Below, piece by piece: positions 1-64,000 of a DNA stretch of 64,000 bases. The DNA lies in the NCBI GenBank assembly GCA_902782305.1, contig CACZMV010000004.1, positions 105,997 to 169,996 on the forward strand, read 5' to 3'. Each line of letters starts with the position of its first letter. The first letter of the stretch is position 1. This DNA comes from an uncultured Prevotellaceae bacterium (GTDB lineage Bacteria > Bacteroidota > Bacteroidia > Bacteroidales > Bacteroidaceae). The notes under the pieces were generated by a model. That model made no database searches, was not told where the DNA came from, and saw only the letters and a program-made list of their open reading frames with translations. The translations under genes and the position numbers were made by a program.

Positions 1-2
1 GG

Positions 3-665
3 GTTTTCGCAGCATATTGTGAGAAGACATTGGGTATTCCTAAAACCAACATTGACGTACTTCCAGATGCCACCCAAGGCGATCTTCGTCACGGCATCAA
101 CACATTAGTCAACCGTCTGGAGGCTTTTCATGGAGAAGCCAAAGCCATCGTGTATTACGCTGGTCATGGTATTCCTGATGAAAAAGAAAAGACGGCTTAT
201 CTACTTCCTGTCGATGGTTTCGCCACTGATGTGGAAAGTGGATATAGCTTGGAGAAACTATATAAGACGCTGGGGGAAACGGCATCACAACAAGTGGTAG
301 TATTTTTGGATGCGTGTTTCAGTGGAGCCAAGCGAGATGGCGAGATGCTAGCCTCAGCACGTGGCGTAGCCATTCGTGTCAAGAAGTCGACACCTCCTGG
401 CAAACTCCTTGTCTTCTCTGCTGCAACAGGTAACGAAACCGCTATCTGCGATAAGGACAGACATCATGGGGTATTCACCTATTATCTGCTGAAATGCCTG
501 CGCGACCACAAGGGTAAAGTAAAGTTTGGCGACCTGTCTGCATACGTAACGGATATGGTGAGAAAAAGAAGTGTCATCATCAATAGTGGTAAGATTCAAA
601 CCCCCACTGTTATCCCTTCAACATCAATGAGTAGCGATTGGCAAGAAGTTGAAATAAACAAATGA
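3..665 (+). CDS. Caspase-like (peptidase C14) protein, 5' end outside window
   Basis: C-terminal part of a caspase-fold cysteine peptidase. The frame is already open at base 3, so the gene begins left of the window; the TTG at 30 is only an internal codon. The catalytic dyad is visible: His in YYAGHG (codon 165-167) and Cys in DACFSG (codon 315-317), each after a hydrophobic beta strand as in metacaspases and paracaspases. After the Cys come the SAATGNE segment and GVFTYYLL, typical of bacterial caspase-like domains. Nothing follows the peptidase domain, so any partner domain would be N-terminal and is not visible. Bacterial homologues act in signalling, toxin or defence settings or are uncharacterised; no role can be assigned here. 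Both catalytic residues are intact. Confidence 0.85.
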   Translation, partial: VFAAYCEKTLGIPKTNIDVLPDATQGDLRHGINTLVNRLEAFHGEAKAIVYYAGHGIPDEKEKTAYLLPVDGFATDVESGYSLEKLYKTLGETASQQVVVFLDACFSGAKRDGEMLASARGVAIRVKKSTPPGKLLVFSAATGNETAICDKDRHHGVFTYYLLKCLRDHKGKVKFGDLSAYVTDMVRKRSVIINSGKIQTPTVIPSTSMSSDWQEVEINK

Positions 666-678
666 GCTTAAGGAAAAC

Positions 679-698
679 GCAAATGGTACACAAGTTTG
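679..698 (+). repeat. 20-bp direct repeat, left copy
   Basis: GCAAATGGTACACAAGTTTG occurs here and again, identical, at 4223-4242. The two copies bracket the gene pair 1074-4147. Each copy is preceded by AAAA plus one differing base. This copy lacks the second half of the palindrome present at the right copy. Confidence 0.8.
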
Positions 699-769
699 GA
701 CATAAAGGTGCCAAGCACCATGTTACACAAACATAGGAACTGTGCGTCAGAGTTACTCTTGACGTCGTC

Positions 770-923
770 GATATACGCTTTCGACATCAAAGATATACGC
801 TCTTTACATCAAACATATACGCTTCTTACACTAAAGATATAGGCTTCTTGCATGCAACATAGCCTATATGTTCATCGTGGATATAGGCTCCGCACCATGT
901 CCGCATAGGCTCCGCTGATGCCA
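770..923 (+). repeat. Seven-unit degenerate tandem array with exact 22-bp period
   Basis: Seven consecutive 22-nt units start at 770, 792, 814, 836, 858, 880 and 902. Most open with GATATACGC, CATATACGC or GATATAGGC followed by a variable, often CATCAAA-like tail. In unit 5 the core appears inverted (GCCTATATG at 862-870). The array fills most of the 408-bp gap between the caspase-like gene and the promoter at 1005. No coding sequence is evident in the gap. Confidence 0.8.
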
Positions 924-1004
924 AAAATTATATCCCGCTTAACGAAAAATTTCTTCCTGTTAACCACACTAATGTCCGTCCTTTGCATTCTTTTACTTTT
1001 CGTA

Positions 1005-1036
1005 TTTGCATGATATTTGTATTTTCACTATCTTTG
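1005..1036 (+). promoter_or_regulatory. Promoter for the 1074-4147 operon
   Basis: TTTG at 1005-1008, 20 nt spacer, TATCTTTG at 1029-1036: a full match to the Bacteroidota housekeeping promoter (TTTG / TAnnTTTG). It predicts a start near 1041-1044 and a leader of about 30 nt. Confidence 0.75.
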
Positions 1037-1073
1037 TCATCAAAATATTACTCATTCTAAAATTGCTACAATT

Positions 1074-1547
1074 ATGAAGAAAATCTATTATCTATTACTT
1101 TGTTGTCTTTCTACCATTGGTATTTGGGCACAACCATCATCCAAATACAGTCTTGTAGTGGAGATGGCAAATGGCAGCACACAAACATTTCAATTGAGTA
1201 CTCGGCCTAACGTGACTTTTCAAGACAATCAGTTTGTTATTTTACAAGCTGGATCTAATGTAGAGTTTTCGATGGACAATGTTTCCAGCTTTTACTTTGT
1301 TGACAGTAACACTGGTGTGGAATCATTAAGAAATGACGAAGTTACTGTTAGCTATGATGGTCAAAACATAGTAGTTTCCGGAGCAACAAAGGGGGTTCTG
1401 GTTACAAATCTCGAAGGTATAGCTCAACATTGCAAGGCGACTCGTGTCAATGACAATCTATTGTCTGTTTCTCTTGAAAATCTCCCTTCTGGAGTATATG
1501 TAGTGTCAATAGGCAAGAATCAGAACTTTAAAATCGTGAAGAAATGA
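1074..1547 (+). CDS. Small secreted protein with type IX (Por) C-terminal sorting domain
   Basis: 157-residue protein. The start at ATG 1074 is chosen because it gives a clean signal peptide (MKKIYYLLLCC, cut after IWAQ) and lies about 30 nt after the predicted transcription start; the upstream in-frame codon at 1017 lies inside the promoter. The middle is a short beta-rich region with no recognised fold. The last roughly 70 residues resemble the type IX secretion sorting domain: a beta strand near VEISL-type sequence, then LPSGVYVVSI and a terminal KIVKK. Such tails direct export across the outer membrane and attachment to the cell surface. It overlaps the next gene by ATGA, so the two are probably translationally coupled. 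Function beyond export is unknown. Confidence 0.7.
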   Translation: MKKIYYLLLCCLSTIGIWAQPSSKYSLVVEMANGSTQTFQLSTRPNVTFQDNQFVILQAGSNVEFSMDNVSSFYFVDSNTGVESLRNDEVTVSYDGQNIVVSGATKGVLVTNLEGIAQHCKATRVNDNLLSVSLENLPSGVYVVSIGKNQNFKIVKK

Positions 1548-4147
1548 AAAAACATATCTTTATCACCTTATTAATACTATTGGGCTTTGTGTCTAAGGTT
1601 TTTGCCCAGACTGATGCTCTTGTTGTGGAACAGACTAATGGCTTGTCCGATATAGTTGCTGTCAGTACTAATGTACGTATAATGAACAATGGTGATGCAA
1701 CAATTACGATTAAAGACGGCGACAAGGTATTGACAACATATAATCGCGCAGAAGTGAAACGCATCGCATTTGATGATAAGACTGTGCTGACTGATAGTGT
1801 AGAAAGAGCAGCCCTCATAGCATTATATAAAGCTACTGATGGCGATAACTGGAAAGATAATACCAACTGGTGTAGTGACAAACCCATAACTGAATGGAAA
1901 GGAATATCGTATAACGATGCACTACATTTATATGATATTTACCTTTTGAATAACAATTTGATTGGCATTATCCCTATGGAAATAGGAAACTTAACCAGCG
2001 TGGGTAGGCTTAATTTGAGTGGAAATGTAAACATCAGTGGTCCTATCCCTACCTCAATTGGTAGAATGGCCGAACTTAAGTATTTGAGTCTGTCTTCGTG
2101 TCAAGTAACTGGTCAAATCCCCAAGGAAATTGCCAATCTTTCCAAGCTTGAAGAACTCGGATTATGGAGCAATAAATTAACAGGTGAAATACCTAAAGAA
2201 TTAGGCAATATGCCAAATTTGACATTCATTGATTTGCGTGCAAATAGTTTATCTAGCGCTATTCCGCCAGAATTAGGTAATCTGGAGAATCTTACAATAT
2301 TACGTCTTAACGGAAACCAATTGTCAGGTGAAATACCTAAAGAATTAGGAAATCTAACAAAGCTTAGAGATATTGATTTTTCACAAAACAATCTATCTGG
2401 ACAAATTCCAGAGTCTTTTAACAACTTGACAGGGCTGATTCGGAAGTATGATTACGGAGGCAGAGAAGGTAATTACTTCAATTTAAAAACACGGAGTAAC
2501 AACTTGTCTGGTTCTGTACCGTCTTTGTTTTCTGAAAGTCCAGACTGGGTACATGAGTGGTGGTACCTTTTGGCTTACAATAGAAAATACAATTTAGAAC
2601 AGGATGTTTACGTACCTGCCCAACAATTTCGCGTAACAGACCTCGATGGGAATATTATCGACTCAAAAGAGACTTTCCCAAAAAATAAGTACACTGCTAT
2701 TTTCTGTTGGGCAACATGGTGTGGATACTCTAATGCGATAATGGCAAATTTGATTCCACTCTATGAGAAATATAAAGACTATGGATTCGATGTGATTGGT
2801 GTCACACAAAATGGGGGGGCAAATGAGACAGAAGAAGATGTGCGTAAATACATTGCTGACAAAGGGATCAAGTGGCGAAATATTTATGCTACAGCTGACA
2901 ATAATTTTAATTACCAAGGTTCAATGAGGGGGAATACCAATTATTTCTATCCTGGAGGAAATACCCCAGACTTCACAATTGTCGATAGCAATGGAAGAGT
3001 TGTTTTCTATGATGAAATCAATGAGCGTTCCAGCATTGGTGATTTCCTTAAGGAACGACTTGGTGAAGGTGGCAATGTGGAAGTTTATGAGTCCACCGAT
3101 TTCTCTGCAGATGGTAAGAAAGCCATAATACAGTCTGCTACTACAGACAAAGATATCAAGGTTGTCATTATGGGCGATGGTTTCTCTGACCGCATGATTG
3201 CAAATGGCAAGTACGAAGAAACCATGAATAAGGCATGTAATGCACTGTTTACCACGAAGATAGCCCAAAGTTTCAAAAACCGCTTTACTGTCGTCAGCGT
3301 GACAACCGTTTCAAAGAATGAAGTCTTTAGTGATAACACCTCTACAGCACTCGATTGTTATAATAATGAAAAGGGAATAGGAGGAAACCACGCAAAGGTG
3401 CTTCAGTATGCTAAGGATGCCATCGGAGAGGAAAATATGGACGATGCCGTAATAATAGTTGTACTTAATAGTGAATTGGCATCAGGTGGTGAACATGGTG
3501 GAGTTTGTTATATGTACCAACCAGAACAAACAAATACTTGGGGAAGTGGAACATCAATTTCGTATGTACCTAATATGACAGGTAATGGCGGTTTATTCGA
3601 TGTTACTTCATTTGAAACGGTACTTAGTCATGAGGCTATAGGTCATGGCTTTGCCAAACTAGGAGATGAGTATGTAACCAAGGAAATGGAAATACCATCT
3701 AATGAAAAAGCCAACAAACAGGCTGAAGCGTTGAAAGGATGGTGGAAGAATGTTGACTTTACAAATGATCCTGAACAAGTAAAATGGTGCACATTTATTC
3801 ATGACGATAATTATGCTAATGAAAACATTGGAGTGTATGAGGGTGGATTGACCTATCGAAATGGTGTTTATCGTCCAACACCAAACAGTCTAATGGGATC
3901 GAATGCTACAGACTTTAATGCACCAAGCCGTCAGGCAATATGGTATCGCATTAATAAGCTAACGCAAGGTGACAGTTGGGAGGGAAGTTACGAGGACTTC
4001 GTAACATACGATATGACCTTAAAGTCCTCATCGGCTCCAACCAAAGAAACAACTCCTAACCGTGCTATAAGAAATGAAAGGTCTCAGTCTGAATACAAGA
4101 GTGCTCCACCAGTGATAAAGAATATCACATGGCGTGAAGAGAAATAG
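1544..4147 (+). CDS. Secreted LRR - thioredoxin-like - M64 metallopeptidase fusion
   Basis: 867 residues with signal peptide 1-22 (cut after VFAQ). Residues about 85-130 match a leucine-rich-repeat cap (ALIALYKATDGDNW); about 130-300 hold plant-type LRRs with repeated GxIPxELGNL. Residues about 355-520 form a thioredoxin/redoxin-like domain with WATWCGYS, but only one Cys (393) of the usual CxxC pair. Residues about 525-830 are an IgA-peptidase M64 domain: MGDGFSD, then the zinc site HEAIGH at 696-701 followed by GFAKLGDEY. M64 enzymes are secreted zinc peptidases; the family founder cleaves IgA, but the substrate here is unknown. LRRs likely bind a protein target. No type IX tail is present, whereas the co-transcribed upstream protein has one. 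The three-domain combination is unusual. Confidence 0.85.
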   Translation: MKKHIFITLLILLGFVSKVFAQTDALVVEQTNGLSDIVAVSTNVRIMNNGDATITIKDGDKVLTTYNRAEVKRIAFDDKTVLTDSVERAALIALYKATDGDNWKDNTNWCSDKPITEWKGISYNDALHLYDIYLLNNNLIGIIPMEIGNLTSVGRLNLSGNVNISGPIPTSIGRMAELKYLSLSSCQVTGQIPKEIANLSKLEELGLWSNKLTGEIPKELGNMPNLTFIDLRANSLSSAIPPELGNLENLTILRLNGNQLSGEIPKELGNLTKLRDIDFSQNNLSGQIPESFNNLTGLIRKYDYGGREGNYFNLKTRSNNLSGSVPSLFSESPDWVHEWWYLLAYNRKYNLEQDVYVPAQQFRVTDLDGNIIDSKETFPKNKYTAIFCWATWCGYSNAIMANLIPLYEKYKDYGFDVIGVTQNGGANETEEDVRKYIADKGIKWRNIYATADNNFNYQGSMRGNTNYFYPGGNTPDFTIVDSNGRVVFYDEINERSSIGDFLKERLGEGGNVEVYESTDFSADGKKAIIQSATTDKDIKVVIMGDGFSDRMIANGKYEETMNKACNALFTTKIAQSFKNRFTVVSVTTVSKNEVFSDNTSTALDCYNNEKGIGGNHAKVLQYAKDAIGEENMDDAVIIVVLNSELASGGEHGGVCYMYQPEQTNTWGSGTSISYVPNMTGNGGLFDVTSFETVLSHEAIGHGFAKLGDEYVTKEMEIPSNEKANKQAEALKGWWKNVDFTNDPEQVKWCTFIHDDNYANENIGVYEGGLTYRNGVYRPTPNSLMGSNATDFNAPSRQAIWYRINKLTQGDSWEGSYEDFVTYDMTLKSSSAPTKETTPNRAIRNERSQSEYKSAPPVIKNITWREEK

Positions 4148-4186
4148 CAATTGTGTCAAGGTCTCTATTTCCTCTTAAATAGGTAT

Positions 4187-4210
4187 ATTGGAAGGCATAT
4201 CCTCTCCAAT
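4187..4210. terminator. Weak stem-loop after the M64 gene
   Basis: ATTGGA at 4187 pairs with TCCAAT ending at 4210, with an inner GG/CC pair. No clear T-tract follows, so it may be only a 3'-end stabilising hairpin. Confidence 0.35.
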
Positions 4211-4222
4211 TTCCTAAAAAAT

Positions 4223-4242
4223 GCAAATGGTACACAAGTTTG
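4223..4242 (+). repeat. 20-bp direct repeat, right copy
   Basis: Identical to 679-698. Here the repeat continues into a nested palindrome (4229-4263) that overlaps the -33 box of the ATPase promoter. Confidence 0.8.
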
Positions 4243-4263
4243 TGGTCCACAAGTTTGTGTACC
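4229..4263. promoter_or_regulatory. Nested palindrome overlapping the ATPase promoter (operator candidate)
   Basis: Outer arms GGTACACAA (4229-4237) and TTGTGTACC (4255-4263) are perfect. The interior holds a second perfect palindrome, TTGTGG-T-CCACAA. The -33 TTTG at 4254-4257 lies inside, so a bound protein would block RNA polymerase. Confidence 0.5.
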
Positions 4264-4285
4264 AGCGTTTTTTTTTGTATATTTG
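4254..4285 (+). promoter_or_regulatory. Promoter for the P-loop ATPase gene
   Basis: TTTG at 4254-4257, 20 nt spacer, TATATTTG at 4278-4285. Predicted leader about 20 nt to ATG 4311. Confidence 0.75.
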
Positions 4286-4310
4286 TGCCCAAATAGTTAA
4301 GAACAGACTT

Positions 4311-5438
4311 ATGAAAAGAGCTTTTGTTTATGGTATTTCTGTTGAAGGAGAGAACTTTACCGACAGAGTAAAGGAAACCAAACGCTTGAAGTTGAACTTC
4401 GAGAATGGCATGAATGTCATTCTGATTTCTCCCCGCAGAATGGGTAAGAGTTCGATAGTGAAGAAGGTAAAATCGGAAATGTCAAATCCTGAGATAAAAG
4501 TGGTTTATATGGACATCTACGATTGCCGTAGCGAGTATGATTTTTATAATCGCTTTGCCACGGTACTGTTGAAAGAAACTGCCTCTAAAACAGAACATAT
4601 TATTGAGAATATCAAGCGATTCCTGGTACGACTGACTCCCAAGATTTCATTCTCACCTGAGCCTATGTCGGATTTTTCTCTGTCATTGGGTATTACCCCT
4701 CAGAACTATCAGCCAGAAGAAATACTACAGTTGCCAGAGTTGATAGCCAAGGAGCAGGGCAAACACATCGTAGTATGTATTGATGAATTCCAGCAAATTG
4801 GGGAAATTCCTGATTCGCTAACCATTCAGAAACGTATACGAGGCGTTTGGCAACATCAGCAGAACGTGTCTTATTGCTTATTTGGCAGTAAAAAGCATCT
4901 GATGACCAAGCTGTTCCAGAATCGCAAAATGCCTCTCTATCAGTTTGGCGAGATGATGTATTTAGAGAAGATTTCTACTGACGACTGGGTGCCGTTCATC
5001 CAGTCGCGCTTCGAATCCCAAGGGAAAAGGATATCTGAAGATTTTGCGGTAAGAATATGTGAAACGGTAGAGAATTGTTCATCATACGTTCAGCAGTTGG
5101 CATGGAATGTCTTAGCAGAAACAGAGAATGGGGTAACAGAACAAGACTTCAACAATGGTGTAGAGCTATTAATGACTCAGTGTTCTGGACTATTTCAGGA
5201 GCAATTACAAGGGCTGACATCCTATCAGATGAACTTTATTCGCGCCATTTGCAACGGAGTACATTCTGACTTTGGAAGTAAAGAAGTACTCGAAGAATAC
5301 CATTTAGGCAGCAAGTCAAACATCTCGCGCCTAAGAGAATCGTTACTCGATAAAGAAATAATAGAAACAAATGCAGAAGGTGTCTATCTCGAAGACCCCA
5401 TATTCAGAATATGGTTCAAACGAGAATATATGAAATAG
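4311..5438 (+). CDS. P-loop ATPase with C-terminal winged helix (archaeal-ATPase/STAND-like)
   Basis: 375 residues, cytoplasmic. ATG 4311 is chosen because it follows the promoter; the upstream in-frame codons overlap the -33 box. Walker A is SPRRMGKSS (40-48), Walker B is VVCIDEFQQI with D158 and E159. The last roughly 90 residues (GLTSYQMNFI to the end) look like a winged helix-turn-helix. This layout matches the archaeal-type ATPases common in many copies in Prevotella and Bacteroides, whose biological role is not established. The gene is monocistronic, with a palindrome at its promoter that could serve autoregulation. It might be a toxin-antitoxin, defence or regulatory ATPase; the sequence does not decide. 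Confidence 0.75.
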   Translation: MKRAFVYGISVEGENFTDRVKETKRLKLNFENGMNVILISPRRMGKSSIVKKVKSEMSNPEIKVVYMDIYDCRSEYDFYNRFATVLLKETASKTEHIIENIKRFLVRLTPKISFSPEPMSDFSLSLGITPQNYQPEEILQLPELIAKEQGKHIVVCIDEFQQIGEIPDSLTIQKRIRGVWQHQQNVSYCLFGSKKHLMTKLFQNRKMPLYQFGEMMYLEKISTDDWVPFIQSRFESQGKRISEDFAVRICETVENCSSYVQQLAWNVLAETENGVTEQDFNNGVELLMTQCSGLFQEQLQGLTSYQMNFIRAICNGVHSDFGSKEVLEEYHLGSKSNISRLRESLLDKEIIETNAEGVYLEDPIFRIWFKREYMK

Positions 5439-5495
5439 GACGCACATCCAAATGCTGATGACATCACCCCTGCATAAACGTCTTTAAAATAAATA

Positions 5496-8333
5496 ATGTA
5501 TAGCTATACGATGAGACGGATTTTTCTTTTTGCTGCGTTGGCGAGTTCGTTGACGCTGATGGCTCAGTCTTCTGTGGAAACTGAGCGACAGTACCTAAGT
5601 GGTCATGGTTGTGATGATATGGTACAGTGGGATTTCATGTGTACCGATGGACATAACAGTGGCAAGTGGACGAAGATAGGTGTGCCTTCGTGCTGGGAGC
5701 TGCAAGGCTTCGGCACTTACCAGTATGGCATGCGATTCTACGGAAAGGCCACCCCAGAGGGTATTGCCGACGAGGTGGGCAAGTACAAGCATGAGTTCAC
5801 GTTGCCCAAGGCTTGGGAGGGCAGGCAGATTCTGCTGGTCTTCGAGGCCGTGTTTACGGAGATGCGTGCCACCATCAACGGACGTAAGGCTGGCAACGGC
5901 ACTTACCAAGGCGGTTTCACGCGTCACACCATTGATGTCAGCGACCGTATCTTTTTCGGCAACAAGAAGAACCGCTTGGAGGTGGAAGTGCTGAAAGAGA
6001 GCACCAATCCGCAGGTGAACTTGGCTGAGCGCAGGGCTGACTACTGGAACTTCGGTGGCATCTGGCGTCCTGTCTTCATCGTCAGCAAACCAGCTCAGAA
6101 CATTGAGCGTGTGGCTATCAATGCCAAGGGCGACGGGCAATTCATGGCTGATGTCTTCCTGAACCGCGCCTTGCCTAACGGTTCTGTGTGCGTCGATGTT
6201 ATCGACGCCAATGGAAAGAAGATTGCTACCAGCCCTGCCTTCACTGTTGCCAGCGATGGTGCCAAGGTAGACTTTGCAGTGAAGAACCCCAAGCTTTGGA
6301 ATGCTGAAGAGCCTAACCTCTATACGGCTGTCTTTACGTTGAAAAACGCTGAGGGCAAGACGCTGCATGTGGAGCGCCAGAAGTTTGGTTTCCGCACCAT
6401 CGAATACCGCCACACCTATAATGGCGACAAGGAAGACGGTGTGTTCATCAATGGCAAGAAAGTCATCTTCAAGGGTGCCAATCGTCACTCGTTCCGTCCA
6501 GAGACGGGTCGCACGCTGTCGAAGCAGAAGAACATAGAAGATGTGTTGCTCATCAAGTCGATGAATATGAATGCCGTCCGTCTGAGTCACTATCCTGCAG
6601 ATCCAGAATTCCTAGATGCCTGCGACTCGCTGGGTCTTTATGTAGAGTGCGAACAACCAGGTTGGCACTGGGCTCATGAAACCATTACGGGTTCGAAGAT
6701 TGTGGAGGAGATGGTGATGCGCGATGTGAACCATCCGTCGATTATCTTCTGGAGCAATGGCAATGAGGGAGGATTCAACTACGAACTGGAACCCGTATTC
6801 ACTAAGTTGGACCCTCAGCAGCGCGTGGTATTGTATCCGTGGGCAAACCGCAATGGTTTCGAGACCAAGCACTATCGCTCATGGGGCGAGACAGCAGAGT
6901 ATATGCGTCAGAAGGAAATCTTCATGCCTACTGAATTCCTGCATGGACTGTATGATGGAGGACATGGTGCAGGCTTGAAGGACTATTGGAAGTTGATGAT
7001 GTCGAATCCACGTTGTGCTGGTGGTTTCCTGTGGGACTTGATGGACCAGGGTGTGGTTCGTACGGATATGAACAACATCGTGGACTGCATGGGTAACTTT
7101 GGTGCTGATGGTATCGTAGGCCCACACATGGAGAAGGAAGGCTCGTTCTATACCATTCGCGAGGTGTGGAGCCCTGTACAGGTGTTGTATTTTGACAGCG
7201 GTGCCTTCACCATTCAGAACTGCTACAACTTCATCAATCTGAAGGATTGCAAGTTCAGCTACCGTCTGCTCAAGATGCCTAAATACGGAGAAACAGATGT
7301 CAAAGTGATCAAGGAAGTGAAACTGCCTTCGCCTGATGCTGCACCAGGTGAGAAAGCCCAGCTGAAGATAGAAAGAACAGATGCTGACGTGATTGAGTTG
7401 AAAGCCATAGACCCCTATGGAAAGGAAATTTTTACGTGGGGCCACAAGCATTGGACAAACCTTGGCTGCTTCAAGCCTCAATACCTGCGAGAGAACACCC
7501 AGAAGTATTCTTATACAGAGAACGACAACCAACTGATGGTTCAGAACGGCACTCGCCAATACACTTTCTGTAAGAAGACAGGCCGACTGATGGGCGTTAG
7601 TGTGGGAGGCAAGAATATTTCGTTCAGCAACGGTCCCCGCTTTGTTGCTGCCAAGCGCTCAGACCGTTCGGACGATGGTTTCTACAACCACGACGACAAG
7701 CAGGCAGAGAAGAAGAAAACGCAATATACGGAATATGCCGACCAAGGTCAGTTTGCAGGCTTCACCTTCAATGACAGTACTTTAGTAGTCAACTATCTGC
7801 ACGGTTCTATCAACAAGGTGACGTGGCGTTTCCTCGCTGATGGCGGAGTCTATATGAACGTCGACTACTACTTCAATGGTGTGGTAGACCTGATGGGCAT
7901 CTGCTTCGACTATCCTGAGACGATGGTGAAGTCGAAGCAATGGGTGGGCAAGGGTCCTTATCGCGTTTGGCAGAATCGTCAGGAGGGTCCACAGTATGGT
8001 CTGTGGCAGAACGATTACAACGACCCCATTCCTGGTGAGTCGTTCGAGTATCCTGAGTTCAAGGGCTATTTCTCGAATGTTGCATGGATGAAGCTGAACA
8101 CCAGTGAGGGTGCCATTGGTATCGAGACCATGAATGATAAGATAGGAGTCTATACGCCTCGCGATGGGCGTGACCACATTCTCTACACCCTGCCTGAAAC
8201 GGGAATCTCCATTCTCAAGGCCATCCCTGGTGTTCGCAACAAGGTGAACACAACCGACCTCAACGGTCCTTCTGCCCAGCCACATTGGAGCAAAGGAAAA
8301 GGAAGAATGAATGCTATTTTAAGATTTAATTGA
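5496..8333 (+). CDS. Glycoside hydrolase family 2 (beta-galactosidase-like), exported
   Basis: 945 residues. A signal peptide ends at LTLMAQ near residue 23. GH2 layout: N-terminal sugar-binding jelly roll (WTKIGVPSCWELQGFG), immunoglobulin-like domain, TIM barrel from about residue 310, then C-terminal beta domains related to the small-chain fold. The acid/base is Glu424 in WSNGNEGG and the likely nucleophile Glu480 in MPTEFLHG. GH2 retaining enzymes release beta-linked galactose, glucuronate, mannose or, for some, arabinose; the specificity cannot be read here. ATG 5496 has an A-rich upstream stretch; ATG 5511 is an alternative giving MRRIFLF. The next gene starts 1 nt after its stop, so it heads an operon with GH106, an esterase and a second GH2. 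A periplasmic role in trimming imported pectin side chains fits. Confidence 0.88.
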   Translation: MYSYTMRRIFLFAALASSLTLMAQSSVETERQYLSGHGCDDMVQWDFMCTDGHNSGKWTKIGVPSCWELQGFGTYQYGMRFYGKATPEGIADEVGKYKHEFTLPKAWEGRQILLVFEAVFTEMRATINGRKAGNGTYQGGFTRHTIDVSDRIFFGNKKNRLEVEVLKESTNPQVNLAERRADYWNFGGIWRPVFIVSKPAQNIERVAINAKGDGQFMADVFLNRALPNGSVCVDVIDANGKKIATSPAFTVASDGAKVDFAVKNPKLWNAEEPNLYTAVFTLKNAEGKTLHVERQKFGFRTIEYRHTYNGDKEDGVFINGKKVIFKGANRHSFRPETGRTLSKQKNIEDVLLIKSMNMNAVRLSHYPADPEFLDACDSLGLYVECEQPGWHWAHETITGSKIVEEMVMRDVNHPSIIFWSNGNEGGFNYELEPVFTKLDPQQRVVLYPWANRNGFETKHYRSWGETAEYMRQKEIFMPTEFLHGLYDGGHGAGLKDYWKLMMSNPRCAGGFLWDLMDQGVVRTDMNNIVDCMGNFGADGIVGPHMEKEGSFYTIREVWSPVQVLYFDSGAFTIQNCYNFINLKDCKFSYRLLKMPKYGETDVKVIKEVKLPSPDAAPGEKAQLKIERTDADVIELKAIDPYGKEIFTWGHKHWTNLGCFKPQYLRENTQKYSYTENDNQLMVQNGTRQYTFCKKTGRLMGVSVGGKNISFSNGPRFVAAKRSDRSDDGFYNHDDKQAEKKKTQYTEYADQGQFAGFTFNDSTLVVNYLHGSINKVTWRFLADGGVYMNVDYYFNGVVDLMGICFDYPETMVKSKQWVGKGPYRVWQNRQEGPQYGLWQNDYNDPIPGESFEYPEFKGYFSNVAWMKLNTSEGAIGIETMNDKIGVYTPRDGRDHILYTLPETGISILKAIPGVRNKVNTTDLNGPSAQPHWSKGKGRMNAILRFN

Positions 8334-8334
8334 T

Positions 8335-11300
8335 ATGAAACGACTGACTTTATTATTGCTATTAGTAGTTAGCTGTTGGCAAGGAGCGATTGCTGACACC
8401 ACAAAACCCTGGACTTTCTGGTACTGGATGTATGGTGCCGTATCAGAACAAGGTATCAAGGCAGACCTTCAGGCGATGAAGGATGTTGGCTTGGGAGGCT
8501 GTTACCTGATGCCCATTCGCGGTGCTGAGGAACGTCCGGAATACCAGGGTCAGGCCAATGCGATGAGCAATGAGTTCTGGAAAATGATTGACGTTGCCTT
8601 GGAGGAGGCTGACAAACTTGACCTGGAAATGGGTATTCACGTCTGCGATGGTTTCGCACTGGCTGGTGGTCCTTGGATTAAGCCTGAGGAATCGATGCAG
8701 AAGGTAGTCTTCTGCGATACGATTGTTCGCGGAGGGCACCACTATTTCAAGATGCCTAAGCCTGCACATTACAAGGACTATTATAAGGACATTGCAGTTT
8801 ATGCATTCCCTGTGTCCGACCTGAACGTGGAAACGTTTGCCATGAGGTATGCCGACCTCAAGCAGAAGTATTCTCTGAAGGGAGGTCCAAAGGTTACCTA
8901 TTCTCGCGAGGTCACCATCAACGACAAAGGCGTGTTTTGTGCTGACAATCCTTGTTGGATTCAATACGAACTGCAGAAGCCTACCTTGATATTTAATATA
9001 GAGGTAGAACCATCAGGCACCAACTTCCAGTGTCAGCGACTCAAAGTGAAAGCGTCTGACGATGGCGTGATATTCCACGAGGTGAAGCAGTTGACGCCTC
9101 CACGCCAAGGATGGCAGAACACAGACTATAGCACCACCTTCAGCATTCCCCCAACGCGTGCCAAGTATTTCCGTCTGGAGTGGACACCCGAAGGCACAGA
9201 ACCAGGTGCTGAAGACCTGGATGCAGCCAAATGGAAACCCGTATTGCGAGTGAAGGACATCCGACTGGGCACCCTGCCTGCTGTTGACAATTGGGAAGGA
9301 AAAGCAGGACTTGTTTGGCGCATTGCTCCTGACACACCTGCTGAACACATTAACCGCAAACAGCACACCCACGGTTATCAGATGGTAACCACCACGATGA
9401 AGGGCGATATGGTAGAGCTGAACCTTCAGGGTGGAACTTATCGCGTGCTGCGAATGGGATACACATCCACTGGTCACACCAACGCTACTGCTGGTGGTGG
9501 CAAGGGTCTGGAGTGCGACAAGTTCTCGCGCAAGGCTGTCGAGAAGCAGATAGAGAACTGGTTTGGACAATTCATGAAGCGTCCGCACCATGATGTCATC
9601 AAGTATATGCACGTCGATTCCTGGGAGTGTGGCAGTCAGAACTGGACGCCCAATTTCCTGGATGAGTTTGCTCGTCGTCGTGGCTACAACCTCCTGCCCG
9701 TATTGCCTGTATTGGCAGGCGTTCCCATTGACAATGCCGACTTGATACTGCGTCATGTCCGTAAGACGATTGACGAGTTGAAGAACGAGGCCTTCTTTGG
9801 TACTGTTGAAGAGATGGCGCGCAAGTATGATGTTAAGCTTTCGTGCGAGAATGTGGCTCCCACGATGGTTTCCGATGGTATGTCACACTATCGCAACGTA
9901 GATATTCCTATGGGTGAATTCTGGCTGAACTCGCCTACCCACGACAAACCCAACGATATGCTGGATGCCATCAGTGCTGCTCACGTCTATGGCAAGAACA
10001 TTGTGCAGGCCGAGGGATTCACGGAGGTTCGTGGTGTCTGGGACGAGACACCTGCTATGATCAAGCCCTTGCTGGACAGAAACTTTGCACTGGGCATGAA
10101 TCGTCTCTTCTTCCACGTGAACACCCATAACCCTTGGATGAACAAGAAACCAGGAATGACACTAGATGGCATCGGACTCTTCTTCCAGCGCGACCAGACC
10201 TGGTTCCCTGAGGCAAAGGGTCTTGTGAAGTATATCACCCGTTGTCAGGAACTCCTGCAAAAGGGTAAGCCCGTGGTGGATATCGCTGTCTATACGGGCG
10301 AAGAGCTTCCTGCTCGTGCCTTTACCCCAGACAAAGTGGTAAAGATGCTTCCTGGCTTGTTTGGCGACAAGCGCGTGGCTTCTGAGAAAACGCGTCTTGC
10401 CAATGTCGGACAACCGATGGAGGAATCGCCCGTTGGCGTGCGCCACTCAGCTGGAATCCTGGATATGAAGGACTGGATTAATCCACTGCATGGCTATCTG
10501 TACGATTCGATGAACAAGGACGCCCTGCTCACCAAGACCTTTAATTATAAGGTATTAGTCATTCCTGAGGGTACACAGCTTTCAAAAGAAACCAAGGCTC
10601 GCATTGAGCGACTGCAAAAGCAGGGTGTACTGGTGATTGACAGACCTTATCATGGTTCACAACTGCAGGGCATTGCTCCTGATGTGGTATTGCCAGAAGG
10701 CATTGCCTTTAACCATCGCCATGATGATGGCAAGGACATCTACTTCTTCTCGAACCAGACAAATCAGACGCAGACCTTCAGGCCAACCTTCCGTCAGGAC
10801 AGGGCTTGGGGCGTGCTTTACTATCCTCTGTCTGATGATTCCTACGAATATAAAGGCTCTGTCACTTTAGCGCCCTATGAATCCGCATTTGTTTCTCTAG
10901 GAGAAACGGAGGGTTTCTCTAGCAGAAACAAAGTGTTCCCCCAGGAGAAACAGAGTGTTTCTCTTGATGGAAATGGTGGAAACATTTATGATATCACTTT
11001 CAAGGAGAGTAACATCGTTCTGAAGAACCAGCAATTGTTCGATTGGAGCAAGCATCAGAACGACAAGATTCGCTATTTCAGCGGTCATGCTCGCTACAAG
11101 ACAACATGGACGGTAAAGAACAAGAAGGCGCTGAAAAACCGTTCGTGGATAGCATTCCCCAACGTAAAGGACATTGCCCATGTATGGGTGAATGGCAAGG
11201 ATTGTGGTTACGCATGGACAACTCCCTACGAGGTGGAGGTTACTGGAGCCCTGAAGAAGGGTAGCAACAAGATAGAAATCGAGGTGGTGAACACATGGCA

Positions 11301-11436
11301 CAATGCCCTGCGTGGTGCTGATCAAGGCAAGGCTCCATACGATGGAATATGGACGAATGCCAAGTACCGCACGAAGGGCGATGGATTGTTGCCTGCAGGA
11401 CTCATCGAACAACCCATACTTAAAACAGAGAAGTAA
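8335..11436 (+). CDS. GH106-type alpha-L-rhamnosidase, exported
   Basis: 1033 residues with a signal peptide ending near GAIAD. The family is recognised from the N-terminal PWTFWYWMYG...GIKADLQAM and GGCYLMP segment and the mid-protein GSQNWTPNFL...RRRGYNLLPVLPVLAG region, both hallmarks of GH106. The C-terminus (VWVNGKDCGYAWTTPYEV) is a galactose-binding-like beta sandwich as in GH2 and GH106. GH106 enzymes invert and remove terminal L-rhamnose, notably from rhamnogalacturonan. Second gene of the GH2-GH106-SGNH-GH2 operon. Oddity: residues 853-874 are encoded by a 66-bp insertion made of three 22-bp palindromic repeat units, in a linker before the C-terminal domain; the frame is kept. Confidence 0.85.
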   Translation: MKRLTLLLLLVVSCWQGAIADTTKPWTFWYWMYGAVSEQGIKADLQAMKDVGLGGCYLMPIRGAEERPEYQGQANAMSNEFWKMIDVALEEADKLDLEMGIHVCDGFALAGGPWIKPEESMQKVVFCDTIVRGGHHYFKMPKPAHYKDYYKDIAVYAFPVSDLNVETFAMRYADLKQKYSLKGGPKVTYSREVTINDKGVFCADNPCWIQYELQKPTLIFNIEVEPSGTNFQCQRLKVKASDDGVIFHEVKQLTPPRQGWQNTDYSTTFSIPPTRAKYFRLEWTPEGTEPGAEDLDAAKWKPVLRVKDIRLGTLPAVDNWEGKAGLVWRIAPDTPAEHINRKQHTHGYQMVTTTMKGDMVELNLQGGTYRVLRMGYTSTGHTNATAGGGKGLECDKFSRKAVEKQIENWFGQFMKRPHHDVIKYMHVDSWECGSQNWTPNFLDEFARRRGYNLLPVLPVLAGVPIDNADLILRHVRKTIDELKNEAFFGTVEEMARKYDVKLSCENVAPTMVSDGMSHYRNVDIPMGEFWLNSPTHDKPNDMLDAISAAHVYGKNIVQAEGFTEVRGVWDETPAMIKPLLDRNFALGMNRLFFHVNTHNPWMNKKPGMTLDGIGLFFQRDQTWFPEAKGLVKYITRCQELLQKGKPVVDIAVYTGEELPARAFTPDKVVKMLPGLFGDKRVASEKTRLANVGQPMEESPVGVRHSAGILDMKDWINPLHGYLYDSMNKDALLTKTFNYKVLVIPEGTQLSKETKARIERLQKQGVLVIDRPYHGSQLQGIAPDVVLPEGIAFNHRHDDGKDIYFFSNQTNQTQTFRPTFRQDRAWGVLYYPLSDDSYEYKGSVTLAPYESAFVSLGETEGFSSRNKVFPQEKQSVSLDGNGGNIYDITFKESNIVLKNQQLFDWSKHQNDKIRYFSGHARYKTTWTVKNKKALKNRSWIAFPNVKDIAHVWVNGKDCGYAWTTPYEVEVTGALKKGSNKIEIEVVNTWHNALRGADQGKAPYDGIWTNAKYRTKGDGLLPAGLIEQPILKTEK
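10891..10978 (+). repeat. 22-bp palindromic array inside the GH106 coding sequence
   Basis: Units start at 10891, 10913, 10935 and 10957 (the last partial). Unit 1 holds the palindrome GTTTCTC-TAG-GAGAAAC; unit 2 has GTTTCTC-TAG-CAGAAAC; unit 3 GTTCCCC-CAG-GAGAAAC. GTTTCTCT recurs at 10957, so the net insertion is 66 bp, or 22 codons. Confidence 0.85.
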
Positions 11437-11438
11437 AC

Positions 11439-12890
11439 ATGAGAAAATGGATTTGCGCCCTCGTGGCACTATTAGCCATCACAGCAAATGCGAAGGTAAC
11501 ATTGCCCAAGTTCTTTGCTGACAACATGGTATTGCAACAGCAGTCGGAGTGTAACATCTGGGGCTGGGCAGAGCCTGGTACACGGGTTTGCATTACCACA
11601 TCGTGGGATAAGAAAGGCCACAACGTAATGGCCAACAAGGACGGGCAATTTAGTTTAAAGGTAAAGACCCCTGAGGCTGGAGGCCCATACTTTATCGGCT
11701 TTAAGGACAAAGACTACGTTCAGATTAGCAATGTCATGATTGGCGAGGTGTGGATATGTGCTGGTCAGTCGAACATGGAGATGCAGATGAAGGGCTTCAA
11801 ACAGCAACCTGTGGAGGGAACGACCGAAGAACTTCTGCAATGCAAGGATGCTCAACTCAGGTTGTTTACTGTCAAGCGCCACGTGTCGTTGACGCCAGAA
11901 TGGGACGTCACTGGGCAATGGAACGAAGCCAATAGTGCCAGCGTTCGCGACTTCTCTGCCACAGCCTACTATTTTGGCAAGGCTTTACGCCAAGCACTGG
12001 ATGTTCCTGTAGGACTTATCTGCACTTCGTGGGGTGGTTCTGCTTGTGAGGCCTGGATGGCTCCTGAGTGGTTGAAGGCATTCCCTAAGGTAAAACAGAC
12101 TATTACGGAGGAGGATATGAAGAAGCTTCAGCAACGTTGTCCTACCGCTTTGTATTATGGACAGCTCAAGCCCCTTATTGGCTATACCATGCGTGGTGCT
12201 ATCTGGTATCAGGGCGAAGACAATATTCCTCGCTATGATTTCTATGCTCCGCTGATGAAAGCGATGGTGGAGGGCTGGCGCAAGGATTGGAAACAGGGCG
12301 ACTTCCCCTTCTACTATTGTCAGATAGCGCCTTACGACTATTCGCTAATCAATTGGGAGGGTAGTCAGTATCTGCGTGAACAGCAACAGAAGGCTGAGTC
12401 GATGATCAGCAATGCCCGTATGGCTGTGCTGATGGATGCTGGTTTGGAATATGGCATTCACCCCAGAAAGAAGCGTCAGGCTGGTGAGCGATTGGCCCTT
12501 CTGGCACTGAGCAATACCTACGAAGTGAAGGGATTGCCCGACTTTGCAGTCTATAAAGAGGTGACATTCCAGAACGACACCGCTGTGGTTGCCTTTGACA
12601 GAAGCAAGGAATGGGTTTACTTCGAGCATGGCACTACTTCCAAGAACTTCGAGGTGGCTGGTGCTGACAAGGTGTTCCATCCTGCCACCAAGGTGTGGGT
12701 GAGTCGTAATCGTGTCTATGTGGTTTGCGACAAAATCAAGAAGCCCGTTGCTGTGCGCTATGCCTTCAAGGATTGGGTGGATGGCGACCTGATGCACGAT
12801 GGATTGCCAGTATCTTCATTCAGAACGGATAATTGGGACAAGCCAACGAATCAATACAATAGCAAAGAAGACTATAATAATCCGAAATGA
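11439..12890 (+). CDS. SGNH-type carbohydrate esterase (sialate O-acetylesterase-like), exported
   Basis: 483 residues with a signal peptide ending near TANAK. The nucleophile Ser111 lies in CAGQSNMEM, the oxyanion blocks are CTSWGGSACEAW and GAIWYQGEDN, and the catalytic Asp/His pair is probably Asp333 and His341 in LEYGIHP. This matches the DUF303/SASA family, which removes O-acetyl groups from sugars such as sialic acid, xylan or pectin. In this operon a pectin or rhamnogalacturonan acetylesterase role is the likeliest. It begins 2 nt after GH106 and its stop overlaps the start of the next GH2 gene by ATGA. Confidence 0.82.
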   Translation: MRKWICALVALLAITANAKVTLPKFFADNMVLQQQSECNIWGWAEPGTRVCITTSWDKKGHNVMANKDGQFSLKVKTPEAGGPYFIGFKDKDYVQISNVMIGEVWICAGQSNMEMQMKGFKQQPVEGTTEELLQCKDAQLRLFTVKRHVSLTPEWDVTGQWNEANSASVRDFSATAYYFGKALRQALDVPVGLICTSWGGSACEAWMAPEWLKAFPKVKQTITEEDMKKLQQRCPTALYYGQLKPLIGYTMRGAIWYQGEDNIPRYDFYAPLMKAMVEGWRKDWKQGDFPFYYCQIAPYDYSLINWEGSQYLREQQQKAESMISNARMAVLMDAGLEYGIHPRKKRQAGERLALLALSNTYEVKGLPDFAVYKEVTFQNDTAVVAFDRSKEWVYFEHGTTSKNFEVAGADKVFHPATKVWVSRNRVYVVCDKIKKPVAVRYAFKDWVDGDLMHDGLPVSSFRTDNWDKPTNQYNSKEDYNNPK

Positions 12891-15487
12891 CAAAGAATAT
12901 GCAACGCATCCTCACTCTTTTACCTCTTTTCCTCTTGACCCTTTTACCCTTAAAGGCTCAAACCTCCATTGCAGGACTCTTCCCCTTAGAGAACAGCGGA
13001 CGCTTGGTATGGAACTTCAACGCTGGTTGGCGCTTCCATCTGGGCGATGTGGCTGGTGCTGAGGCGAAGGATTTCAACGACAAGTCGTGGGAAGTTGTAT
13101 CAACGCCCCATACGGTCCAGCTGATGCCTGCAGAGGCTAGTGGTTGTCGCAACTATCAAGGTATTGCGTGGTATCGCAAGCATTTTGTGTTGCCCAAGGA
13201 GTGTGTTGGTCGTGATGTTACCCTACACTTCGAAGCCATCATGGGCAAACAAACCATCTACATCAATGGCAAAAAGGTAAAGGAGCACGAGGGTGGTTAT
13301 CTGCCCATCACGATTTCGCTTTCAGATTGTTCCGTAGGCGATGATATCGTCATTGCCATCTGCGCAGACAATAGCGACGACAAAACCTACCCTCCTGGCA
13401 AGAAACAGATGACCCTCGACTTTGCCTATCATGGTGGCATCTATCGTGATGTATGGCTCATCGCCAAGAACAAGGTAGCCATCACGGATGCTCTTGAGGA
13501 AAACAAGGTGGCAGGAGGAGGTCTCTTCGTCCATTATGCCAACATCAGCGAGAAGAGTGCCGAGGTCTTCGTCAATACAGAGGTGCGCAACAACGACAGC
13601 AAGCCTCATGCTGTGATTGTAGAAAATAGCCTGGTCTCGTATACTGAGGCTAAGCCTCAGCGAACGAAACTTTCGCTAAAAGCAGGCGAGGTGCGCACCA
13701 TCACCCAGCGCTTCCTCGTGAAGAACCCCAAGCTCTGGAGTCCAGAGACACCTTATTTATATCATATAGCCACTCGCATCAAAGAGGGCAAGCAATCGCT
13801 CGATGGTGGTATCACGAAGATTGGCATCCGTAGCTTCGAATTTGTTCGTACGGATGATGCCCAAGGTCGTAAGCCTGGCTTCTATCTCAATGGCAAGAAG
13901 TATCATCAGCTGGTAGGTGCCAATCGTCATCAGGACTTCGCCTACGTAGGCAATGCCCTGCCTAATAGCCAACAATGGCGCGATGCCAAGCGCTTGCGTG
14001 ATGCTGGGTTTACCATTATTCGTACAGCCCACTATCCCCAAGACCCTTCGTTCATGGATGCTTGCGATGAACTGGGATTGTTTATCATCGTAGCCACTCC
14101 TGGATGGCAATATTGGAACAAGGATGCTGGATGGGACGAAAAGGTGCACGAGAATACTCGCAACATCATCCGTCGCGACAGGAATCACCCTTGTGTCTTG
14201 ATGTGGGAACCCATCTTGAATGAGACGCGCTATCCTGAGGAATTCGCCCTAAAGGCATTACAGATTACGAAGGATGAATACCCTTATCCCTATCGTCCTG
14301 TAGCTGCTGCTGACGTGCATTCCGCTGGAGTTGCAGAAAACTATGACGTTGTGTATGGATGGCCAGGCGATGACTTCAAGGCCGATAAGCCCAAGCAGTG
14401 CATCTTCACTCGTGAGTTTGGCGAGTTGGTAGATGACTGGTATGCCCACAACAACCTGAATCGTGCTTCCCGTTCGTGGGGCGAGCGTCCTATGCTGATA
14501 CAAGCCATGAGCCTCTATCGCTCCACTCAAGAGCTCTATAATACCACAAGCCAGTTTATCGGAGGTTGCCAATGGCACCCCTTCGATCATCAACGAGGCT
14601 ATCATCCAGACCCCTATTGGGGTGGTATCTACGATGCCTTCCGTCAAAAGAAAACGGCCTTTGATATGTTTGCTTCCGTTCTTTCAGGACCTGTTGCTAC
14701 CGAGTCGAAGCCTACGAAACCCATCGTAGCTTTTGCCCATGAGATGACGCAGTTCTCTGAGAAGGATGTTACCATTTTCAGCAATTGCGACAGTGTTCGC
14801 TTAACCATGTATGATGGTGAGCATTGCTGGACGCTGCCTGTTGATAAGGGATTGGTTGTTTTCAAAGATGCATGGGACTTCTTCGAAGCTCGCAACTGGA
14901 GCTACACCCAGCGCAATTGGCAGAATGTGAAGATGGTGGCTGAGGGCATCATGGGTGGTAAGGTGGTTTGCAAGGAAGAGAAGATGCCTTCACGCAGAAG
15001 TACCAAGCTTCGTCTTTATGTCGATGAGATGGGCAAGCAGCTGGTGGCTGATGGCTCTGACTTCGTGGTGGTAGTCTGCGAAGTAACGGATGACCTTGGA
15101 CACGTCCGTCGTTTGGCTAAGGAGAACATCCGTTTCACCATAGAAGGCGAAGGTGAAATCATTGGCGACGCCAGCATCAATGCCAATCCTCGAGCTGTGG
15201 AATGGGGCTCAGCACCTGTTCTTATTCGCAGTACCAAGAAGGCTGGCAAGATAAAAATCAAGGCAGAGGTGCAGTTCCCTGGCACCCACGCTCCCACTCC
15301 CGCTGAACTGGAGATAGAGAGCATTGCTTACGATATGCCCATGTGCTATCTTCCTAGTGAGACTAGTCAAACTAGTCAAACTAGTAAGACTAGTGCCTCT
15401 ACTTCCTCCACCCTTTCCGAAGCAGAAAAAGCCAAAATGTTGCAGGAAGTAGAGGCCCAACAAGCTGACTTCGGCATACAGAAATAA
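12887..15487 (+). CDS. Glycoside hydrolase family 2, second copy, exported
   Basis: 866 residues. The signal peptide is Leu/Pro rich (ILTLLPLFLLTLLPLKAQ) and encoded by a T- and C-rich degenerate 8-bp repeat. GH2 jelly roll, Ig domain and TIM barrel follow. The acid/base is Glu446 in WEPILNETRYP and the nucleophile Glu510 in FTREFGELVDDW. A C-terminal Ig-like module (KLRLYVDEMGKQLVADGSD) and a linker of TSQ repeats close the protein. It differs clearly from the first GH2, so the two probably cut different linkages. ATG 12887 overlaps the esterase stop; ATG 12899 is an alternative. Last gene of the operon before the regulator. The specificity is not deducible. Confidence 0.86.
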   Translation: MTKNMQRILTLLPLFLLTLLPLKAQTSIAGLFPLENSGRLVWNFNAGWRFHLGDVAGAEAKDFNDKSWEVVSTPHTVQLMPAEASGCRNYQGIAWYRKHFVLPKECVGRDVTLHFEAIMGKQTIYINGKKVKEHEGGYLPITISLSDCSVGDDIVIAICADNSDDKTYPPGKKQMTLDFAYHGGIYRDVWLIAKNKVAITDALEENKVAGGGLFVHYANISEKSAEVFVNTEVRNNDSKPHAVIVENSLVSYTEAKPQRTKLSLKAGEVRTITQRFLVKNPKLWSPETPYLYHIATRIKEGKQSLDGGITKIGIRSFEFVRTDDAQGRKPGFYLNGKKYHQLVGANRHQDFAYVGNALPNSQQWRDAKRLRDAGFTIIRTAHYPQDPSFMDACDELGLFIIVATPGWQYWNKDAGWDEKVHENTRNIIRRDRNHPCVLMWEPILNETRYPEEFALKALQITKDEYPYPYRPVAAADVHSAGVAENYDVVYGWPGDDFKADKPKQCIFTREFGELVDDWYAHNNLNRASRSWGERPMLIQAMSLYRSTQELYNTTSQFIGGCQWHPFDHQRGYHPDPYWGGIYDAFRQKKTAFDMFASVLSGPVATESKPTKPIVAFAHEMTQFSEKDVTIFSNCDSVRLTMYDGEHCWTLPVDKGLVVFKDAWDFFEARNWSYTQRNWQNVKMVAEGIMGGKVVCKEEKMPSRRSTKLRLYVDEMGKQLVADGSDFVVVVCEVTDDLGHVRRLAKENIRFTIEGEGEIIGDASINANPRAVEWGSAPVLIRSTKKAGKIKIKAEVQFPGTHAPTPAELEIESIAYDMPMCYLPSETSQTSQTSKTSASTSSTLSEAEKAKMLQEVEAQQADFGIQK
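15353..15394 (+). repeat. 9-bp tandem repeat encoding a Thr-Ser-Gln linker
   Basis: ACTAGT appears at 15362, 15371, 15380 and 15389, with a degenerate copy before them, spaced by CAA or AAG. It encodes TSQTSQTSKTS near the C-terminus of the second GH2. Each unit is three codons, so copy-number change would be silent for the frame. Confidence 0.85.
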
Positions 15488-15495
15488 GAAAATAT

Positions 15496-15526
15496 TTTGT
15501 GATTTCAAAAAATCTTCGTACTTTTG
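15496..15526 (+). promoter_or_regulatory. Promoter for the sensor-regulator gene
   Basis: TTTG at 15496-15499, 19 nt spacer, TACTTTTG at 15519-15526. Only 5 nt separate it from ATG 15532, so the transcript is likely leaderless. It begins 9 nt after the GH2 stop, so the regulator can be expressed independently of the operon. Confidence 0.7.
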
Positions 15527-15531
15527 TCGCC

Positions 15532-18171
15532 ATGACAAGGGTACGAAGGTTCTTTTTAACCCTATTGTTAGGGGTGATGTCGATGGTTGTCTGCAGGGCG
15601 CAGACAGTCCTTTCCGTCATTTCTGAGCACTACACAACAGCCAACGGACTGCCCTCCAACAATGTGCTTTGTGCCCTAAGAAGCCATGATGGTTTTATGT
15701 GGTTGGGCACTTGGTATGGTCTTTGTCGTTTTGATGGTGGCAAGTTTGTTACCTATAACCAACCCATACAAGCAGCATCAGACAATCCACCCCGTAAGAT
15801 TGAAAGTATTGCAGAAGACAGACTGGGTACTTTATGGCTGAAAACGGTTGACTGGAAACTCTATACCTTTAATCCTCGAACACTTCATTTTCATGCCGTT
15901 TACAACGAACTGAAAAAGTATGCCAAGAATCTGCAGGTCATCAAAATACAACGCGACGACGAAGGGCACATCTTGTTGCTGACAAAGGACAAAACGTTGT
16001 TGATGGCTTGTACGGATAAAAAGGGGAACATCAGCATACAGAAACTTGTTGATGCCAAGGGAAAGATTGACCCACAGACATTCCAACTGCGAGAGGATGT
16101 CACTCAGGAAACAAAGGACTATTGGGTTTATGTGGGTCGTGACTATCGTATCTTTACCTTGAAAAAAGGAAAGATGACACTGGCAGAAGCAATGGAAAAA
16201 GACGATGTCCAGCAACAGTTGAAGATGAAACATCTAGTCCATTTGGCTACAGAAGCAGGTATTGACAAGTATCAACAGCTCTATCAAGACAATGACAGTC
16301 TGGTGTGGGTAACCACCTTTTCAGAAGGTATTTACTGTATCAGTACGCCTCGCCATACCTTCCATCTTATTTCATTGCCTAACAATGACATGACGGGTGT
16401 CCGCTGTATCTATCAGATGCGCAACGGAAAGATTTTAGTCAGCACTCGAAGTCGGAATGTGTACATCTACAATACCAATGGAGAACTGCTGAAAACATTC
16501 CCATATGCACAATATGGTATTGGAGCGGTTTATCATGCCATAGAGGATAATCGTGGACGATTGTGGCTTTCTACTAAAGGCGACGGACTGATTGTTGCCA
16601 CACCAGACAGTTCACAGCCTATGGGTTACCAGCTGACGCATTACAGGAATCAGAAAGATAATCCTGCCAGTATCAGTGGTAATAATGTATACTACACCTT
16701 CTTCGATTCGAAAAACAGGATTTGGGTTGGGACACTTGATGGTGGACTGAACCTAGTCACGGAGGGCACTGACGGACAACTGACCTTCTATAACAAGCAG
16801 CATGGTTTTAAACATTACCCTGCCTATGGTCTTTATACAGAGGTGCGCAACATCACGGAAGACCAGCAAGGGCGACTGTGGATTGGAACCATCGATGGAC
16901 TGATGAGCATCAATGGCGATTTCAGTAAGCCACAGGATATCCAGTTCAAAACATACCAAAACACACCAATGGCTACCTTTGCCAACAACGACATCTACAC
17001 CCTGCATCGTGACCAGACGGGGCAGATTTGGATAGGAGCCTTTGGTGGTGGACTACAACGTCTTGTGCTAGACGATCAAACCATCCGCTTTGAACCCCTT
17101 GGTCCTCGTGAAGGCTTGCGCAACGATGTCATTTTCTCTATTACTGAAGATTTGCACGGACGACTTTGGTTTGCCACAGAGGCGGGCCTCTCCTGTTATA
17201 ATCAGCAAACTGGACGCATTCGCAACTTCAATCGCTACGATGGCATTCCTGATGTTGAGATAGAAGAAGCTTCTGCTTTATGCTGCTCTGATGGACACCT
17301 GTGGATTGGTACCAAAGAAGGCATCCTGTCCTTTAACCCAGAGCAATTGCAAACCAGTAATGCCAATTATCGTACCTGCATCATTGATGTTATTACAGAT
17401 AATCTGTCGTATGTCGGACCTATTGCCATTCCCTATAGTGAACAAATAGAGTTGGAACACGAGCATAACTCGTTTATCATAGAGTTTGCTGCATTGAAAT
17501 TCCAGGATCATTCACAGACCAGCTATCGTTATAAACTGGAAGGCTACGATCGCGACTGGCACTATTCTGGTCCACATCGTATCGCTGCATACAATGAAGT
17601 GCCTCCTGGCAACTACACCTTCGTTGTAGAATCCCTTGACGATGCCAACCCTACCCTTCAGTCGTCTGCACGCATCATGGTTCGTATCTTGCCACCTTGG
17701 TGGGCTACGTGGTGGGCATATCTTATTTATATATGTATTGCATCACTGATTGCATGGCTCGTTATCCGCACCATTTTGCAGATGAACCGCATGCGCAACG
17801 AAATATATATCAGTCAGCGACTGGCTAAGTTGACTTCAAAGCCCGACGAAGGCGATGAGTTCATTGATCGCCTGCACCGCATCATTCGCCAGAACATTCC
17901 CAACAGCGATTTCAATATCGATGATATGGCTGCAGAGATGGGCGTTTCACGTTCTGCCTTCTATAAAAAGGTGAAAGGCACTACAGGCTTTGCCCCTGTC
18001 GACCTCATCAAAGAGTTCCGCCTCAGTCATGCAGCAGAGCTCCTGCAAACCACCAACATGAACATCACGGAGATTGCCTATCGTTCTGGTTTCAAGGATG
18101 CCAGCTATTTCGGCAAATGCTTCCGCAAACGTTATGGTATGTCGCCTCGTGAATACATTAACCAGCAATAA
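15532..18171 (+). CDS. Membrane-bound propeller sensor with AraC DNA-binding domain, lacking kinase and receiver
   Basis: 879 residues from ATG 15532. Signal peptide ending VVCRAQ; about 14 repeats of the two-component-regulator propeller type (GTWYGLCRFDGG, GRLWIGTIDGL) filling residues about 25-620; a Y_Y_Y domain about 625-720; one membrane helix about 726-748 (YLIYICIASLIAWLVI); then a cytoplasmic AraC/HTH_18 domain to the end (AEMGVSRSAFYKKVK, ITEIAYRSGFKDASYFGKCF). A normal hybrid two-component system has dimerisation, ATPase and receiver domains between helix and HTH and about 1300-1400 residues; here they are absent without any frameshift. It probably binds a pectin oligosaccharide in the periplasm and activates the flanking utilisation operons as a one-component regulator, somewhat like SusR. 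Confidence 0.85.
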   Translation: MTRVRRFFLTLLLGVMSMVVCRAQTVLSVISEHYTTANGLPSNNVLCALRSHDGFMWLGTWYGLCRFDGGKFVTYNQPIQAASDNPPRKIESIAEDRLGTLWLKTVDWKLYTFNPRTLHFHAVYNELKKYAKNLQVIKIQRDDEGHILLLTKDKTLLMACTDKKGNISIQKLVDAKGKIDPQTFQLREDVTQETKDYWVYVGRDYRIFTLKKGKMTLAEAMEKDDVQQQLKMKHLVHLATEAGIDKYQQLYQDNDSLVWVTTFSEGIYCISTPRHTFHLISLPNNDMTGVRCIYQMRNGKILVSTRSRNVYIYNTNGELLKTFPYAQYGIGAVYHAIEDNRGRLWLSTKGDGLIVATPDSSQPMGYQLTHYRNQKDNPASISGNNVYYTFFDSKNRIWVGTLDGGLNLVTEGTDGQLTFYNKQHGFKHYPAYGLYTEVRNITEDQQGRLWIGTIDGLMSINGDFSKPQDIQFKTYQNTPMATFANNDIYTLHRDQTGQIWIGAFGGGLQRLVLDDQTIRFEPLGPREGLRNDVIFSITEDLHGRLWFATEAGLSCYNQQTGRIRNFNRYDGIPDVEIEEASALCCSDGHLWIGTKEGILSFNPEQLQTSNANYRTCIIDVITDNLSYVGPIAIPYSEQIELEHEHNSFIIEFAALKFQDHSQTSYRYKLEGYDRDWHYSGPHRIAAYNEVPPGNYTFVVESLDDANPTLQSSARIMVRILPPWWATWWAYLIYICIASLIAWLVIRTILQMNRMRNEIYISQRLAKLTSKPDEGDEFIDRLHRIIRQNIPNSDFNIDDMAAEMGVSRSAFYKKVKGTTGFAPVDLIKEFRLSHAAELLQTTNMNITEIAYRSGFKDASYFGKCFRKRYGMSPREYINQQ

Positions 18172-18232
18172 ACAAATTACAAACCATAATAGACAAATAA
18201 TACGAACTACAATAAACAAACAAATTACAACC
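18167..18232 (+). repeat. Three-unit 22-bp array between regulator and hydrolase genes
   Basis: Units begin at 18167, 18189 and 18211. Units 1 and 3 start AATAAACAAA and share CAAATTACAA; unit 2 is more diverged (ATAGACAAATAATAC). The array begins in the last codons of the regulator gene and fills the intergenic gap. No promoter box is seen in it. Confidence 0.6.
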
Positions 18233-18236
18233 AACA

Positions 18237-19382
18237 ATGAAAACAATTCAAACCCTTGCAGTTCTGCTGCTCTGCAGTGTGAATACTTTTTCCCAGACAC
18301 GTGATAAATATGAATTCATGCGCAATCTACCCGCTTATGCCGACTCGCTGATAGCTGACCTAAACTATCCGTTGGCATGGGGACACAGCGATATCAAAGA
18401 CTTTGATGAATGGCGCAAGGTGGCTCGACAGAAGGTGTTCGATTGCATGCTCACTCCTCCACCTGCTCCATCACATGGCTTTGAAACAAAAGTACTGTAC
18501 GAGGAACAACGTGACGGTTATAAAGCTCGTAAGATAGAGATTCGTCTGAGTCGCTACTATACAGTACCTGCCTATGTACTCATTCCTGATGGCAAGGGTC
18601 CTTTCCCTGCCGTGAATGCTTTGCACGACCACGGAGCCCATCTTTTTATAGGCAAGGAAAAGATGATTCGTCCATTAGCCTGTGAAGGCTCAACCGTCAT
18701 CAAGGATGCCGATGAATGGCTGAAGGGTTATGAAGGTCAGTACTTTGGTGACTATCTAGCAAAAAACGGTTATGTTGTTTTCTCTGCAGATGCTCCTATG
18801 TGGGGCGAGCGAGGACAGAAAGAAGGGGCTCGTCGCGACCGTTATGACATGATAGCTGGCAACATGATGATGTATGGCATCGACCTCTCAGCTTGGATGA
18901 CCTATGACGATATTGCAGGCACCGAATATCTGGCACAAATGCCTGAAGTTGATGCGCAGCGAATAGGTTGTACAGGATGGTCAATGGGTGCCTATCGTGC
19001 TTGGATGCTGTCTGCCTTGAGTGATCGTATCAAGGTAGGTACATCTATCTGTTGGATGGTGACTACCGACGAACAGATGTCGTTCAAATACAGTAGAACG
19101 GAGAATGGCGGCTTTGCCAATTGTTTTCCTGGTCTCCGTCGTTGGCTCGACTACCCACATATCGCCAGTATGGCCTGTCCCAAGCCCATGCTTTTCATCA
19201 ACGGCTCCCAGGACAAGCTCTTCCCTGTGGCTGGTGTTGAGAAAGCATTTAAGACGATGCACGACACCTGGAAGTCGCAAGGAGCAGACGACAAGCTTGA
19301 GACAGAACTATGGGACATGCCCCATAGTTGCAATAAAAAAGCCCAGCAACGCGTGCTGGACTTTTTTAAAAAACATCTTTGA
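18237..19382 (+). CDS. Exported alpha/beta hydrolase (acetylesterase-like)
   Basis: 381 residues with a signal peptide ending NTFSQ. Alpha/beta hydrolase fold: oxyanion segment ALHDHGAH, nucleophile Ser249 in GWSMG, Asp326 in NGSQDKLF and His363 in MPHSCN form a plausible triad. It resembles the dienelactone-hydrolase/acetylxylan-esterase-like group found in Bacteroidota utilisation loci, where members remove acetyl or other ester groups from imported glycans. A peptidase or lipase role is less likely given the neighbours. It follows the regulator by 65 nt. Its last codons contain a bidirectional terminator stem, and it converges with the SusD gene, leaving only 6 nt between stops. Confidence 0.78.
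   Translation: MKTIQTLAVLLLCSVNTFSQTRDKYEFMRNLPAYADSLIADLNYPLAWGHSDIKDFDEWRKVARQKVFDCMLTPPPAPSHGFETKVLYEEQRDGYKARKIEIRLSRYYTVPAYVLIPDGKGPFPAVNALHDHGAHLFIGKEKMIRPLACEGSTVIKDADEWLKGYEGQYFGDYLAKNGYVVFSADAPMWGERGQKEGARRDRYDMIAGNMMMYGIDLSAWMTYDDIAGTEYLAQMPEVDAQRIGCTGWSMGAYRAWMLSALSDRIKVGTSICWMVTTDEQMSFKYSRTENGGFANCFPGLRRWLDYPHIASMACPKPMLFINGSQDKLFPVAGVEKAFKTMHDTWKSQGADDKLETELWDMPHSCNKKAQQRVLDFFKKHL
19335..19367. terminator. Bidirectional intrinsic terminator inside the 3' end of the hydrolase gene
   Basis: AAAAAAGCCCAGCA pairs with TGCTGGACTTTTTT around a 5-nt loop, with one mismatch. It gives a GC stem with a T-tract on both strands, serving the plus-strand hydrolase and the minus-strand isomerase-SusC-SusD operon. 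It lies wholly within coding sequence (AQQRVLDFF). Confidence 0.8.
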
Positions 19383-19388
19383 TTGTAA

Positions 19389-21632
19389 TTACTCAGCCAA
19401 TGGGTCGAAGGTGCCCAAAGCACCACCATTGTTATAGTCTTCCCAACCAATAGTCTGCAGCAGACCTTGGTTGTGAGCAGAAACGCCCTGACTGAAGCCT
19501 AAGAAGTAGTACTTTGGCAAGTAGTTGATATACTTCAGTGATTTGTCTGTATTACGGTCGTCGCCTGGACGCTCTGTATAAACCAAGTACTTCTTATAAA
19601 AATCCTTCAAGTCGATAAGCTGCTGAGTCAGATCCTTACGCAAGTCAACACCAGCAGGACGAGTCCAATCGTTATCATTCAGATACTCTAGCAATGGGTC
19701 TTTGTCATAATCCTGACGAGCTGTTGTAATGCTATACTCATCTACATTCTCCCAGTTTACCTGATACATGAAGCTCTCACGACGCTGACCATTGAATGGC
19801 TTAAAGCCCAGCCAGGTGCAGGTGTTGCCACCCCAGCCCGAAGGCAACCAGGTAGAAGGAGCACCCTGAGGCAGCTCTGCACCACCGTCAAAGAGCATCC
19901 AACGACGCATGTCGTCGAAACGCTTGCCTTCGTAAGCGAACTCTATCTGACGCTCGTACAGGATAGCACTCATACAGGTAGCCTCGTCTGAAGATACCGT
20001 CAGACCACAGTCTCCTGTATAGCCTGCGCGCTGGCGAATGCGTTTCAGGATAGCATACGACTCGTCAGTATGTCCGGCCAAGCAAGCTACTTCAGCTAGG
20101 TTTAGCAATACTTCAGCATAACGCAACTCCATCAGCGGAGCAGCAGAGCAGAATGGAACGGCATAGCCACCATTCTTGGCACCCTGTCCGTCAGGACGAT
20201 AGTCATAGACAGCAGCATTCACATCTAAATCGTCAGACTTCTTGCGAACCATTACACCACCAGCCTTGCTAATGTTGTCAGCACCACGATAACTGTTATT
20301 GTCTATATCCAAAATGTCGCCATTGTAGAACCAGTTATAGTTCCACAGTACATAGTTGGCACCCTTGTCATAAGAAGGATTGTGTGGATCCATTGCAGTA
20401 GCATCGCCATAACCGATTGTCTTGTAAGCCCAACGTACGCCAGGGAAGGCGAAGGTACGATAGAAACGTGGGTCACGATCCATAAACGGATACTGATGGT
20501 CATAGGTAATTGTAGAGTTAGCCAGTTTGCTATAAGCTGTATAAGTAGCTGGAGCCTTACCGTCAGACATCGGGAAGAGGTCTACCATCATCTGAGATGC
20601 CGTATAGCCACCACCGCCTGTATTAGCTGGACGGATGTCACGCTCCCAACGGTTGTGCTTCACATTATCGGCATAGCCAGAGAAGTCAACCAAAGTATTA
20701 TACAAGGTTACGAAAACTGCTTCAGGATTCTTGGTAGAAGTAGCAAACATATTGGCAAACGAAGAAGCGTTCACACCGGGATCACCCTCACCATAAAGGC
20801 CATAGCCACAAGCGTTGATTGTAGACAAATCCTTTTGCATGGTTTCATAAGCATTCTTGATGCGATCTGGATCCTTAGCACGATTGAACAGTGGGCTACA
20901 CCAAAGTGTCAGCACACGGCCTTTCAGTGCCAGTGCAGTACCAGAAGTTACACGACCGTAGTCTTCAGAACTCTCCCAACCACCGTTGATAGTATAAGGT
21001 CTAAGCAGTTCTGCCGACTTATCCAAATCCGCAATAATAAACTCAAAGCAAGCCTTAGCACTGGAACGCTGGGTAAAGGCTGAAGGACTGGGCTCAAGCA
21101 CCTTGTCGACAATGGGCACACCACCATACCATTTCACCAATTTATAATAGGTCCATGCGCGGAAGAAGTAAGCCTGACCCAACAACTCGTTTTTCTGTTC
21201 CTGAGTCAACGTACCACCCTCAATACCTTCAATAGCATTATTGATGTTACGGATAGTGCCATAAACTGCCTGCTGCACGTTATCCATATTGGCACCACCA
21301 AAATAGTCTTCCACCTGATTGGTAGTGGTGGCTGACTGCATCGGGGCATCAGTTCCATTCAAATACTTGGAGAATCCAGTGTACTCCTCCGTTGACTTGC
21401 CAGCCTCATCACCTCTACCTACAGAAGGATACTGCCAGTTCATATCTGCAACATTAGGCAGACACCATCCATAGAGGTCGTTGATACGACCCTTAGCACC
21501 TACGTAGTAATTATATACATCCTGTCCTGTAGCATCATAATTCTGCTTCTCCTCAAGGAACGAATCGCTGCAGGAAGTAAGAGCAGAAGCTCCCAACAAC
21601 AGGAATCCGAAATATTTTATACTATTTTTCAT
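19389..21632 (-). CDS. SusD/RagB-family outer-membrane glycan-binding lipoprotein
   Basis: 747 residues. The lipoprotein signal (GASALTSCSD) puts it on the outer-membrane surface after lipidation at Cys21. The SusD N-terminal helices (YYVGAKGRINDLYGW, LLGQAYFFRAWTYYKLVKWYGGVPIV) and the C-terminal ERQIEFAYEGKRFDDMRRWM block are diagnostic. SusD proteins cap the SusC barrel and bind oligosaccharides. It is longer than the usual 500-650 residues, with extra loops in the second half. It is the last gene of the isomerase-lipoprotein-SusC-SusD operon, 30 nt after SusC, and ends at the shared terminator. The likely ligand is a rhamnogalacturonan-type pectin fragment, inferred from neighbouring GH106 and GH2. 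Confidence 0.93.
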   Translation of the reverse strand: MKNSIKYFGFLLLGASALTSCSDSFLEEKQNYDATGQDVYNYYVGAKGRINDLYGWCLPNVADMNWQYPSVGRGDEAGKSTEEYTGFSKYLNGTDAPMQSATTTNQVEDYFGGANMDNVQQAVYGTIRNINNAIEGIEGGTLTQEQKNELLGQAYFFRAWTYYKLVKWYGGVPIVDKVLEPSPSAFTQRSSAKACFEFIIADLDKSAELLRPYTINGGWESSEDYGRVTSGTALALKGRVLTLWCSPLFNRAKDPDRIKNAYETMQKDLSTINACGYGLYGEGDPGVNASSFANMFATSTKNPEAVFVTLYNTLVDFSGYADNVKHNRWERDIRPANTGGGGYTASQMMVDLFPMSDGKAPATYTAYSKLANSTITYDHQYPFMDRDPRFYRTFAFPGVRWAYKTIGYGDATAMDPHNPSYDKGANYVLWNYNWFYNGDILDIDNNSYRGADNISKAGGVMVRKKSDDLDVNAAVYDYRPDGQGAKNGGYAVPFCSAAPLMELRYAEVLLNLAEVACLAGHTDESYAILKRIRQRAGYTGDCGLTVSSDEATCMSAILYERQIEFAYEGKRFDDMRRWMLFDGGAELPQGAPSTWLPSGWGGNTCTWLGFKPFNGQRRESFMYQVNWENVDEYSITTARQDYDKDPLLEYLNDNDWTRPAGVDLRKDLTQQLIDLKDFYKKYLVYTERPGDDRNTDKSLKYINYLPKYYFLGFSQGVSAHNQGLLQTIGWEDYNNGGALGTFDPLAE

Positions 21633-21662
21633 AATTGTTTTCTTTTAAGATAGAATAATAGA

Positions 21663-24600
21663 TTAGAATCCCAGATTTAAACCAATCGTCCACTTGCGCA
21701 GGTTAGGATAGGATCCATAGTTGCCTGCCATCGGATTGAAGAACTTGTCTGGATTATCGTTGTAGAAGTTGATGATGTTCTGACCTGTCACGTTAAGACG
21801 TACATTCTGAATGCCAGTACCCTTGAACCAAGCTTTTGGCAAGCTATAAGCCAGCGTCAGACGATTCAAAGTAATGCGAGCAGCACTAATACGCCAGAAT
21901 GAAGAGGCGGCACTGTTGATACTGAAACCTGGGTTAGGCAGCGAACCATTGCGATTAGCCTTCTGAATCAAGTTGCCCTGTCCATCGTAAATATCATCAT
22001 AAACGAAGATGTCATCAGGATTCCAGAACGAAGGCATATTAGTATAATCATCTGAATAAGATAAGCCTTTTACTATCTCATAAGAACCCCAGTTTGCACC
22101 GAACTGCATGGTGAGCTGAATACCCTTCCACTCTGCACCAGCATTGATGGTAAAGCCATAGATATTATTGCTACGTTTGCTCAACTGTACTTCATCCTCT
22201 GCAGTAACCTCATGGTCTGGACCTTCATATTCTCCAGTTGCCTGGTTATAAGCACCACGGATATCCTTATAAATCAACATACCTGGATGTACATCTTTCT
22301 TTTCCATACCAAGGTATTTACCATATGTGCCATTATCCTTCTTCAGATAGGTGTCGAAGTATTCATCAATGTCGTGGTAGGTACGGAACATACCCAAGCA
22401 CTGATAACCCCAAAGACCTGCATCTGAACGGTCACCTGGACGAACTGCCTTATAATAGTCAGAAGTAGCCCACTGCTGCTCGTTAACCTTATTATCATGA
22501 TAGCCTGTATTCAAGTTAACATGATACTTAAAGTCCTTACCAATCTTATCGCGCCAGCCAATGCTAAGCTCCCATCCCCAGTTATCCATGCTACCATAGT
22601 TGTATGGAGCACTCTGGTTACCAACGATTGAAGGAATCAGACTCGTGTAGTTCAACAGAATATCGCGGTTGCGCTCATAGTAGTAATCCATGGTTACACT
22701 CAGGCGTTGGTTGAGGAAACGGAAGTCAAAACCGACATTAGTCTTGTAAGATTTACTCCAGTGAACATCCTCGTTATAAGTTGCTGAGTTTTTGTTCATG
22801 GTGATACGACCACCAGAGGCATTACCTGTTCCTTCACCAAATACGGAACCCTTATTCGGGTCAAGGTTGTAGGTAGCCTGCCACTGCCAAGGAGCAATGT
22901 TGTCACGACCTGTAATACCATAAGAAGCGCGAACCTTTAGGAAGTCAATCCACTTGAGCCACTTGGCGTTCTGGAAGAAAGGCTCTTCACTCATCACCCA
23001 ACCCAAGCTGAAGGTGGGGAAGGTTCCCCAATAGTTCTTGGGTGCAAACTTGGTAGAAGCATCCGAGCGGAGCAGGAACTCAACCAGATACTTGTCACTA
23101 TAAGCATAGTTAGCACGCCAAATGTAAGAAAGCATACCACTCTCAGAACGACTGAAGTTAACAGAAACCTCTGTCTCATCCTTATTAACGCCAGAATACT
23201 GATAGTTAGTAAACTCATAAGGAGCTGTAGCCTTAGAGAAGTTAAATTCACTCTCTGCCTCAGATTTCTCGATAGAGAACAAAGCACTTACATCATGCAA
23301 GCCAAACTTACGATTATACTGGAACGTAAGGTTAATCTGGTAGTTGTCCGTGCGAATCATCTGACGACTCAAGAAGTCACCATTGTTCTGGGTACGCTTG
23401 TTGAAATTGGACTCAGCCAGATAATCATAGCCAGTATCACCACTGGTTGGAGTGTACATATGCATACCGCTACCATAACGGTGGCTCATTTCATAGAGGT
23501 CATATTTCGAACCATATTGGTTGGTCTTGCTTGTACTGATACTCTTGGCATAAGAGAAGCTGATCTTCAAACCCTGCAGAATCTTGCTCCATCCAAAGTC
23601 ATAAGAGATACGTCCATTAATGGTTGAGTTTGAATCCATATTCTTGGTGAAGTCACCGTTGTTCTGGAGAAGATCATAATGATAAGTTCTCAGATTGTTA
23701 CCATCAGCCTGGTTACTGATACCATAAGGCAGCAAGGCGTGGCCATCAACATACTCAGGGAGGTAGTAAGGACGGGTCAGAAGACGCTGATAGTCCTCAG
23801 TACCAGAACCACCTACTGATACATAAGGTGAGTTCTTCTTGCCATAGTCACCACTGACATTCAAGCCAGCAGACAACCACTTGCTAATCTTTACATCTAA
23901 ACCTGCACGATAGTTCCAACGGTCATAGTCCAAATTACCCAAGTTACCATCCTGCTTGAAATAGCCAACAGATGCGAAATAGTTAACGTTATCCGTAGCA
24001 CCACTGACATTGACGTTGTGCTTCTGGGTATAACCTGTCTTCCAGTACTTGTCCAGCAAGTCATAGTTCAAACCCTGCATAGCAGCCAACTCGTCAGCCT
24101 GGAAAAGTTGCGTGGTATTATCCAAAGAAGCATTCTTCGGATTGCGGGCTGTAACGATATTCACCAAACGACCAAAGTCATAGGCGCTCAGCATTGAGGG
24201 ACGAGAAATCTCGTCAGCTATACCGAAGCTACCATTATAAGAAATACGGGGAGCACCCAACTTACCTTTCTTGGTAGTTACCAAGATAACACCATTAGCA
24301 GCACGGGCACCATAAACAGCAGCAGCAGCATCCTTCAATACAGAGATGCTCTCAACCTCAGAAGGATCAAGGTTGCTGAATGCCTCAGCACCAGGATTCT
24401 GACGAATATTACCCATCTTTACATCATTTGGATAGATATAGCCATCGATAACGTAAAGGGGCTCTGGATTTGTGTTTGTATCTACATTACCTGCCAAAGA
24501 AGACAAAGAACGAGCATCACGCACATACAGCTGAGCACGCTCACCAGGGCGAGCATCGCCACCTGCTACTGACAGACCGTTCACCAAACCACTCAGGGTA

Positions 24601-25004
24601 GAACCAAGGCTACCACCAGCGAGGTCCTGAACGTCATTCATATCTACTGTTCCTACAGAACCAGTCAAGTGGGCCTTTTTCTGAGTACCATAACCTACAA
24701 CAACTACTTCCTGCAAGTCTGTGTTGTTGGTTTCCAGTTGTACTCTACCACCCGTTGTTGCCATATCCTTATAACCAATGTAGGAAATAACGATTTTACC
24801 ATTATTTGGAACTTCCAATTTATAATTACCGTCAAAATCAGTAACGGTAGCGGTCTTGGTACCTTCGACGCGCACAGTAGCTCCAATAACAGGTTCGCCA
24901 AGTTCGTCAATAACCGTACCAGTCACCACTTTATTCTGGGCCATCATAGGCAGTGCACACAGCATTGCAACACCCAGCAAAAATGATTTTATAGTCTTAT
25001 TCAT
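21663..25004 (-). CDS. SusC/RagA-family TonB-dependent glycan importer
   Basis: 1113 residues. Signal peptide ends LPMMAQ. An N-terminal carboxypeptidase-regulatory-like domain (VTGTVIDELGEPVIGATV) is followed by the TonB-box region LQEVVVVGYGTQKK, the plug with SVLKDAAAAVYGARAANGVILVTTKKG, and a large C-terminal beta barrel ending in GLNLGF with terminal Phe. This is the standard SusC layout; energy comes from TonB-ExbBD. With the following SusD it forms an importer for large oligosaccharides. Unusually, the operon starts with an isomerase and a lipoprotein gene placed before SusC instead of after SusD. Confidence 0.95.
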   Translation of the reverse strand: MNKTIKSFLLGVAMLCALPMMAQNKVVTGTVIDELGEPVIGATVRVEGTKTATVTDFDGNYKLEVPNNGKIVISYIGYKDMATTGGRVQLETNNTDLQEVVVVGYGTQKKAHLTGSVGTVDMNDVQDLAGGSLGSTLSGLVNGLSVAGGDARPGERAQLYVRDARSLSSLAGNVDTNTNPEPLYVIDGYIYPNDVKMGNIRQNPGAEAFSNLDPSEVESISVLKDAAAAVYGARAANGVILVTTKKGKLGAPRISYNGSFGIADEISRPSMLSAYDFGRLVNIVTARNPKNASLDNTTQLFQADELAAMQGLNYDLLDKYWKTGYTQKHNVNVSGATDNVNYFASVGYFKQDGNLGNLDYDRWNYRAGLDVKISKWLSAGLNVSGDYGKKNSPYVSVGGSGTEDYQRLLTRPYYLPEYVDGHALLPYGISNQADGNNLRTYHYDLLQNNGDFTKNMDSNSTINGRISYDFGWSKILQGLKISFSYAKSISTSKTNQYGSKYDLYEMSHRYGSGMHMYTPTSGDTGYDYLAESNFNKRTQNNGDFLSRQMIRTDNYQINLTFQYNRKFGLHDVSALFSIEKSEAESEFNFSKATAPYEFTNYQYSGVNKDETEVSVNFSRSESGMLSYIWRANYAYSDKYLVEFLLRSDASTKFAPKNYWGTFPTFSLGWVMSEEPFFQNAKWLKWIDFLKVRASYGITGRDNIAPWQWQATYNLDPNKGSVFGEGTGNASGGRITMNKNSATYNEDVHWSKSYKTNVGFDFRFLNQRLSVTMDYYYERNRDILLNYTSLIPSIVGNQSAPYNYGSMDNWGWELSIGWRDKIGKDFKYHVNLNTGYHDNKVNEQQWATSDYYKAVRPGDRSDAGLWGYQCLGMFRTYHDIDEYFDTYLKKDNGTYGKYLGMEKKDVHPGMLIYKDIRGAYNQATGEYEGPDHEVTAEDEVQLSKRSNNIYGFTINAGAEWKGIQLTMQFGANWGSYEIVKGLSYSDDYTNMPSFWNPDDIFVYDDIYDGQGNLIQKANRNGSLPNPGFSINSAASSFWRISAARITLNRLTLAYSLPKAWFKGTGIQNVRLNVTGQNIINFYNDNPDKFFNPMAGNYGSYPNLRKWTIGLNLGF

Positions 25005-25034
25005 AATTATATGCTCTTTAATTGATGATTATAC

Positions 25035-26540
25035 TTAAGGAAGCCAACGTGGGTCACCTGTTCCGAGCGTAGCCTGCTTTGAATTGCTGATATGGAAGTC
25101 GCCATTAGCGGGATCAGCAAAGTGTGGATCTTCCTCGATATAGGAACCGCTCGTATCGTAACTCGTTACATTACCACTGGTATCGAATGTACCATCTTTC
25201 TTCTGATAGGTATTGTTCAAGAAGGTTGCGGTTGCCTGATTCTGCTTACCTGCCAAGAAACGGCGAGGAACACCAGACGAAGAACAATCAAAGAAGATAC
25301 AGTTAGTCATGTTCCAGTAAGAAGTAGACTTACCAGCAACACCGTTGTAGTTACCCCATTGACCATCAGAACAAACATGATAGAACGTACAATGATCATA
25401 AGTAATGGTGTTGTCATCCCATCCTAATGAAGGTTGTGTCTGTGACCAACCAAAACCACCATACTGAACGAAATATTTTCCATCCAATTCACCTGTATTG
25501 TAGAAAGTAGAATTCTTGACCGTTAAGTCACGAATATAGCCGCTGCCCTTATTTGTCCAGAAATAGCCCGTACTTCCACCTGTCCCCATATCACTGGTCT
25601 TCGTGCTGGTGAGGTGCACCAGACAGTTATCTACCAATACCGTTGTTGGGAACCAGCAAGACACCTTGTTGTCGTAGAAGAAGAACGACTCCAGATTGTC
25701 AATGTTACAATTAAGAACAGATATAGGCTCTGTTGAGCAATAGAAATTATAGTCAGCACCCCAGGCTGTTACTACGATTGGCTCAATAGCGGGCTTCTTA
25801 CTCATGGCTATGAAGGCTGCATCAGAACCTGCGCAGTCGAAGTCAATTTCGCGGAGAGTCAGACCCAAAGAGGTCTCAAAGCCTGCGCGCTTGCCTGTGA
25901 ACTTAATCTTAGCTCTACCTGTATCACTGACTGGACGGAAAGTGACGATGGTGTTGCCCAACTGCAGTGTATCAGAGATAAAATATTCTTGACCATCCTC
26001 CAAACGATAGGTAATATCCGTAGCAGCATAGCTCACTGGAATTGGATTATTCTTGAGGTACAAGTTAATGTCGCTACCAGCAGGAATCGTTCCCATCTCA
26101 ATGGTATAGGTATTCCACTTAAACTCCGTCGTTTCAGCAGGAGCCGTGTTACCCTCAGGAATATTGTCATTCACCTTAATCGTTGCACGATAGTAGGTCT
26201 TGTTGATACGAGGAACCGTAACGTAATTAACCTTTGTCACACGATCCTTTGCTATAACATTGTTACAGTCATCAGGAGTGTCACCTTGATACACGTTGAT
26301 AGTGTAAGTTCCTGCACCATTGACAGCTTCCCACGTAATAGTCTGGGACTGTTTGTCCGAGCTGGCCTTAACGACAACAGTAGAAGCATCCGGGGTCGTC
26401 ATCTGGAAACCAGGATACGTACCCGTAAATGACTCCTTGTTGTCAAAACCATCCTGTGCACATGAAGCTAATAACACACCTGCAGAGAATAGCAGGCATG
26501 TCTTCATCGTTGCTAATAAATGATTCTTTTTCATAAGCAT
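25035..26540 (-). CDS. Surface lipoprotein with FN3-like, DUF4957 and DUF5123 regions
   Basis: 501 residues with a lipobox at LLASC (Cys27). Residues about 45-130 look like a fibronectin-III-like sandwich (ITWEAVNGAGTYTINVYQG). The middle carries DUF4957-like sequence (QLGNTIVTFRP) and the C-terminal half is a right-handed beta helix of pectate-lyase type with frequent Asn-rich turns, ending in the DUF5123 signature GTGDPRWLP. Such proteins accompany SusCD in pectin loci and probably bind or cut the glycan at the cell surface; catalysis is not established. It shares its tail motif and general plan with the divergent lipoprotein at 27734-28795. It precedes SusC by 30 nt. The start may be ATG 26540 or 26534. 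Confidence 0.8.
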   Translation of the reverse strand: MLMKKNHLLATMKTCLLFSAGVLLASCAQDGFDNKESFTGTYPGFQMTTPDASTVVVKASSDKQSQTITWEAVNGAGTYTINVYQGDTPDDCNNVIAKDRVTKVNYVTVPRINKTYYRATIKVNDNIPEGNTAPAETTEFKWNTYTIEMGTIPAGSDINLYLKNNPIPVSYAATDITYRLEDGQEYFISDTLQLGNTIVTFRPVSDTGRAKIKFTGKRAGFETSLGLTLREIDFDCAGSDAAFIAMSKKPAIEPIVVTAWGADYNFYCSTEPISVLNCNIDNLESFFFYDNKVSCWFPTTVLVDNCLVHLTSTKTSDMGTGGSTGYFWTNKGSGYIRDLTVKNSTFYNTGELDGKYFVQYGGFGWSQTQPSLGWDDNTITYDHCTFYHVCSDGQWGNYNGVAGKSTSYWNMTNCIFFDCSSSGVPRRFLAGKQNQATATFLNNTYQKKDGTFDTSGNVTSYDTSGSYIEEDPHFADPANGDFHISNSKQATLGTGDPRWLP

Positions 26541-26566
26541 TTAATGTTAGTAATTATTAATTCTTC

Positions 26567-27445
26567 TCATTTAAATATTTCTTTCAGATAAGCCACGTTC
26601 GTGCCGAAGTTTCCACGCACATTGCGCACATCCTTGGCATTACGGCTGCGTTCCACGACAAGCCACCCTTTCCATTTCATCTTGTCAAGTGTCTTCTTGA
26701 CCTTGTGCATGTCGATGCGGGGGTCTTTGTCGAGCGTCACACTATCAGTCAGCGAGGCATGTATCTGGGCTACACGCTTACTGCCCAACAGCTTTAGTTC
26801 TTTCGAAGGGTCCAATTGCTGATCAACGGCATCTTGCAGATTATAGTAAATCTTGATGCCTTCGCAATCGACCTCCTTTAATAAATTAATGTTCGCGCGC
26901 GCGCCAAGCTGGGTGCGAATGGCAATCACTTTGCCTGAGGCTAAGGCCATTTGACCTGCTTCACGCAATCGGCGCACCATTTCCTGATGAGCCTCTCCAG
27001 GCTGTTTCCACTCATGACCACTGCCTCCTAGTGGAAGGAAAGCAATCTTTGCTCCAAAAACATCCATCGTCTTCAAACAGTCGTCTATCAGGTCCTTGTA
27101 GTTCTCTCTTGCGAGAAAACTCTGAGCAAAGAAGCCAGACATAGCGATGGAAGGCACTTGGATGCCTAACGAATCGGCTGTACGACGGAAGAGTTGCTGG
27201 AAATGGGGTTCACGCAGTTTGTTCTCGAACAGCACCCGCTTTCCCAACGGGCCCATGTCCACCTCAACACCATCGGCATGAATGTCCTTTGCCAACTGGA
27301 ATTCTCCTAATTTCTGACGCTTCAGCATCATCCAATCGCAAGCAGCCACTTGGTATTGCGGTTGTGCCAACAAACCTACAGGCCATGCTGTCAGCATCGC
27401 CAAAACTCCTAAGAGCAGGTGTTTTCTTACCATTGATTTGTTCAT
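26567..27445 (-). CDS. Exported sugar phosphate isomerase/epimerase-like TIM-barrel protein
   Basis: 292 residues with an N-terminal signal peptide (LLLGVLAMLTAWPVGLLAQ). The rest matches the xylose-isomerase-like TIM barrel (AP endonuclease 2 family): LAKDIHADGVEVDMG, then KIAFLPLGGSGHEW, LLKEVDCEGIKIYYNLQDA and a C-terminal MKWKGWLVVERSRN strand with the typical Glu. Family members isomerise or epimerise sugars or are metal-dependent lyases; exported versions are frequent in Bacteroidota and poorly defined. It is the first gene of the isomerase-lipoprotein-SusC-SusD operon, and a perfect 14-bp palindrome lies 12 nt upstream of the start. ATG 27433 is an alternative start. Confidence 0.75.
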   Translation of the reverse strand: MNKSMVRKHLLLGVLAMLTAWPVGLLAQPQYQVAACDWMMLKRQKLGEFQLAKDIHADGVEVDMGPLGKRVLFENKLREPHFQQLFRRTADSLGIQVPSIAMSGFFAQSFLARENYKDLIDDCLKTMDVFGAKIAFLPLGGSGHEWKQPGEAHQEMVRRLREAGQMALASGKVIAIRTQLGARANINLLKEVDCEGIKIYYNLQDAVDQQLDPSKELKLLGSKRVAQIHASLTDSVTLDKDPRIDMHKVKKTLDKMKWKGWLVVERSRNAKDVRNVRGNFGTNVAYLKEIFK

Positions 27446-27456
27446 CTAGTAGCTAC

Positions 27457-27470
27457 AAACTATATAGTTT
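27457..27470. promoter_or_regulatory. Perfect 14-bp palindrome upstream of the SusCD operon
   Basis: AAACTATATAGTTT is self-complementary and ends 12 nt before ATG 27445. No exact TTTG/TAnnTTTG pair is seen on the minus strand nearby, which fits an activator-dependent promoter. It is a candidate binding site for the AraC-type regulator at 15532-18171. Confidence 0.4.
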
Positions 27471-27609
27471 TACTTAATTTAAGACGATTTAGCATTATAA
27501 ATGTAACCATTTACTTGTTTTTTTTATTGCATTTTACTGCTTTTATCTTCTTTTTGATGACAAAATTCCCTTGGAAACGTCTTTGATAAAAGAAAAAAAT
27601 GGGAAAAAG

Positions 27610-27641
27610 TTTGCATAATTCGCAGATAATACCTATATTTG
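27610..27641 (+). promoter_or_regulatory. Promoter for the DUF4957/DUF5123 lipoprotein gene
   Basis: TTTG at 27610-27613, 20 nt spacer, TATATTTG at 27634-27641. The predicted leader is about 85-90 nt, long for this window; no known riboswitch is recognised in it. Confidence 0.75.
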
Positions 27642-27733
27642 CACCGCATTGTGCATGTTTAACACTTGCAGATGCGAACCAGTGAACAAGAATATTAAAA
27701 CATAAATTCGTTTAAACTAAAACAAAAACAATT

Positions 27734-28795
27734 ATGAAGAAAAGTATTTTTTTCTGCGCAGCTCTGTTTGCTTGCGCTTTCGCTTTCCAGTCATGTGACA
27801 AGGTAGACAATCCTTCCGGAAAACCACTTGAGCCAACTAAGGCTGTCATTGACAATGGTTCTGATTTAAAAGATGTCATTGCTAAGTTTGCAAAAGATGG
27901 TGTTGTTACGCTTCCCGCAGGTGTTGAGTTGACTTTGAATGAAGAAATTTCATTGGACAAGGACTTGTACATTGTAAGTGACAGGGAAAACCCTGCTAAG
28001 ATTACAGCAAAGGCTGGTTTCATAACCAATTCTTCACTCAGCTTTGACGGTGTTGATATCGATGCTTCTGCAATAAAGAAACCATTCATTCAATTAACTG
28101 CATTCACACTGGGTTCAGATGAAGTTTCAAAGAAGATTGATCTCATTGCATTCATCGGCTCTAAGATTTCTGGTTTGAAGTATCAGTTCATCTATGCTAA
28201 CAAGCAATCTTATCTGGTTGATTGCATCAACGTACAGAAGAGCATTATCGCTATTGACGGTGCAAACAAGAAGACTACTTTTGACTTCAATGGTGGTGGT
28301 AACGTTGCTTTCCTCGGTATTGACGAGTCAACTATCTATTCTGTTCCTACTGTTAACAACAATGGTGGTTTCTTCAGCAGTCAGAGCAGTAAGGAAGTTA
28401 CAGACCTTGGTGGTACAACTCAGACTTTTGCTATCAGCAATTCTACCCTTTACAATATCACAAACGCAAAGACTGTTAACTCATTGAGAAAGAACAGCCA
28501 GGCTTACCAGAAGTTCGCTGTAAAGAACAGCATTATTGTAAACAGCGGTAAGAGCGGTCAGTTCCTGGCAGGCTTGAACGCCGGACAAAAGGGTAAGGCT
28601 GAGAACTGGGAAGTTAGTGGTAATTTGATTAACTTCGATGGTGCAGATGTATCAGCAACAGAGTTGACCAAAATTAACGCTGAGTCAATTTCTCCTATTG
28701 AGGGTGTTGTTGAATTTGCTGACGCTGAAAAGGGAGACTTCACTCAGAAGCAGACTTCTGCTGGTGACCCCCGTTGGATTGCCAATGCTCAGTAA
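27734..28795 (+). CDS. Surface lipoprotein with DUF4957/DUF5123-type beta-helix
   Basis: 353 residues with lipobox FQSCDK (Cys20). After a short linker comes a small N-terminal domain (VIDNGSDLKDVIAKF) and then beta-helix-like sequence with many Asn turns (FDFNGGGNVAFLGIDES, AVKNSIIVNSGKSG), ending in SAGDPRWIANAQ, close to the ending of the lipoprotein at 25035-26540. It is monocistronic, with its own promoter and a strong terminator, and divergent from the SusCD operon. It probably binds pectic glycans at the cell surface, inferred from family and context; no catalytic residues can be assigned. Confidence 0.75.
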   Translation: MKKSIFFCAALFACAFAFQSCDKVDNPSGKPLEPTKAVIDNGSDLKDVIAKFAKDGVVTLPAGVELTLNEEISLDKDLYIVSDRENPAKITAKAGFITNSSLSFDGVDIDASAIKKPFIQLTAFTLGSDEVSKKIDLIAFIGSKISGLKYQFIYANKQSYLVDCINVQKSIIAIDGANKKTTFDFNGGGNVAFLGIDESTIYSVPTVNNNGGFFSSQSSKEVTDLGGTTQTFAISNSTLYNITNAKTVNSLRKNSQAYQKFAVKNSIIVNSGKSGQFLAGLNAGQKGKAENWEVSGNLINFDGADVSATELTKINAESISPIEGVVEFADAEKGDFTQKQTSAGDPRWIANAQ

Positions 28796-28817
28796 TCTAT
28801 ATTAATTATATATAAGG

Positions 28818-28854
28818 TACAGGCGCGCCCGCAAGGACGTGCCTGTATTTTTTT
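28818..28854 (+). terminator. Intrinsic terminator after the lipoprotein gene
   Basis: TACAGGCGCG (from 28818) pairs with CGTGCCTGTA (to 28847), with one G-U pair, followed by a run of seven T. It ends the 27734-28795 transcript. Confidence 0.85.
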
Positions 28855-28880
28855 GTGCGAGTCGTGTGTTATTTTATATT

Positions 28881-28964
28881 TCAGGACGTGGAATATATAT
28901 TCCAGGTCGTGGAATATATGTTTCAGGACCTGAAATATAGATTGCAAAGCGTGGGATGGAAATT
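28881..28964 (+). repeat. Palindromic array with 21-bp period
   Basis: Units start at 28881, 28902, 28923 and 28944 (last one diverged). Unit 3 with the base before it holds the palindrome TTTCAGG-A-CCTGAAA; units 1 and 2 have TTCA/TCCA-GGNCG-TGGAA cores with G-T compensations. A single related palindrome lies at about 42655-42680. Confidence 0.75.
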
Positions 28965-28974
28965 TAAGCGGTAG

Positions 28975-29031
28975 GGAAATGAAAATAAATCCAAGTTTAT
29001 TTTGCATTTCTCTCGATTTGCACTACCTTTG
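28975..29031 (+). repeat. Promoter-bearing repeat module A, left copy
   Basis: 57-nt module ending in TACCTTTG. It matches the minus strand of 32474-32530 at 54 of 57 positions. It contains a complete promoter at 29001-29031. Confidence 0.85.
29001..29031 (+). promoter_or_regulatory. Distal promoter of the small lipoprotein gene (within module A)
   Basis: TTTG at 29001-29004, 19 nt spacer, TACCTTTG at 29024-29031. Confidence 0.65.
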
Positions 29032-29107
29032 AACTTCGTTCTTAGGTACTCACGCTCGAAAAAACTCAAAATTTATTTGGTTTTTTACTCGCTTAATCGT
29101 ACCTTTG
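29024..29107 (+). repeat. Promoter-bearing repeat module B, left copy
   Basis: 84-nt module that begins and ends with TACCTTTG. It matches the minus strand of 32559-32642 with only two substitutions. It overlaps the end of module A. Confidence 0.88.
29076..29107 (+). promoter_or_regulatory. Proximal promoter of the small lipoprotein gene (within module B)
   Basis: TTTG at 29076-29079, 20 nt spacer, TACCTTTG at 29100-29107. ATG 29113 follows after 5 nt, so a leaderless mRNA is likely. Confidence 0.7.
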
Positions 29108-29112
29108 TCCCC

Positions 29113-29571
29113 ATGAACAAGATATTGATTGGAATGATGATGCTGTGCAGCCTGTTATTGACAGGATGCGACAAGCTGGACGATAGTGATGATGGAATGG
29201 TAAGCGAGATCTTGCCTGGAAAGTGGGCTTTCTCATATGTTATCAAGGCCGAAGAGGACCCTGGATTGGAGTTTAACTACAAGCAAGTCATCTTCAACGA
29301 GGATGGAACATGTGCCTTGACATACGATGAAGAGATTCCCTACAAAGACGATGAAGGCAAGTTGCACACGGAAATCGTGGAAAAGGCCCTGCATGGAACC
29401 TATGTAGCCAATAGTTCCGTGATACGCATTGTCAGCGATGAGTTTGATGGTAAGGAACGTGTGTTACTATGGGCCATCGATTCGCTTTCAACCAAACAAA
29501 TCGTTGTTGAATACAATTTCTCCATGAATGGTGGTAACCTGTTGGCTATCGTCACACTGGATAGGATATAA
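29113..29571 (+). CDS. Small lipocalin-like lipoprotein
   Basis: 152 residues. ATG 29113 is chosen because it gives a proper lipoprotein signal (MMMLCSLLLTGCDK) and upstream in-frame codons run through the promoters. After an acidic linker comes a compact beta-rich domain with lipocalin-like opening (ILPGKWAFSYVI), FNEDGTCALTY, and regularly alternating strands to the end. Such small lipoproteins are common in Bacteroidota; no specific role is known. It converges with the DUF4249 gene 10 nt away. Two tandem promoters precede it. Confidence 0.65.
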   Translation: MNKILIGMMMLCSLLLTGCDKLDDSDDGMVSEILPGKWAFSYVIKAEEDPGLEFNYKQVIFNEDGTCALTYDEEIPYKDDEGKLHTEIVEKALHGTYVANSSVIRIVSDEFDGKERVLLWAIDSLSTKQIVVEYNFSMNGGNLLAIVTLDRI

Positions 29572-29581
29572 TGTTCGCGAT

Positions 29582-30391
29582 TTACTCCTCCTCTACCTCT
29601 GCACGCTTGAAGGTGCACGGATAATAAATGACATAGTAGGCTGAGAAGTAGCCTAAACACCCACCCGTGAAGTTGGCAATAGGATTGGTGCCAGCATTGT
29701 CCATTACCTGCATGGAGTAAAGATAGTCGTACGACAACTTATCGATGGATCGAATCTCCAGTTTGATGTTGTCACCATCCTGCAAGGCATCCGAATCACC
29801 TTTATCCATATCGCGCTCTGTAGTACACTGGAACAATTGCTGGAGATCGCCATTAGGATCCTTGTCATCATTCATCACAGCCCAACGATAGCCCACCCCA
29901 TTACGATAGATGTGCATGAAATAATAGCTGCGCTTATCTTTGGTGTCCTCAATATGCAGGTCGCCAAAGAGAATCTTCTCAGACAACATCTTTTTCCATA
30001 CAAAACGGAAAGACTTCATAACAGGAGCATCCTGCATAGTGGACGATGAGGTAAAATGCTTGCCATCTACCTCTATATCAATGTCATAAGTATAGCCTGG
30101 CTTAGCCTTCCACGTAGAAGTGTATGTACCATTTTTGTTATACTTCAGCGTCTCTGAGTAATCGTCTTTCTTGCTACTGAGCACCACTGTGGCGTTATCT
30201 ATAATATGGCCATTTCTTGAATTATCTGTCACATTCTGAGTGGTTGATACTACCACTTTTGTTCCTTCCTGACTCATCGTAGCCTCAGCCACATAGAGAG
30301 GCTCTACCTGACGATAGTCCACAGGAATTTCTTTCTCACAGGCAGTTAACGCCAACGTTAACAGGAATGCATATAATAGTTTTTTTCTCAT
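29582..30391 (-). CDS. DUF4249-family lipoprotein
   Basis: 269 residues with lipobox LALTACEK (Cys18). The N-terminal part (YVAEATMSQEG, NATVVLSSKKDDYSETLKY, YTYDIDIEVDGKHFTS) matches the DUF4249 pattern: two beta domains on the outer membrane. DUF4249 genes typically lie directly after a TonB-dependent receptor, as here (7 nt downstream of the receptor gene), and may act as its surface lid or partner, by analogy with SusD. The substrate is unknown. Confidence 0.8.
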   Translation of the reverse strand: MRKKLLYAFLLTLALTACEKEIPVDYRQVEPLYVAEATMSQEGTKVVVSTTQNVTDNSRNGHIIDNATVVLSSKKDDYSETLKYNKNGTYTSTWKAKPGYTYDIDIEVDGKHFTSSSTMQDAPVMKSFRFVWKKMLSEKILFGDLHIEDTKDKRSYYFMHIYRNGVGYRWAVMNDDKDPNGDLQQLFQCTTERDMDKGDSDALQDGDNIKLEIRSIDKLSYDYLYSMQVMDNAGTNPIANFTGGCLGYFSAYYVIYYPCTFKRAEVEEE

Positions 30392-30398
30392 TGCTCTC

Positions 30399-32468
30399 TT
30401 AGAATTTCAAGTTGAACGAAACTGAAGGCACGATGCCAAAAAGGCTGTACTGCTTAGCCTTCGTACCACGACCATACTGGCTATCCTCGAAGCGAATCAG
30501 GTAGGGATTGTAGCGATTGTACAGATTGTAGATACCAAAACTCCACTCACGCGTCAATCTGCCACCTTTGATTTTCTTGCTCCATGTGGCACTTACGTCC
30601 AGACGATGATAGTCTGGTGCACGATAGCCATTACGCTCTGCATAATAATAGATGTAGTTGTCGATAATCTGATACTTGGCACTGGGTGCTGTAAACGCCT
30701 GACCAGAGTTGAACACCCAAGAGGCATTCAGTGTCCATGCAGGATTCAGCTGATATGTAGCCACAATATTGATATCATGGCGACGATCGTTATTGGCATC
30801 ATACCACTGGCCCATACTGATGCCATCAATGCGGGTCTGCGACCAAGACAGCGTATAGCTGAGCCATCCTTTCAATCTTCCCGTATTCTTACGAGCACAG
30901 AACTCAGCACCATAACCTCTGCCCTCGCCTGCCAATACCAAGCGCTCTATCTCAATAGCTGAGGCAAAGCTGATGCCATCGCGATAGTCGAGCACATTAT
31001 CCACATGACGATAATAGCCCTCCAGCGAGAAGTCATAATCTTGCAAAGGCGTCATATAGAACACACCCAAACTCACCTGATCAGCAACCTCAGGCTTTAC
31101 CAGATTGGTGCTGATGGTATAACGGTCGAAAGGTGTGGTAGTGCTCTGACTGCGAAGTGCATGGATGTTCTGCGAGGTACGACTATATCCAGCCTTTACA
31201 CTCCATTGCTCTGATGGCTGGAACACCATGCTCAAACGAGGCTCTATAGTAATGTGCGTCTTCACAGGGAGATTCTTTGTTCGCTTATAAAGCCATGTGA
31301 TGTTACCTTTTTCGTCAATATCATAATAGTAAGGACCTCCCAAGGCTGAGAAAGCGGTGAAGCGGACACCTGCAGAGAAGGACAATCTGTCTATCGGACT
31401 GTATTGCCAATTCACCCAGGCACTGTTATCCCACGCCTTTCGCTGCTCCTTTTCATGGTTATACATACGTGTCCACTCTGCTGATTTCACATCCGTCAGC
31501 ATTGTCTGGAGACCAGCGTTCAACTCATGTTTGCCAAAGACCAAACGAAAGTTCTGGCGCAATCCTGCATGACGGATATGACCTAAATAGGCAATGTTGA
31601 GCCCTAAGATGTTGATGCCATTGTCTGTGTCATAAGAAGAAGCGAACAAGGTAGTCTGCGAAGTAGATTGTCCCCTAAACTGATGAAGCCAAGACAGGCT
31701 ACCTGCAAGGTTGGTCCACTGCATATCCACCATATCTGTCAATGCAGTCTTGTCGTGACTTGCAAAGAAAGAAAGGAACAGACGATTACGCTCATTTATC
31801 TTATAGTCCAATTTCAGATTGGTGTCAAAGAAGTAAAGCGAGTTATCGCGATATTTGTCTGTCAACTTCAGAAACAGGTCCACATACGAACGTCGTACAT
31901 TAAACAGCAATCCCAGCTTGTCTTTCACTATAGGACCTTCTATAGAACCTTTGGCTGAAAGCAATCCTATACTGATGTTACCACCCCATCGGTCTGAGCG
32001 ACCTGTACGACTTGTAATGTCTAAGACGGATGAAGAGGCACCACCATATTGGGCTGGCACCAAACCTTTGTAAAGAGTAGCTGTTGCCAACGCATTATCG
32101 TTGAAGGTTGAGAAGAGGCCTGCTAAATGACCAATGTTATAAACAGGAGCCTCATCATAAAGGATATTATTCTGGGCAGCTGTTCCACCACGCACCTGGA
32201 AACTACTGGAGGCATCACTCTCAGCCTTCACTCCAGGCAACAATTGTAACGAACGCATCACATCCACCTCGCCAAACAAAGCAGGTGCCGAGGTGAGTTC
32301 CTTCATTTGTATCTGTTCTGCTCCTATCTGCACTGAACCAATTCTGCGCTGTGCATTGTTGGCATTGACAATGACTTCCTCTAACTGTTGTCCCTTTACA
32401 GTAGTGGTATCTTGGGCCTCAACAGTCAGTGGTAATAGTGCTATCAGCAGTATGCTAAGTCTATTCAT
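30399..32468 (-). CDS. TonB-dependent outer-membrane receptor, partner of DUF4249 protein
   Basis: 689 residues. Signal peptide ends TVEAQ. The TonB-box region is LEEVIVNANN, and the plug contains VMRSLQLLPGVKAESDASSSFQVRGG. The C-terminal barrel ends in VSFNLKF with terminal Phe. The carboxypeptidase-like N-terminal domain usual in DUF4249-linked receptors is missing, so the mature protein begins almost directly with the TonB box. ATG 32468 lies 5 nt after TACCTTTG of the nearest of three tandem promoters, so translation is probably leaderless. Substrate unknown; iron complex, peptide or glycan are all possible. Confidence 0.85.
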   Translation of the reverse strand: MNRLSILLIALLPLTVEAQDTTTVKGQQLEEVIVNANNAQRRIGSVQIGAEQIQMKELTSAPALFGEVDVMRSLQLLPGVKAESDASSSFQVRGGTAAQNNILYDEAPVYNIGHLAGLFSTFNDNALATATLYKGLVPAQYGGASSSVLDITSRTGRSDRWGGNISIGLLSAKGSIEGPIVKDKLGLLFNVRRSYVDLFLKLTDKYRDNSLYFFDTNLKLDYKINERNRLFLSFFASHDKTALTDMVDMQWTNLAGSLSWLHQFRGQSTSQTTLFASSYDTDNGINILGLNIAYLGHIRHAGLRQNFRLVFGKHELNAGLQTMLTDVKSAEWTRMYNHEKEQRKAWDNSAWVNWQYSPIDRLSFSAGVRFTAFSALGGPYYYDIDEKGNITWLYKRTKNLPVKTHITIEPRLSMVFQPSEQWSVKAGYSRTSQNIHALRSQSTTTPFDRYTISTNLVKPEVADQVSLGVFYMTPLQDYDFSLEGYYRHVDNVLDYRDGISFASAIEIERLVLAGEGRGYGAEFCARKNTGRLKGWLSYTLSWSQTRIDGISMGQWYDANNDRRHDINIVATYQLNPAWTLNASWVFNSGQAFTAPSAKYQIIDNYIYYYAERNGYRAPDYHRLDVSATWSKKIKGGRLTREWSFGIYNLYNRYNPYLIRFEDSQYGRGTKAKQYSLFGIVPSVSFNLKF

Positions 32469-32473
32469 GTCTG

Positions 32474-32504
32474 CAAAGGTAGTGCAAATCGAGAGAAATG
32501 CAAA
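32474..32504 (-). promoter_or_regulatory. Proximal promoter of the TonB receptor gene
   Basis: On the minus strand: TTTG (32504-32501), 19 nt spacer, TACCTTTG (32481-32474), then 5 nt to ATG 32468. Confidence 0.7.
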
Positions 32505-32530
32505 ATAAATTGAGATTTATTTTCATTTCC
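32474..32530 (-). repeat. Promoter-bearing repeat module A, right copy (inverted)
   Basis: Minus-strand copy of 28975-29031, with 3 mismatches in 57 nt. It directly abuts the TonB receptor start. Confidence 0.85.
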
Positions 32531-32558
32531 GAGATGAAGCCTACCTAAGACCGAAGGT

Positions 32559-32590
32559 CAAAGGTACGATTAAGCGAGGAAAAAACCAAA
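32559..32590 (-). promoter_or_regulatory. Middle promoter upstream of the TonB receptor gene
   Basis: Minus strand: TTTG (32590-32587), 20 nt spacer, TACCTTTG (32566-32559), inside module B. Confidence 0.6.
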
Positions 32591-32642
32591 TAAATTTTGA
32601 GTTTTTTCGAGCGTGAGTACTTAAGAACGAAGTTCAAAGGTA
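32559..32642 (-). repeat. Promoter-bearing repeat module B, right copy (inverted)
   Basis: Minus-strand copy of 29024-29107, two substitutions in 84 nt. A third, partial copy of its promoter half extends to about 32672. Confidence 0.88.
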
Positions 32643-32667
32643 CGATTAAGCGAGTAAAAAAAACAAA
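32635..32667 (-). promoter_or_regulatory. Distal promoter-like copy upstream of the TonB receptor gene
   Basis: Minus strand: TTTG (32667-32664), 21 nt spacer, TACCTTTG (32642-32635). The spacer is 1 nt longer than optimal. The 32668-32752 stretch before the pectate lyase gene shows no clear plus-strand promoter. Confidence 0.45.
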
Positions 32668-32752
32668 TTTATGTGCAAAAAAACGTTTATTGAATAGACA
32701 TTTAAGCTTTCGAAACGTCTTAATAACAGCAAATATTAAAAACAAACAAGAT

Positions 32753-34522
32753 ATGAAGAAGATTTTGATGATGGCTGTTGCAGGCTTTTTTTGTCTATCA
32801 GCCAGCGCACAGTATCCACAGCTGACCGATGAGGCTAAGCAACTGATCGAACAACAGAAGAAGCAATGGAAGGCTCATAGCGATTCCGCATGGGCAGTGG
32901 CTTTCCCTATTGTCATTGAAGAAGCTAAAGCAGGACGCCCATATGTTCCCTGGGCTGCTCGTCCCTACGACTTGCGTCAGGCTAAGATTCCTGCATTCCC
33001 TGGAGCTGAGGGTGGTGGTATGTACACCTTTGGCGGACGTGGTGGCAAGGTGCTCACCGTTACCAACCTGAACGATGATGGTCCTGGTTCATTCCGCTGG
33101 GCCTGCGAACAGGGTGGTGCTCGCATCATTGTGTTCAACGTCAGTGGTATCATTCGCCTGAAGTCGCCCATCTATGTACGTGCTCCTTACATCACCATTG
33201 CTGGACAGACTGCTCCTGGCGATGGTGTCATCATTGCAGGCGAGTCATTCCAGGTTGATACACACGACGTGATAGTTCGCCACATGCGTTTCCGTCGTGG
33301 TGAGACGTTGGTTACCAATCGTGAGGACTCATTTGGTGGCAACCCTGTGGGCAACATCATGATTGACCACTGCTCTTGCGAGTGGGGACTGGATGAGAAC
33401 ATCTCGTTCTATCGTCACATGTTCGATATGCACGATGGTAAGCCCATGCGCAAGGAACCTACCGTCAATGTAACCATCCAGAACACCATTTCTGCCAAGG
33501 CTCTTGACACTTGGAACCATGCCTTTGGCTCAACCATCGGTGGTGAGAATACTACCTTCATGCGCAACCTCTGGGCTGACAACACAGGTCGTAACCCTTC
33601 TATCGGATGGGGTGGCGTATTCAACTACATCAACAACGTTGTTTACAACTGGGTACATCGCACGGCTGATGGTGGTGAGTTTACTACCATGTCGAACTTC
33701 ATCAACAACTATTATAAGCCAGGACCTCTGACTCCCAAAGATACGCCCGTTGGTCATCGCATCGTAAAGGCCGAAAGCCGTTCACAGGGATTGTTCTCCT
33801 TCAAGCAGTTTGGTCGCGTTTATGCTGTAGGTAACATCATGGAAGGATATCCTGAGATTACAAAGGACAATTGGAACGGTGGTGTTCAGACTGCTGATAA
33901 GGATGGCGAGATGGACGCTACTGAGTTGGCTTTGATGCATAGCAACGAACCATTTGAGATGCCTTTCGTAAAGATTATGGGTGCTGAACAAGCTTTCGAC
34001 TGGGTACTCTCCAATGCAGGTGCTACCATTCCTTGTCGTGACATCGTTGACCAGCGCATCTGTGAAGAGGTTCGTACAGGTCAGGCTTACTACGTAAAAG
34101 ACTATGAGAAGGAGCTTAACAAGATAGAAAAGAAGACGAAGGTAGCCCAGAACCCTTATGGTGATATGTGGGGTTTGCACGAAAAGTCGAAGAACGACGA
34201 TGGCCTCTTTAAGTATCGTCGTCTAGCCAAGGATTCCTACAAGCAGGGTGTCATTACCGATCCTCGTCAGATGGGTGGCTATCCTGAATATAAGGCATGG
34301 GAGCCTTACGTTGACACGGATGGTGATGGTATGCCCGATGAGTGGGAGAAGCAGTATGGTCTGAATCCCAACGACCCAACAGACGCCCAAAAGGACTGCA
34401 ATGGTGATGGCTATACCAACATCGAAAAGTATATTAACGGTATCAATCCAAACACCAAGACCGACTGGCGTAACCTGAACAACAACTACGATACGCTGGC
34501 AGCCAAAGGAAAACTGATGTAA
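32753..34522 (+). CDS. Pectate lyase (PL1-like) with C-terminal calcium-binding repeat
   Basis: 589 residues. ATG 32753 is chosen because it gives the signal peptide MKKILMMAVAGFF...SASAQ; the longer frame runs through promoter repeats. After a helical segment, FPGAEGGGMYTFGGRGGKV and VTNLNDDGPGSFRWA open a right-handed beta helix of the PL1 type; IMIDHCSCEWGLDENISFY and RNLWADNTGRNPSIGWGG are typical strands and turns. The end holds DTDGDGMPDEWE and NGDGYTNIEKYI, calcium-binding dockerin/thrombospondin-3-like repeats. It cleaves polygalacturonate by beta elimination with calcium. First gene of an operon with a DUF3826 and a pectate-lyase-fold fusion protein (3 nt gaps). Confidence 0.87.
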   Translation: MKKILMMAVAGFFCLSASAQYPQLTDEAKQLIEQQKKQWKAHSDSAWAVAFPIVIEEAKAGRPYVPWAARPYDLRQAKIPAFPGAEGGGMYTFGGRGGKVLTVTNLNDDGPGSFRWACEQGGARIIVFNVSGIIRLKSPIYVRAPYITIAGQTAPGDGVIIAGESFQVDTHDVIVRHMRFRRGETLVTNREDSFGGNPVGNIMIDHCSCEWGLDENISFYRHMFDMHDGKPMRKEPTVNVTIQNTISAKALDTWNHAFGSTIGGENTTFMRNLWADNTGRNPSIGWGGVFNYINNVVYNWVHRTADGGEFTTMSNFINNYYKPGPLTPKDTPVGHRIVKAESRSQGLFSFKQFGRVYAVGNIMEGYPEITKDNWNGGVQTADKDGEMDATELALMHSNEPFEMPFVKIMGAEQAFDWVLSNAGATIPCRDIVDQRICEEVRTGQAYYVKDYEKELNKIEKKTKVAQNPYGDMWGLHEKSKNDDGLFKYRRLAKDSYKQGVITDPRQMGGYPEYKAWEPYVDTDGDGMPDEWEKQYGLNPNDPTDAQKDCNGDGYTNIEKYINGINPNTKTDWRNLNNNYDTLAAKGKLM

Positions 34523-34525
34523 GCT

Positions 34526-35128
34526 ATGAGAAAGGTTCTTGTATTTCTTGTATGTCTAGTTTCTCTAGGTGCTCTAGGACAAGTTGCCCTCAAAACTGAA
34601 GGTCAGGACCCAAAATATGTCGAGACCATCAAGGGGCGCGCTCAGAAGATTGTAAATGGCCTTCAGCTTACTGATGCTAAGAAGGCAGAGAACGTTCGCA
34701 ACATCATTGCCAACCGCTACTTCTTGTTGAACGACATTCATTCCAAATACGGCAAGGATAAACAAGCTGAGCGCGATGCTGAACTTTACAAGCACCACTT
34801 TGAGCTGGCTTCTGCTCTTGCCTTGTACTTGACAGACGAGCAGATTGACGCTGTGAAGGATGGTATGACGTTCGGCCGCCTGAAGCGTGACTATCTGGCC
34901 ACACAGGACATGATACCGTCGCTGTCAGACTATGAGAAGCAGCAAATACTCATCTGGCTAAAGGAAGCTCGTGAGTATGCTATGGATGCTGCAGACTCGA
35001 AAGGCAAACATTTCTGGTTCGACAAATATCGCGGACGCACCAACAACTGGCTCTCCAGTCGAGGCTACGACCTGAAAAAGGAGCGTGATGCGTGGATGAA
35101 ACGAATAGAGGACGCAAAGAAAAAATAA
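34526..35128 (+). CDS. DUF3826 secreted protein of pectin loci
   Basis: 200 residues, mostly helical. Signal peptide ends LGALGQ. The sequence (IVNGLQLTDAKKAENVRNIIANRYFLLNDIH...ALYLTDEQIDAVKDGMTFGRL...YAMDAADSKGKHFWFDKYRGR) matches DUF3826, which is seen almost only next to pectate lyases in Bacteroidota. The role is unknown; it may be an enzyme accessory or chaperone. It starts 3 nt after the lyase stop and ends 3 nt before the next gene. Confidence 0.8.
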   Translation: MRKVLVFLVCLVSLGALGQVALKTEGQDPKYVETIKGRAQKIVNGLQLTDAKKAENVRNIIANRYFLLNDIHSKYGKDKQAERDAELYKHHFELASALALYLTDEQIDAVKDGMTFGRLKRDYLATQDMIPSLSDYEKQQILIWLKEAREYAMDAADSKGKHFWFDKYRGRTNNWLSSRGYDLKKERDAWMKRIEDAKKK

Positions 35129-35131
35129 AGA

Positions 35132-38100
35132 ATGCGAAAACACTTATTAGCCCTATCAGTCTTACTGACAACAATAATCCCATCGGTAGCTCAAGAGTTG
35201 CCGATGGATTATTCCTATTGTGGTTACCATCGTTCGGAACAGCCCATTCCATCGGCAAAGGTTGTCACTTACGTACAACCTACAGGTGGCGATGATGCTG
35301 CTTTGTTACAGAATGCCATTGATTGGGTTAGTCAGCAAAAACCTGATAAGCAGACAGGACTGCGTGGTGCAGTGTTGCTCTCAGAAGGCACGTTCAGCCT
35401 AAGTGAACCGTTGCGTATTCGCACCAGTGGCGTCGTGCTTCGTGGCAGTGGACGTGATAAGACCATTCTGGTAAAGAAAGGATACGATCGTGGTGCCCTT
35501 ATATATATAGAAGGTACGCACGATGTGGTAACCAAAGAAACCTTTGATGTCAGCGATACCAAAGCTGGCTCTCTCACGGTTTGTGTGCAGGGCAGTTCTT
35601 TGACTAAAGATCAAAGTATGGCTTTGCAATCTGCTACTCTGAATCCAGGCACTCGCATCAGCATCTATCGTCCCTCTACCCAAGAATGGATAGAATCTCT
35701 CAATTGCCAATCGTTTGGTGGAGGCAAGCGTATGGGTTACTGGGCTTGGCATCCTGGTGATATCGATTTGCGATGGAATCGACAGATTCTGGCTGTTAAA
35801 GGCAATGAGCTGACGCTTGATGCCCCCATTACCTCTTCTATCGAGAGTCGCTGGGGAGGGGCTAAGGCTGTTTTCTATGAACAAAAAGGTCTTATCAACG
35901 AGTGTGGCATAGAAAATCTCTCTTTGGAATCCGACTATAACCACGCCCGCCCCATGGATGAAGATCATTGTTGGGATGGAGTCTATCTGGCTGATGCTGA
36001 GGATTGTTGGGTTCGCATGGTTAACTTCCGTCATTTTGCGGGTTCCGCAGTGGTCATCCAGAAATCAGCGGGCCAGATAACGGTAGAAGATTGTCAATCC
36101 TTAGAGCCTATCTCTGAAATTGGTGGATTCCGTCGTCGCACCTTCTTGACTTTTGGTGAAAAGATACTGTTCCAGCGTTGTTACTCTGAGCACGGCATCA
36201 ATGATTTCGCTGTGGGACACACTGCACCAGGTCCCAATGCCTTCGTACAATGTGATAGCTATGAGTCATTCGGTCCCAGTGGAGCTATTTCCTCTTGGGC
36301 TCCAGGTATTTTGTTCGATATAGTAAATATCGATGGAAATGATATTGTTTTCAAGAATTGGGAATTGGAGAAGTTTGGTGCTGGCTGGAGCACAGCAAAC
36401 AGTACCATGTGGCAAAGTACCGCTGCAGGACTATTCTGCTATTCACCTGATTCCTTGAACCGCAACATCTCTCATGGCTGTTGGGGACAAATTCAAGGAA
36501 ATGGCGAATATTCAGAAATGAACGAGCATGTAAGACCCTACTCGCTCTTTGCTTCGCAATTGGAGAAACGCCTCGGTCGAGATGTTCAGAAACAATGTCG
36601 AGTGTTAGAACGCAACACGAATGCCTCATCCTCCCCAAGTATTGAAGAGGCTATCAAACTGGCTAAAGAGGCATTACAGCCTCGTCTCACCCTCAAGCAA
36701 TGGATTGACGCTGCCCGCTTTGAAGGTAACATAACGCAAGATAAACATCCTTTCCCCATTATTAGATATGAAGAGGAAATAAAGAATCCAAACCGCTATG
36801 CTGTCGTCAACGGCTGGCTAACCCTGAACGATGCCGTCCTTGTTGGTGGGAAACACCAAACACCTTGGTGGAATGGTCGTACTACGGATGCCTCTATGAC
36901 TAAAGCAAAAATTGCATTGACGCGCTTTGTTCCTGGTCAGGAAGGTCTGGGCGGAACAGACCGCATAGATAGTGTTATTGCTGAAATGCAACGTTCGCAT
37001 ACACTGCTATTCAGTCAGAATTATGGTCTTTGGACCGATCGCCGTCGTGACGACCATGAACGTATCCGTCGTAAGAATGGTGACGCATGGGCTCCTTTCT
37101 ATGAACAGCCTTTTGCCCGCATCGGCATTCCCAATACCCCACTCGCCTGGGATGGAATGACGAAATATAACTTGACCTCCCTGAACAAATGGTATTTCTG
37201 GCGTCTCCAACAATTTGCTAAAAAGACCGAATCCATCGGTATTTTATTGAAAAACCAGCATTATTTCCAGCATAACATTCTAGAAGCGGGTGCCCACTGG
37301 GTGGATTGTCCATGGAGAACAGCCAACAACGTCAACAATACGCCGTTCTTGGAGCCTGTCAACTTTACAGGCGACAAACGTATCTTCACTGCTACCTTAT
37401 TCTATGACATTACCAATCCTACCCTACGAGCATTGCATCGCCAATATATCCGTCAATTGTTGGATGCATTTAAGGGACAACCTAATGTGATCCACTCTAT
37501 TGGTGAGGAATTTACAGGTCCACTGCATTTCGTGCAGTTCTGGCTCGACGTGATTGCCGAATGGGAAGCAGAAAACGGCAAGGTGCTTGTCGACCTCGCT
37601 GTTAACAAGGATGTGCAGGATGCTATACTGAACGACCCTGTGCGCTCAAAAATTGTTGATATTATCGACATAGAACAGTGGTTCTACCACAATAAAGGCG
37701 AATATGCTCCTGAAGGTGGCGTCAATATGGCTCAACGACAGTATATGCGTAAAATCAGAACGGGAAGTGCGCGCTTTGAAGATGTCTATCGTGCCGTTAT
37801 CGAATACCGCACGAAATATGGTAAGGCCGTCATCTACTCTGCCCAGAAAGCACCTGAGTTGGGATGGGCTTCCCTGATGGCTGGTGGTTCGTGTGCTGCC
37901 ATCCCCGTTAAGGACGAGGCATTCCTGCGTAGCATTTCTTCGATGAAACCGTCGAAAATTGACAATGCCTATGTTCTTGAAGGCAGTGATGGTAAGCTGA
38001 TTTGTATAGTGGAAAAGCAGGAAATAAACGTCACATTACCTGAAAACAACGGCTATATATTATATAAGGTGAACGAAAAAACAGGCAAGATTGTGCGATT

Positions 38101-38164
38101 ACGACCCGTGAAAGGAAATATCACTTTGAAAGAAAAAGGGGTCTTCTGGTTCAAGAAAAAATAA
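35132..38164 (+). CDS. Large secreted pectate-lyase-fold protein with DUF6298-type C-terminal domain
   Basis: 1010 residues with a signal peptide ending IIPSVAQ. Residues about 25-500 are a pectate-lyase-superfamily beta helix: DDAALLQNAIDWV and GAVLLSEGTFSLSEPLRI at the start are typical of this fold, with turns such as GFRRRTFLTFGEKILFQRCYSEHGINDF. Residues about 560-1010 look like a TIM-barrel-like unit resembling DUF6298 (LLFSQNYGLWTDRRRDDHERIR, VIHSIGEEFTGPLHF, DIIDIEQWF) and a short beta tail. Conserved acidic residues such as those in GEEFTG could be catalytic, but no activity is known to me. It closes the PL1-DUF3826 operon, so a pectic substrate is likely; two active sites on one chain are possible. 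Confidence 0.7.
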   Translation: MRKHLLALSVLLTTIIPSVAQELPMDYSYCGYHRSEQPIPSAKVVTYVQPTGGDDAALLQNAIDWVSQQKPDKQTGLRGAVLLSEGTFSLSEPLRIRTSGVVLRGSGRDKTILVKKGYDRGALIYIEGTHDVVTKETFDVSDTKAGSLTVCVQGSSLTKDQSMALQSATLNPGTRISIYRPSTQEWIESLNCQSFGGGKRMGYWAWHPGDIDLRWNRQILAVKGNELTLDAPITSSIESRWGGAKAVFYEQKGLINECGIENLSLESDYNHARPMDEDHCWDGVYLADAEDCWVRMVNFRHFAGSAVVIQKSAGQITVEDCQSLEPISEIGGFRRRTFLTFGEKILFQRCYSEHGINDFAVGHTAPGPNAFVQCDSYESFGPSGAISSWAPGILFDIVNIDGNDIVFKNWELEKFGAGWSTANSTMWQSTAAGLFCYSPDSLNRNISHGCWGQIQGNGEYSEMNEHVRPYSLFASQLEKRLGRDVQKQCRVLERNTNASSSPSIEEAIKLAKEALQPRLTLKQWIDAARFEGNITQDKHPFPIIRYEEEIKNPNRYAVVNGWLTLNDAVLVGGKHQTPWWNGRTTDASMTKAKIALTRFVPGQEGLGGTDRIDSVIAEMQRSHTLLFSQNYGLWTDRRRDDHERIRRKNGDAWAPFYEQPFARIGIPNTPLAWDGMTKYNLTSLNKWYFWRLQQFAKKTESIGILLKNQHYFQHNILEAGAHWVDCPWRTANNVNNTPFLEPVNFTGDKRIFTATLFYDITNPTLRALHRQYIRQLLDAFKGQPNVIHSIGEEFTGPLHFVQFWLDVIAEWEAENGKVLVDLAVNKDVQDAILNDPVRSKIVDIIDIEQWFYHNKGEYAPEGGVNMAQRQYMRKIRTGSARFEDVYRAVIEYRTKYGKAVIYSAQKAPELGWASLMAGGSCAAIPVKDEAFLRSISSMKPSKIDNAYVLEGSDGKLICIVEKQEINVTLPENNGYILYKVNEKTGKIVRLRPVKGNITLKEKGVFWFKKK

Positions 38165-38170
38165 GGTTTC

Positions 38171-38212
38171 AATGGGAAAAATCAGCAAAATACCGATTTT
38201 TCCCATTTTTTT
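38171..38212 (+). terminator. Strong intrinsic terminator after the pectate lyase operon
   Basis: AATGGGAAAAATC at 38171 pairs perfectly (13 bp) with GATTTTTCCCATT, ending at 38207, then runs into T residues up to 38212. Confidence 0.88.
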
Positions 38213-38247
38213 AACTGATTTTGCGCACGTAGTATTTGTTTTTTCCA

Positions 38248-38255
38248 TATCTTTG
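38248..38255 (+). promoter_or_regulatory. -7 element of the sigma factor gene
   Basis: TATCTTTG. TTTG boxes lie at 9 and 24 nt spacing, not the usual 19-20, so the promoter is weak or differently regulated. Confidence 0.45.
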
Positions 38256-38297
38256 CAACCAGAAAACAAACTACTTAAAAACAAAACTAACCTCTGC

Positions 38298-38855
38298 ATG
38301 GCAAATCAAAATCTCAAAGCAAGGACCCGAGAGCTCGTAACAGAGTTTTGTGCTGGTAACGATCAGGCTTTTGCGCAATTGTACGACCTCTACATTCAGA
38401 TGTTGTTCAATTATGGTATAAAAATTACCCAAGACCAAGAATTGCTAAAGGATTGCATTCATGATGTATTCATGAAAGTTTATAGTAAACGTGGAGAGAA
38501 GAAAATTATTAATAATTTGGCATCATACCTGATTATCTCTTTAAAGAATCGCTTGTTCGACGAATTCCGTCGCCAGACTTTCACAAGCGAAGATGCTGTT
38601 GAGGATTATGAGTTCCGCTGTTCAACCACAGATGTAGAGCACGACTATCTTTTCTCAGAGCGCGAAGAGATTCAGAATGCACAAGTAGCCCACCTGATGA
38701 AAAACCTCACCCGCCGTCAGCGTCAGGCTATCACCTTATATTATTTAGAACAGCGTAAGTATGATGAGATCTGCCAGATTATGCAGATGAACTACCACTC
38801 TGTTCGCAACCTGATGCATCGTGGAATGCTAAAATTGCGTGAGGCAGCCATGTAA
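38298..38855 (+). CDS. ECF-type RNA polymerase sigma-70 factor
   Basis: 185 residues. ATG 38298 is chosen because it starts the conserved fold and follows the -7 box; the longer frame overlaps the terminator. Region 2 is GNDQAFAQLYDLYIQMLFNYGIKI...LKDCIHDVFMKVY, and region 4 is LTRRQRQAITLYYLEQRKYDEICQIMQMNYHSVRNLMHRGMLKLRE. It directs polymerase to a specific promoter set. Bacteroidota ECF sigmas usually pair with a FecR anti-sigma and a SusC-type receptor; here a very short FecR-N-terminus-like protein follows instead. No SusCD pair is adjacent. Confidence 0.92.
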   Translation: MANQNLKARTRELVTEFCAGNDQAFAQLYDLYIQMLFNYGIKITQDQELLKDCIHDVFMKVYSKRGEKKIINNLASYLIISLKNRLFDEFRRQTFTSEDAVEDYEFRCSTTDVEHDYLFSEREEIQNAQVAHLMKNLTRRQRQAITLYYLEQRKYDEICQIMQMNYHSVRNLMHRGMLKLREAAM

Positions 38856-38889
38856 TTTTCGTCACTATTTGATGACAATATGAAATGTT

Positions 38890-38915
38890 TTCCGTCTTAA
38901 AGATAAAAGGCGGAA
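38890..38915 (+). promoter_or_regulatory. Hairpin covering the ribosome-binding region of the 84-aa gene
   Basis: TTCCGTCTT (38890-38898) pairs with AAGGCGGAA (38907-38915), one G-U pair. The 3' arm is the only purine-rich Shine-Dalgarno-like stretch before TTG 38919. A six-codon mini frame (ATG 38880 to TAA 38898) runs into the stem. Confidence 0.5.
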
Positions 38916-38918
38916 CAC

Positions 38919-39173
38919 TTGAAACAAACCATTTACACCAAAGTAGACGACTTTCTGCGTGATGACGATTTCATCCGCTATGTCATAGATGCCTGTTCGG
39001 AAAAGGAATCCTACTGGGCATCCTACCTTCAAGCGGCTCCGCATATCCGTTCAGCCTACTTGAAAGCATGTTACATTCTCAATCACTTAGACGATTGTGA
39101 TATGCTTTCTCCTGAAGAAGTGGAATGTCTGAAACAACGTATTATGCATTCCGCACAGCATCACATCAACTAA
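38919..39173 (+). CDS. 84-aa FecR-N-terminus-like protein, putative mini anti-sigma
   Basis: 84 residues read from TTG 38919, the first usable start after in-frame stops at 38898 and 38904. The sequence VDDFLRDDDFIRYVID...ESYWASYLQAAPHIRSAYLKACYIL resembles the N-terminal anti-sigma domain of FecR proteins (D-x-F-x-x-D-x-F-x-x-W/Y pattern, then W-x-x-Y/W-L). There is no membrane helix and no FecR barrel, so it would be cytoplasmic. It follows the sigma gene by 63 nt and its stop overlaps that of sufS by 4 nt. It is most simply a soluble regulator of the sigma factor; a degraded FecR is the alternative. Confidence 0.6.
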   Translation: MKQTIYTKVDDFLRDDDFIRYVIDACSEKESYWASYLQAAPHIRSAYLKACYILNHLDDCDMLSPEEVECLKQRIMHSAQHHIN

Positions 39174-40396
39174 AACATCTGACTGACACGACGGATGCCA
39201 TTTACTAGCACATCGATTTCTTCTTTTGTGTTATAAAGGGCAAAAGAAGCACGAACGGTACCACTGATTCCCAAACGGTCCATCAAGGGCTGAGCACAAT
39301 GATGACCGGTACGGACGGCTATGCCCAGACGATCCAACAATGTTCCCATGTCCAAATGATGAATATCGCCCACAAGGAAAGAAACCACAGCATCTTTATG
39401 CTCTGCTTCACCCAAAATGCGCATTCCATCGATGGTTCTCAGCTGTTCCATACAATAGCGAGTCAGTTCGGCTTCATGTGCCTTGACGGAATCAAGCCCC
39501 ACACAGTTCAGGTAATCAATAGCGGTAGCTAAGCCGTGAGTGGCTATGTAGTCGGGGGTGCCAGCCTCGAACTTAAAGGGCAGGCGCTCAAAGGTTGTCT
39601 TCTCCCACGTTACCTTGTCTATCATCTCGCCACCACCCTGATAAGGAGGCAGTTTCTCGAGCCATTCCTCTTTACCATAAAGCACACCGATGCCCGTAGG
39701 TCCGTACATCTTATGTCCACTGAAAGCAAAGAAGTCGCAATCCATCGCCTGCACGTCTACTTTAAAGTGTGGGGCACTCTGTGCTCCATCCACCAATACA
39801 GGAATACCATGGGCATGAGCTGTTTTGATGATTTCTTCAACAGGATTCACTGTACCCAGCACATTACTTACATGAGCAATGCTAATAATCTTCGTCTTAT
39901 CAGAAATCAGCGATTCCAACGAGTCCAGACACAGTTCCCCTTTGTCTGTAATGGGCAAATGCTTTACCACGATGCCTCGTTTCATTGCCTGAAGTTGCCA
40001 TGAAACAATGTTCGAATGATGCTCCATTTCGCTTACCAACACTTCATCGCCCTCCTTCATCTGCAACTCACAGAACGACGAAGCCACCAGATTGATGGCC
40101 TCTGTGGTACCTCGTGTGAAAACTATCTCCTCCGTCTTTTCTGCATTGATAAACTGGCGCACCTTCTCACGGGCAGCCTCATGCAAATCGGTAGCCTGCT
40201 GCGACAAGTAGTGAACCCCACGATGTACATTGGCATTCACGTTCAGATACTCCTCGCGCATGGCATCCAACACACAGAGTGGCTTCTGCGTCGTTGCTGC
40301 ATTATCCAGATAAACCAGTGGCTTACCATATACTTCCCTCGAAAGAATCGGGAAGTCCTCGCGTACCTTGTTTATATCGTACATTGAACTATTCAC
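39170..40396 (-). CDS. sufS: SufS cysteine desulfurase
   Basis: 408 residues, PLP-dependent. The PLP lysine is Lys229 in FSGHKMYGPTG, and the catalytic Cys367 lies in RTGHHCAQP. HVSNVLGTVNP and LVDGAQSAPH complete the group II desulfurase pattern. It takes sulfur from cysteine for iron-sulfur assembly on the SufBCD scaffold. Last gene of sufC-sufD-sufS, 6 nt after sufD. ATG 40384 (MYDINK) is a possible alternative start. No SufE gene is seen in the window. Confidence 0.96.
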   Translation of the reverse strand: MNSSMYDINKVREDFPILSREVYGKPLVYLDNAATTQKPLCVLDAMREEYLNVNANVHRGVHYLSQQATDLHEAAREKVRQFINAEKTEEIVFTRGTTEAINLVASSFCELQMKEGDEVLVSEMEHHSNIVSWQLQAMKRGIVVKHLPITDKGELCLDSLESLISDKTKIISIAHVSNVLGTVNPVEEIIKTAHAHGIPVLVDGAQSAPHFKVDVQAMDCDFFAFSGHKMYGPTGIGVLYGKEEWLEKLPPYQGGGEMIDKVTWEKTTFERLPFKFEAGTPDYIATHGLATAIDYLNCVGLDSVKAHEAELTRYCMEQLRTIDGMRILGEAEHKDAVVSFLVGDIHHLDMGTLLDRLGIAVRTGHHCAQPLMDRLGISGTVRASFALYNTKEEIDVLVNGIRRVSQMF

Positions 40397-40402
40397 TTTT
40401 CG

Positions 40403-41749
40403 TTATTTGCACAACTTACAGCCCTCGCATTTATTCAGTTCCCCACGGAAACGCTTCTCCACCAGATAGTGCAGACGGTCGCGAAGGGGTTCCAACTCCA
40501 TGTGGTCAATGACTTCATTGATAAATGCGTTCTGCAACAACAATCGGGCCTCTTTCTTCGAGATGCCTCGCTGTTGCATATAGAACAAGGCCGCATCGTT
40601 CAGCTGACCTACAGTAGAACCGTGGGCACACTTCACATCATCTGCATAGATTTCCAGCATAGGCTGTGTGTACATACGAGCCTGCTTTGTCGCCGTCAGG
40701 TTCTGGTTGGTCATCTGAGATACCGTCTTCTGCGCATCCTTCTTCACCAACACTCGTCCTGCAAAGGCTCCTGTTGACTCGTCGTCCAACACGTATTTAT
40801 AGAGTTCGTTCGACGTGCAGTGCGACACATGGTGCGTTATCAGCGTGTTGTTATCCACATGCTGCTTCTTATCCGCTATCACGCAACCATTGCATGAGCA
40901 TTCTGCCCCCTCGCCTACCATATCGAGGTTCAACTTGTTGCGCGTCACACCATTATGCAGGGTGATAACGTTATGGTTCACTCGACTGTTAGCCTGTTGC
41001 TGAATATAGACATTGCTCACACGAGTGTTCTTGTTATGTGTCTCCTCCAGGCAATACAGGTCCAGCTTGGCATTCTCGCCCACATAAGCCTCTATCACTT
41101 GGGTAGCTAGGAAACGACGGTCGTCAGCAGCATGGTCGCAGAACAGGAATTTTACTTCCGCACCCTCTTCCACAATGATGAGTACACGACGGTTTACCAT
41201 CAAGTCGACATCACTACGCAGGATGTTGATGACTTGAATGGCGCGGTCAACTACCACATTCTTAGGCACATAGACGTAAAGTCCATCCTGTGCCAACATC
41301 GTGTTCAGGTCTGTCACCGCATCTTCATCCTTGCCAGCCAGTTGGTTATAGTATTCCGTTGTTGCCAATTCCTTCAGCGACCCCAGTTTCACACCCTCAG
41401 GCAGATGTCCTTTGGCTTGCACCTTGGTGTAGAACCCGTCGTTTACCACGAAATACAAGGAAGTTGAGAGGTTCGGCACATCACAACGGAAGGCATCATA
41501 GGGATTTACGGGAATCTCCAGACGATTCAGGTTCAACCCATAGTCTGGCGCGAAGAGCGCCTGCATATCCGTATATTTATAGCGCTCCACCTTTCGTGAC
41601 GGAAATCCGTTGGACGCAAACCGTTTGAAAGCAGCATCGCGCTCTGCATTCATCACCTCCGACGAATGCCCGAAAATCATCTCGCGACACTGCTCATACA
41701 GTTCTATATATTGCTTCTCTGCTTTCACTTTTCGCTCTTCACTTATCAC
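40403..41749 (-). CDS. sufD: SufD iron-sulfur assembly scaffold protein
   Basis: 448 residues, beta-helix protein of the SufB/SufD family: FVVNDGFYTKV, LIIVEEGAEVKFLFCDHAADD, KCAHGSTVGQLNDAALFYMQQRGI and the C-terminal RFRGELNKCEGCKLC. It forms the SufBC2D complex. The apparent start is GTG 41749, overlapping the end of sufC by 11 bp; GTG 41728 is another. The whole junction is made of 7-bp repeats (41723-41757) that create several GTG codons, so the true start is uncertain. Confidence 0.93.
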   Translation of the reverse strand: MISEERKVKAEKQYIELYEQCREMIFGHSSEVMNAERDAAFKRFASNGFPSRKVERYKYTDMQALFAPDYGLNLNRLEIPVNPYDAFRCDVPNLSTSLYFVVNDGFYTKVQAKGHLPEGVKLGSLKELATTEYYNQLAGKDEDAVTDLNTMLAQDGLYVYVPKNVVVDRAIQVINILRSDVDLMVNRRVLIIVEEGAEVKFLFCDHAADDRRFLATQVIEAYVGENAKLDLYCLEETHNKNTRVSNVYIQQQANSRVNHNVITLHNGVTRNKLNLDMVGEGAECSCNGCVIADKKQHVDNNTLITHHVSHCTSNELYKYVLDDESTGAFAGRVLVKKDAQKTVSQMTNQNLTATKQARMYTQPMLEIYADDVKCAHGSTVGQLNDAALFYMQQRGISKKEARLLLQNAFINEVIDHMELEPLRDRLHYLVEKRFRGELNKCEGCKLCK

Positions 41750-41757
41750 TATTCACT
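41723..41757 (+). repeat. Five-unit 7-bp array across the sufC-sufD junction
   Basis: Plus-strand units TTTCACT, TTTCGCT, CTTCACT, TATCACT, ATTCACT. It covers the sufC stop, the last sufC codons and the sufD start. A shorter relative lies at 40384-40404 at the sufD-sufS junction. Confidence 0.75.
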
Positions 41758-42497
41758 TCAGCCTTTATCCAGTCATAGCCGCGCTCCTGAATCTCCTTAG
41801 CCAATTCAGGACCTGCAGTCTTCACTATCTGACCATTATACAGCACGTGAACCACCTCTGGACGGATCATTTCCAACAAGCGGTCGTAGTGGGTTATCAC
41901 AATACACGAGGTCTCTGGGGTCTTCAACTTGTTCACACCCTCAGCCACAATGCGCATGGCGTCTACGTCGAGACCGGAGTCTGTCTCGTCCAATATTGAC
42001 AACTTCGGTTCCAGCATTGCCATTTGGAATATCTCGTTGCGCTTCTTCTCACCACCGCTAAAGCCCTCGTTCACTGAGCGACCAGCCAGCTTATTGTCCA
42101 ATTCTACTATCTTCTGCTTCTCGCGCATCAACTTGATAAAGTCGCCGGCTTTCAGCTCAGGCAATCCATGATACTTACGTTTCTCGTTGATGGCAGCCTT
42201 CATGAAGTTGGTCATCGACACCCCTGGGATTTCCACAGGATATTGGAACGACAGGAACAACCCTTCGTGAGCCCTGTCCTCTGGTTTCATTTCCAACAGA
42301 TTCTTATCATTAAACCAAGCCTCGCCCTCAGTTACCTCATACAGTGGATTGCCTACCAATACGGCACTCAGCGTCGACTTTCCAGAACCATTAGGTCCCA
42401 TAATGGCATGCGTCTCACCATCCTTGATGGTCAGATTGATGCCCCTTAATATCTCTTTATCGCCAATCTTGGCATGTAGGTTTCTTACTTCTAACAT
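41739..42497 (-). CDS. sufC: SufC ATPase of the Suf iron-sulfur assembly complex
   Basis: 252 residues, ABC-type ATPase without membrane part. Walker A is GPNGSGKST (34-42), the signature is FSGGEKKRNEI, and Walker B ends SILDETDSGLDVDAM. It powers SufBCD. It has its own promoter at 42520-42551, separated from sufB by a purine permease gene and a terminator. It overlaps the sufD start. Confidence 0.96.
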   Translation of the reverse strand: MLEVRNLHAKIGDKEILRGINLTIKDGETHAIMGPNGSGKSTLSAVLVGNPLYEVTEGEAWFNDKNLLEMKPEDRAHEGLFLSFQYPVEIPGVSMTNFMKAAINEKRKYHGLPELKAGDFIKLMREKQKIVELDNKLAGRSVNEGFSGGEKKRNEIFQMAMLEPKLSILDETDSGLDVDAMRIVAEGVNKLKTPETSCIVITHYDRLLEMIRPEVVHVLYNGQIVKTAGPELAKEIQERGYDWIKAEVNSDK

Positions 42498-42519
42498 ACA
42501 CCTCTTTTATTATTGCCTG

Positions 42520-42551
42520 CAAAATTACACAATTTACTTGAGACAAGCAAA
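42520..42551 (-). promoter_or_regulatory. Promoter of sufC-sufD-sufS
   Basis: Minus strand: TTTG (42551-42548), 20 nt spacer, TAATTTTG (42527-42520). Predicted leader about 15-18 nt. The -33 box coincides with the T-tract of the permease terminator. Confidence 0.75.
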
Positions 42552-42576
42552 AAAAGACTAGGTTTTATTCCCAGTC
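42549..42576 (-). terminator. Intrinsic terminator of the permease gene
   Basis: Minus strand GACTGGG pairs with CCTAGTC around a 7-nt loop, then seven T (42555-42549). It separates sufB-permease from sufCDS. The remainder of the 221-bp gap up to 42718 holds one palindrome (about 42655-42680) related to the 28881 array. Confidence 0.8.
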
Positions 42577-42718
42577 CTCTTCTTCGTCACAAGTTTTTAC
42601 GTTCCCACACGTGACTCAAAAGGTTTCCTATTTCACCCTATTACACGAGGCAATTCATATTCCAGGGCCTGAAATATTATTTCTCTAAGGAGGAAAAGAA
42701 AATTTCCCTTAATAGAAA

Positions 42719-44026
42719 CTATAGGAATGCGTAGCGACAGATGAATAGTACGGTCAACAGAATGGTGGCCCAATTTATGTTGTTACGCTCGTCCTTGTCT
42801 TTGAGGGTACCTGACAGCAAGTGAATCAACACATAAGATATCACACCCATCAGGATTCCATCGGAGATGCTATAGGTAAGTGGCATGAGCACGATACAGA
42901 TAAAGCAAGGTATAGCCGTTACATAATTGGAGAAATCGACCTTACGGATGTCGTGCATCATCATCACACCCACTAGGATGAGCGCTGCAGCTGTAGCCTG
43001 TGCAGGAATAGCCAGGAACAAAGGGGCGAAGAGCAATGCCACAGCAAAGCAGATGGCTGTGGTAAAGCTAGTCAGTCCTGAGCGTCCACCCACATTCACA
43101 CCAGAGGCACTCTCCACATAAGTGGTTACCGTAGAGGTTCCAAGCATAGCACCAACGGTAGTACCAATGGCATCAGCCATAAAGGCCTGGTTCAGATTCT
43201 TCACATTGCCATTGTCGTCCACCATACCTGCACGATTGGATACTCCGATAAGCGTACCGATGGTATCGAACATATCGATAAACAGGAAGGTAAGTACAAC
43301 TACCGCCATATCGACTGTGAGTATGTTATGCCACTCAAACTGCCAGAAGATGGGACTGATAGAGGGTGGTGTTGACAAGATGCCTGTATAGTTGGTAACG
43401 CCCAAAGGGATGCCCACAATGGTAGTGAACAAGATGCCGATGAGCAACGATCCTGTTACGTTCTTCACCAACAATGCAGCCGTAATCAATATGCCCATAA
43501 TGCTCAGCAGCACGGCAGGGTCGTGCAGATTGCCCAATGTGATGAACGTTGATTCCGACGAGGTGACGATACCAGCTCCCTTCAGACCCACAAAGGCGAT
43601 AAAGAGTCCGATGCCAGGACTGATGGCGCGACGCAATACCAAAGGTATGGCATTAACAATATATTGACGCAAGCCCGTAATGGTTAGCAGGATGAATATC
43701 AGACCTTCTATCATCACAGCGGTCAGCGCAAACTGCCATGTATAGCCCATGGTGAGCACGACGGTGAATGCAAAGAAAGCATTCAGACCCATTCCTGGAG
43801 CCAGAGCAAAAGGTAACTTGGCGTAGATAGCCATTACCAACGTAGCCACTACAGCTGAAATACACGTAGTGGTAAACACAGCACCTGCATCCATACCAGT
43901 AGCTGAGAGGATGCTTGGGTTGACGGCCAAAATGTAAGCCATCGTCAAAAAGGTGGTAATACCACCAATCACCTCCTTGCGTAAAGTCATGGTGGAGGCC
44001 TCAAATCCAAAAAGTTTCTTTAACAT
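42719..44026 (-). CDS. NCS2-family purine permease (AzgA/PbuG-like)
   Basis: 435 residues, about 12-13 membrane helices. GGITTFLTMAYILAVNPSIL, GMGLNAFFAFTVV and SASGVNVGGRSGLTSF are family signatures of the AzgA-like adenine/guanine/hypoxanthine transporters, which act as proton symporters in the inner membrane. It starts 10 nt after sufB and ends before a terminator, so it sits inside what is otherwise a suf cluster. No purine riboswitch is visible. Confidence 0.9.
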   Translation of the reverse strand: MLKKLFGFEASTMTLRKEVIGGITTFLTMAYILAVNPSILSATGMDAGAVFTTTCISAVVATLVMAIYAKLPFALAPGMGLNAFFAFTVVLTMGYTWQFALTAVMIEGLIFILLTITGLRQYIVNAIPLVLRRAISPGIGLFIAFVGLKGAGIVTSSESTFITLGNLHDPAVLLSIMGILITAALLVKNVTGSLLIGILFTTIVGIPLGVTNYTGILSTPPSISPIFWQFEWHNILTVDMAVVVLTFLFIDMFDTIGTLIGVSNRAGMVDDNGNVKNLNQAFMADAIGTTVGAMLGTSTVTTYVESASGVNVGGRSGLTSFTTAICFAVALLFAPLFLAIPAQATAAALILVGVMMMHDIRKVDFSNYVTAIPCFICIVLMPLTYSISDGILMGVISYVLIHLLSGTLKDKDERNNINWATILLTVLFICRYAFL

Positions 44027-44036
44027 AGTATTTCTT

Positions 44037-45482
44037 TTAACCTACAGTTCCTTCTAATGATACACTTAGCAACTTCTGGGCCTCAACGGCAAATTCCATG
44101 GGCAGCTTTTGGATAACTTCCTTTGCATAGCCGTTGACAATGAGACCTACGGCCTGCTCTGTAGGAATGCCTCGCTGGTTGCAGTAGAAGAGCTGGTCTT
44201 CTGAAATCTTAGAGGTGGTGGCCTCGTGCTCGAAGATAGCTGTATCGTTGTGAACATCCATATAGGGGAAGGTATGGGCGCCACACTGGGAACCAAGCAA
44301 CAGCGAGTCGCACGAAGAGTAGTTGCGGGCATTGTCTGCATTCGACGTGGCACGAACCAGTCCGCGATACGAGTTCTGCGAATGACCTGCCGAGATACCC
44401 TTTGAGATGATAGTCGACTTGGTGTTCTTACCCATGTGAATCATCTTCGTACCCGTGTCGGCCTCCTGATAGTTGTTGGTGACAGCAACGCTATAGAACT
44501 CGGCCTGCGAGTTGTCACCTCTTAAGATACAAGAGGGGTATTTCCATGTGATAGCCGAACCCGTTTCCACCTGTGTCCACGACAGCTTCGAGTCAACACC
44601 ACGCAAGTCGCCACGCTTGGTAACGAGGTTGAGCACACCACCCTTTCCGTTCTCATCGCCAGGATACCAGTTCTGTACCGTTGAGTACTTCACCTCTGCA
44701 CGATCCATCACAATAATCTCGACAATGGCAGCGTGCAACTGGTTCTCGTCGCGCATCGGAGCTGTACATCCTTCCAAATAAGAAACGTAGGAATCGTCGT
44801 CAGCAACTATCAGCGTACGCTCAAACTGACCCGTATTCCTGGCATTGATGCGGAAATAGGAACTGAGTTCCATGGGACAACGCACGCCCTTGGGTATATA
44901 GACAAATGAACCATCGCTAAATACAGCCGAATTAAGGGCTGCAAAGAAGTTGTCGCGATAAGGCACCACGGTACCCAGATACTGGCGCACCAAGTCGCCA
45001 TGCTCCTTGATAGCCTCGCCGATGGAGCAGAAGATAACACCCTTCTCAGCCAACTTCTCCTTGAAAGTAGTCTTCACGCTGACACTATCCATGATAGCAT
45101 CAACAGCCGTATTGCCAGAGAGTGCCAAGCGCTCCTCCAGAGGGATGCCTAATTTATCGAAGGTCTTTTCGAGCTCCGGATCTATCTTACCGTCACCCTC
45201 GGGCTTCTTCGCCATAGGGTCGGCATAATATGAAATAGCCTGATAATCGATGGGGGGCACATGCACATGACCCCATTTCGGTTCCTGTTGTTCCTTCCAA
45301 TAGCGGAAAGCCTTCAAGCGGAACTCGAGCATCCACTCGGGTTCCCCTTTCTTAGCTGAGATGAGCCGAACGACATCCTCGTTCAGCCCTTTTTCTATGA
45401 TTTCTGTATGTACGTCCGTCGTGAAACCAAACTCATATTTCTGTTCGGCAACCTGACGGACAAACTGATTCTTTTCTTCCAT
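44037..45482 (-). CDS. sufB: SufB iron-sulfur assembly scaffold protein
   Basis: 481 residues, highly conserved: [68 protein letters not shown] and [19 protein letters not shown]. It is the main scaffold on which clusters form with SufC and SufD. It lies 16 nt after a GH43 gene and is separated from sufC by the permease and a terminator. Confidence 0.97.
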
Positions 45483-45498
45483 GAATCGTCTTATGTGT

Positions 45499-47115
45499 TC
45501 ATTTTTCCGTCACACTGTAGTTGAAACAGTCGACGTCGATATAGCCTCCCAGACGCTTGGTGGCATAATTGAAAATAGCGAACTTAGAACCCATGAAGAA
45601 TCGCTGCCAATCGAAGCGCAACTTATAATCGCCACCCAACTGTGTCCACTGCTCTCCATCGGTACTGTAATAGAACTGTGCCATATCACGACCCACGTTG
45701 AAGTCGGCATCAATGCGCAACCAAAGGACAGGCGTTGTAAGAGGTACGCTGGCTATGACTTTGTCGTCAACCTGCTCAACAGCCTTCTCGCGCTCTGACA
45801 ACTTCACCGACTGCTCGTTCAGCGTGAGCACCAGCTTACGACCGTTCTTCTTCACCATCAATATACCAGCATCGCTGTTGAAGGCAGAGAATCCGGCACA
45901 ATCGCCATCCTTCATCTTCGACAAGTCTAACTTCACAGAGCCACTACACGTAGGACCTTCCATGCGCTGGGTCAGGGTGTTGGGAGCGAGATAAAGGTTA
46001 GGAACCACACGACTGGTCTTCAGTCGGAGCCATCCTGGACGCTCAGTCAATGACCAAGCAGCATCCACAGGATTGTGGTTCCACTGCCAATGCAGACCTA
46101 ACTTCTCTGCAGAGAAATCGTCGCTGCAAACGATATGGGTCTCGGGCTGATCACTTACCAAGGCACGAACACGAGTGGGCACCAAGCCTTCCTCGTCGCC
46201 CAGCATAGGCCATCCGTCAATCCAACGGCAGGGCATCAGCGTGAGTACACGTCCCACACCACCACGGTCTTGGAAGATAATGCCATACCAATCGCCATAC
46301 TCACTGTCCACGATGGTACCTTGTCCCACATGGGGGAAACCACCAAAGGGACTCTGCAAGATGACTTTCTTCTCATACGGGCCACGGATGTCGTCGGCAC
46401 GATAGCACACCTCACGACGATAACGTCCTGGGACGCCCCATACCTGCGAGATCATCAACAGATAGTAATGACCTTTGTATTTCAGCATGCGACTTCCCTC
46501 CAGGATGCCAGTCTCGTCGGCCTCGCGCTTGAACAGCTGATGATGAGAACCCTCAATGACATCAGATAGGTCGCTTTTCAGTTCCATCATCTCACCTGTA
46601 CCATAGATGACATACACGCGGTTGTCATCATCGAAGAACAGTGAGCAGTCGTGGAAATGACGCATGCGCGACAAGAGTGTCCACGGACCCTCAGCCTTCT
46701 CAGCAGTATAGATATAGGTGTCGCCCATCGCTCCGGCCTCGTTGGGAGCCATCAAAGCATAAAAGCGTCCATTATGATACTTCAGCGACGTAGCCCATTG
46801 TCCACGTCCGTATGCCGTACCCTCTTTCAGGTCGTATTTGGGTGAGTCGGTCAGCTTATCGAAGATATAACTGACCGTCTCCCAGTTTTTCAGATCTTTA
46901 GAACGCATAATCGGAGCACCTGGCATGAGGTGCATGGTGGTGCTCACTAAATAATAGGTATCGCCTACGCGTAAGACATCAGGATCGGGCACGTCAGCCC
47001 ACATCATTGGGTTCTTCACGAAGGTTCCGCCCAAACTGCTAGTCTGCTTTTCAGCAGCTTGTGCAGTTGCCAGACAACACACGAATGATAATACCACTAT
47101 TATAAACTTACGCAT
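45499..47115 (-). CDS. Glycoside hydrolase family 43 enzyme, exported
   Basis: 538 residues with a signal peptide ending ATAQA. Five-bladed propeller residues: general base Asp44 in [16 protein letters not shown], pKa modulator Asp156 in HDCSLF, general acid Glu206 in ILEGSRM. A C-terminal beta sandwich (from about residue 330) is of the GH43 C2/concanavalin-like type. GH43 enzymes act mostly on alpha-L-arabinofuranosyl, beta-xylosyl or beta-galactosyl links, so arabinan, xylan or pectin side chains are candidates. It is placed between infB (26 nt) and sufB (16 nt), far from other carbohydrate genes; this placement looks like an insertion in a housekeeping operon. Confidence 0.86.
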
Positions 47116-47141
47116 TCTTTCTGAAATTTTAAAGTTCTATA

Positions 47142-49895
47142 TTACAGTTTCTGTTCAACCTCGATCTCGGTGAAGGTCTCAATGATATCGCCCACCTGGA
47201 TGTCGTTGAAGTTAACCAGTGAGATACCGCACTCCAGACCTGTAGCGACTTCCTTGGCATCGTCCTTATAACGCTTCAGGGCGTCAATAGGAGCAGTGTG
47301 AATCACGATACCATCGCGGATAACGCGGGCCTTATCCTTGTTGTGTACCTTACCGTCGGTAACCAGACCACCGGCAACAGTACCCACCTTGGAAATCTTG
47401 AACACCTGCTTCACCTCAATCTCACCAGAGATAACCTCCTTCTTCACCTTGTCGAGCATACCCTGCATGGTCTGCTTAACATCGTCGATAGCATCGTAGA
47501 TGATAGAATAGGTATTGATTTCAACACCCTCACGCTCAGCAGCACGACGGGCATCGGCAGAAGGACGCACCTGGAAACCGATGATAATAGCTTCAGAAGC
47601 GCTGGCCAGCATGACATCGTTCTCTGAAATCTGACCCACAGCCTTCGAGATCACATTTACCTGCACCTTCTCCGTAGAGAGCTTGATGAATGAATCTGAC
47701 AAAGCCTCGATAGAACCGTCAGTATCACCCTTCACGATGATGTTCAACTCGTGGAACTCACCCAGTGCGATACGATGTGACAACTCGTCAAGACCAAGCT
47801 TGGTGGTGGTACGCAGGCTCTGTTCACGCTGCAACTGAATACGCTTGTTGGCAATTTCACGGGCTTCCTGCTCTGACTCCATCACGTGGAAAGAGTCACC
47901 AGCGGTAGGTGCTCCATTCAATCCAAGGATGATAGCAGGCTCAGCAGGACCGGCCTTCTCAATGCGCTGGTTACGCTCATTGAACATAGCCTTTACCTTA
48001 CCCCAAGCAGTACCGGCAATCACTACATCGCCAACTTTCAGGGTACCATTTGATACAAGCACGGTAGAGACATATCCACGACCCTTGTCAAGTGACGACT
48101 CGATGATAGAACCTGTAGCCTTACGATTAGGATTAGCCTTCAAGTCGAGCATCTCAGCCTCGAGCAGCACCTTCTCCAGCAGTTCATAGACACCAATACC
48201 CTTCTTCGCAGAGATTTCCTGGCACTGGTACTTACCGCCCCAGTCTTCAACGAGGAGGTTCATATTGGCCAAGTCCTCACGAATCTTATCGGGGTTAGCA
48301 CCTGGTTTATCAATCTTGTTGATAGCGAACACCATCGGCACGTTAGCGGCCTGAGCATGAGCGATAGCCTCCTTGGTGGTAGGCATCACAGAGTCGTCGG
48401 CAGCAACGATGATGATGGCAATATCCGTCACCTGAGCACCACGGGCACGCATAGCGGTGAAGGCTTCGTGACCAGGGGTATCCAGGAACGTGATGCTATG
48501 ACCATCCTTCAGCTTCACATTGTAAGCACCGATGTGCTGTGTAATACCACCAGCCTCACCGGCAATCACGTTGGTGTTGCGGATATAGTCGAGCAACGAT
48601 GTCTTACCGTGGTCAACATGACCCATGACCGTTACGATTGGAGCGCGACTGATCAGATCGTTCTCGTCGTCCTCTTCCTCAGTAATGGCATTCTGTACCT
48701 CAGCAGAAACATATTCGGTGGTAAAGCCAAACTCGTCAGCTACGATGTTGATGGTCTCTGCATCCAGACGCTGGTTGATAGAAACCATGATACCAATGCT
48801 CATACAAGTACCGATAACCTGGTTGACACCCACATTCATCATGGTGGCCAACTCAGAAACGGTTACGAACTCGGTCAACTTCAGCACCTTGCTCTCTGCT
48901 GCCTCAGCAGCCATCTCCTCGTTCATGCGCTCTGCCACAGCATCACGCTTCTCCTTACGGTATTTGGCACCCTTCTTGTTCTGGGTAGTCTTTGAAGTCA
49001 GACGAGCCAACGTCTCTTTTACCTGACGTGCTACTGCCTCGTCGTCCACCTCCAAAGGCTTCACGGGACGGTTCTTCTTGTTCTTCTTGCCACCAGCCTG
49101 CTGTTGCTGCTGTTGCTGACCACCATTGTTGTTCTTGTTCTTCTTACCACCCTGCTGGTTAGCCTGCTTGGCAGCAGCCTCGATATCCACCTTATCGGTA
49201 CGGATACGCTCACGCTTACGGCGCTCGCCGGCAGCCTTCTCCTCACGCTCCTTGCGGCGCTCCTCCTTCGACTTCTTCTTAGGACGAGTGCTCTGGTTGA
49301 GCGTTGACAGGTCGATCTTACCCAACACATTCAACTGAGGGGCATTCTGAGCCACCTTAGCATCGCCGGGAGTCTTGGCAAGCTCTAATGTTTCTTCCTC
49401 CTCTTCAGGCTCCTCGTTGTCCACAACAGGTTCTACCACTTCGGGCTCTTTCTCCTCGACAACAGGTTCGGGCTTCACCTCAACCTTTGGCTCGAGTTTC
49501 TGTTCAACAACAGGTTCCTCCTTAGGAGTTTCCTTTGGAGCAGGAGCGGGCTTCGCCTTGCCAACCTCTTCGAGATTGATCTTGCCCAGCGTCTTCAACT
49601 GAGGACGATTCTCCATCATTTCCTCCGTCTTAGTCAAAGCTTTCTCGGGCTTCTCAGGCTTCTCCACCTTCTTTTCCTTAACCTTCTTGGTGAACATCAT
49701 GTCGGCCTGTGTCTTCACAGCCTTGTCACCATTGAACTCACTGACCAAAGCCTGATATTGCTCGTCGGAAATCTTGGTGTTAGGAGTCATCTCGTCCTTT
49801 ACCTCACCAAGCTCCTTCTTGTTTTTCAGGAAATCAACGGCCGTCTGGAGTCCGATGTTCAGTTCTGATAATACTTTATTTAATCTTACACCCAT
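47142..49895 (-). CDS. infB: Translation initiation factor IF-2
   Basis: 917 residues. N-terminal IF2_N-like helices, then a long Glu/Pro/Lys-rich linker (about 80-290) with a Gln run near residues 258-266, then the GTPase: [10 protein letters not shown] (about 423-432), [23 protein letters not shown]. Domains II to IV follow. It places initiator tRNA on the ribosome. The linker length is typical of Bacteroidota. It follows nusA by 57 nt and is part of the rimP-nusA-infB operon. Confidence 0.97.
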
Positions 49896-49902
49896 ATTTT
49901 TT

Positions 49903-49937
49903 CTTTGTACTTTGATGTTTGAACTTTGAATTTTATG
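49903..49937 (+). repeat. Degenerate 7-bp array between infB and nusA
   Basis: Variants of CTTTGAA/CTTTGTA in tandem, with unit lengths 6-8. It fills most of the 57-nt gap. Confidence 0.5.
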
Positions 49938-49952
49938 ATTACTATTTCAAAG

Positions 49953-51209
49953 TCATTCGAATTCTGCTCGCAGAACTTCGAGTACATGGTCGACAGTCTC
50001 TTCCTCCAAGTCAGCCTTCTCAATGAGCATCTCGCGTGGAGCATTGAGCACCTGCTTAGCAGTGTCCAAACCAATAGCCTTAATAGAGTCGATGATCCAC
50101 TGGTCAATCTCGTCAGCAAACTCGTCGAGGTAGATATCCTCGTCAGCATCAGCTTCGTTAACCACACGAAATACATCGATAGTATATTCTGTCAGCATAG
50201 AGGCCAGTTTGATATTCAGACCACCCTTACCGATGGCCAGTGAAACCTCCTCGGGTTGTAGATAAACCTCTGCCTTATGCTCCTCTGGGTTCAGCGTGAT
50301 GCTGGTTACCTTAGCGGGTGAGAGGGCACGCTGAATAAAGAGTGAGGTGTTGTTAGAGTAGTTGATAACGTCGATGTTCTCATTGCACAACTCACGAACA
50401 ATACCATGAACACGACTACCCTTAACACCTACACATGCTCCTACTGGATCGATACGATCGTCGTAGCTCTCAACAGCCACCTTGGCACGCTCACCTGGCA
50501 TACGAGCAATGCGACGGATGGTAATCAGACCATCGTTAATCTCAGGAACCTCAGCCTCCAACATACGCTCCAAGAACAGGGGGCTAGTACGTGACAGGAT
50601 GATACGGGGATTGTTGTTCTCGTTCTGCACCTCCTTCACGATGGCACGAACGGTCTCACCCTTACGGTAGTTGTCTGAAGGAATCTGCTCAGCCTTTGGC
50701 AAGTGCAGTTCATTACCCTCATCGTCAATGAGCAGAACCTCGCGCTTCCACATCTGGTAAACCTCAGCGCTGACAATCTGACCCACCTTATCCTTATATT
50801 TATTATATAAAGAGTCGTGCTCCAGCTCCAGAATCTTTGAAGCCAGGGTCTGGCGCAGGTTCAGGATGGCACGGCGACCAAACTTCTGGAAGTCAACCTC
50901 CTCGGAAACCTCCTCGCCTACCTCGTAGTCAGGCTCAATCTTCTGAGCCTCTGTCAGACTGATTTCCTTGTTCTCGTCCTGCACATCACCATCGGCAACC
51001 ACAATACGGTTGCGATGAATCTCAAAGTCACCCTTGTCGGGGTTTACAATCACATCGTAGTTCTCATCAGAACCGAACATCTTGGCAATGACGTTGCGGA
51101 AGCTCTCCTCCAGCACGCTCACCAAAGTGGTACGGTCAATGTTCTTTGTCTCTTTAAATTCCTGAAAGGTCTCAATCATAGAGGGGCCTTTCGCATTCTT
51201 TGTTGCCAT
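49953..51209 (-). CDS. nusA: Transcription termination/antitermination factor NusA
   Basis: 418 residues. NusA N-terminal domain (MIETFQEFKETKNIDRTTLVSVLEESFRNVIAKMFG), S1 domain with IVSAEVYQMWKREVLLID, then KH domains containing RIARMPGERAKVAVESYDDRIDPVGACVGVKGSRVHGIVREL and SLAIGKGGLNIKLAS. The C-terminal acidic repeats of proteobacterial NusA are absent, as is usual in this phylum. It binds polymerase and RNA. Confidence 0.96.
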   Translation of the reverse strand: MATKNAKGPSMIETFQEFKETKNIDRTTLVSVLEESFRNVIAKMFGSDENYDVIVNPDKGDFEIHRNRIVVADGDVQDENKEISLTEAQKIEPDYEVGEEVSEEVDFQKFGRRAILNLRQTLASKILELEHDSLYNKYKDKVGQIVSAEVYQMWKREVLLIDDEGNELHLPKAEQIPSDNYRKGETVRAIVKEVQNENNNPRIILSRTSPLFLERMLEAEVPEINDGLITIRRIARMPGERAKVAVESYDDRIDPVGACVGVKGSRVHGIVRELCNENIDVINYSNNTSLFIQRALSPAKVTSITLNPEEHKAEVYLQPEEVSLAIGKGGLNIKLASMLTEYTIDVFRVVNEADADEDIYLDEFADEIDQWIIDSIKAIGLDTAKQVLNAPREMLIEKADLEEETVDHVLEVLRAEFE

Positions 51210-51216
51210 AACTATT

Positions 51217-51245
51217 ATTTACTATTTTACTATTTACAATTTACT
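51217..51245 (+). repeat. Degenerate 7-bp array between nusA and rimP
   Basis: Units ATTTACT, ATTTTACT, ATTTACA, ATTTACT. It fills the 46-nt gap between the nusA start and rimP stop. Confidence 0.65.
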
Positions 51246-51255
51246 ATTGATTGGG

Positions 51256-51729
51256 TTATTTAAAGTTCAACAGGTATTTGCAATACTTGATCTCGCTGAT
51301 GGCAAAGGTCTTGTCAACCTCTACCAACTGAGGGCGCTTCTTGCCTTCCACCTGCTGCTTCTCCTTCACGGTAACAACAAACTGAGCACCATCTTCGCTC
51401 ACCTCTTTCAAGAGGCCCTGCACTTTCTGGCCATTCTGTTGTAATACCTCTACCTCCTTACCAACATGGTTGCGATACTGCTGCACCACTTTAAACGGCT
51501 GACCGATACCTGCAGAGCCTACTTCCAGCTCATAGTCGCCCAGTTCCTCACCCAGTTTCTCCTGGAGGAAACGGCTCAGGTCAGCACAATCCTCAATCCA
51601 TACTCCATCAGCATGGTCAATCTCAATTACAATACGATCATCGGGAGTCATCTCGACGTCTACCAAATAGTAGTCGCCTTTCTCCAACCATTCTTCAACT
51701 GCTGTCTTAATGACGTTCTTGTCTATCAT
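51256..51729 (-). CDS. rimP: Ribosome maturation factor RimP
   Basis: 157 residues from ATG 51729. That start is chosen because MIDKNVIKTAVEEWL begins the conserved fold; the longer frame runs through the leader hairpin and promoter. YYLVDVEMTPDDRIVIEIDHADGVWIEDCADLSRFLQEKL and LEVGSAGIGQPF match RimP, with a C-terminal SH3-like domain. It assists 30S subunit maturation. First gene of rimP-nusA-infB. Confidence 0.94.
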   Translation of the reverse strand: MIDKNVIKTAVEEWLEKGDYYLVDVEMTPDDRIVIEIDHADGVWIEDCADLSRFLQEKLGEELGDYELEVGSAGIGQPFKVVQQYRNHVGKEVEVLQQNGQKVQGLLKEVSEDGAQFVVTVKEKQQVEGKKRPQLVEVDKTFAISEIKYCKYLLNFK

Positions 51730-51753
51730 AAAATGTTTGTTAATTAAAACAAG

Positions 51754-51781
51754 AATGAGAGGCTTCGTAAAGCCCCTCATT
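51754..51781 (-). promoter_or_regulatory. Leader hairpin upstream of rimP
   Basis: AATGAGAGGCTT and AAGCCCCTCATT form a 12-bp stem with one mismatch around a short loop. It lies between the promoter and ATG 51729. On the minus strand it is followed by CTTGTTTTAATT, so it resembles an attenuator. Confidence 0.6.
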
Positions 51782-51794
51782 CCTCTGAACGCTG

Positions 51795-51826
51795 CAAAAT
51801 TACACATTTTCCGTGAATCCTGCAAA
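51795..51826 (-). promoter_or_regulatory. Promoter of rimP-nusA-infB
   Basis: Minus strand: TTTG (51826-51823), 20 nt spacer, TAATTTTG (51802-51795). Predicted leader about 60 nt. Confidence 0.78.
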
Positions 51827-51847
51827 TATTTTAGCGGTTTTTCGCAA

Positions 51848-52876
51848 TTATTCCTTATTTATTCCACTGATATACTGTTTAATAGCCGCTACGAGGCTGT
51901 CATTTTCATCAGGTAACTGTGTTGTGACACGAAACAGTCGGTTGGATAATCCATCGAAATTCTGGCAGTCGCGAATCAACATACCGTGCTCATGAACCAG
52001 GTAGTTTTTCAACTCTGTCGAAGTGCCTTTACTGATTTCGCATAACATGTAATTGGTCTTAGTCTCGAAGACTCGCAGATCCTTGATTTTGCGTAAAGCA
52101 CTGCGGAAGCGATGTGTCTCAGCCAGATGAGCATCCAAATCGGTAATGGCAGGTTTGCCATGTTCTATGAGGAACTTTCCTGCTTCAATGGCTAAAGCAC
52201 TGAGAGACCAAGGACGCTGGAGGTTACGCAACAGTTGGATGACATTAGGATGACCCGTGATATAGCCCAACCGCAATCCCAAGGCACCATAAGTCTTGCC
52301 TATCGAATGAAGTATCAAGAGGTTTTGCAACGACTGCACCTCCTGGGGTACCAACAGTTCTTCCTTGGTATAGGCCTCCAAGGACTGGTCTACCACGAAG
52401 TTATAGCGAGGAGAACGACGAACAACATAATCCACAAAGCCCTTCATCAACACATTACCTGAAGGTGTGTTGGGATTGCATATCCAGTAGACACGGTCCT
52501 TGGGCATGGTCTGCAGTTCGTCACTCGTCTCGTTGGAAACGATATGCTTGTTAAGACGACAGGCTCGGGCATATTCAGAATAAGTGGGCTGGGGAATGAT
52601 AGAAGCACTGTGATGAAACAGTCGGGCTATCAAGTGAATGGCCTCTGTAGCACCATTTGTCACCATTACGGCATGAGGAGAAATGCCCAACTTCTTGGCT
52701 ATCAGCTTTTCCAACTGCTTGGGCTGGGGTTCCGGATAGTTGGTGATGACCTGGAATCGCTCCATCAGGTGTTCCTTCAGCGCAGAATGGTCAGCATGCA
52801 ACCATGCGGCGGAGCTGAAATTCATCTTCACCAAGTCACCATAGCGGTATATGTCATCTCCGTGGATACTTGTCAT
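51848..52876 (-). CDS. PLP aminotransferase of the CobD/HisC type (threonine-phosphate decarboxylase-like)
   Basis: 342 residues, fold-type I PLP enzyme. It starts HGDDIYRYGD...NFSSAAW, typical of CobD-like decarboxylases that supply the aminopropanol arm of cobalamin. TNGATEAIHLIARLF binds the cofactor phosphate; Lys194 in HSIGKTYGALGLRLGY is the Schiff-base lysine; CNPNTPSG is intact. Histidinol-phosphate aminotransferase is the alternative. It overlaps the ABC ATPase gene by ATGA, supporting a cobamide role for both, but no other cob genes are in view. Confidence 0.75.
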   Translation of the reverse strand: MTSIHGDDIYRYGDLVKMNFSSAAWLHADHSALKEHLMERFQVITNYPEPQPKQLEKLIAKKLGISPHAVMVTNGATEAIHLIARLFHHSASIIPQPTYSEYARACRLNKHIVSNETSDELQTMPKDRVYWICNPNTPSGNVLMKGFVDYVVRRSPRYNFVVDQSLEAYTKEELLVPQEVQSLQNLLILHSIGKTYGALGLRLGYITGHPNVIQLLRNLQRPWSLSALAIEAGKFLIEHGKPAITDLDAHLAETHRFRSALRKIKDLRVFETKTNYMLCEISKGTSTELKNYLVHEHGMLIRDCQNFDGLSNRLFRVTTQLPDENDSLVAAIKQYISGINKE

Positions 52877-53661
52877 TTTGTGATATGTATCGTTAAAGAC
52901 TCTTTGTCAAAGGTAATGCCGTCGTGCTCGATAAAACGGCTGAGTGCACCTTCGTCTGCCAGTTGGCGAGGCGTTCCGACACTCAGATGTCCTGGTTCCA
53001 TCAGCCATATTTTATCAGCTAGTTGCAGCGATAGTTCCACATCATGGGTGGAGAGAAAAATAGTTTTCTGCTCCTCCAGAGCCAGTCTGCGCAACAACTG
53101 CATCGTTTCCACCTTACTGGGGAAGTCGAGGAAAGCTGTTGGCTCGTCTAAATATATAATAGGTGTTTGCTGTGCCAGTGCCTTGGCAATCATTACCTTC
53201 TGTCGCTCACCATCGCTCAGCGTATGAACCATTCGACCTTGCAGGTTCTCAATACCCACCAACCGAATGGCTTCACCCACTATCTTTTTGTCCTCATCGT
53301 CCAAGGTTCCCCAGAAACCCGTATAAGGAGAACGACCCATTCCCACCAATTCCTCTATGATCATGTTCTGTACATCGGGCTTTTCCGTCAGTACGATACC
53401 GATGAGACGACTCAACTGCTTGTCAGTTAAAGAGGTGATGGGTGATGGGGGTTGGGTGCTGGATATGACTATTTCACCTTCCAAGGCGGGTTGGAAGGCT
53501 GAAAGGGTGCGCAACAAGGTCGATTTACCAATACCATTACGCCCCAACAGACAAGTCAACTCACCATTGTTGATGGTGGCATTCAGTCCGCTGGCAACTA
53601 CCTTTTCATTGCCCTTCGTGAGATATCCGATACTTAGGTTATGTAGTACAACGCTTTCCAT
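52873..53661 (-). CDS. ABC transporter ATP-binding protein, heme/cobalamin/siderophore type
   Basis: 262 residues from ATG 53661. ATG 53673 is rejected because it lies inside the -7 box. Walker A is GRNGIGKST (about 40-48), the signature LSDGERQKVMIAKALAQ, Walker B IIYLDEPTAFLD, with a switch His in STHDVELSL. Sequence type is FecE/BtuD. Coupling to the CobD-like gene suggests corrinoid uptake. Its permease and binding protein are not in the window. A run of 7-bp repeats encodes TQPPSPIT after strand 3. Confidence 0.82.
   Translation of the reverse strand: MESVVLHNLSIGYLTKGNEKVVASGLNATINNGELTCLLGRNGIGKSTLLRTLSAFQPALEGEIVISSTQPPSPITSLTDKQLSRLIGIVLTEKPDVQNMIIEELVGMGRSPYTGFWGTLDDEDKKIVGEAIRLVGIENLQGRMVHTLSDGERQKVMIAKALAQQTPIIYLDEPTAFLDFPSKVETMQLLRRLALEEQKTIFLSTHDVELSLQLADKIWLMEPGHLSVGTPRQLADEGALSRFIEHDGITFDKESLTIHITK
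53434..53461 (+). repeat. Four-unit 7-bp array inside the ABC ATPase gene
   Basis: GGTGATG, GGTGATG, GGGGTTG, GGTGCTG. It encodes the low-complexity TQPPSPIT segment on the minus strand. Confidence 0.7.
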
Positions 53662-53670
53662 AGACGGCGG

Positions 53671-53678
53671 CAAAGTTA
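53671..53678 (-). promoter_or_regulatory. -7-like element before the ABC ATPase gene
   Basis: TAACTTTG on the minus strand, 9 nt before ATG 53661. No TTTG at the right distance upstream, so it may be weak. Confidence 0.4.
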
Positions 53679-53683
53679 CGAAA

Positions 53684-56239
53684 TTATGTGGAATAACGTT
53701 GCATTAATTCCTGAAAAATATCATTTTGGCGCAAAACATCTGCCCTACCCGTCATCAACAGCTGTTTACGAGCGCGAGTCATCGCCACGTTCAACTTACG
53801 GTCTATCGTATGTCCATCCTCCTCAAAACAATTGGAAGTGAGGAAGTCAAGGTCGGCTTCATTTTGCACACCCAATGAATAGATGATGACGTCACGTTGC
53901 GAACCCTGATAGCGCTCCACCGTATCAATACTGATATCTGACAAATGAGTTAAACCCATTTGCGCCATAGCCCTTCGTATCTGGGCAATCTGATTGCGAT
54001 AAGTCACTATGACGCCTATGGAACGGTCAGCATCAAAGTGCTCAGCACCTATTTGTCTATAGATGCGCCGCAACAGGTCGGCCACCAACGTAGCCTCATC
54101 CGTTGAAGGCAGAAACAGCACTCTGTGGTGTTTTAGTTGACGGTCCAATTCGTCTTCTGAAGGTTCGTTATAGTCCAGCGCTTGTTCTAACTGATGAGGA
54201 CAGGGCACAGGCTGTAGTTGTTCTAGACGATAGAACATCTCATTGGGAAACTGTGCTATGTCAGGGTGCATTCGACCTTGATGATTCAAAAGACCCGTAA
54301 ACTCCTTACGGCCAGCTTCTTGCTCCTGACGCAACAACCGTTCGAACAGCGATTGGCGACAAGTGTGCAGATGAGGTTCGTCGTCAAGCTGTTGCACCAC
54401 AGCGGGCAACTGCTTGTGATCGCCTATCAGGATGAAACGGCCGATATGTTCAGAAGATAACAATCCAATGATGGGAGGCTCCAGAATCTGCGAAGCCTCA
54501 TCGACAATACATAACGAGAAGTGTTTTAAACCCAAGAGGAAGGGGCGAGCCTGCAATGTCAACAGGGTACTGACAACAATGCGAACCTCTTTTAATCGCT
54601 GACGAATATCACTCAACTTAGGATGTTCCGCAAAAGCATTGCTGAGTAATCTGTGAACATAACGTGGGTCGCAAGAAGCCTCATTGCCTAACAGCAAATA
54701 GTCTTGCCCACTATCTTCCAGCATGCCACAGATCTCGTCGACAGCACGATGAGTATAAGCGGTAAGAAGGAGTGATGAGTGAGAAGTGATAAGTGATGTC
54801 GAACCATTAACCTTGACCCCTGCCCCCTGAACCATTGCGAGTTCCTCTTCGACCAGAAAGCGAAGGGCCATTGAGGTCTTGCCAGTTCCTGGAGGACCTT
54901 GCAACAGGAAATAGTCGCGAGCCTGTTTGGCACGCAACAGAATGTCATCATAAACAGGATGATAGGAACGGGAGAGCGTTAAGGAGGTATCGCGACGAGG
55001 CGGACGATGGCCCATTAGCAAGTCGCGCTTGTCTTGCGACGCCCTGCAGAAAGTCATCAGACTGCGCAGTGCCGATGTAGCAGAAGCATCTGTCGAGGCT
55101 GGCTCTATGGCATATTCCTCCTTACTCAAGGTGACGGGCTGTGTCTCCTTGCTGTTACTCAGCCAAACGGTCACCTCCTCGTCATCTATCTGCTCTATCA
55201 TACCTTTCTTTAATATATGGTGGCAGAAACTATTATCGTCGTCTTTGCGATACAGGTACACCATATCGCCACGACGCAGGTCGTCGTCAGTATCTTTCTT
55301 TTCCTGTGGAGTCAGCTGCTCACGATAGACAAACGTCATCATGCGCTCCACATAGTCTTGTTCCTGAGCAGACAAGTTGTGCAAGGGTTGCAGCACACGG
55401 TCAATCTCCGGTCCGACATAGCGATGGAAGAAATCAGCCTTTTCGGGTCGTTCCAACAACACTTCGGCATGCAGCATGGGTAAGACCTTTGCAAAACCTT
55501 CTCGGGCAATCTTGATTTCCAGTGCCACGATAAGGTTTCGCAAATGGATGGCTTCACAGAACAATCGCCGATAGTCAGGAACGGTTATCAATCCTTCGCA
55601 GATAGGATATTTGGAATAGAGCAGCCGGACATCCACGTGCTCGGCCTGCCGTTGGAAGTTGTGGCGCAACACTCCATAGTAGAGCAACACCTGCACATAG
55701 TGGGCTTCCTTAAAATTTCCCCACTTCTTGCCCGACTTCTGCTCTACCAGCAATCGCATATCCTCAGTCATCAGGTCCACTCGTCCACGCAGTCCCAAAG
55801 CCTCGCAGACGAATGAAGGCTCCAGCAAAGCCTTGTCGCGATCATAGTAAGTAAACAACTCCTTCACAGCCTCGCGGATATGCTGTACTTGTTGCAAGGC
55901 ATCGCTCTTAAATTGAGTCGGACGGAAGTCTCTACAAGTACAGAACTGCAAGGCCTGCTCGCTGAACGATTTGCGCAATATTTCGCCTGAGTCTGCATCT
56001 GGGTTATGTATGATTTCGTCCAAAGCCGTACCAGCAAAGTTACCCAACAGAATGGGTTGGGTATTGGCTGTAGGCTTCAAACGATTGATGATATATGCCA
56101 AAGGATGATGGCCATAGTCCTGAAAACAGGCTGCCAATGAAGAGATATCCACCAGCACATCAGGCTCCACCACCTGAAGCCCATCGTCCAGCACCTTCAC
56201 CGTCAGCCCTTCAAACAGCCCCTTTTCCATTTCTTCCAT
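53684..56239 (-). CDS. Dna2-like nuclease-helicase (PD-(D/E)XK plus SF1 helicase)
   Basis: 851 residues. N-terminal third resembles a Cas4/RecB-type nuclease: GLRGRVDLMTED then LLVEQKSGKKWG (catalytic D and ExK) and HYVQVLLYYGVL. The helicase has Walker A GPPGTGKTS near residue 453, CIVDEASQILEP, LIGDHKQLPAV, NHQGRMHPDIAQFPN, DTVERYQGSQRDVII and LNVAMTRARKQLLMTGR, that is, SF1B Upf1/Dna2 motifs. Likely a DNA repair or replication enzyme. Between Walker A and the next motif lies a low-complexity TSLITSHSS stretch encoded by 7-bp repeats, likely a surface loop. ATG 56239 follows the -7 box by 4 nt; ATG 56230 is an alternative. Confidence 0.85.
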   Translation of the reverse strand: MEEMEKGLFEGLTVKVLDDGLQVVEPDVLVDISSLAACFQDYGHHPLAYIINRLKPTANTQPILLGNFAGTALDEIIHNPDADSGEILRKSFSEQALQFCTCRDFRPTQFKSDALQQVQHIREAVKELFTYYDRDKALLEPSFVCEALGLRGRVDLMTEDMRLLVEQKSGKKWGNFKEAHYVQVLLYYGVLRHNFQRQAEHVDVRLLYSKYPICEGLITVPDYRRLFCEAIHLRNLIVALEIKIAREGFAKVLPMLHAEVLLERPEKADFFHRYVGPEIDRVLQPLHNLSAQEQDYVERMMTFVYREQLTPQEKKDTDDDLRRGDMVYLYRKDDDNSFCHHILKKGMIEQIDDEEVTVWLSNSKETQPVTLSKEEYAIEPASTDASATSALRSLMTFCRASQDKRDLLMGHRPPRRDTSLTLSRSYHPVYDDILLRAKQARDYFLLQGPPGTGKTSMALRFLVEEELAMVQGAGVKVNGSTSLITSHSSLLLTAYTHRAVDEICGMLEDSGQDYLLLGNEASCDPRYVHRLLSNAFAEHPKLSDIRQRLKEVRIVVSTLLTLQARPFLLGLKHFSLCIVDEASQILEPPIIGLLSSEHIGRFILIGDHKQLPAVVQQLDDEPHLHTCRQSLFERLLRQEQEAGRKEFTGLLNHQGRMHPDIAQFPNEMFYRLEQLQPVPCPHQLEQALDYNEPSEDELDRQLKHHRVLFLPSTDEATLVADLLRRIYRQIGAEHFDADRSIGVIVTYRNQIAQIRRAMAQMGLTHLSDISIDTVERYQGSQRDVIIYSLGVQNEADLDFLTSNCFEEDGHTIDRKLNVAMTRARKQLLMTGRADVLRQNDIFQELMQRYST
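54767..54794 (+). repeat. Four-unit 7-bp array inside the nuclease-helicase gene
   Basis: AAGGAGT, GATGAGT, GAGAAGT, GATAAGT; on the minus strand ACTTATC-like units of the same family as the sufC-sufD array. Confidence 0.75.
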
Positions 56240-56243
56240 GCTG

Positions 56244-56274
56244 CAAAATTACGAAAAGTCGAGAGAAGAACAAA
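56244..56274 (-). promoter_or_regulatory. Promoter of the nuclease-helicase gene
   Basis: Minus strand: TTTG (56274-56271), 19 nt spacer, TAATTTTG (56251-56244), 4 nt before ATG 56239. Confidence 0.7.
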
Positions 56275-56363
56275 ACAAATACGTTTGTTTTTTCTTTTGA
56301 ACCGGAGGATTCTTTAGCACTTTGTACTTTTAGGTAAAGAACTTCGCAATTCATCACAAAGGA

Positions 56364-56394
56364 AGAGGACATCCCGCAATGCGAGATGCCCTCT
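56364..56394 (-). terminator. Stem-loop after the second SusD gene
   Basis: AGAGGACATCCCGC pairs with GCGAGATGCCCTCT with two mismatches. The minus strand continues TTCCTTTG, a poor T-tract, so it is a probable but not certain terminator. Confidence 0.55.
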
Positions 56395-56423
56395 AATTAC
56401 CGATTATCTGTCAAAACGAGTAT

Positions 56424-58418
56424 TTATCGGTAAGCAGGATTTTGATAAGCATCCTTCTCTTCTGGAGACATCTCCATACCATCAAGCTGTCCCTGTGGGA
56501 TAGGACGGATATAGTAACCAGCGGGAATGTCACGATGAACCTCCTTCAGATCCTTATCGGTATATCCATTACCAGCAATGTGGTAAACACTTGCACGCTC
56601 TGCCCACTTCTGGGTACGAACAAGGTCGAACCAACGGTATCCCTCACCCCAGAACTCACGGCTACGCTCGTCGAGGATAAAGTCAATCGTGATAGGATTA
56701 GGTGTAGCAGCTATCATAGCAGCACTATTATCAATAGCAACAGCAGTGTTATCATTCATAGAGAACGTCTGCTTACCAGCACGTTCACGGAGCACTTTGA
56801 CAAAATTATAAGCATCAGCGTTCTTACCGAGCTTCACAGCAGCCTCAGCAGCAATCAGATAGAACTCAGAGAACTTGGCAACGCTCCAAGGACGAGGGCT
56901 ACCACCATTTACCATGTTATTATAGCTGTTGTCAGTGTCGGTGCGTGAAATGCTTATCTTCCAATTGATGGGATAGCACTTGCGACTGATGTTCTTAACA
57001 CTGCGTACGAAATCGGCACGTCCAGGCAGTTTACCAAAGTTGAAACCGGTAACTTCCTGTTCCTCCGACTTATCACCTACCTTGATCATTGCCTTAGTCG
57101 GAGTCCAGTCGATTGCGCCTGCAGTAGCCTCATCAACAAAGCTGAAGTAAACCTCACCAGAATTAACCTTCATGCCATTGGCACCATATACCCACGCACC
57201 AGCATTTGCTCCAGGTTTACCTGTGTTTGAGTGATAGCGTAGGGTGAAAGTTGCATCATAACGGGAGTCAATTGCCTTAACATCATCCTCCCATACACCT
57301 CCCTCAAGGAATGCATCAGCAACAGGAGCCATACGAGTCCAAGGACGTCCGAGTCCCTGAATTGTCTCACGCTGAACTGGGTTAATCTTCCTGTCGCCAG
57401 ATGGAGCAAGAGCAGTAATCTCAGTATAATTCCAAGTTTCCATCCAATAAGCAAAGTTATCAGGAGAACCACCACTACCATAGCCATAACCAGAACCACC
57501 GTTACCAAACTTCTCGTTCTCACTATGATCAGCATAAAGCATAATTTCCTTGTTACGATCGTTCTTGGCAACATTGACATCATAGAAAGTAGGCATCAAT
57601 CCATAAGGGCCAGGGTTTTCGATGGCTGTCTTAGCCATATCAAAGGCCTTCTGGAAATAGCTCTGAGCCTTGCTAGCATCGCGACTGCACTCAGGATAGG
57701 TGGGGATGTTGTTAGGATTCTCCAACCACCATGCATAAGTCAAGTAAGCCTTAGAGAGATACAAGCGAGCCACGTTCTTGGTAGCAGTACCTGTCAAACG
57801 GGGATTCTCTGGCAAGTCAGCAACAGCTTTCTCCAAATCATCAAAGATGACTTCATAAACTTCAGGCACAGTGTTACGAACAGAAGTACGATTAGTTGTG
57901 GTGTTGAACTTCAGTTTTCCGTTACCTAAATCCAGGGGCACACCACCATAGGTCTGCACTAGAATGAAATAATCAAAGGCACGGAAAAAATAAGCTTCTG
58001 CCAACAGAGCATCAGATAAGTTGGCAGCTGTTCCATTCTCAATAATGCCATTACAAGTGTTGATGTTGGAAAAAAGTTCATTCCAAGCACCACCAGCCAC
58101 CGTGCTGTTAGGAGTTACAGAACCTGCACCAGAGAGGTCGGCATCCTTGAAGTTACCATCAGCAGACTGCGCATAAGTATATTCGTCAGTGCCAGTCTCC
58201 AAAGTATTCAAATAGTAACCATTGCCATAGAAATAGCGAAGGTGAGCGTAAAGCGCTGTCAGACCACCCTCAATACCCGTCGGAGTATTGAAGAACGAAG
58301 GGTCGTATGTGCTACGTGGTTGTTCGTCAAGCACATTGCTACAAGAGATCATGGTTGTGGAAATACCACAGCATACAAGGCCTGTAGCAAGAACATATTT
58401 AATGCTTTTAGTAATCAT
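56424..58418 (-). CDS. SusD/RagB-family lipoprotein, second pair
   Basis: 664 residues with lipobox MISCSN (Cys26). SusD features: FFNTPTGIEGGLTALYAHLRYF, ALLAEAYFFRAFDYFILVQTYGGVPLDL, NVARLYLSKAYLTYAWWLE and FILDERSREFWGEGYRWFDLVRTQKW. It binds glycan at the surface with the SusC encoded 26 nt upstream. Little similarity to the first SusD (19389-21632) beyond family motifs, so the ligand probably differs. The adjacent PL22 gene suggests pectic oligosaccharides. Confidence 0.94.
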   Translation of the reverse strand: MITKSIKYVLATGLVCCGISTTMISCSNVLDEQPRSTYDPSFFNTPTGIEGGLTALYAHLRYFYGNGYYLNTLETGTDEYTYAQSADGNFKDADLSGAGSVTPNSTVAGGAWNELFSNINTCNGIIENGTAANLSDALLAEAYFFRAFDYFILVQTYGGVPLDLGNGKLKFNTTTNRTSVRNTVPEVYEVIFDDLEKAVADLPENPRLTGTATKNVARLYLSKAYLTYAWWLENPNNIPTYPECSRDASKAQSYFQKAFDMAKTAIENPGPYGLMPTFYDVNVAKNDRNKEIMLYADHSENEKFGNGGSGYGYGSGGSPDNFAYWMETWNYTEITALAPSGDRKINPVQRETIQGLGRPWTRMAPVADAFLEGGVWEDDVKAIDSRYDATFTLRYHSNTGKPGANAGAWVYGANGMKVNSGEVYFSFVDEATAGAIDWTPTKAMIKVGDKSEEQEVTGFNFGKLPGRADFVRSVKNISRKCYPINWKISISRTDTDNSYNNMVNGGSPRPWSVAKFSEFYLIAAEAAVKLGKNADAYNFVKVLRERAGKQTFSMNDNTAVAIDNSAAMIAATPNPITIDFILDERSREFWGEGYRWFDLVRTQKWAERASVYHIAGNGYTDKDLKEVHRDIPAGYYIRPIPQGQLDGMEMSPEEKDAYQNPAYR

Positions 58419-58444
58419 AACTCTTAATTATTAATTATTAATAC

Positions 58445-61400
58445 TTAGAATGTAACGTTGAGACCGAAGATAAAGTTACGGGTTGATGGTGTGTTATAAC
58501 CTACGATTGGCATCTTATGCTTGCCTGTGTATCCATCAACGGGTACAGCAGTATTTTCATTAGCCCATGAGTTGGTCTCTGGGTCGAGTCCACTCTCGTT
58601 GTGGAACGGAGAGAAGAGCACGAACGGATTCTGGATACTTGCATAGAGACGCAGACGGCTGATGCCGAAGTTCTTTACAGCCTTCAGGTTCTCAAAGTTG
58701 TAACCAAGAGTAATGGTACGAATCTTCAGATAACCTGCGTTAAAATAACCAAGTGTAGAACCATACTTGGGGTTATCACCACTCAGGATACCACCTGGTT
58801 TTGGATACTTGGCACCCGTATTCTCTGGTGTCCAGTAATCCACATCAATATTATTACGACGGCCGGTCAGCATGTTCAGGTAACCGTTTGAAGAGTGGAG
58901 AGCAGAAATCAACTTACCACCAATCTGGAAAGCACCAATCACAGTCAGGTCAAAGCCCTTATAGCCAACAGTTGTATTGAAACCACCACAAAGGTCGGGC
59001 TCCATGCTCTGAATCTGACGATCGCTAGAATTGATTTCGCGGGTAGGCAGACCATTCTCGTCGTAGTCACCAGTGTACTTCACCTTAATCATACCTAGGT
59101 TGCCACCTTTTTCCAGAATCTCCATGTTGTTCTTACCATCACGTAAGATGGGATTGCCATTAGCATCTTTCAGAATGTCGCTCTCGTTCCAAAGGCCCTC
59201 ATACTCGTAGTCGTAGATAACGTCGATAGGATAGCCTACGAACCAGCGGTTAGCCTCATCGCGATCGGCACCAGAAGCAAGTTCAGTCAGTTTGTTGCGG
59301 TTCTGATAGAGGTTAATGCCAGCCTCCCAATTCCAACCATTCTTATTATCAATAATAATACCGTTCAAAGAGAACTCCCAACCCTTATTCTGGGTCTTAC
59401 CGATGTTACCCGTGTAGCTGCTTACACCAGAGGAGGCAGGCATGGTGACATCAAGCAGAATGTCACTGGTTTTCTGGATATAATACTCAAATGTTCCAGA
59501 TAGGCGGCCGTTGAACAATGAGAAGTCAAGACCGAAGTTCCAGGTCTTAGAATACTCCCAACCTAATTCGTCATTAGGCAGTGAATTTACATAATAACCA
59601 GCTTTTTTACCAGAATCTGATAAACCGAAGTTGTAGTTACGGGTAGCCAGTCCACCAAGTGTAGAGTAAGGATTAATAGACTGGTTAGAAGTCTCACCAT
59701 AACCTATACGAAGTTTCAAGTTGTCGAGCCAGCTCTTAGTGCTCTCCATGAAGTTCTCACGGGCAATGTTCCAACCAGCGCTGACAGCAGGATATGTATG
59801 CCACTGATGACCAGGAGCCAAACGTGAAGATGCATCAGCACGGAAAGCTACTGAGAGCATATACTTATTATCATAAGAATACATCACACGGCCCATCCAA
59901 GACATCAGACCACTCTGCCAATAACTAAAGTTATTAAGGTTGATTTCACCAACAGCAGAAGCAAGGTTGTAGTACTGCATATAGTTAGCAGGAATGTCGA
60001 GTGCGCTACCGCCTGATGACTCATAGCGAGTCTGCTCAGCTGAGTACATAGCAACAACATTCAAATCATGCTTCTCAGCGAAGGTGTGATTGTAGGTCAC
60101 CAGATTCTCAACAGTCCAGTTGCGAGTTTGATTATTTGTCACCCAACCGCTGTTGACTTGAGTCGGGTTCGTACTGTTGATACCAGTTCCAGTGAAACCA
60201 CCACCTTTAGAAGTACGATAGTTCAGGCCGACGTTGATACGGTAGCTCAATCCCTCAACCCATGGGCACTTCACCTCAGCGAAGAAAGTGTTGTAGGTAC
60301 CAATACCTCTGTTTTCGCTCAACCACTGATCCTTATCACGCTCAACTACATCCTTTGTGATGACAATTTGGTCGTCTGCAGGCAACTTGTTGTAGCGTTT
60401 CAGATTTCCATCTTCATCGTATGGAGTAGAAAGTGGAGAAGAAGCCAGAACAGCGTAGATATTGTTGATACCCTGTGTCTTACGGTAGCTAGTATTGGTA
60501 CTCAAACCGAAACGGAAATACTCACCAACCTTTTGATCGAAGTTACCACGAGCAGAGATACGGTCATAACCCTCAGTAGGGATGACAGACTCGTCATGAT
60601 AATAACCTACACCAAAACTGTAGCTACCACCATTGGTACCACCAGCGACAGAAATATCATGGCTATGACCAACACCAGTCTGATAATATTGATCCTGCCA
60701 ATCGAAGTTGGTATCATCACTCTCATCAAGAGAATTCTTATACTTACCTGCATACTGGCGCATCTTTGAGAAAGTAGGACCATCCATCATAGGATACTTC
60801 TTGAAAATCTTCTTGAAGCTCACGTAACCATTATAAGTTACTTTAGCTGGAGTACCCATAGCGCCCTTCACGGTGGTGATGATGATTACACCGTTGGCAC
60901 CACGAGAACCGTAAATGGCTGTTGCGGAAGCATCCTTCAGAATATCCATTGACTTGATGTCTGCGGGGTTGATATCAGACAGCTGACCCATGAAGGGGAT
61001 ACCGTCCAACACGATCAACGGGTCGTTAGAAGCACTCAGTGAGCGCTGACCACGAATACGAACCTGCATTTCGGCACCTGGCTTAGAAGAGGTTTGTGTC
61101 ATGAGCACACCGGCTACACGACCCTGAAGAGCCTGGGCAGCGTTGGATGCTGCAACCTGATTCAGTTTCTCACCACCGATGTTTGCCACAGAACCTGTCA
61201 CAGATTCACGGCGCTGTGTACCGTAACCGATAACCACAACCTCGTTCACCATGTGACCATCTTCCTTCAGGGTTACATTAATTGCACCACTCCCAGCTTT
61301 CACTTCCTGTGTTTCATAGCCCACATAAGAAATGACCAGAGTTGCCCCTGGCTTCACATTCAGAGAGAAGTTACCATCAATGTCAGTAACTGTACCATTG

Positions 61401-61585
61401 GTAGTACCTTTCTCCATAACGGTAGCACCAATCAATGGTCCCTGAGAGTCTGAAACTCGACCTGTTGTCTGTTTCGCTTGCTCAACGGCAGCCACATCCG
61501 TAACTGCCATTGCCTGCTGTGCTGTCATAGCGCCAAAAAGGCATAATCCCATGCACAGGGCGGTTTTCTTTGCATTAAAACTCAT
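58445..61585 (-). CDS. SusC/RagA-family TonB-dependent glycan importer, second pair
   Basis: 1046 residues. Signal peptide ends QQAMA; a spacer then carboxypeptidase-like domain (GRVSDSQGPLIGATVMEKG), TonB-box region VNEVVVIGYGTQRR, plug with MDILKDASATAIYGSRGANGVIIITT, barrel ending FGLNVTF. It forms an importer with the following SusD. A -7 box lies about 80 nt upstream (61666-61673), giving a leader of about 75 nt. Confidence 0.95.
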   Translation of the reverse strand: MSFNAKKTALCMGLCLFGAMTAQQAMAVTDVAAVEQAKQTTGRVSDSQGPLIGATVMEKGTTNGTVTDIDGNFSLNVKPGATLVISYVGYETQEVKAGSGAINVTLKEDGHMVNEVVVIGYGTQRRESVTGSVANIGGEKLNQVAASNAAQALQGRVAGVLMTQTSSKPGAEMQVRIRGQRSLSASNDPLIVLDGIPFMGQLSDINPADIKSMDILKDASATAIYGSRGANGVIIITTVKGAMGTPAKVTYNGYVSFKKIFKKYPMMDGPTFSKMRQYAGKYKNSLDESDDTNFDWQDQYYQTGVGHSHDISVAGGTNGGSYSFGVGYYHDESVIPTEGYDRISARGNFDQKVGEYFRFGLSTNTSYRKTQGINNIYAVLASSPLSTPYDEDGNLKRYNKLPADDQIVITKDVVERDKDQWLSENRGIGTYNTFFAEVKCPWVEGLSYRINVGLNYRTSKGGGFTGTGINSTNPTQVNSGWVTNNQTRNWTVENLVTYNHTFAEKHDLNVVAMYSAEQTRYESSGGSALDIPANYMQYYNLASAVGEINLNNFSYWQSGLMSWMGRVMYSYDNKYMLSVAFRADASSRLAPGHQWHTYPAVSAGWNIARENFMESTKSWLDNLKLRIGYGETSNQSINPYSTLGGLATRNYNFGLSDSGKKAGYYVNSLPNDELGWEYSKTWNFGLDFSLFNGRLSGTFEYYIQKTSDILLDVTMPASSGVSSYTGNIGKTQNKGWEFSLNGIIIDNKNGWNWEAGINLYQNRNKLTELASGADRDEANRWFVGYPIDVIYDYEYEGLWNESDILKDANGNPILRDGKNNMEILEKGGNLGMIKVKYTGDYDENGLPTREINSSDRQIQSMEPDLCGGFNTTVGYKGFDLTVIGAFQIGGKLISALHSSNGYLNMLTGRRNNIDVDYWTPENTGAKYPKPGGILSGDNPKYGSTLGYFNAGYLKIRTITLGYNFENLKAVKNFGISRLRLYASIQNPFVLFSPFHNESGLDPETNSWANENTAVPVDGYTGKHKMPIVGYNTPSTRNFIFGLNVTF

Positions 61586-61665
61586 AGTTCTTGTTTTAGT
61601 TAAAAAATAAAATGATTAATTAATGTATAGTCTCTACTTTGATTCATTTTTTAGATTCTTCGCTG

Positions 61666-61673
61666 CAAAATTA
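61666..61673 (-). promoter_or_regulatory. -7 element of the second SusC-SusD operon
   Basis: TAATTTTG on the minus strand; no TTTG at 19-21 nt upstream, which fits an activator- or alternative-sigma-dependent promoter. An inverted repeat TATGTT-AAAT-AACATA lies 64 nt further upstream at 61737-61752. Confidence 0.45.
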
Positions 61674-61874
61674 TATAATATTAAGGAAACAGACTTTACT
61701 ATTTGTTACAAAAAATTGTTCTATTGTATTATGCGATATGTTAAATAACATACAACAATCTCGAAGTTCACTAAAAAACCATCAAGTTACCCAACGGACC
61801 AAAGGCGAGATATGTTATTGGCTTGTGAATATACGTTTTTCCTCAAATAATTCTAATTATTACAGGATTTTATG

Positions 61875-61882
61875 TATATTTG
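61875..61882 (+). promoter_or_regulatory. -7 element of the 61902 gene
   Basis: TATATTTG, 19 nt before ATG 61902. No matching TTTG box upstream. The 316-bp divergent region 61586-61901 otherwise holds only AT-rich sequence and the inverted repeat at 61737-61752. Confidence 0.5.
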
Positions 61883-61901
61883 CAGCCAAAAAAGAAACAA
61901 T

Positions 61902-62573
61902 ATGAAGAAGATTATTATTATGACGCTGGCCGTTATGGTCTTTGGAACGGTTAGCTTTGCTAAGGGTAATGGAGCGGAGGATAAGAATAAATCTGCAGAA
62001 AAAGTGGAAGCTGTAGATTTAGGACTGAGTGTGAAATGGGCTAACATGAACGTCGGCGCCAAAAAGTCTTCGGGCTATGGCACGTACTTCGCATGGGGTG
62101 AGACCCAGCCCAAGGAATACTATTCATGGAACACTTACGCCTGGAGCAAAGGCGACTCTCAGTTCCTGACCAAATATTCCACCATCGACAAGAGGTTTCA
62201 GTTGGCTCCTGTAGATGATGCCGCTAACGCCAATTGGGGAGGCAAATGGCGCATGCCCACCGCAGAGGAATGCGAAGAGCTGATGAATCCTAACAACTGT
62301 AAATGGGAGTGGATTACGAAGGATGGTGTCAACGGCTATAAGGTTACTGGCAAGAGAACGGGCAACTCCATCTTCCTGCCTATCACTGGTTTCCGCTTCT
62401 ATGCAGACACCCAGTTCCGTGGTATCAAGGGTATCTATTGGACTTCTTCGCTCTATACAGGCAATGTCAACAAAGCCTGGTGTCTGCAATTCGACTTCTC
62501 TGATGTTAACGTAGATTACGGCAATCTTTCCAGCAATCGATTCAGCGGTCGCTGTATTCGTGCCGTCCAGTAA
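61902..62573 (+). CDS. Secreted protein with Fibrobacter major paralogous (DUF1566-like) domain
   Basis: 223 residues. ATG 61902 is chosen because it gives signal peptide MKKIIIMTLAVMVFGTVSFA; the earlier in-frame start lies in the -7 box. After a charged linker, VDLGLSVKWANMNVGA, YFAWGETQPKEYYSW, GKWRMPTAEECEELM, FLPITGFRF and GIYWTSSLY lead to a final SGRCIRAVQ, the pattern of the Fibrobacter succinogenes major paralogous domain, a C-type-lectin-like fold. Probably surface- or periplasm-located and glycan- or protein-binding; the role is not known. It is followed 5 nt later by the PL22 gene. Confidence 0.8.
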   Translation: MKKIIIMTLAVMVFGTVSFAKGNGAEDKNKSAEKVEAVDLGLSVKWANMNVGAKKSSGYGTYFAWGETQPKEYYSWNTYAWSKGDSQFLTKYSTIDKRFQLAPVDDAANANWGGKWRMPTAEECEELMNPNNCKWEWITKDGVNGYKVTGKRTGNSIFLPITGFRFYADTQFRGIKGIYWTSSLYTGNVNKAWCLQFDFSDVNVDYGNLSSNRFSGRCIRAVQ

Positions 62574-62578
62574 TCACC

Positions 62579-63832
62579 ATGAAATCATTTCTGGTCCTCG
62601 TGCTTGTCGCGAATATCGTGACGAAAGCCTCAGCCCAAGCATCTCTTCCTGTGATGGAAACAGGTGGTCAGCCCATGCCTGACGTATGGATTGACAAGGA
62701 TACTGGGCACAAGGTCATGAAACTGACGCGACGTGACGGTATGAATGGCAGTTTCTATTTCCATAACAATCCGTTTATCGGCAACGAGATGGTGTTCTGT
62801 GGAGGCGATAAACCTTTCTCTGGCAATGATATGCTGCATAACTCTGCGGCACAGATTCGCAGACAGATGTATGCTGTCAATCTGAACACCCTGAAGATTC
62901 GTCAGCTTACGAATGAACCATTTAATGTCAGGACGGAGATTGTATGTCCAAAGACCCATGAATTGTTCTATCAACGGGGCGACACCGTTTATGCTCTGAA
63001 TACAGACAGGATGGAGCGTCGCATCATTACCGTGATGCCCGAAGCCTTGCGAGGCAACATTATCACCGTGAACGCCGATGGAACAATGCTGGCTGGCAAG
63101 CTCGACGACCCCAAAGAAAGGGAAATACTGCGCGAACATCCGAAGAAGCATGAGTTCTTCAACCTCATTTTCCAGGCAAAGTTAAAGAAGACCATTTTCA
63201 CGCTCGACACCAAAACGGGCGTGGTAGATACCATCTACAGCGAGCGTGCTTGGCTGAACCACCTGCAGTTCTCGCCCACAGACCCAACACTATTGATGTT
63301 TTGTCACGAAGGTCCGTGGCATGAGGTTGACCGTATCTGGACCATAGACGTGGTGAAGCGCGACAAGCCCAGGCTGATACACAAACGTACTATGTATCGT
63401 GAGATAGCTGGTCACGAATGGTGGGGAGCCGATGGCAAGCACATCTATTTCGACTTGCAGAAGCCACGTGGTGAAACCTTCTTTGTGGGTAAAGTGAATG
63501 TCTATACTGGAGTGGAAGAAGATTTCGAGTTGCAACGCCATGAATGGTCAGTCCATTTCGTCTCATCGTGGGACGAGCAAACCTTGGCGGGCGATGGAGG
63601 CTCCAAGACTTCAGTAGCTCACTCGCCAGAGGGTCAGTGGATTTATTTCTTCGAATATGATGGCAATCGGCTGAAGAGCACGAAGCTGGTAAATATGAAG
63701 AACCATAACTACAACCTAGAGCCTAATATTCACTATTCGCCAGACCAGAAGTGGATCATCTTCCGTGCCAACTTCGAAGGCAGCGAGAATGTGTATGCAG
63801 TAGAACTATCCCCCTATACACCAAACATATAG
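62579..63832 (+). CDS. Oligogalacturonate lyase, family PL22, exported
   Basis: 417 residues with signal peptide ending KASAQ. Seven-bladed propeller of PL22: DKDTGHKVMKLTRRDGMNGSFYFHNNPF, AWLNHLQFSPTDPTLLMFCHEGPWHEVDRIW, GHEWWGADGKHIYFDLQKP and LEPNIHYSPDQKWIIFRANF. Histidines in these blocks match the manganese-binding and base residues of the family. It converts unsaturated oligogalacturonides to monomers, downstream of pectate lyase. It shares an operon with the 61902 gene and is divergent from the SusCD pair, so it completes a homogalacturonan pathway with the PL1 gene at 32753. Confidence 0.9.
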   Translation: MKSFLVLVLVANIVTKASAQASLPVMETGGQPMPDVWIDKDTGHKVMKLTRRDGMNGSFYFHNNPFIGNEMVFCGGDKPFSGNDMLHNSAAQIRRQMYAVNLNTLKIRQLTNEPFNVRTEIVCPKTHELFYQRGDTVYALNTDRMERRIITVMPEALRGNIITVNADGTMLAGKLDDPKEREILREHPKKHEFFNLIFQAKLKKTIFTLDTKTGVVDTIYSERAWLNHLQFSPTDPTLLMFCHEGPWHEVDRIWTIDVVKRDKPRLIHKRTMYREIAGHEWWGADGKHIYFDLQKPRGETFFVGKVNVYTGVEEDFELQRHEWSVHFVSSWDEQTLAGDGGSKTSVAHSPEGQWIYFFEYDGNRLKSTKLVNMKNHNYNLEPNIHYSPDQKWIIFRANFEGSENVYAVELSPYTPNI

Positions 63833-63849
63833 GCTATCTCTTCTCGTTT

Positions 63850-63937
63850 TAAGTTAAAAAGTCTGTCCTTACGGACTGCCAGTCCGAACGGGTCGGACTG
63901 AGAGTCCGAAGCCTACGGACTACAAATTTGTATTAGT
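63850..63937 (+). repeat. 22-bp palindromic array downstream of the PL22 gene
   Basis: CGGAC starts units at 63872, 63894 and 63916, with a degenerate unit before them. Unit 1 is CGGACT-GCC-AGTCCG and unit 2 CGGACT-GAG-AGTCCG with flanking T/A pairs. No T-tract follows. The 63938-64000 remainder shows nothing recognisable. Confidence 0.8.
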
Positions 63938-64000
63938 CGGAAAAGAAAATGTCTCTAATAGAATAAGGTACCCTTATTGGGCAATAACCAACCAGTATCG

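Follow-up and report, generated by a model that had tools for sequence, protein, structure and literature searches.

The palindromic array and its host gene

The DNA analysed here (the window; 64,000 nucleotides, G000:C4:105997-169996) belongs to a 2.94-Mb draft genome of 68 contigs, designated G000, and its features are collected in Table 1. A gene encoding a GH106 alpha-L-rhamnosidase-like protein, whose 1033-aa ORF matches the Pfam family Glyco_hydro_106 with an E value of 3.2e-122, contains a period-22 array of three 22-bp units and a decayed fourth (10891-10973), each unit consisting of a 17-bp dyad and a 5-bp spacer. TRF reports a tandem repeat of period 22 at 10890-10964, with 3.4 copies, 75% matches and no indels, and the linker encoded at this site has a period-22 dyad score of 16/18; 30 codon shuffles never exceeded 12, and six other periods never exceeded 14. 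These results confirm the original prediction, made from the DNA letters, that a palindromic, frame-neutral 22-bp array resides in a coding gene. Its description of every unit as a palindrome is exact for unit 1 only; units 2, 3 and the partial unit 4 form 6, 5 and 3 of 7 pairs, the fourth being the most worn. The predicted spacing of three units, or 66 bp, between two copies of GTTTCTCT is correct, with the copies at 10891 and 10957, but these positions mark where units 1 and 4 begin and not the borders of an insert. A search of both strands of the window for the 17-mer with up to three mismatches found five matches, four at the array and one at 51555; 100 shuffles averaged 0.14.

Table 1. 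Coordinates of the GH106 gene, its array units and other palindromic features of the window
Feature	Position	Strand	Remarks
GH106 alpha-L-rhamnosidase-like host gene, 1033 aa	8335..11436	+	ORF; Pfam PF17132; C-terminal sugar-binding domains
Unit 1, GTTTCTC-TAG-GAGAAAC	10891..10907	.	17-bp perfect palindrome, 7/7 pairs
Unit 2	10913..10929	.	6/7 pairs
Unit 3	10935..10951	.	5/7 pairs; left arm GTTCCCC tends towards the TTCCC class of relatives
Fourth unit, decayed	10957..10973	.	3/7 pairs
Codons 858-876, predicted low-confidence coil	10906..10962	+	AlphaFold2; between strands 850-856 and 885-889
Intergenic 21-bp palindromic array, different class	28875..28950	.	TATTTCAGGACCTGAAATA
Degenerate palindromic stretch, similar look	42656..42710	.	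Just after minus-strand ORF 42719-44026; by eye from repeat matches, failed detector
Intergenic array, class AGTCCG-N7-CGGACT	63870..63921	.	About 38 bp past a stop codon

An AlphaFold2 model of the GH106 protein, built on a 12-sequence alignment and of modest quality (mean pLDDT 62.4), places the array in a low-confidence coil between strands, and protein-level selection at this site is therefore probably weak. The enzyme probably gains nothing from the array, which may be tolerated because the encoded linker is floppy. The alternative that the segment is a conserved structural part of GH106 was rejected, since the site is a low-confidence coil and relatives have unrelated residues there.

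Elsewhere in the window, the DNA of the array at 63870..63921 has 18 matches in the genome, itself included. It forms part of a dispersed repeat at 63840-64000 that also carries a TTATTGCCCAATAA palindrome and some copies of which lie at contig ends; the window itself ends at a contig end. A further 22-bp tandem array of 3.8 copies, in which the dyad is weak, occupies 770-853.

GH106 orthologues share the site and differ in array class

The window gene was compared with 80 named GH106 genes, the titles of which are nearly all Prevotella or Prevotellaceae and most of which are metagenome-assembled. A linker was scored as array-bearing if it formed at least 14 of 18 pairs at period 22 and exceeded 30 codon shuffles. 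By this test 38 of the 81 genes possess a three-unit 22-bp dyad array at the same site; passing genes score 15-18 and failing genes at most 13, and six other periods fall below the period-22 score in every passing gene. The stems at this shared site vary (TTCCC, GTTTC, AGTCCG, CTCC, GTATAC and others), and both arms change together. Genes L002, L003 and L007 (70-74% identity) have the same 42-aa linker without gaps and arrays of their own with the form TTCCC-N5-GGGAA. The GH106 region was found in 132 of 299 genus genomes, and the best 30 loci, including that of the window, show further classes at the same codons. Two genes, L311 and L317, carry five-unit arrays in which frame is kept through one 21-nt step. 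The presence of an array in an isolate, Prevotella sp. tf2-5, argues against an assembly artefact; the isolates tc2-28 and P5-50 are without one.

The array had been taken for a recent insertion of 22 codons into a protein that would otherwise read SAFVSLDGNG continuously. This is contradicted by the gap-free linkers of L002, L003 and L007 and by the absence of a 66-nt gap from all 43 array-less orthologues, whose linkers measure 108-189 nt against the usual 132. The nearest named relatives of the window gene, L250 and L251, and also L285, all fail the array test, so the array in the window gene may be a late arrival. The linkers of L250 and L251 have the same 132 nt as that of the window and by eye appear to hold worn dyads, and the linker of L285 is 15 nt shorter. 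The sole near-clean presence/absence pair is L269 compared with L279/L283 (common long linker), with a difference of 63 nt; L269 lies apart from L279/L283 on a tree of residues 1-840.

Of the 684 pairs tested in the 38 GH106 arrays, 638 are Watson-Crick, a proportion inflated by the fact that these arrays were chosen for their dyads, and each of the 18 pair positions is occupied by three or four Watson-Crick types. Ten pairs of genes with arrays of different class are 27-53% identical within the array and 58-80% identical in the flanks, which indicates that change is largely confined to the array; six close pairs of the same class are 81-99% identical within the array, and in one further same-class pair, L262/L267, the arrays are just 64% alike. 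Classes were assigned by hand under seven labels, among them T 19, G 7, S 5, C 3, K 2 and Y 2. On the GH106 tree, a quick search of residues 1-840 from which recombination may decouple the linker, these labels require 25 changes, whereas shuffling gives 34.7 on average and the minimum is 6. Array classes thus cluster somewhat on the tree, yet switch often.

Arrays in cobB and other host genes

A second gene family exhibits the same arrangement. At cobB, 12 of 30 loci pass the same period-22 dyad test, all of them at one linker, and their stems include ATTCCC, GTTTCC, AGTCCG, GTTTAC and ACGAG. In these arrays, likewise chosen for their dyads, 196 of 216 pairs are Watson-Crick, and the mispairs include three G.T and four A.C. 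The cobB gene of L195 looks array-like by eye and fails the test with a score of 13. In L221 (G000:C47:5811-7012) and L220 (G130), cobB is split into two ORFs at the site at which other species have the array, and the linker is mostly gone.

Among 46 loci derived from pattern matches, the array lies within an ORF of at least 100 aa in 12 and outside such ORFs in 34. The original suggestion was to seek 22-bp arrays in other coding sequences, and other genes do carry them. Two of the 12 in-ORF loci are GH106 genes; the other ten were scanned, and eight have Pfam domains (CobB, GH92 and ABC-F twice each, chorismate-binding and acyltransferase once each) and two have none. The expectation that the unit number is always a multiple of three does not hold: by a tolerant count, which gives 1 for five loci holding two by pattern, seven of the 12 in-ORF arrays have three units, three have two and two have four. 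Unit number also peaks at 3-4 in the 34 arrays outside ORFs, and the three-unit count is therefore not a rule of coding sequence only.

The 22-bp period in genomes of the genus

We sampled 464 kb of G000, 400 kb of five genus relatives and 285 kb of 20 genomes from other families; 20 of the sampled stretches are contig starts and are repeat-rich. A period of 21-22 occurs in 10 of the 22 three-unit direct-repeat arrays from G000 and in 5 of the 11 from the genus set. Dyads are present in three of six direct-repeat arrays of 21 bp and four of nine of 22 bp, compared with 4.5% and 7.1% of shuffled units. A scan for dyads only placed five of seven hits in the G000 and genus sets at 21-22, and Markov controls of two copies per set gave one and two hits with none at 21-22. 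By a combined score, hits at 21-22 numbered 8 of 20 for G000 and 4 of 9 for the genus set, a further one and three fell at 44, and one Markov copy of each set gave no hit. The other-family sample contained no array at 21-22; 23-bp arrays occur in one of its genomes, G053, where two with a TCACAAGTTTGTCAG-like unit lie at L115:8230-8303 and 9645-9762.

Pattern searches of 120 genus genomes, with the period left free from 17 to 47, found TTCCC pairs in 32 of them and GTTTC pairs in 20, with up to 72 and 117 matching pairs, respectively, in one genome, nearly all at a period of 22 or 44. Hand counts of the plus-strand places displayed gave 72 of 76 at 22 and four at 44 for TTCCC, and 61 of 76 at 22, 13 at 44, one at 21 and one at 42 for GTTTC. 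A reversed-pattern control was empty in 120/120 genomes for TTCCC and 117/120 for GTTTC. In the wider family, the TTCCC array occurs in five of 201 genomes, in two of 30 genera. The prediction of a process that works in 22-bp steps agrees with these period-22 arrays in other genes as well. A period that ignores codons, and that is found within and between genes, points to a ruler at the level of DNA, near two helical turns.

Some arrays closely follow a stop codon and others lie between divergent genes, and several classes coexist within one genome, as in G000 and G121. The class found in the GH106 gene of G000 has one further site in that genome by DNA search, with four units just past the stop codon of a gene that by eye reads as a putative pectate-lyase-like gene. 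In G191, two period-22 arrays of different class stand side by side upstream of a putative sigma factor ORF (L098:11176-11385). Pairs of long palindromes like AGTGATTAGGNCCTAATCACT occur with 44-bp spacing at L082:3258-3322 and L083:15935-15995, both in G024.

Copies resemble one another within genomes and clades

Loops and spacers are more alike within genomes than between them. The values are 0.88 vs 0.78 for loops and 0.71 vs 0.60 for spacers among TTCCC loci, and 0.81 vs 0.47 and 0.81 vs 0.46 among GTTTC loci, with 0 of 5000 permutations reaching the observed difference in each case. These figures concern part of the places displayed: 36 TTCCC loci of seven genomes, with at most two pairs per locus and without the 44-bp places (including all three of G080), and 31 GTTTC loci of six genomes, without ten genomes that have a single pair or 44/42/21-bp places and without G121 C54, C76 and C85 and G096 C61. 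Two G031 loci in the permutation set are identical.

The GH106 array of G202 has matches at three other places in G202 and none in 13 other genomes, and that of G119 has an odd middle unit, TTTGTCGGTAGGAAA, in common with two other loci. The best non-self matches of the G265 array lie in G107 (91%) and G221 (90%), its own other copies are 83-85% alike, and four more genomes match. Since G107 and G221 themselves have a GTTTC-kind array in GH106, these near copies of the G265 GH106 array sit elsewhere in their genomes. Copies are therefore common to a clade and not to one genome only, and the classes seem to form a pool held by the clade; the comparisons rest on one genome per species.

Y1 transposases as candidate movers

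Profile-search matches were hand-picked by ORF length and profile range to give 25 Y1 (RAYT-like) transposases, of which 20 were fetched. All 20 contain YIHQNP, and 18 contain NH[VIL]H, the other two having NHFH; both YIHQNP and NH[VIL]H are given as motifs of the Bacteroidetes TnpAREP subclass 2.6 in sections of a published classification (PMC6006769). The proteins studied here are 251-298 aa long, and a table in that source lists 179 aa for the subclass (PMC6006769). The Y1 protein of G000 matches NCBIfam REP_Tyr_transpos below the cut-off. Arrays are present in 21 of 25 RAYT-like genomes and the gene in 21 of 42 array genomes (Fisher 1.9e-8, uncorrected for kinship and with the 25 hand-picked).

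This co-occurrence suggests a RAYT as the mover of the arrays, a candidate that we did not adopt, as the displayed flanks of the gene carry other palindromes. At four displayed Y1 loci, GGGGACAGG palindromes lie on both sides of the gene in L230, L236 and L238, and a GGGGTCGGTT palindrome is present in L234. When flanks of up to 350 bp were scored, 38 in number (2 of 40 being too short) and with no null, L241 reached 17/18, two reached 14 and the rest at most 13. Other arrays lie 299-691 bp from the Y1 gene in L236, L241 and L246. G118, G035 and G020 have 55, 47 and 14 array matches with no Y1 gene among the matches listed. The other palindromes in Y1 flanks, together with array-rich G118 and G035, make the Y1 transposase a candidate and not the answer. 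In G000, a Y1 gene is situated between GGGGACAGGTACCTG palindromes (L230:2288-3360, G000:C17).

Origin and turnover of the arrays

We propose, at odds slightly better than even (about 0.52), that the window array belongs to a dispersed, REP/RPE-like family of palindromic DNA in rumen Prevotella that is spaced by a 22-bp ruler, is tolerated in a flexible linker and is overwritten in place. Its members would consist of dyads 15-19 bp long that recur every 22 bp, close to two helical turns, usually in 3-4 units, and would lie between genes and in flexible protein linkers, where 3 x 22 bp is frame-neutral. Classes may spread by copying onto existing arrays, through gene conversion, hairpin-templated strand switching or a nuclease acting on ssDNA, and a resident array would then be overwritten in 22-bp units instead of being inserted anew. 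Against this proposal stand the G265 matches in sister genomes, the 64% likeness of the same-class pair L262/L267, the lack of a passing array in L250, L251 and L285 and the different palindromes beside the Y1 genes; the comparisons revealed no copying event.

Several other explanations were weighed against this proposal. Hairpin-guided strand switching, for which quasi-palindrome correction of short dyads is a known precedent, could together with slippage keep every array uniform and palindromic where it stands, without function and without any exchange among loci. The joint change of the two arms, the likeness of units within an array and the G265 array, which is no closer to copies in its own genome than to those in sister genomes, all fit such local self-templating. 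We nevertheless judge it to have a minority chance, since loops and spacers are on average common to the loci of one genome, the G119 GH106 array and two other loci have the same odd middle unit, and the sharpness of the 22-bp period across arrays of unrelated sequence calls for a ruler. Somewhat less probable is a dimeric DNA-binding protein, stacked along a single face of the helix at two-turn intervals, whose specificity drifts between species, with the sites following. Palindromic sites at 21-22 bp, classes that can be genome-specific and the 34 of 46 loci outside ORFs would be expected of binding sites, and likeness within genomes could reflect such a protein instead of copying; the coexistence of several classes in G000 and in G121, the sharing of spacers and loops as well as stems, and the 12 of 46 loci within ORFs speak against it.

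Two further explanations appear very improbable. Serial hairpins in the transcript, part of the original prediction, would act on mRNA stability or translation, consistent with the covarying stems and with arrays closely after stop codons. Mispairs nevertheless number seven G.T and 14 A.C among the 684 GH106 pairs, and at cobB, too, G.T is not the commoner, which gives no indication of selection on sense RNA and no support for such hairpins; moreover, the window has no Rfam match at gathering scores, and arrays also lie between divergent genes. An in-frame insertion or expansion confined to recent time in the window's strain would account for L250, L251 and L285 and recalls the one 63-nt pair elsewhere, but it is at odds with the missing 66-nt gap in the array-less orthologues and with 37 other orthologues that have arrays at the same site. 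The original prediction was right about the array and its frame neutrality and missed the fixed address and the swappable letters.

Returning to the overwritten family, a stronger form of the proposal, which we hold to be doubtful, is that Prevotella harbour a putative active process, either a machine or a strand-switching pathway, with a 22-bp, two-turn ruler. It would replace palindromic arrays at fixed chromosomal addresses, some of them inside protein genes, and would draw on a pool of classes kept by the genome or clade to rewrite the arrays together with their encoded peptides. If true, this would represent concerted evolution of very short dispersed bacterial repeats in which no new sites are invaded. 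Drift is the usual course for orthologous proteins, but in this case some 22 linker residues would be replaced wholesale between close species because the symmetry of the DNA, and not the function of the protein, rules the site. A fixed address with a swappable sequence would serve as a natural archive of the way in which very short palindromes are copied, a question for REP-like repeats, and the 22-bp ruler would offer a handle towards the copying enzyme. Linker differences in such families may also carry no information on enzyme evolution, a warning for comparisons of this kind.

Comparison with known repeat systems

In the open-access literature searched, no title or abstract opening concerned 22-bp palindrome arrays in Prevotella. 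E. coli BIMEs are regular palindromes, and plasmid iterons are helix-phased direct repeats near 22 bp that lie next to a gene for a replication initiator. The window array differs from both in period and class behaviour, and it lies inside a glycoside hydrolase gene without an origin or replication gene. CRISPR arrays are accompanied by cas genes and have unique spacers of at least 25 bp, whereas the spacers here are 5-7 bp.

REP sequences are described, in passages of one report, as short palindromes in many copies that are mostly intergenic and sometimes within genes (PMC3733652). The present arrays resemble the REP/RAYT system, with its 20-40-bp palindromes, in their high copy number and their predominance outside ORFs. 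Y1 genes with the subclass 2.6 motif YIHQNP are present too, and tend to occur in the same genomes as arrays when kinship is left uncorrected. They differ in their strict head-to-tail 22-bp ruler, in the use of one gene site by different classes and in Y1 genes that are flanked by other palindromes and not by the array repeat. Judged by eye and uncounted, the displayed TTCCC-class units and the 7-nt spacers between them show no constant GTAG or CGTC tag of the kind expected at one end of a REP palindrome; GTAG does occur within the stem-loop of some GTTTC units. Rickettsia palindromic elements (RPE), according to portions of another report, form families of palindromic repeats of about 150 bp in frame within unrelated protein genes (PMC10969869). 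Arrays in frame in GH106, CobB, GH92, ABC-F, chorismate-binding and acyltransferase genes recall them, but here the elements are tandem 3 x 22-bp dyads, the linker is overwritten and not cleanly lengthened, and clean insertion relative to homologues was not encountered (66-nt gap 0/43, one 63-nt pair). The BrickBuilt elements of Porphyromonas gingivalis, as treated in parts of a third report, are tandem short repeats carried by a MITE in a Bacteroidales genome (PMC4596501). They are tandem as here and, unlike the arrays here, MITE-borne, and 'palindrom' is absent from the main text of that source (PMC4596501). The 22-bp repeats of P. gingivalis were also considered and set aside, '22-bp' and 'DR22' being absent from the main text of PMC5771137 and nothing alike appearing in the available parts of PMC4596501. 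The window array is a real, unusual member of the REP/RPE-like kind.

Arrays in viral contigs

Searches with three array-bearing viral loci gave no near match to annotated phages, and none of four ORFs taken from two of these loci had a PHROG match. TTCCC pairs at 22 bp were observed in 25 viral contig stretches (L345-L369), and in one of these the array lies within an 83-aa ORF reading NSHLGNYLFPAWEQKIPTLGTK (L350:5514-5765).
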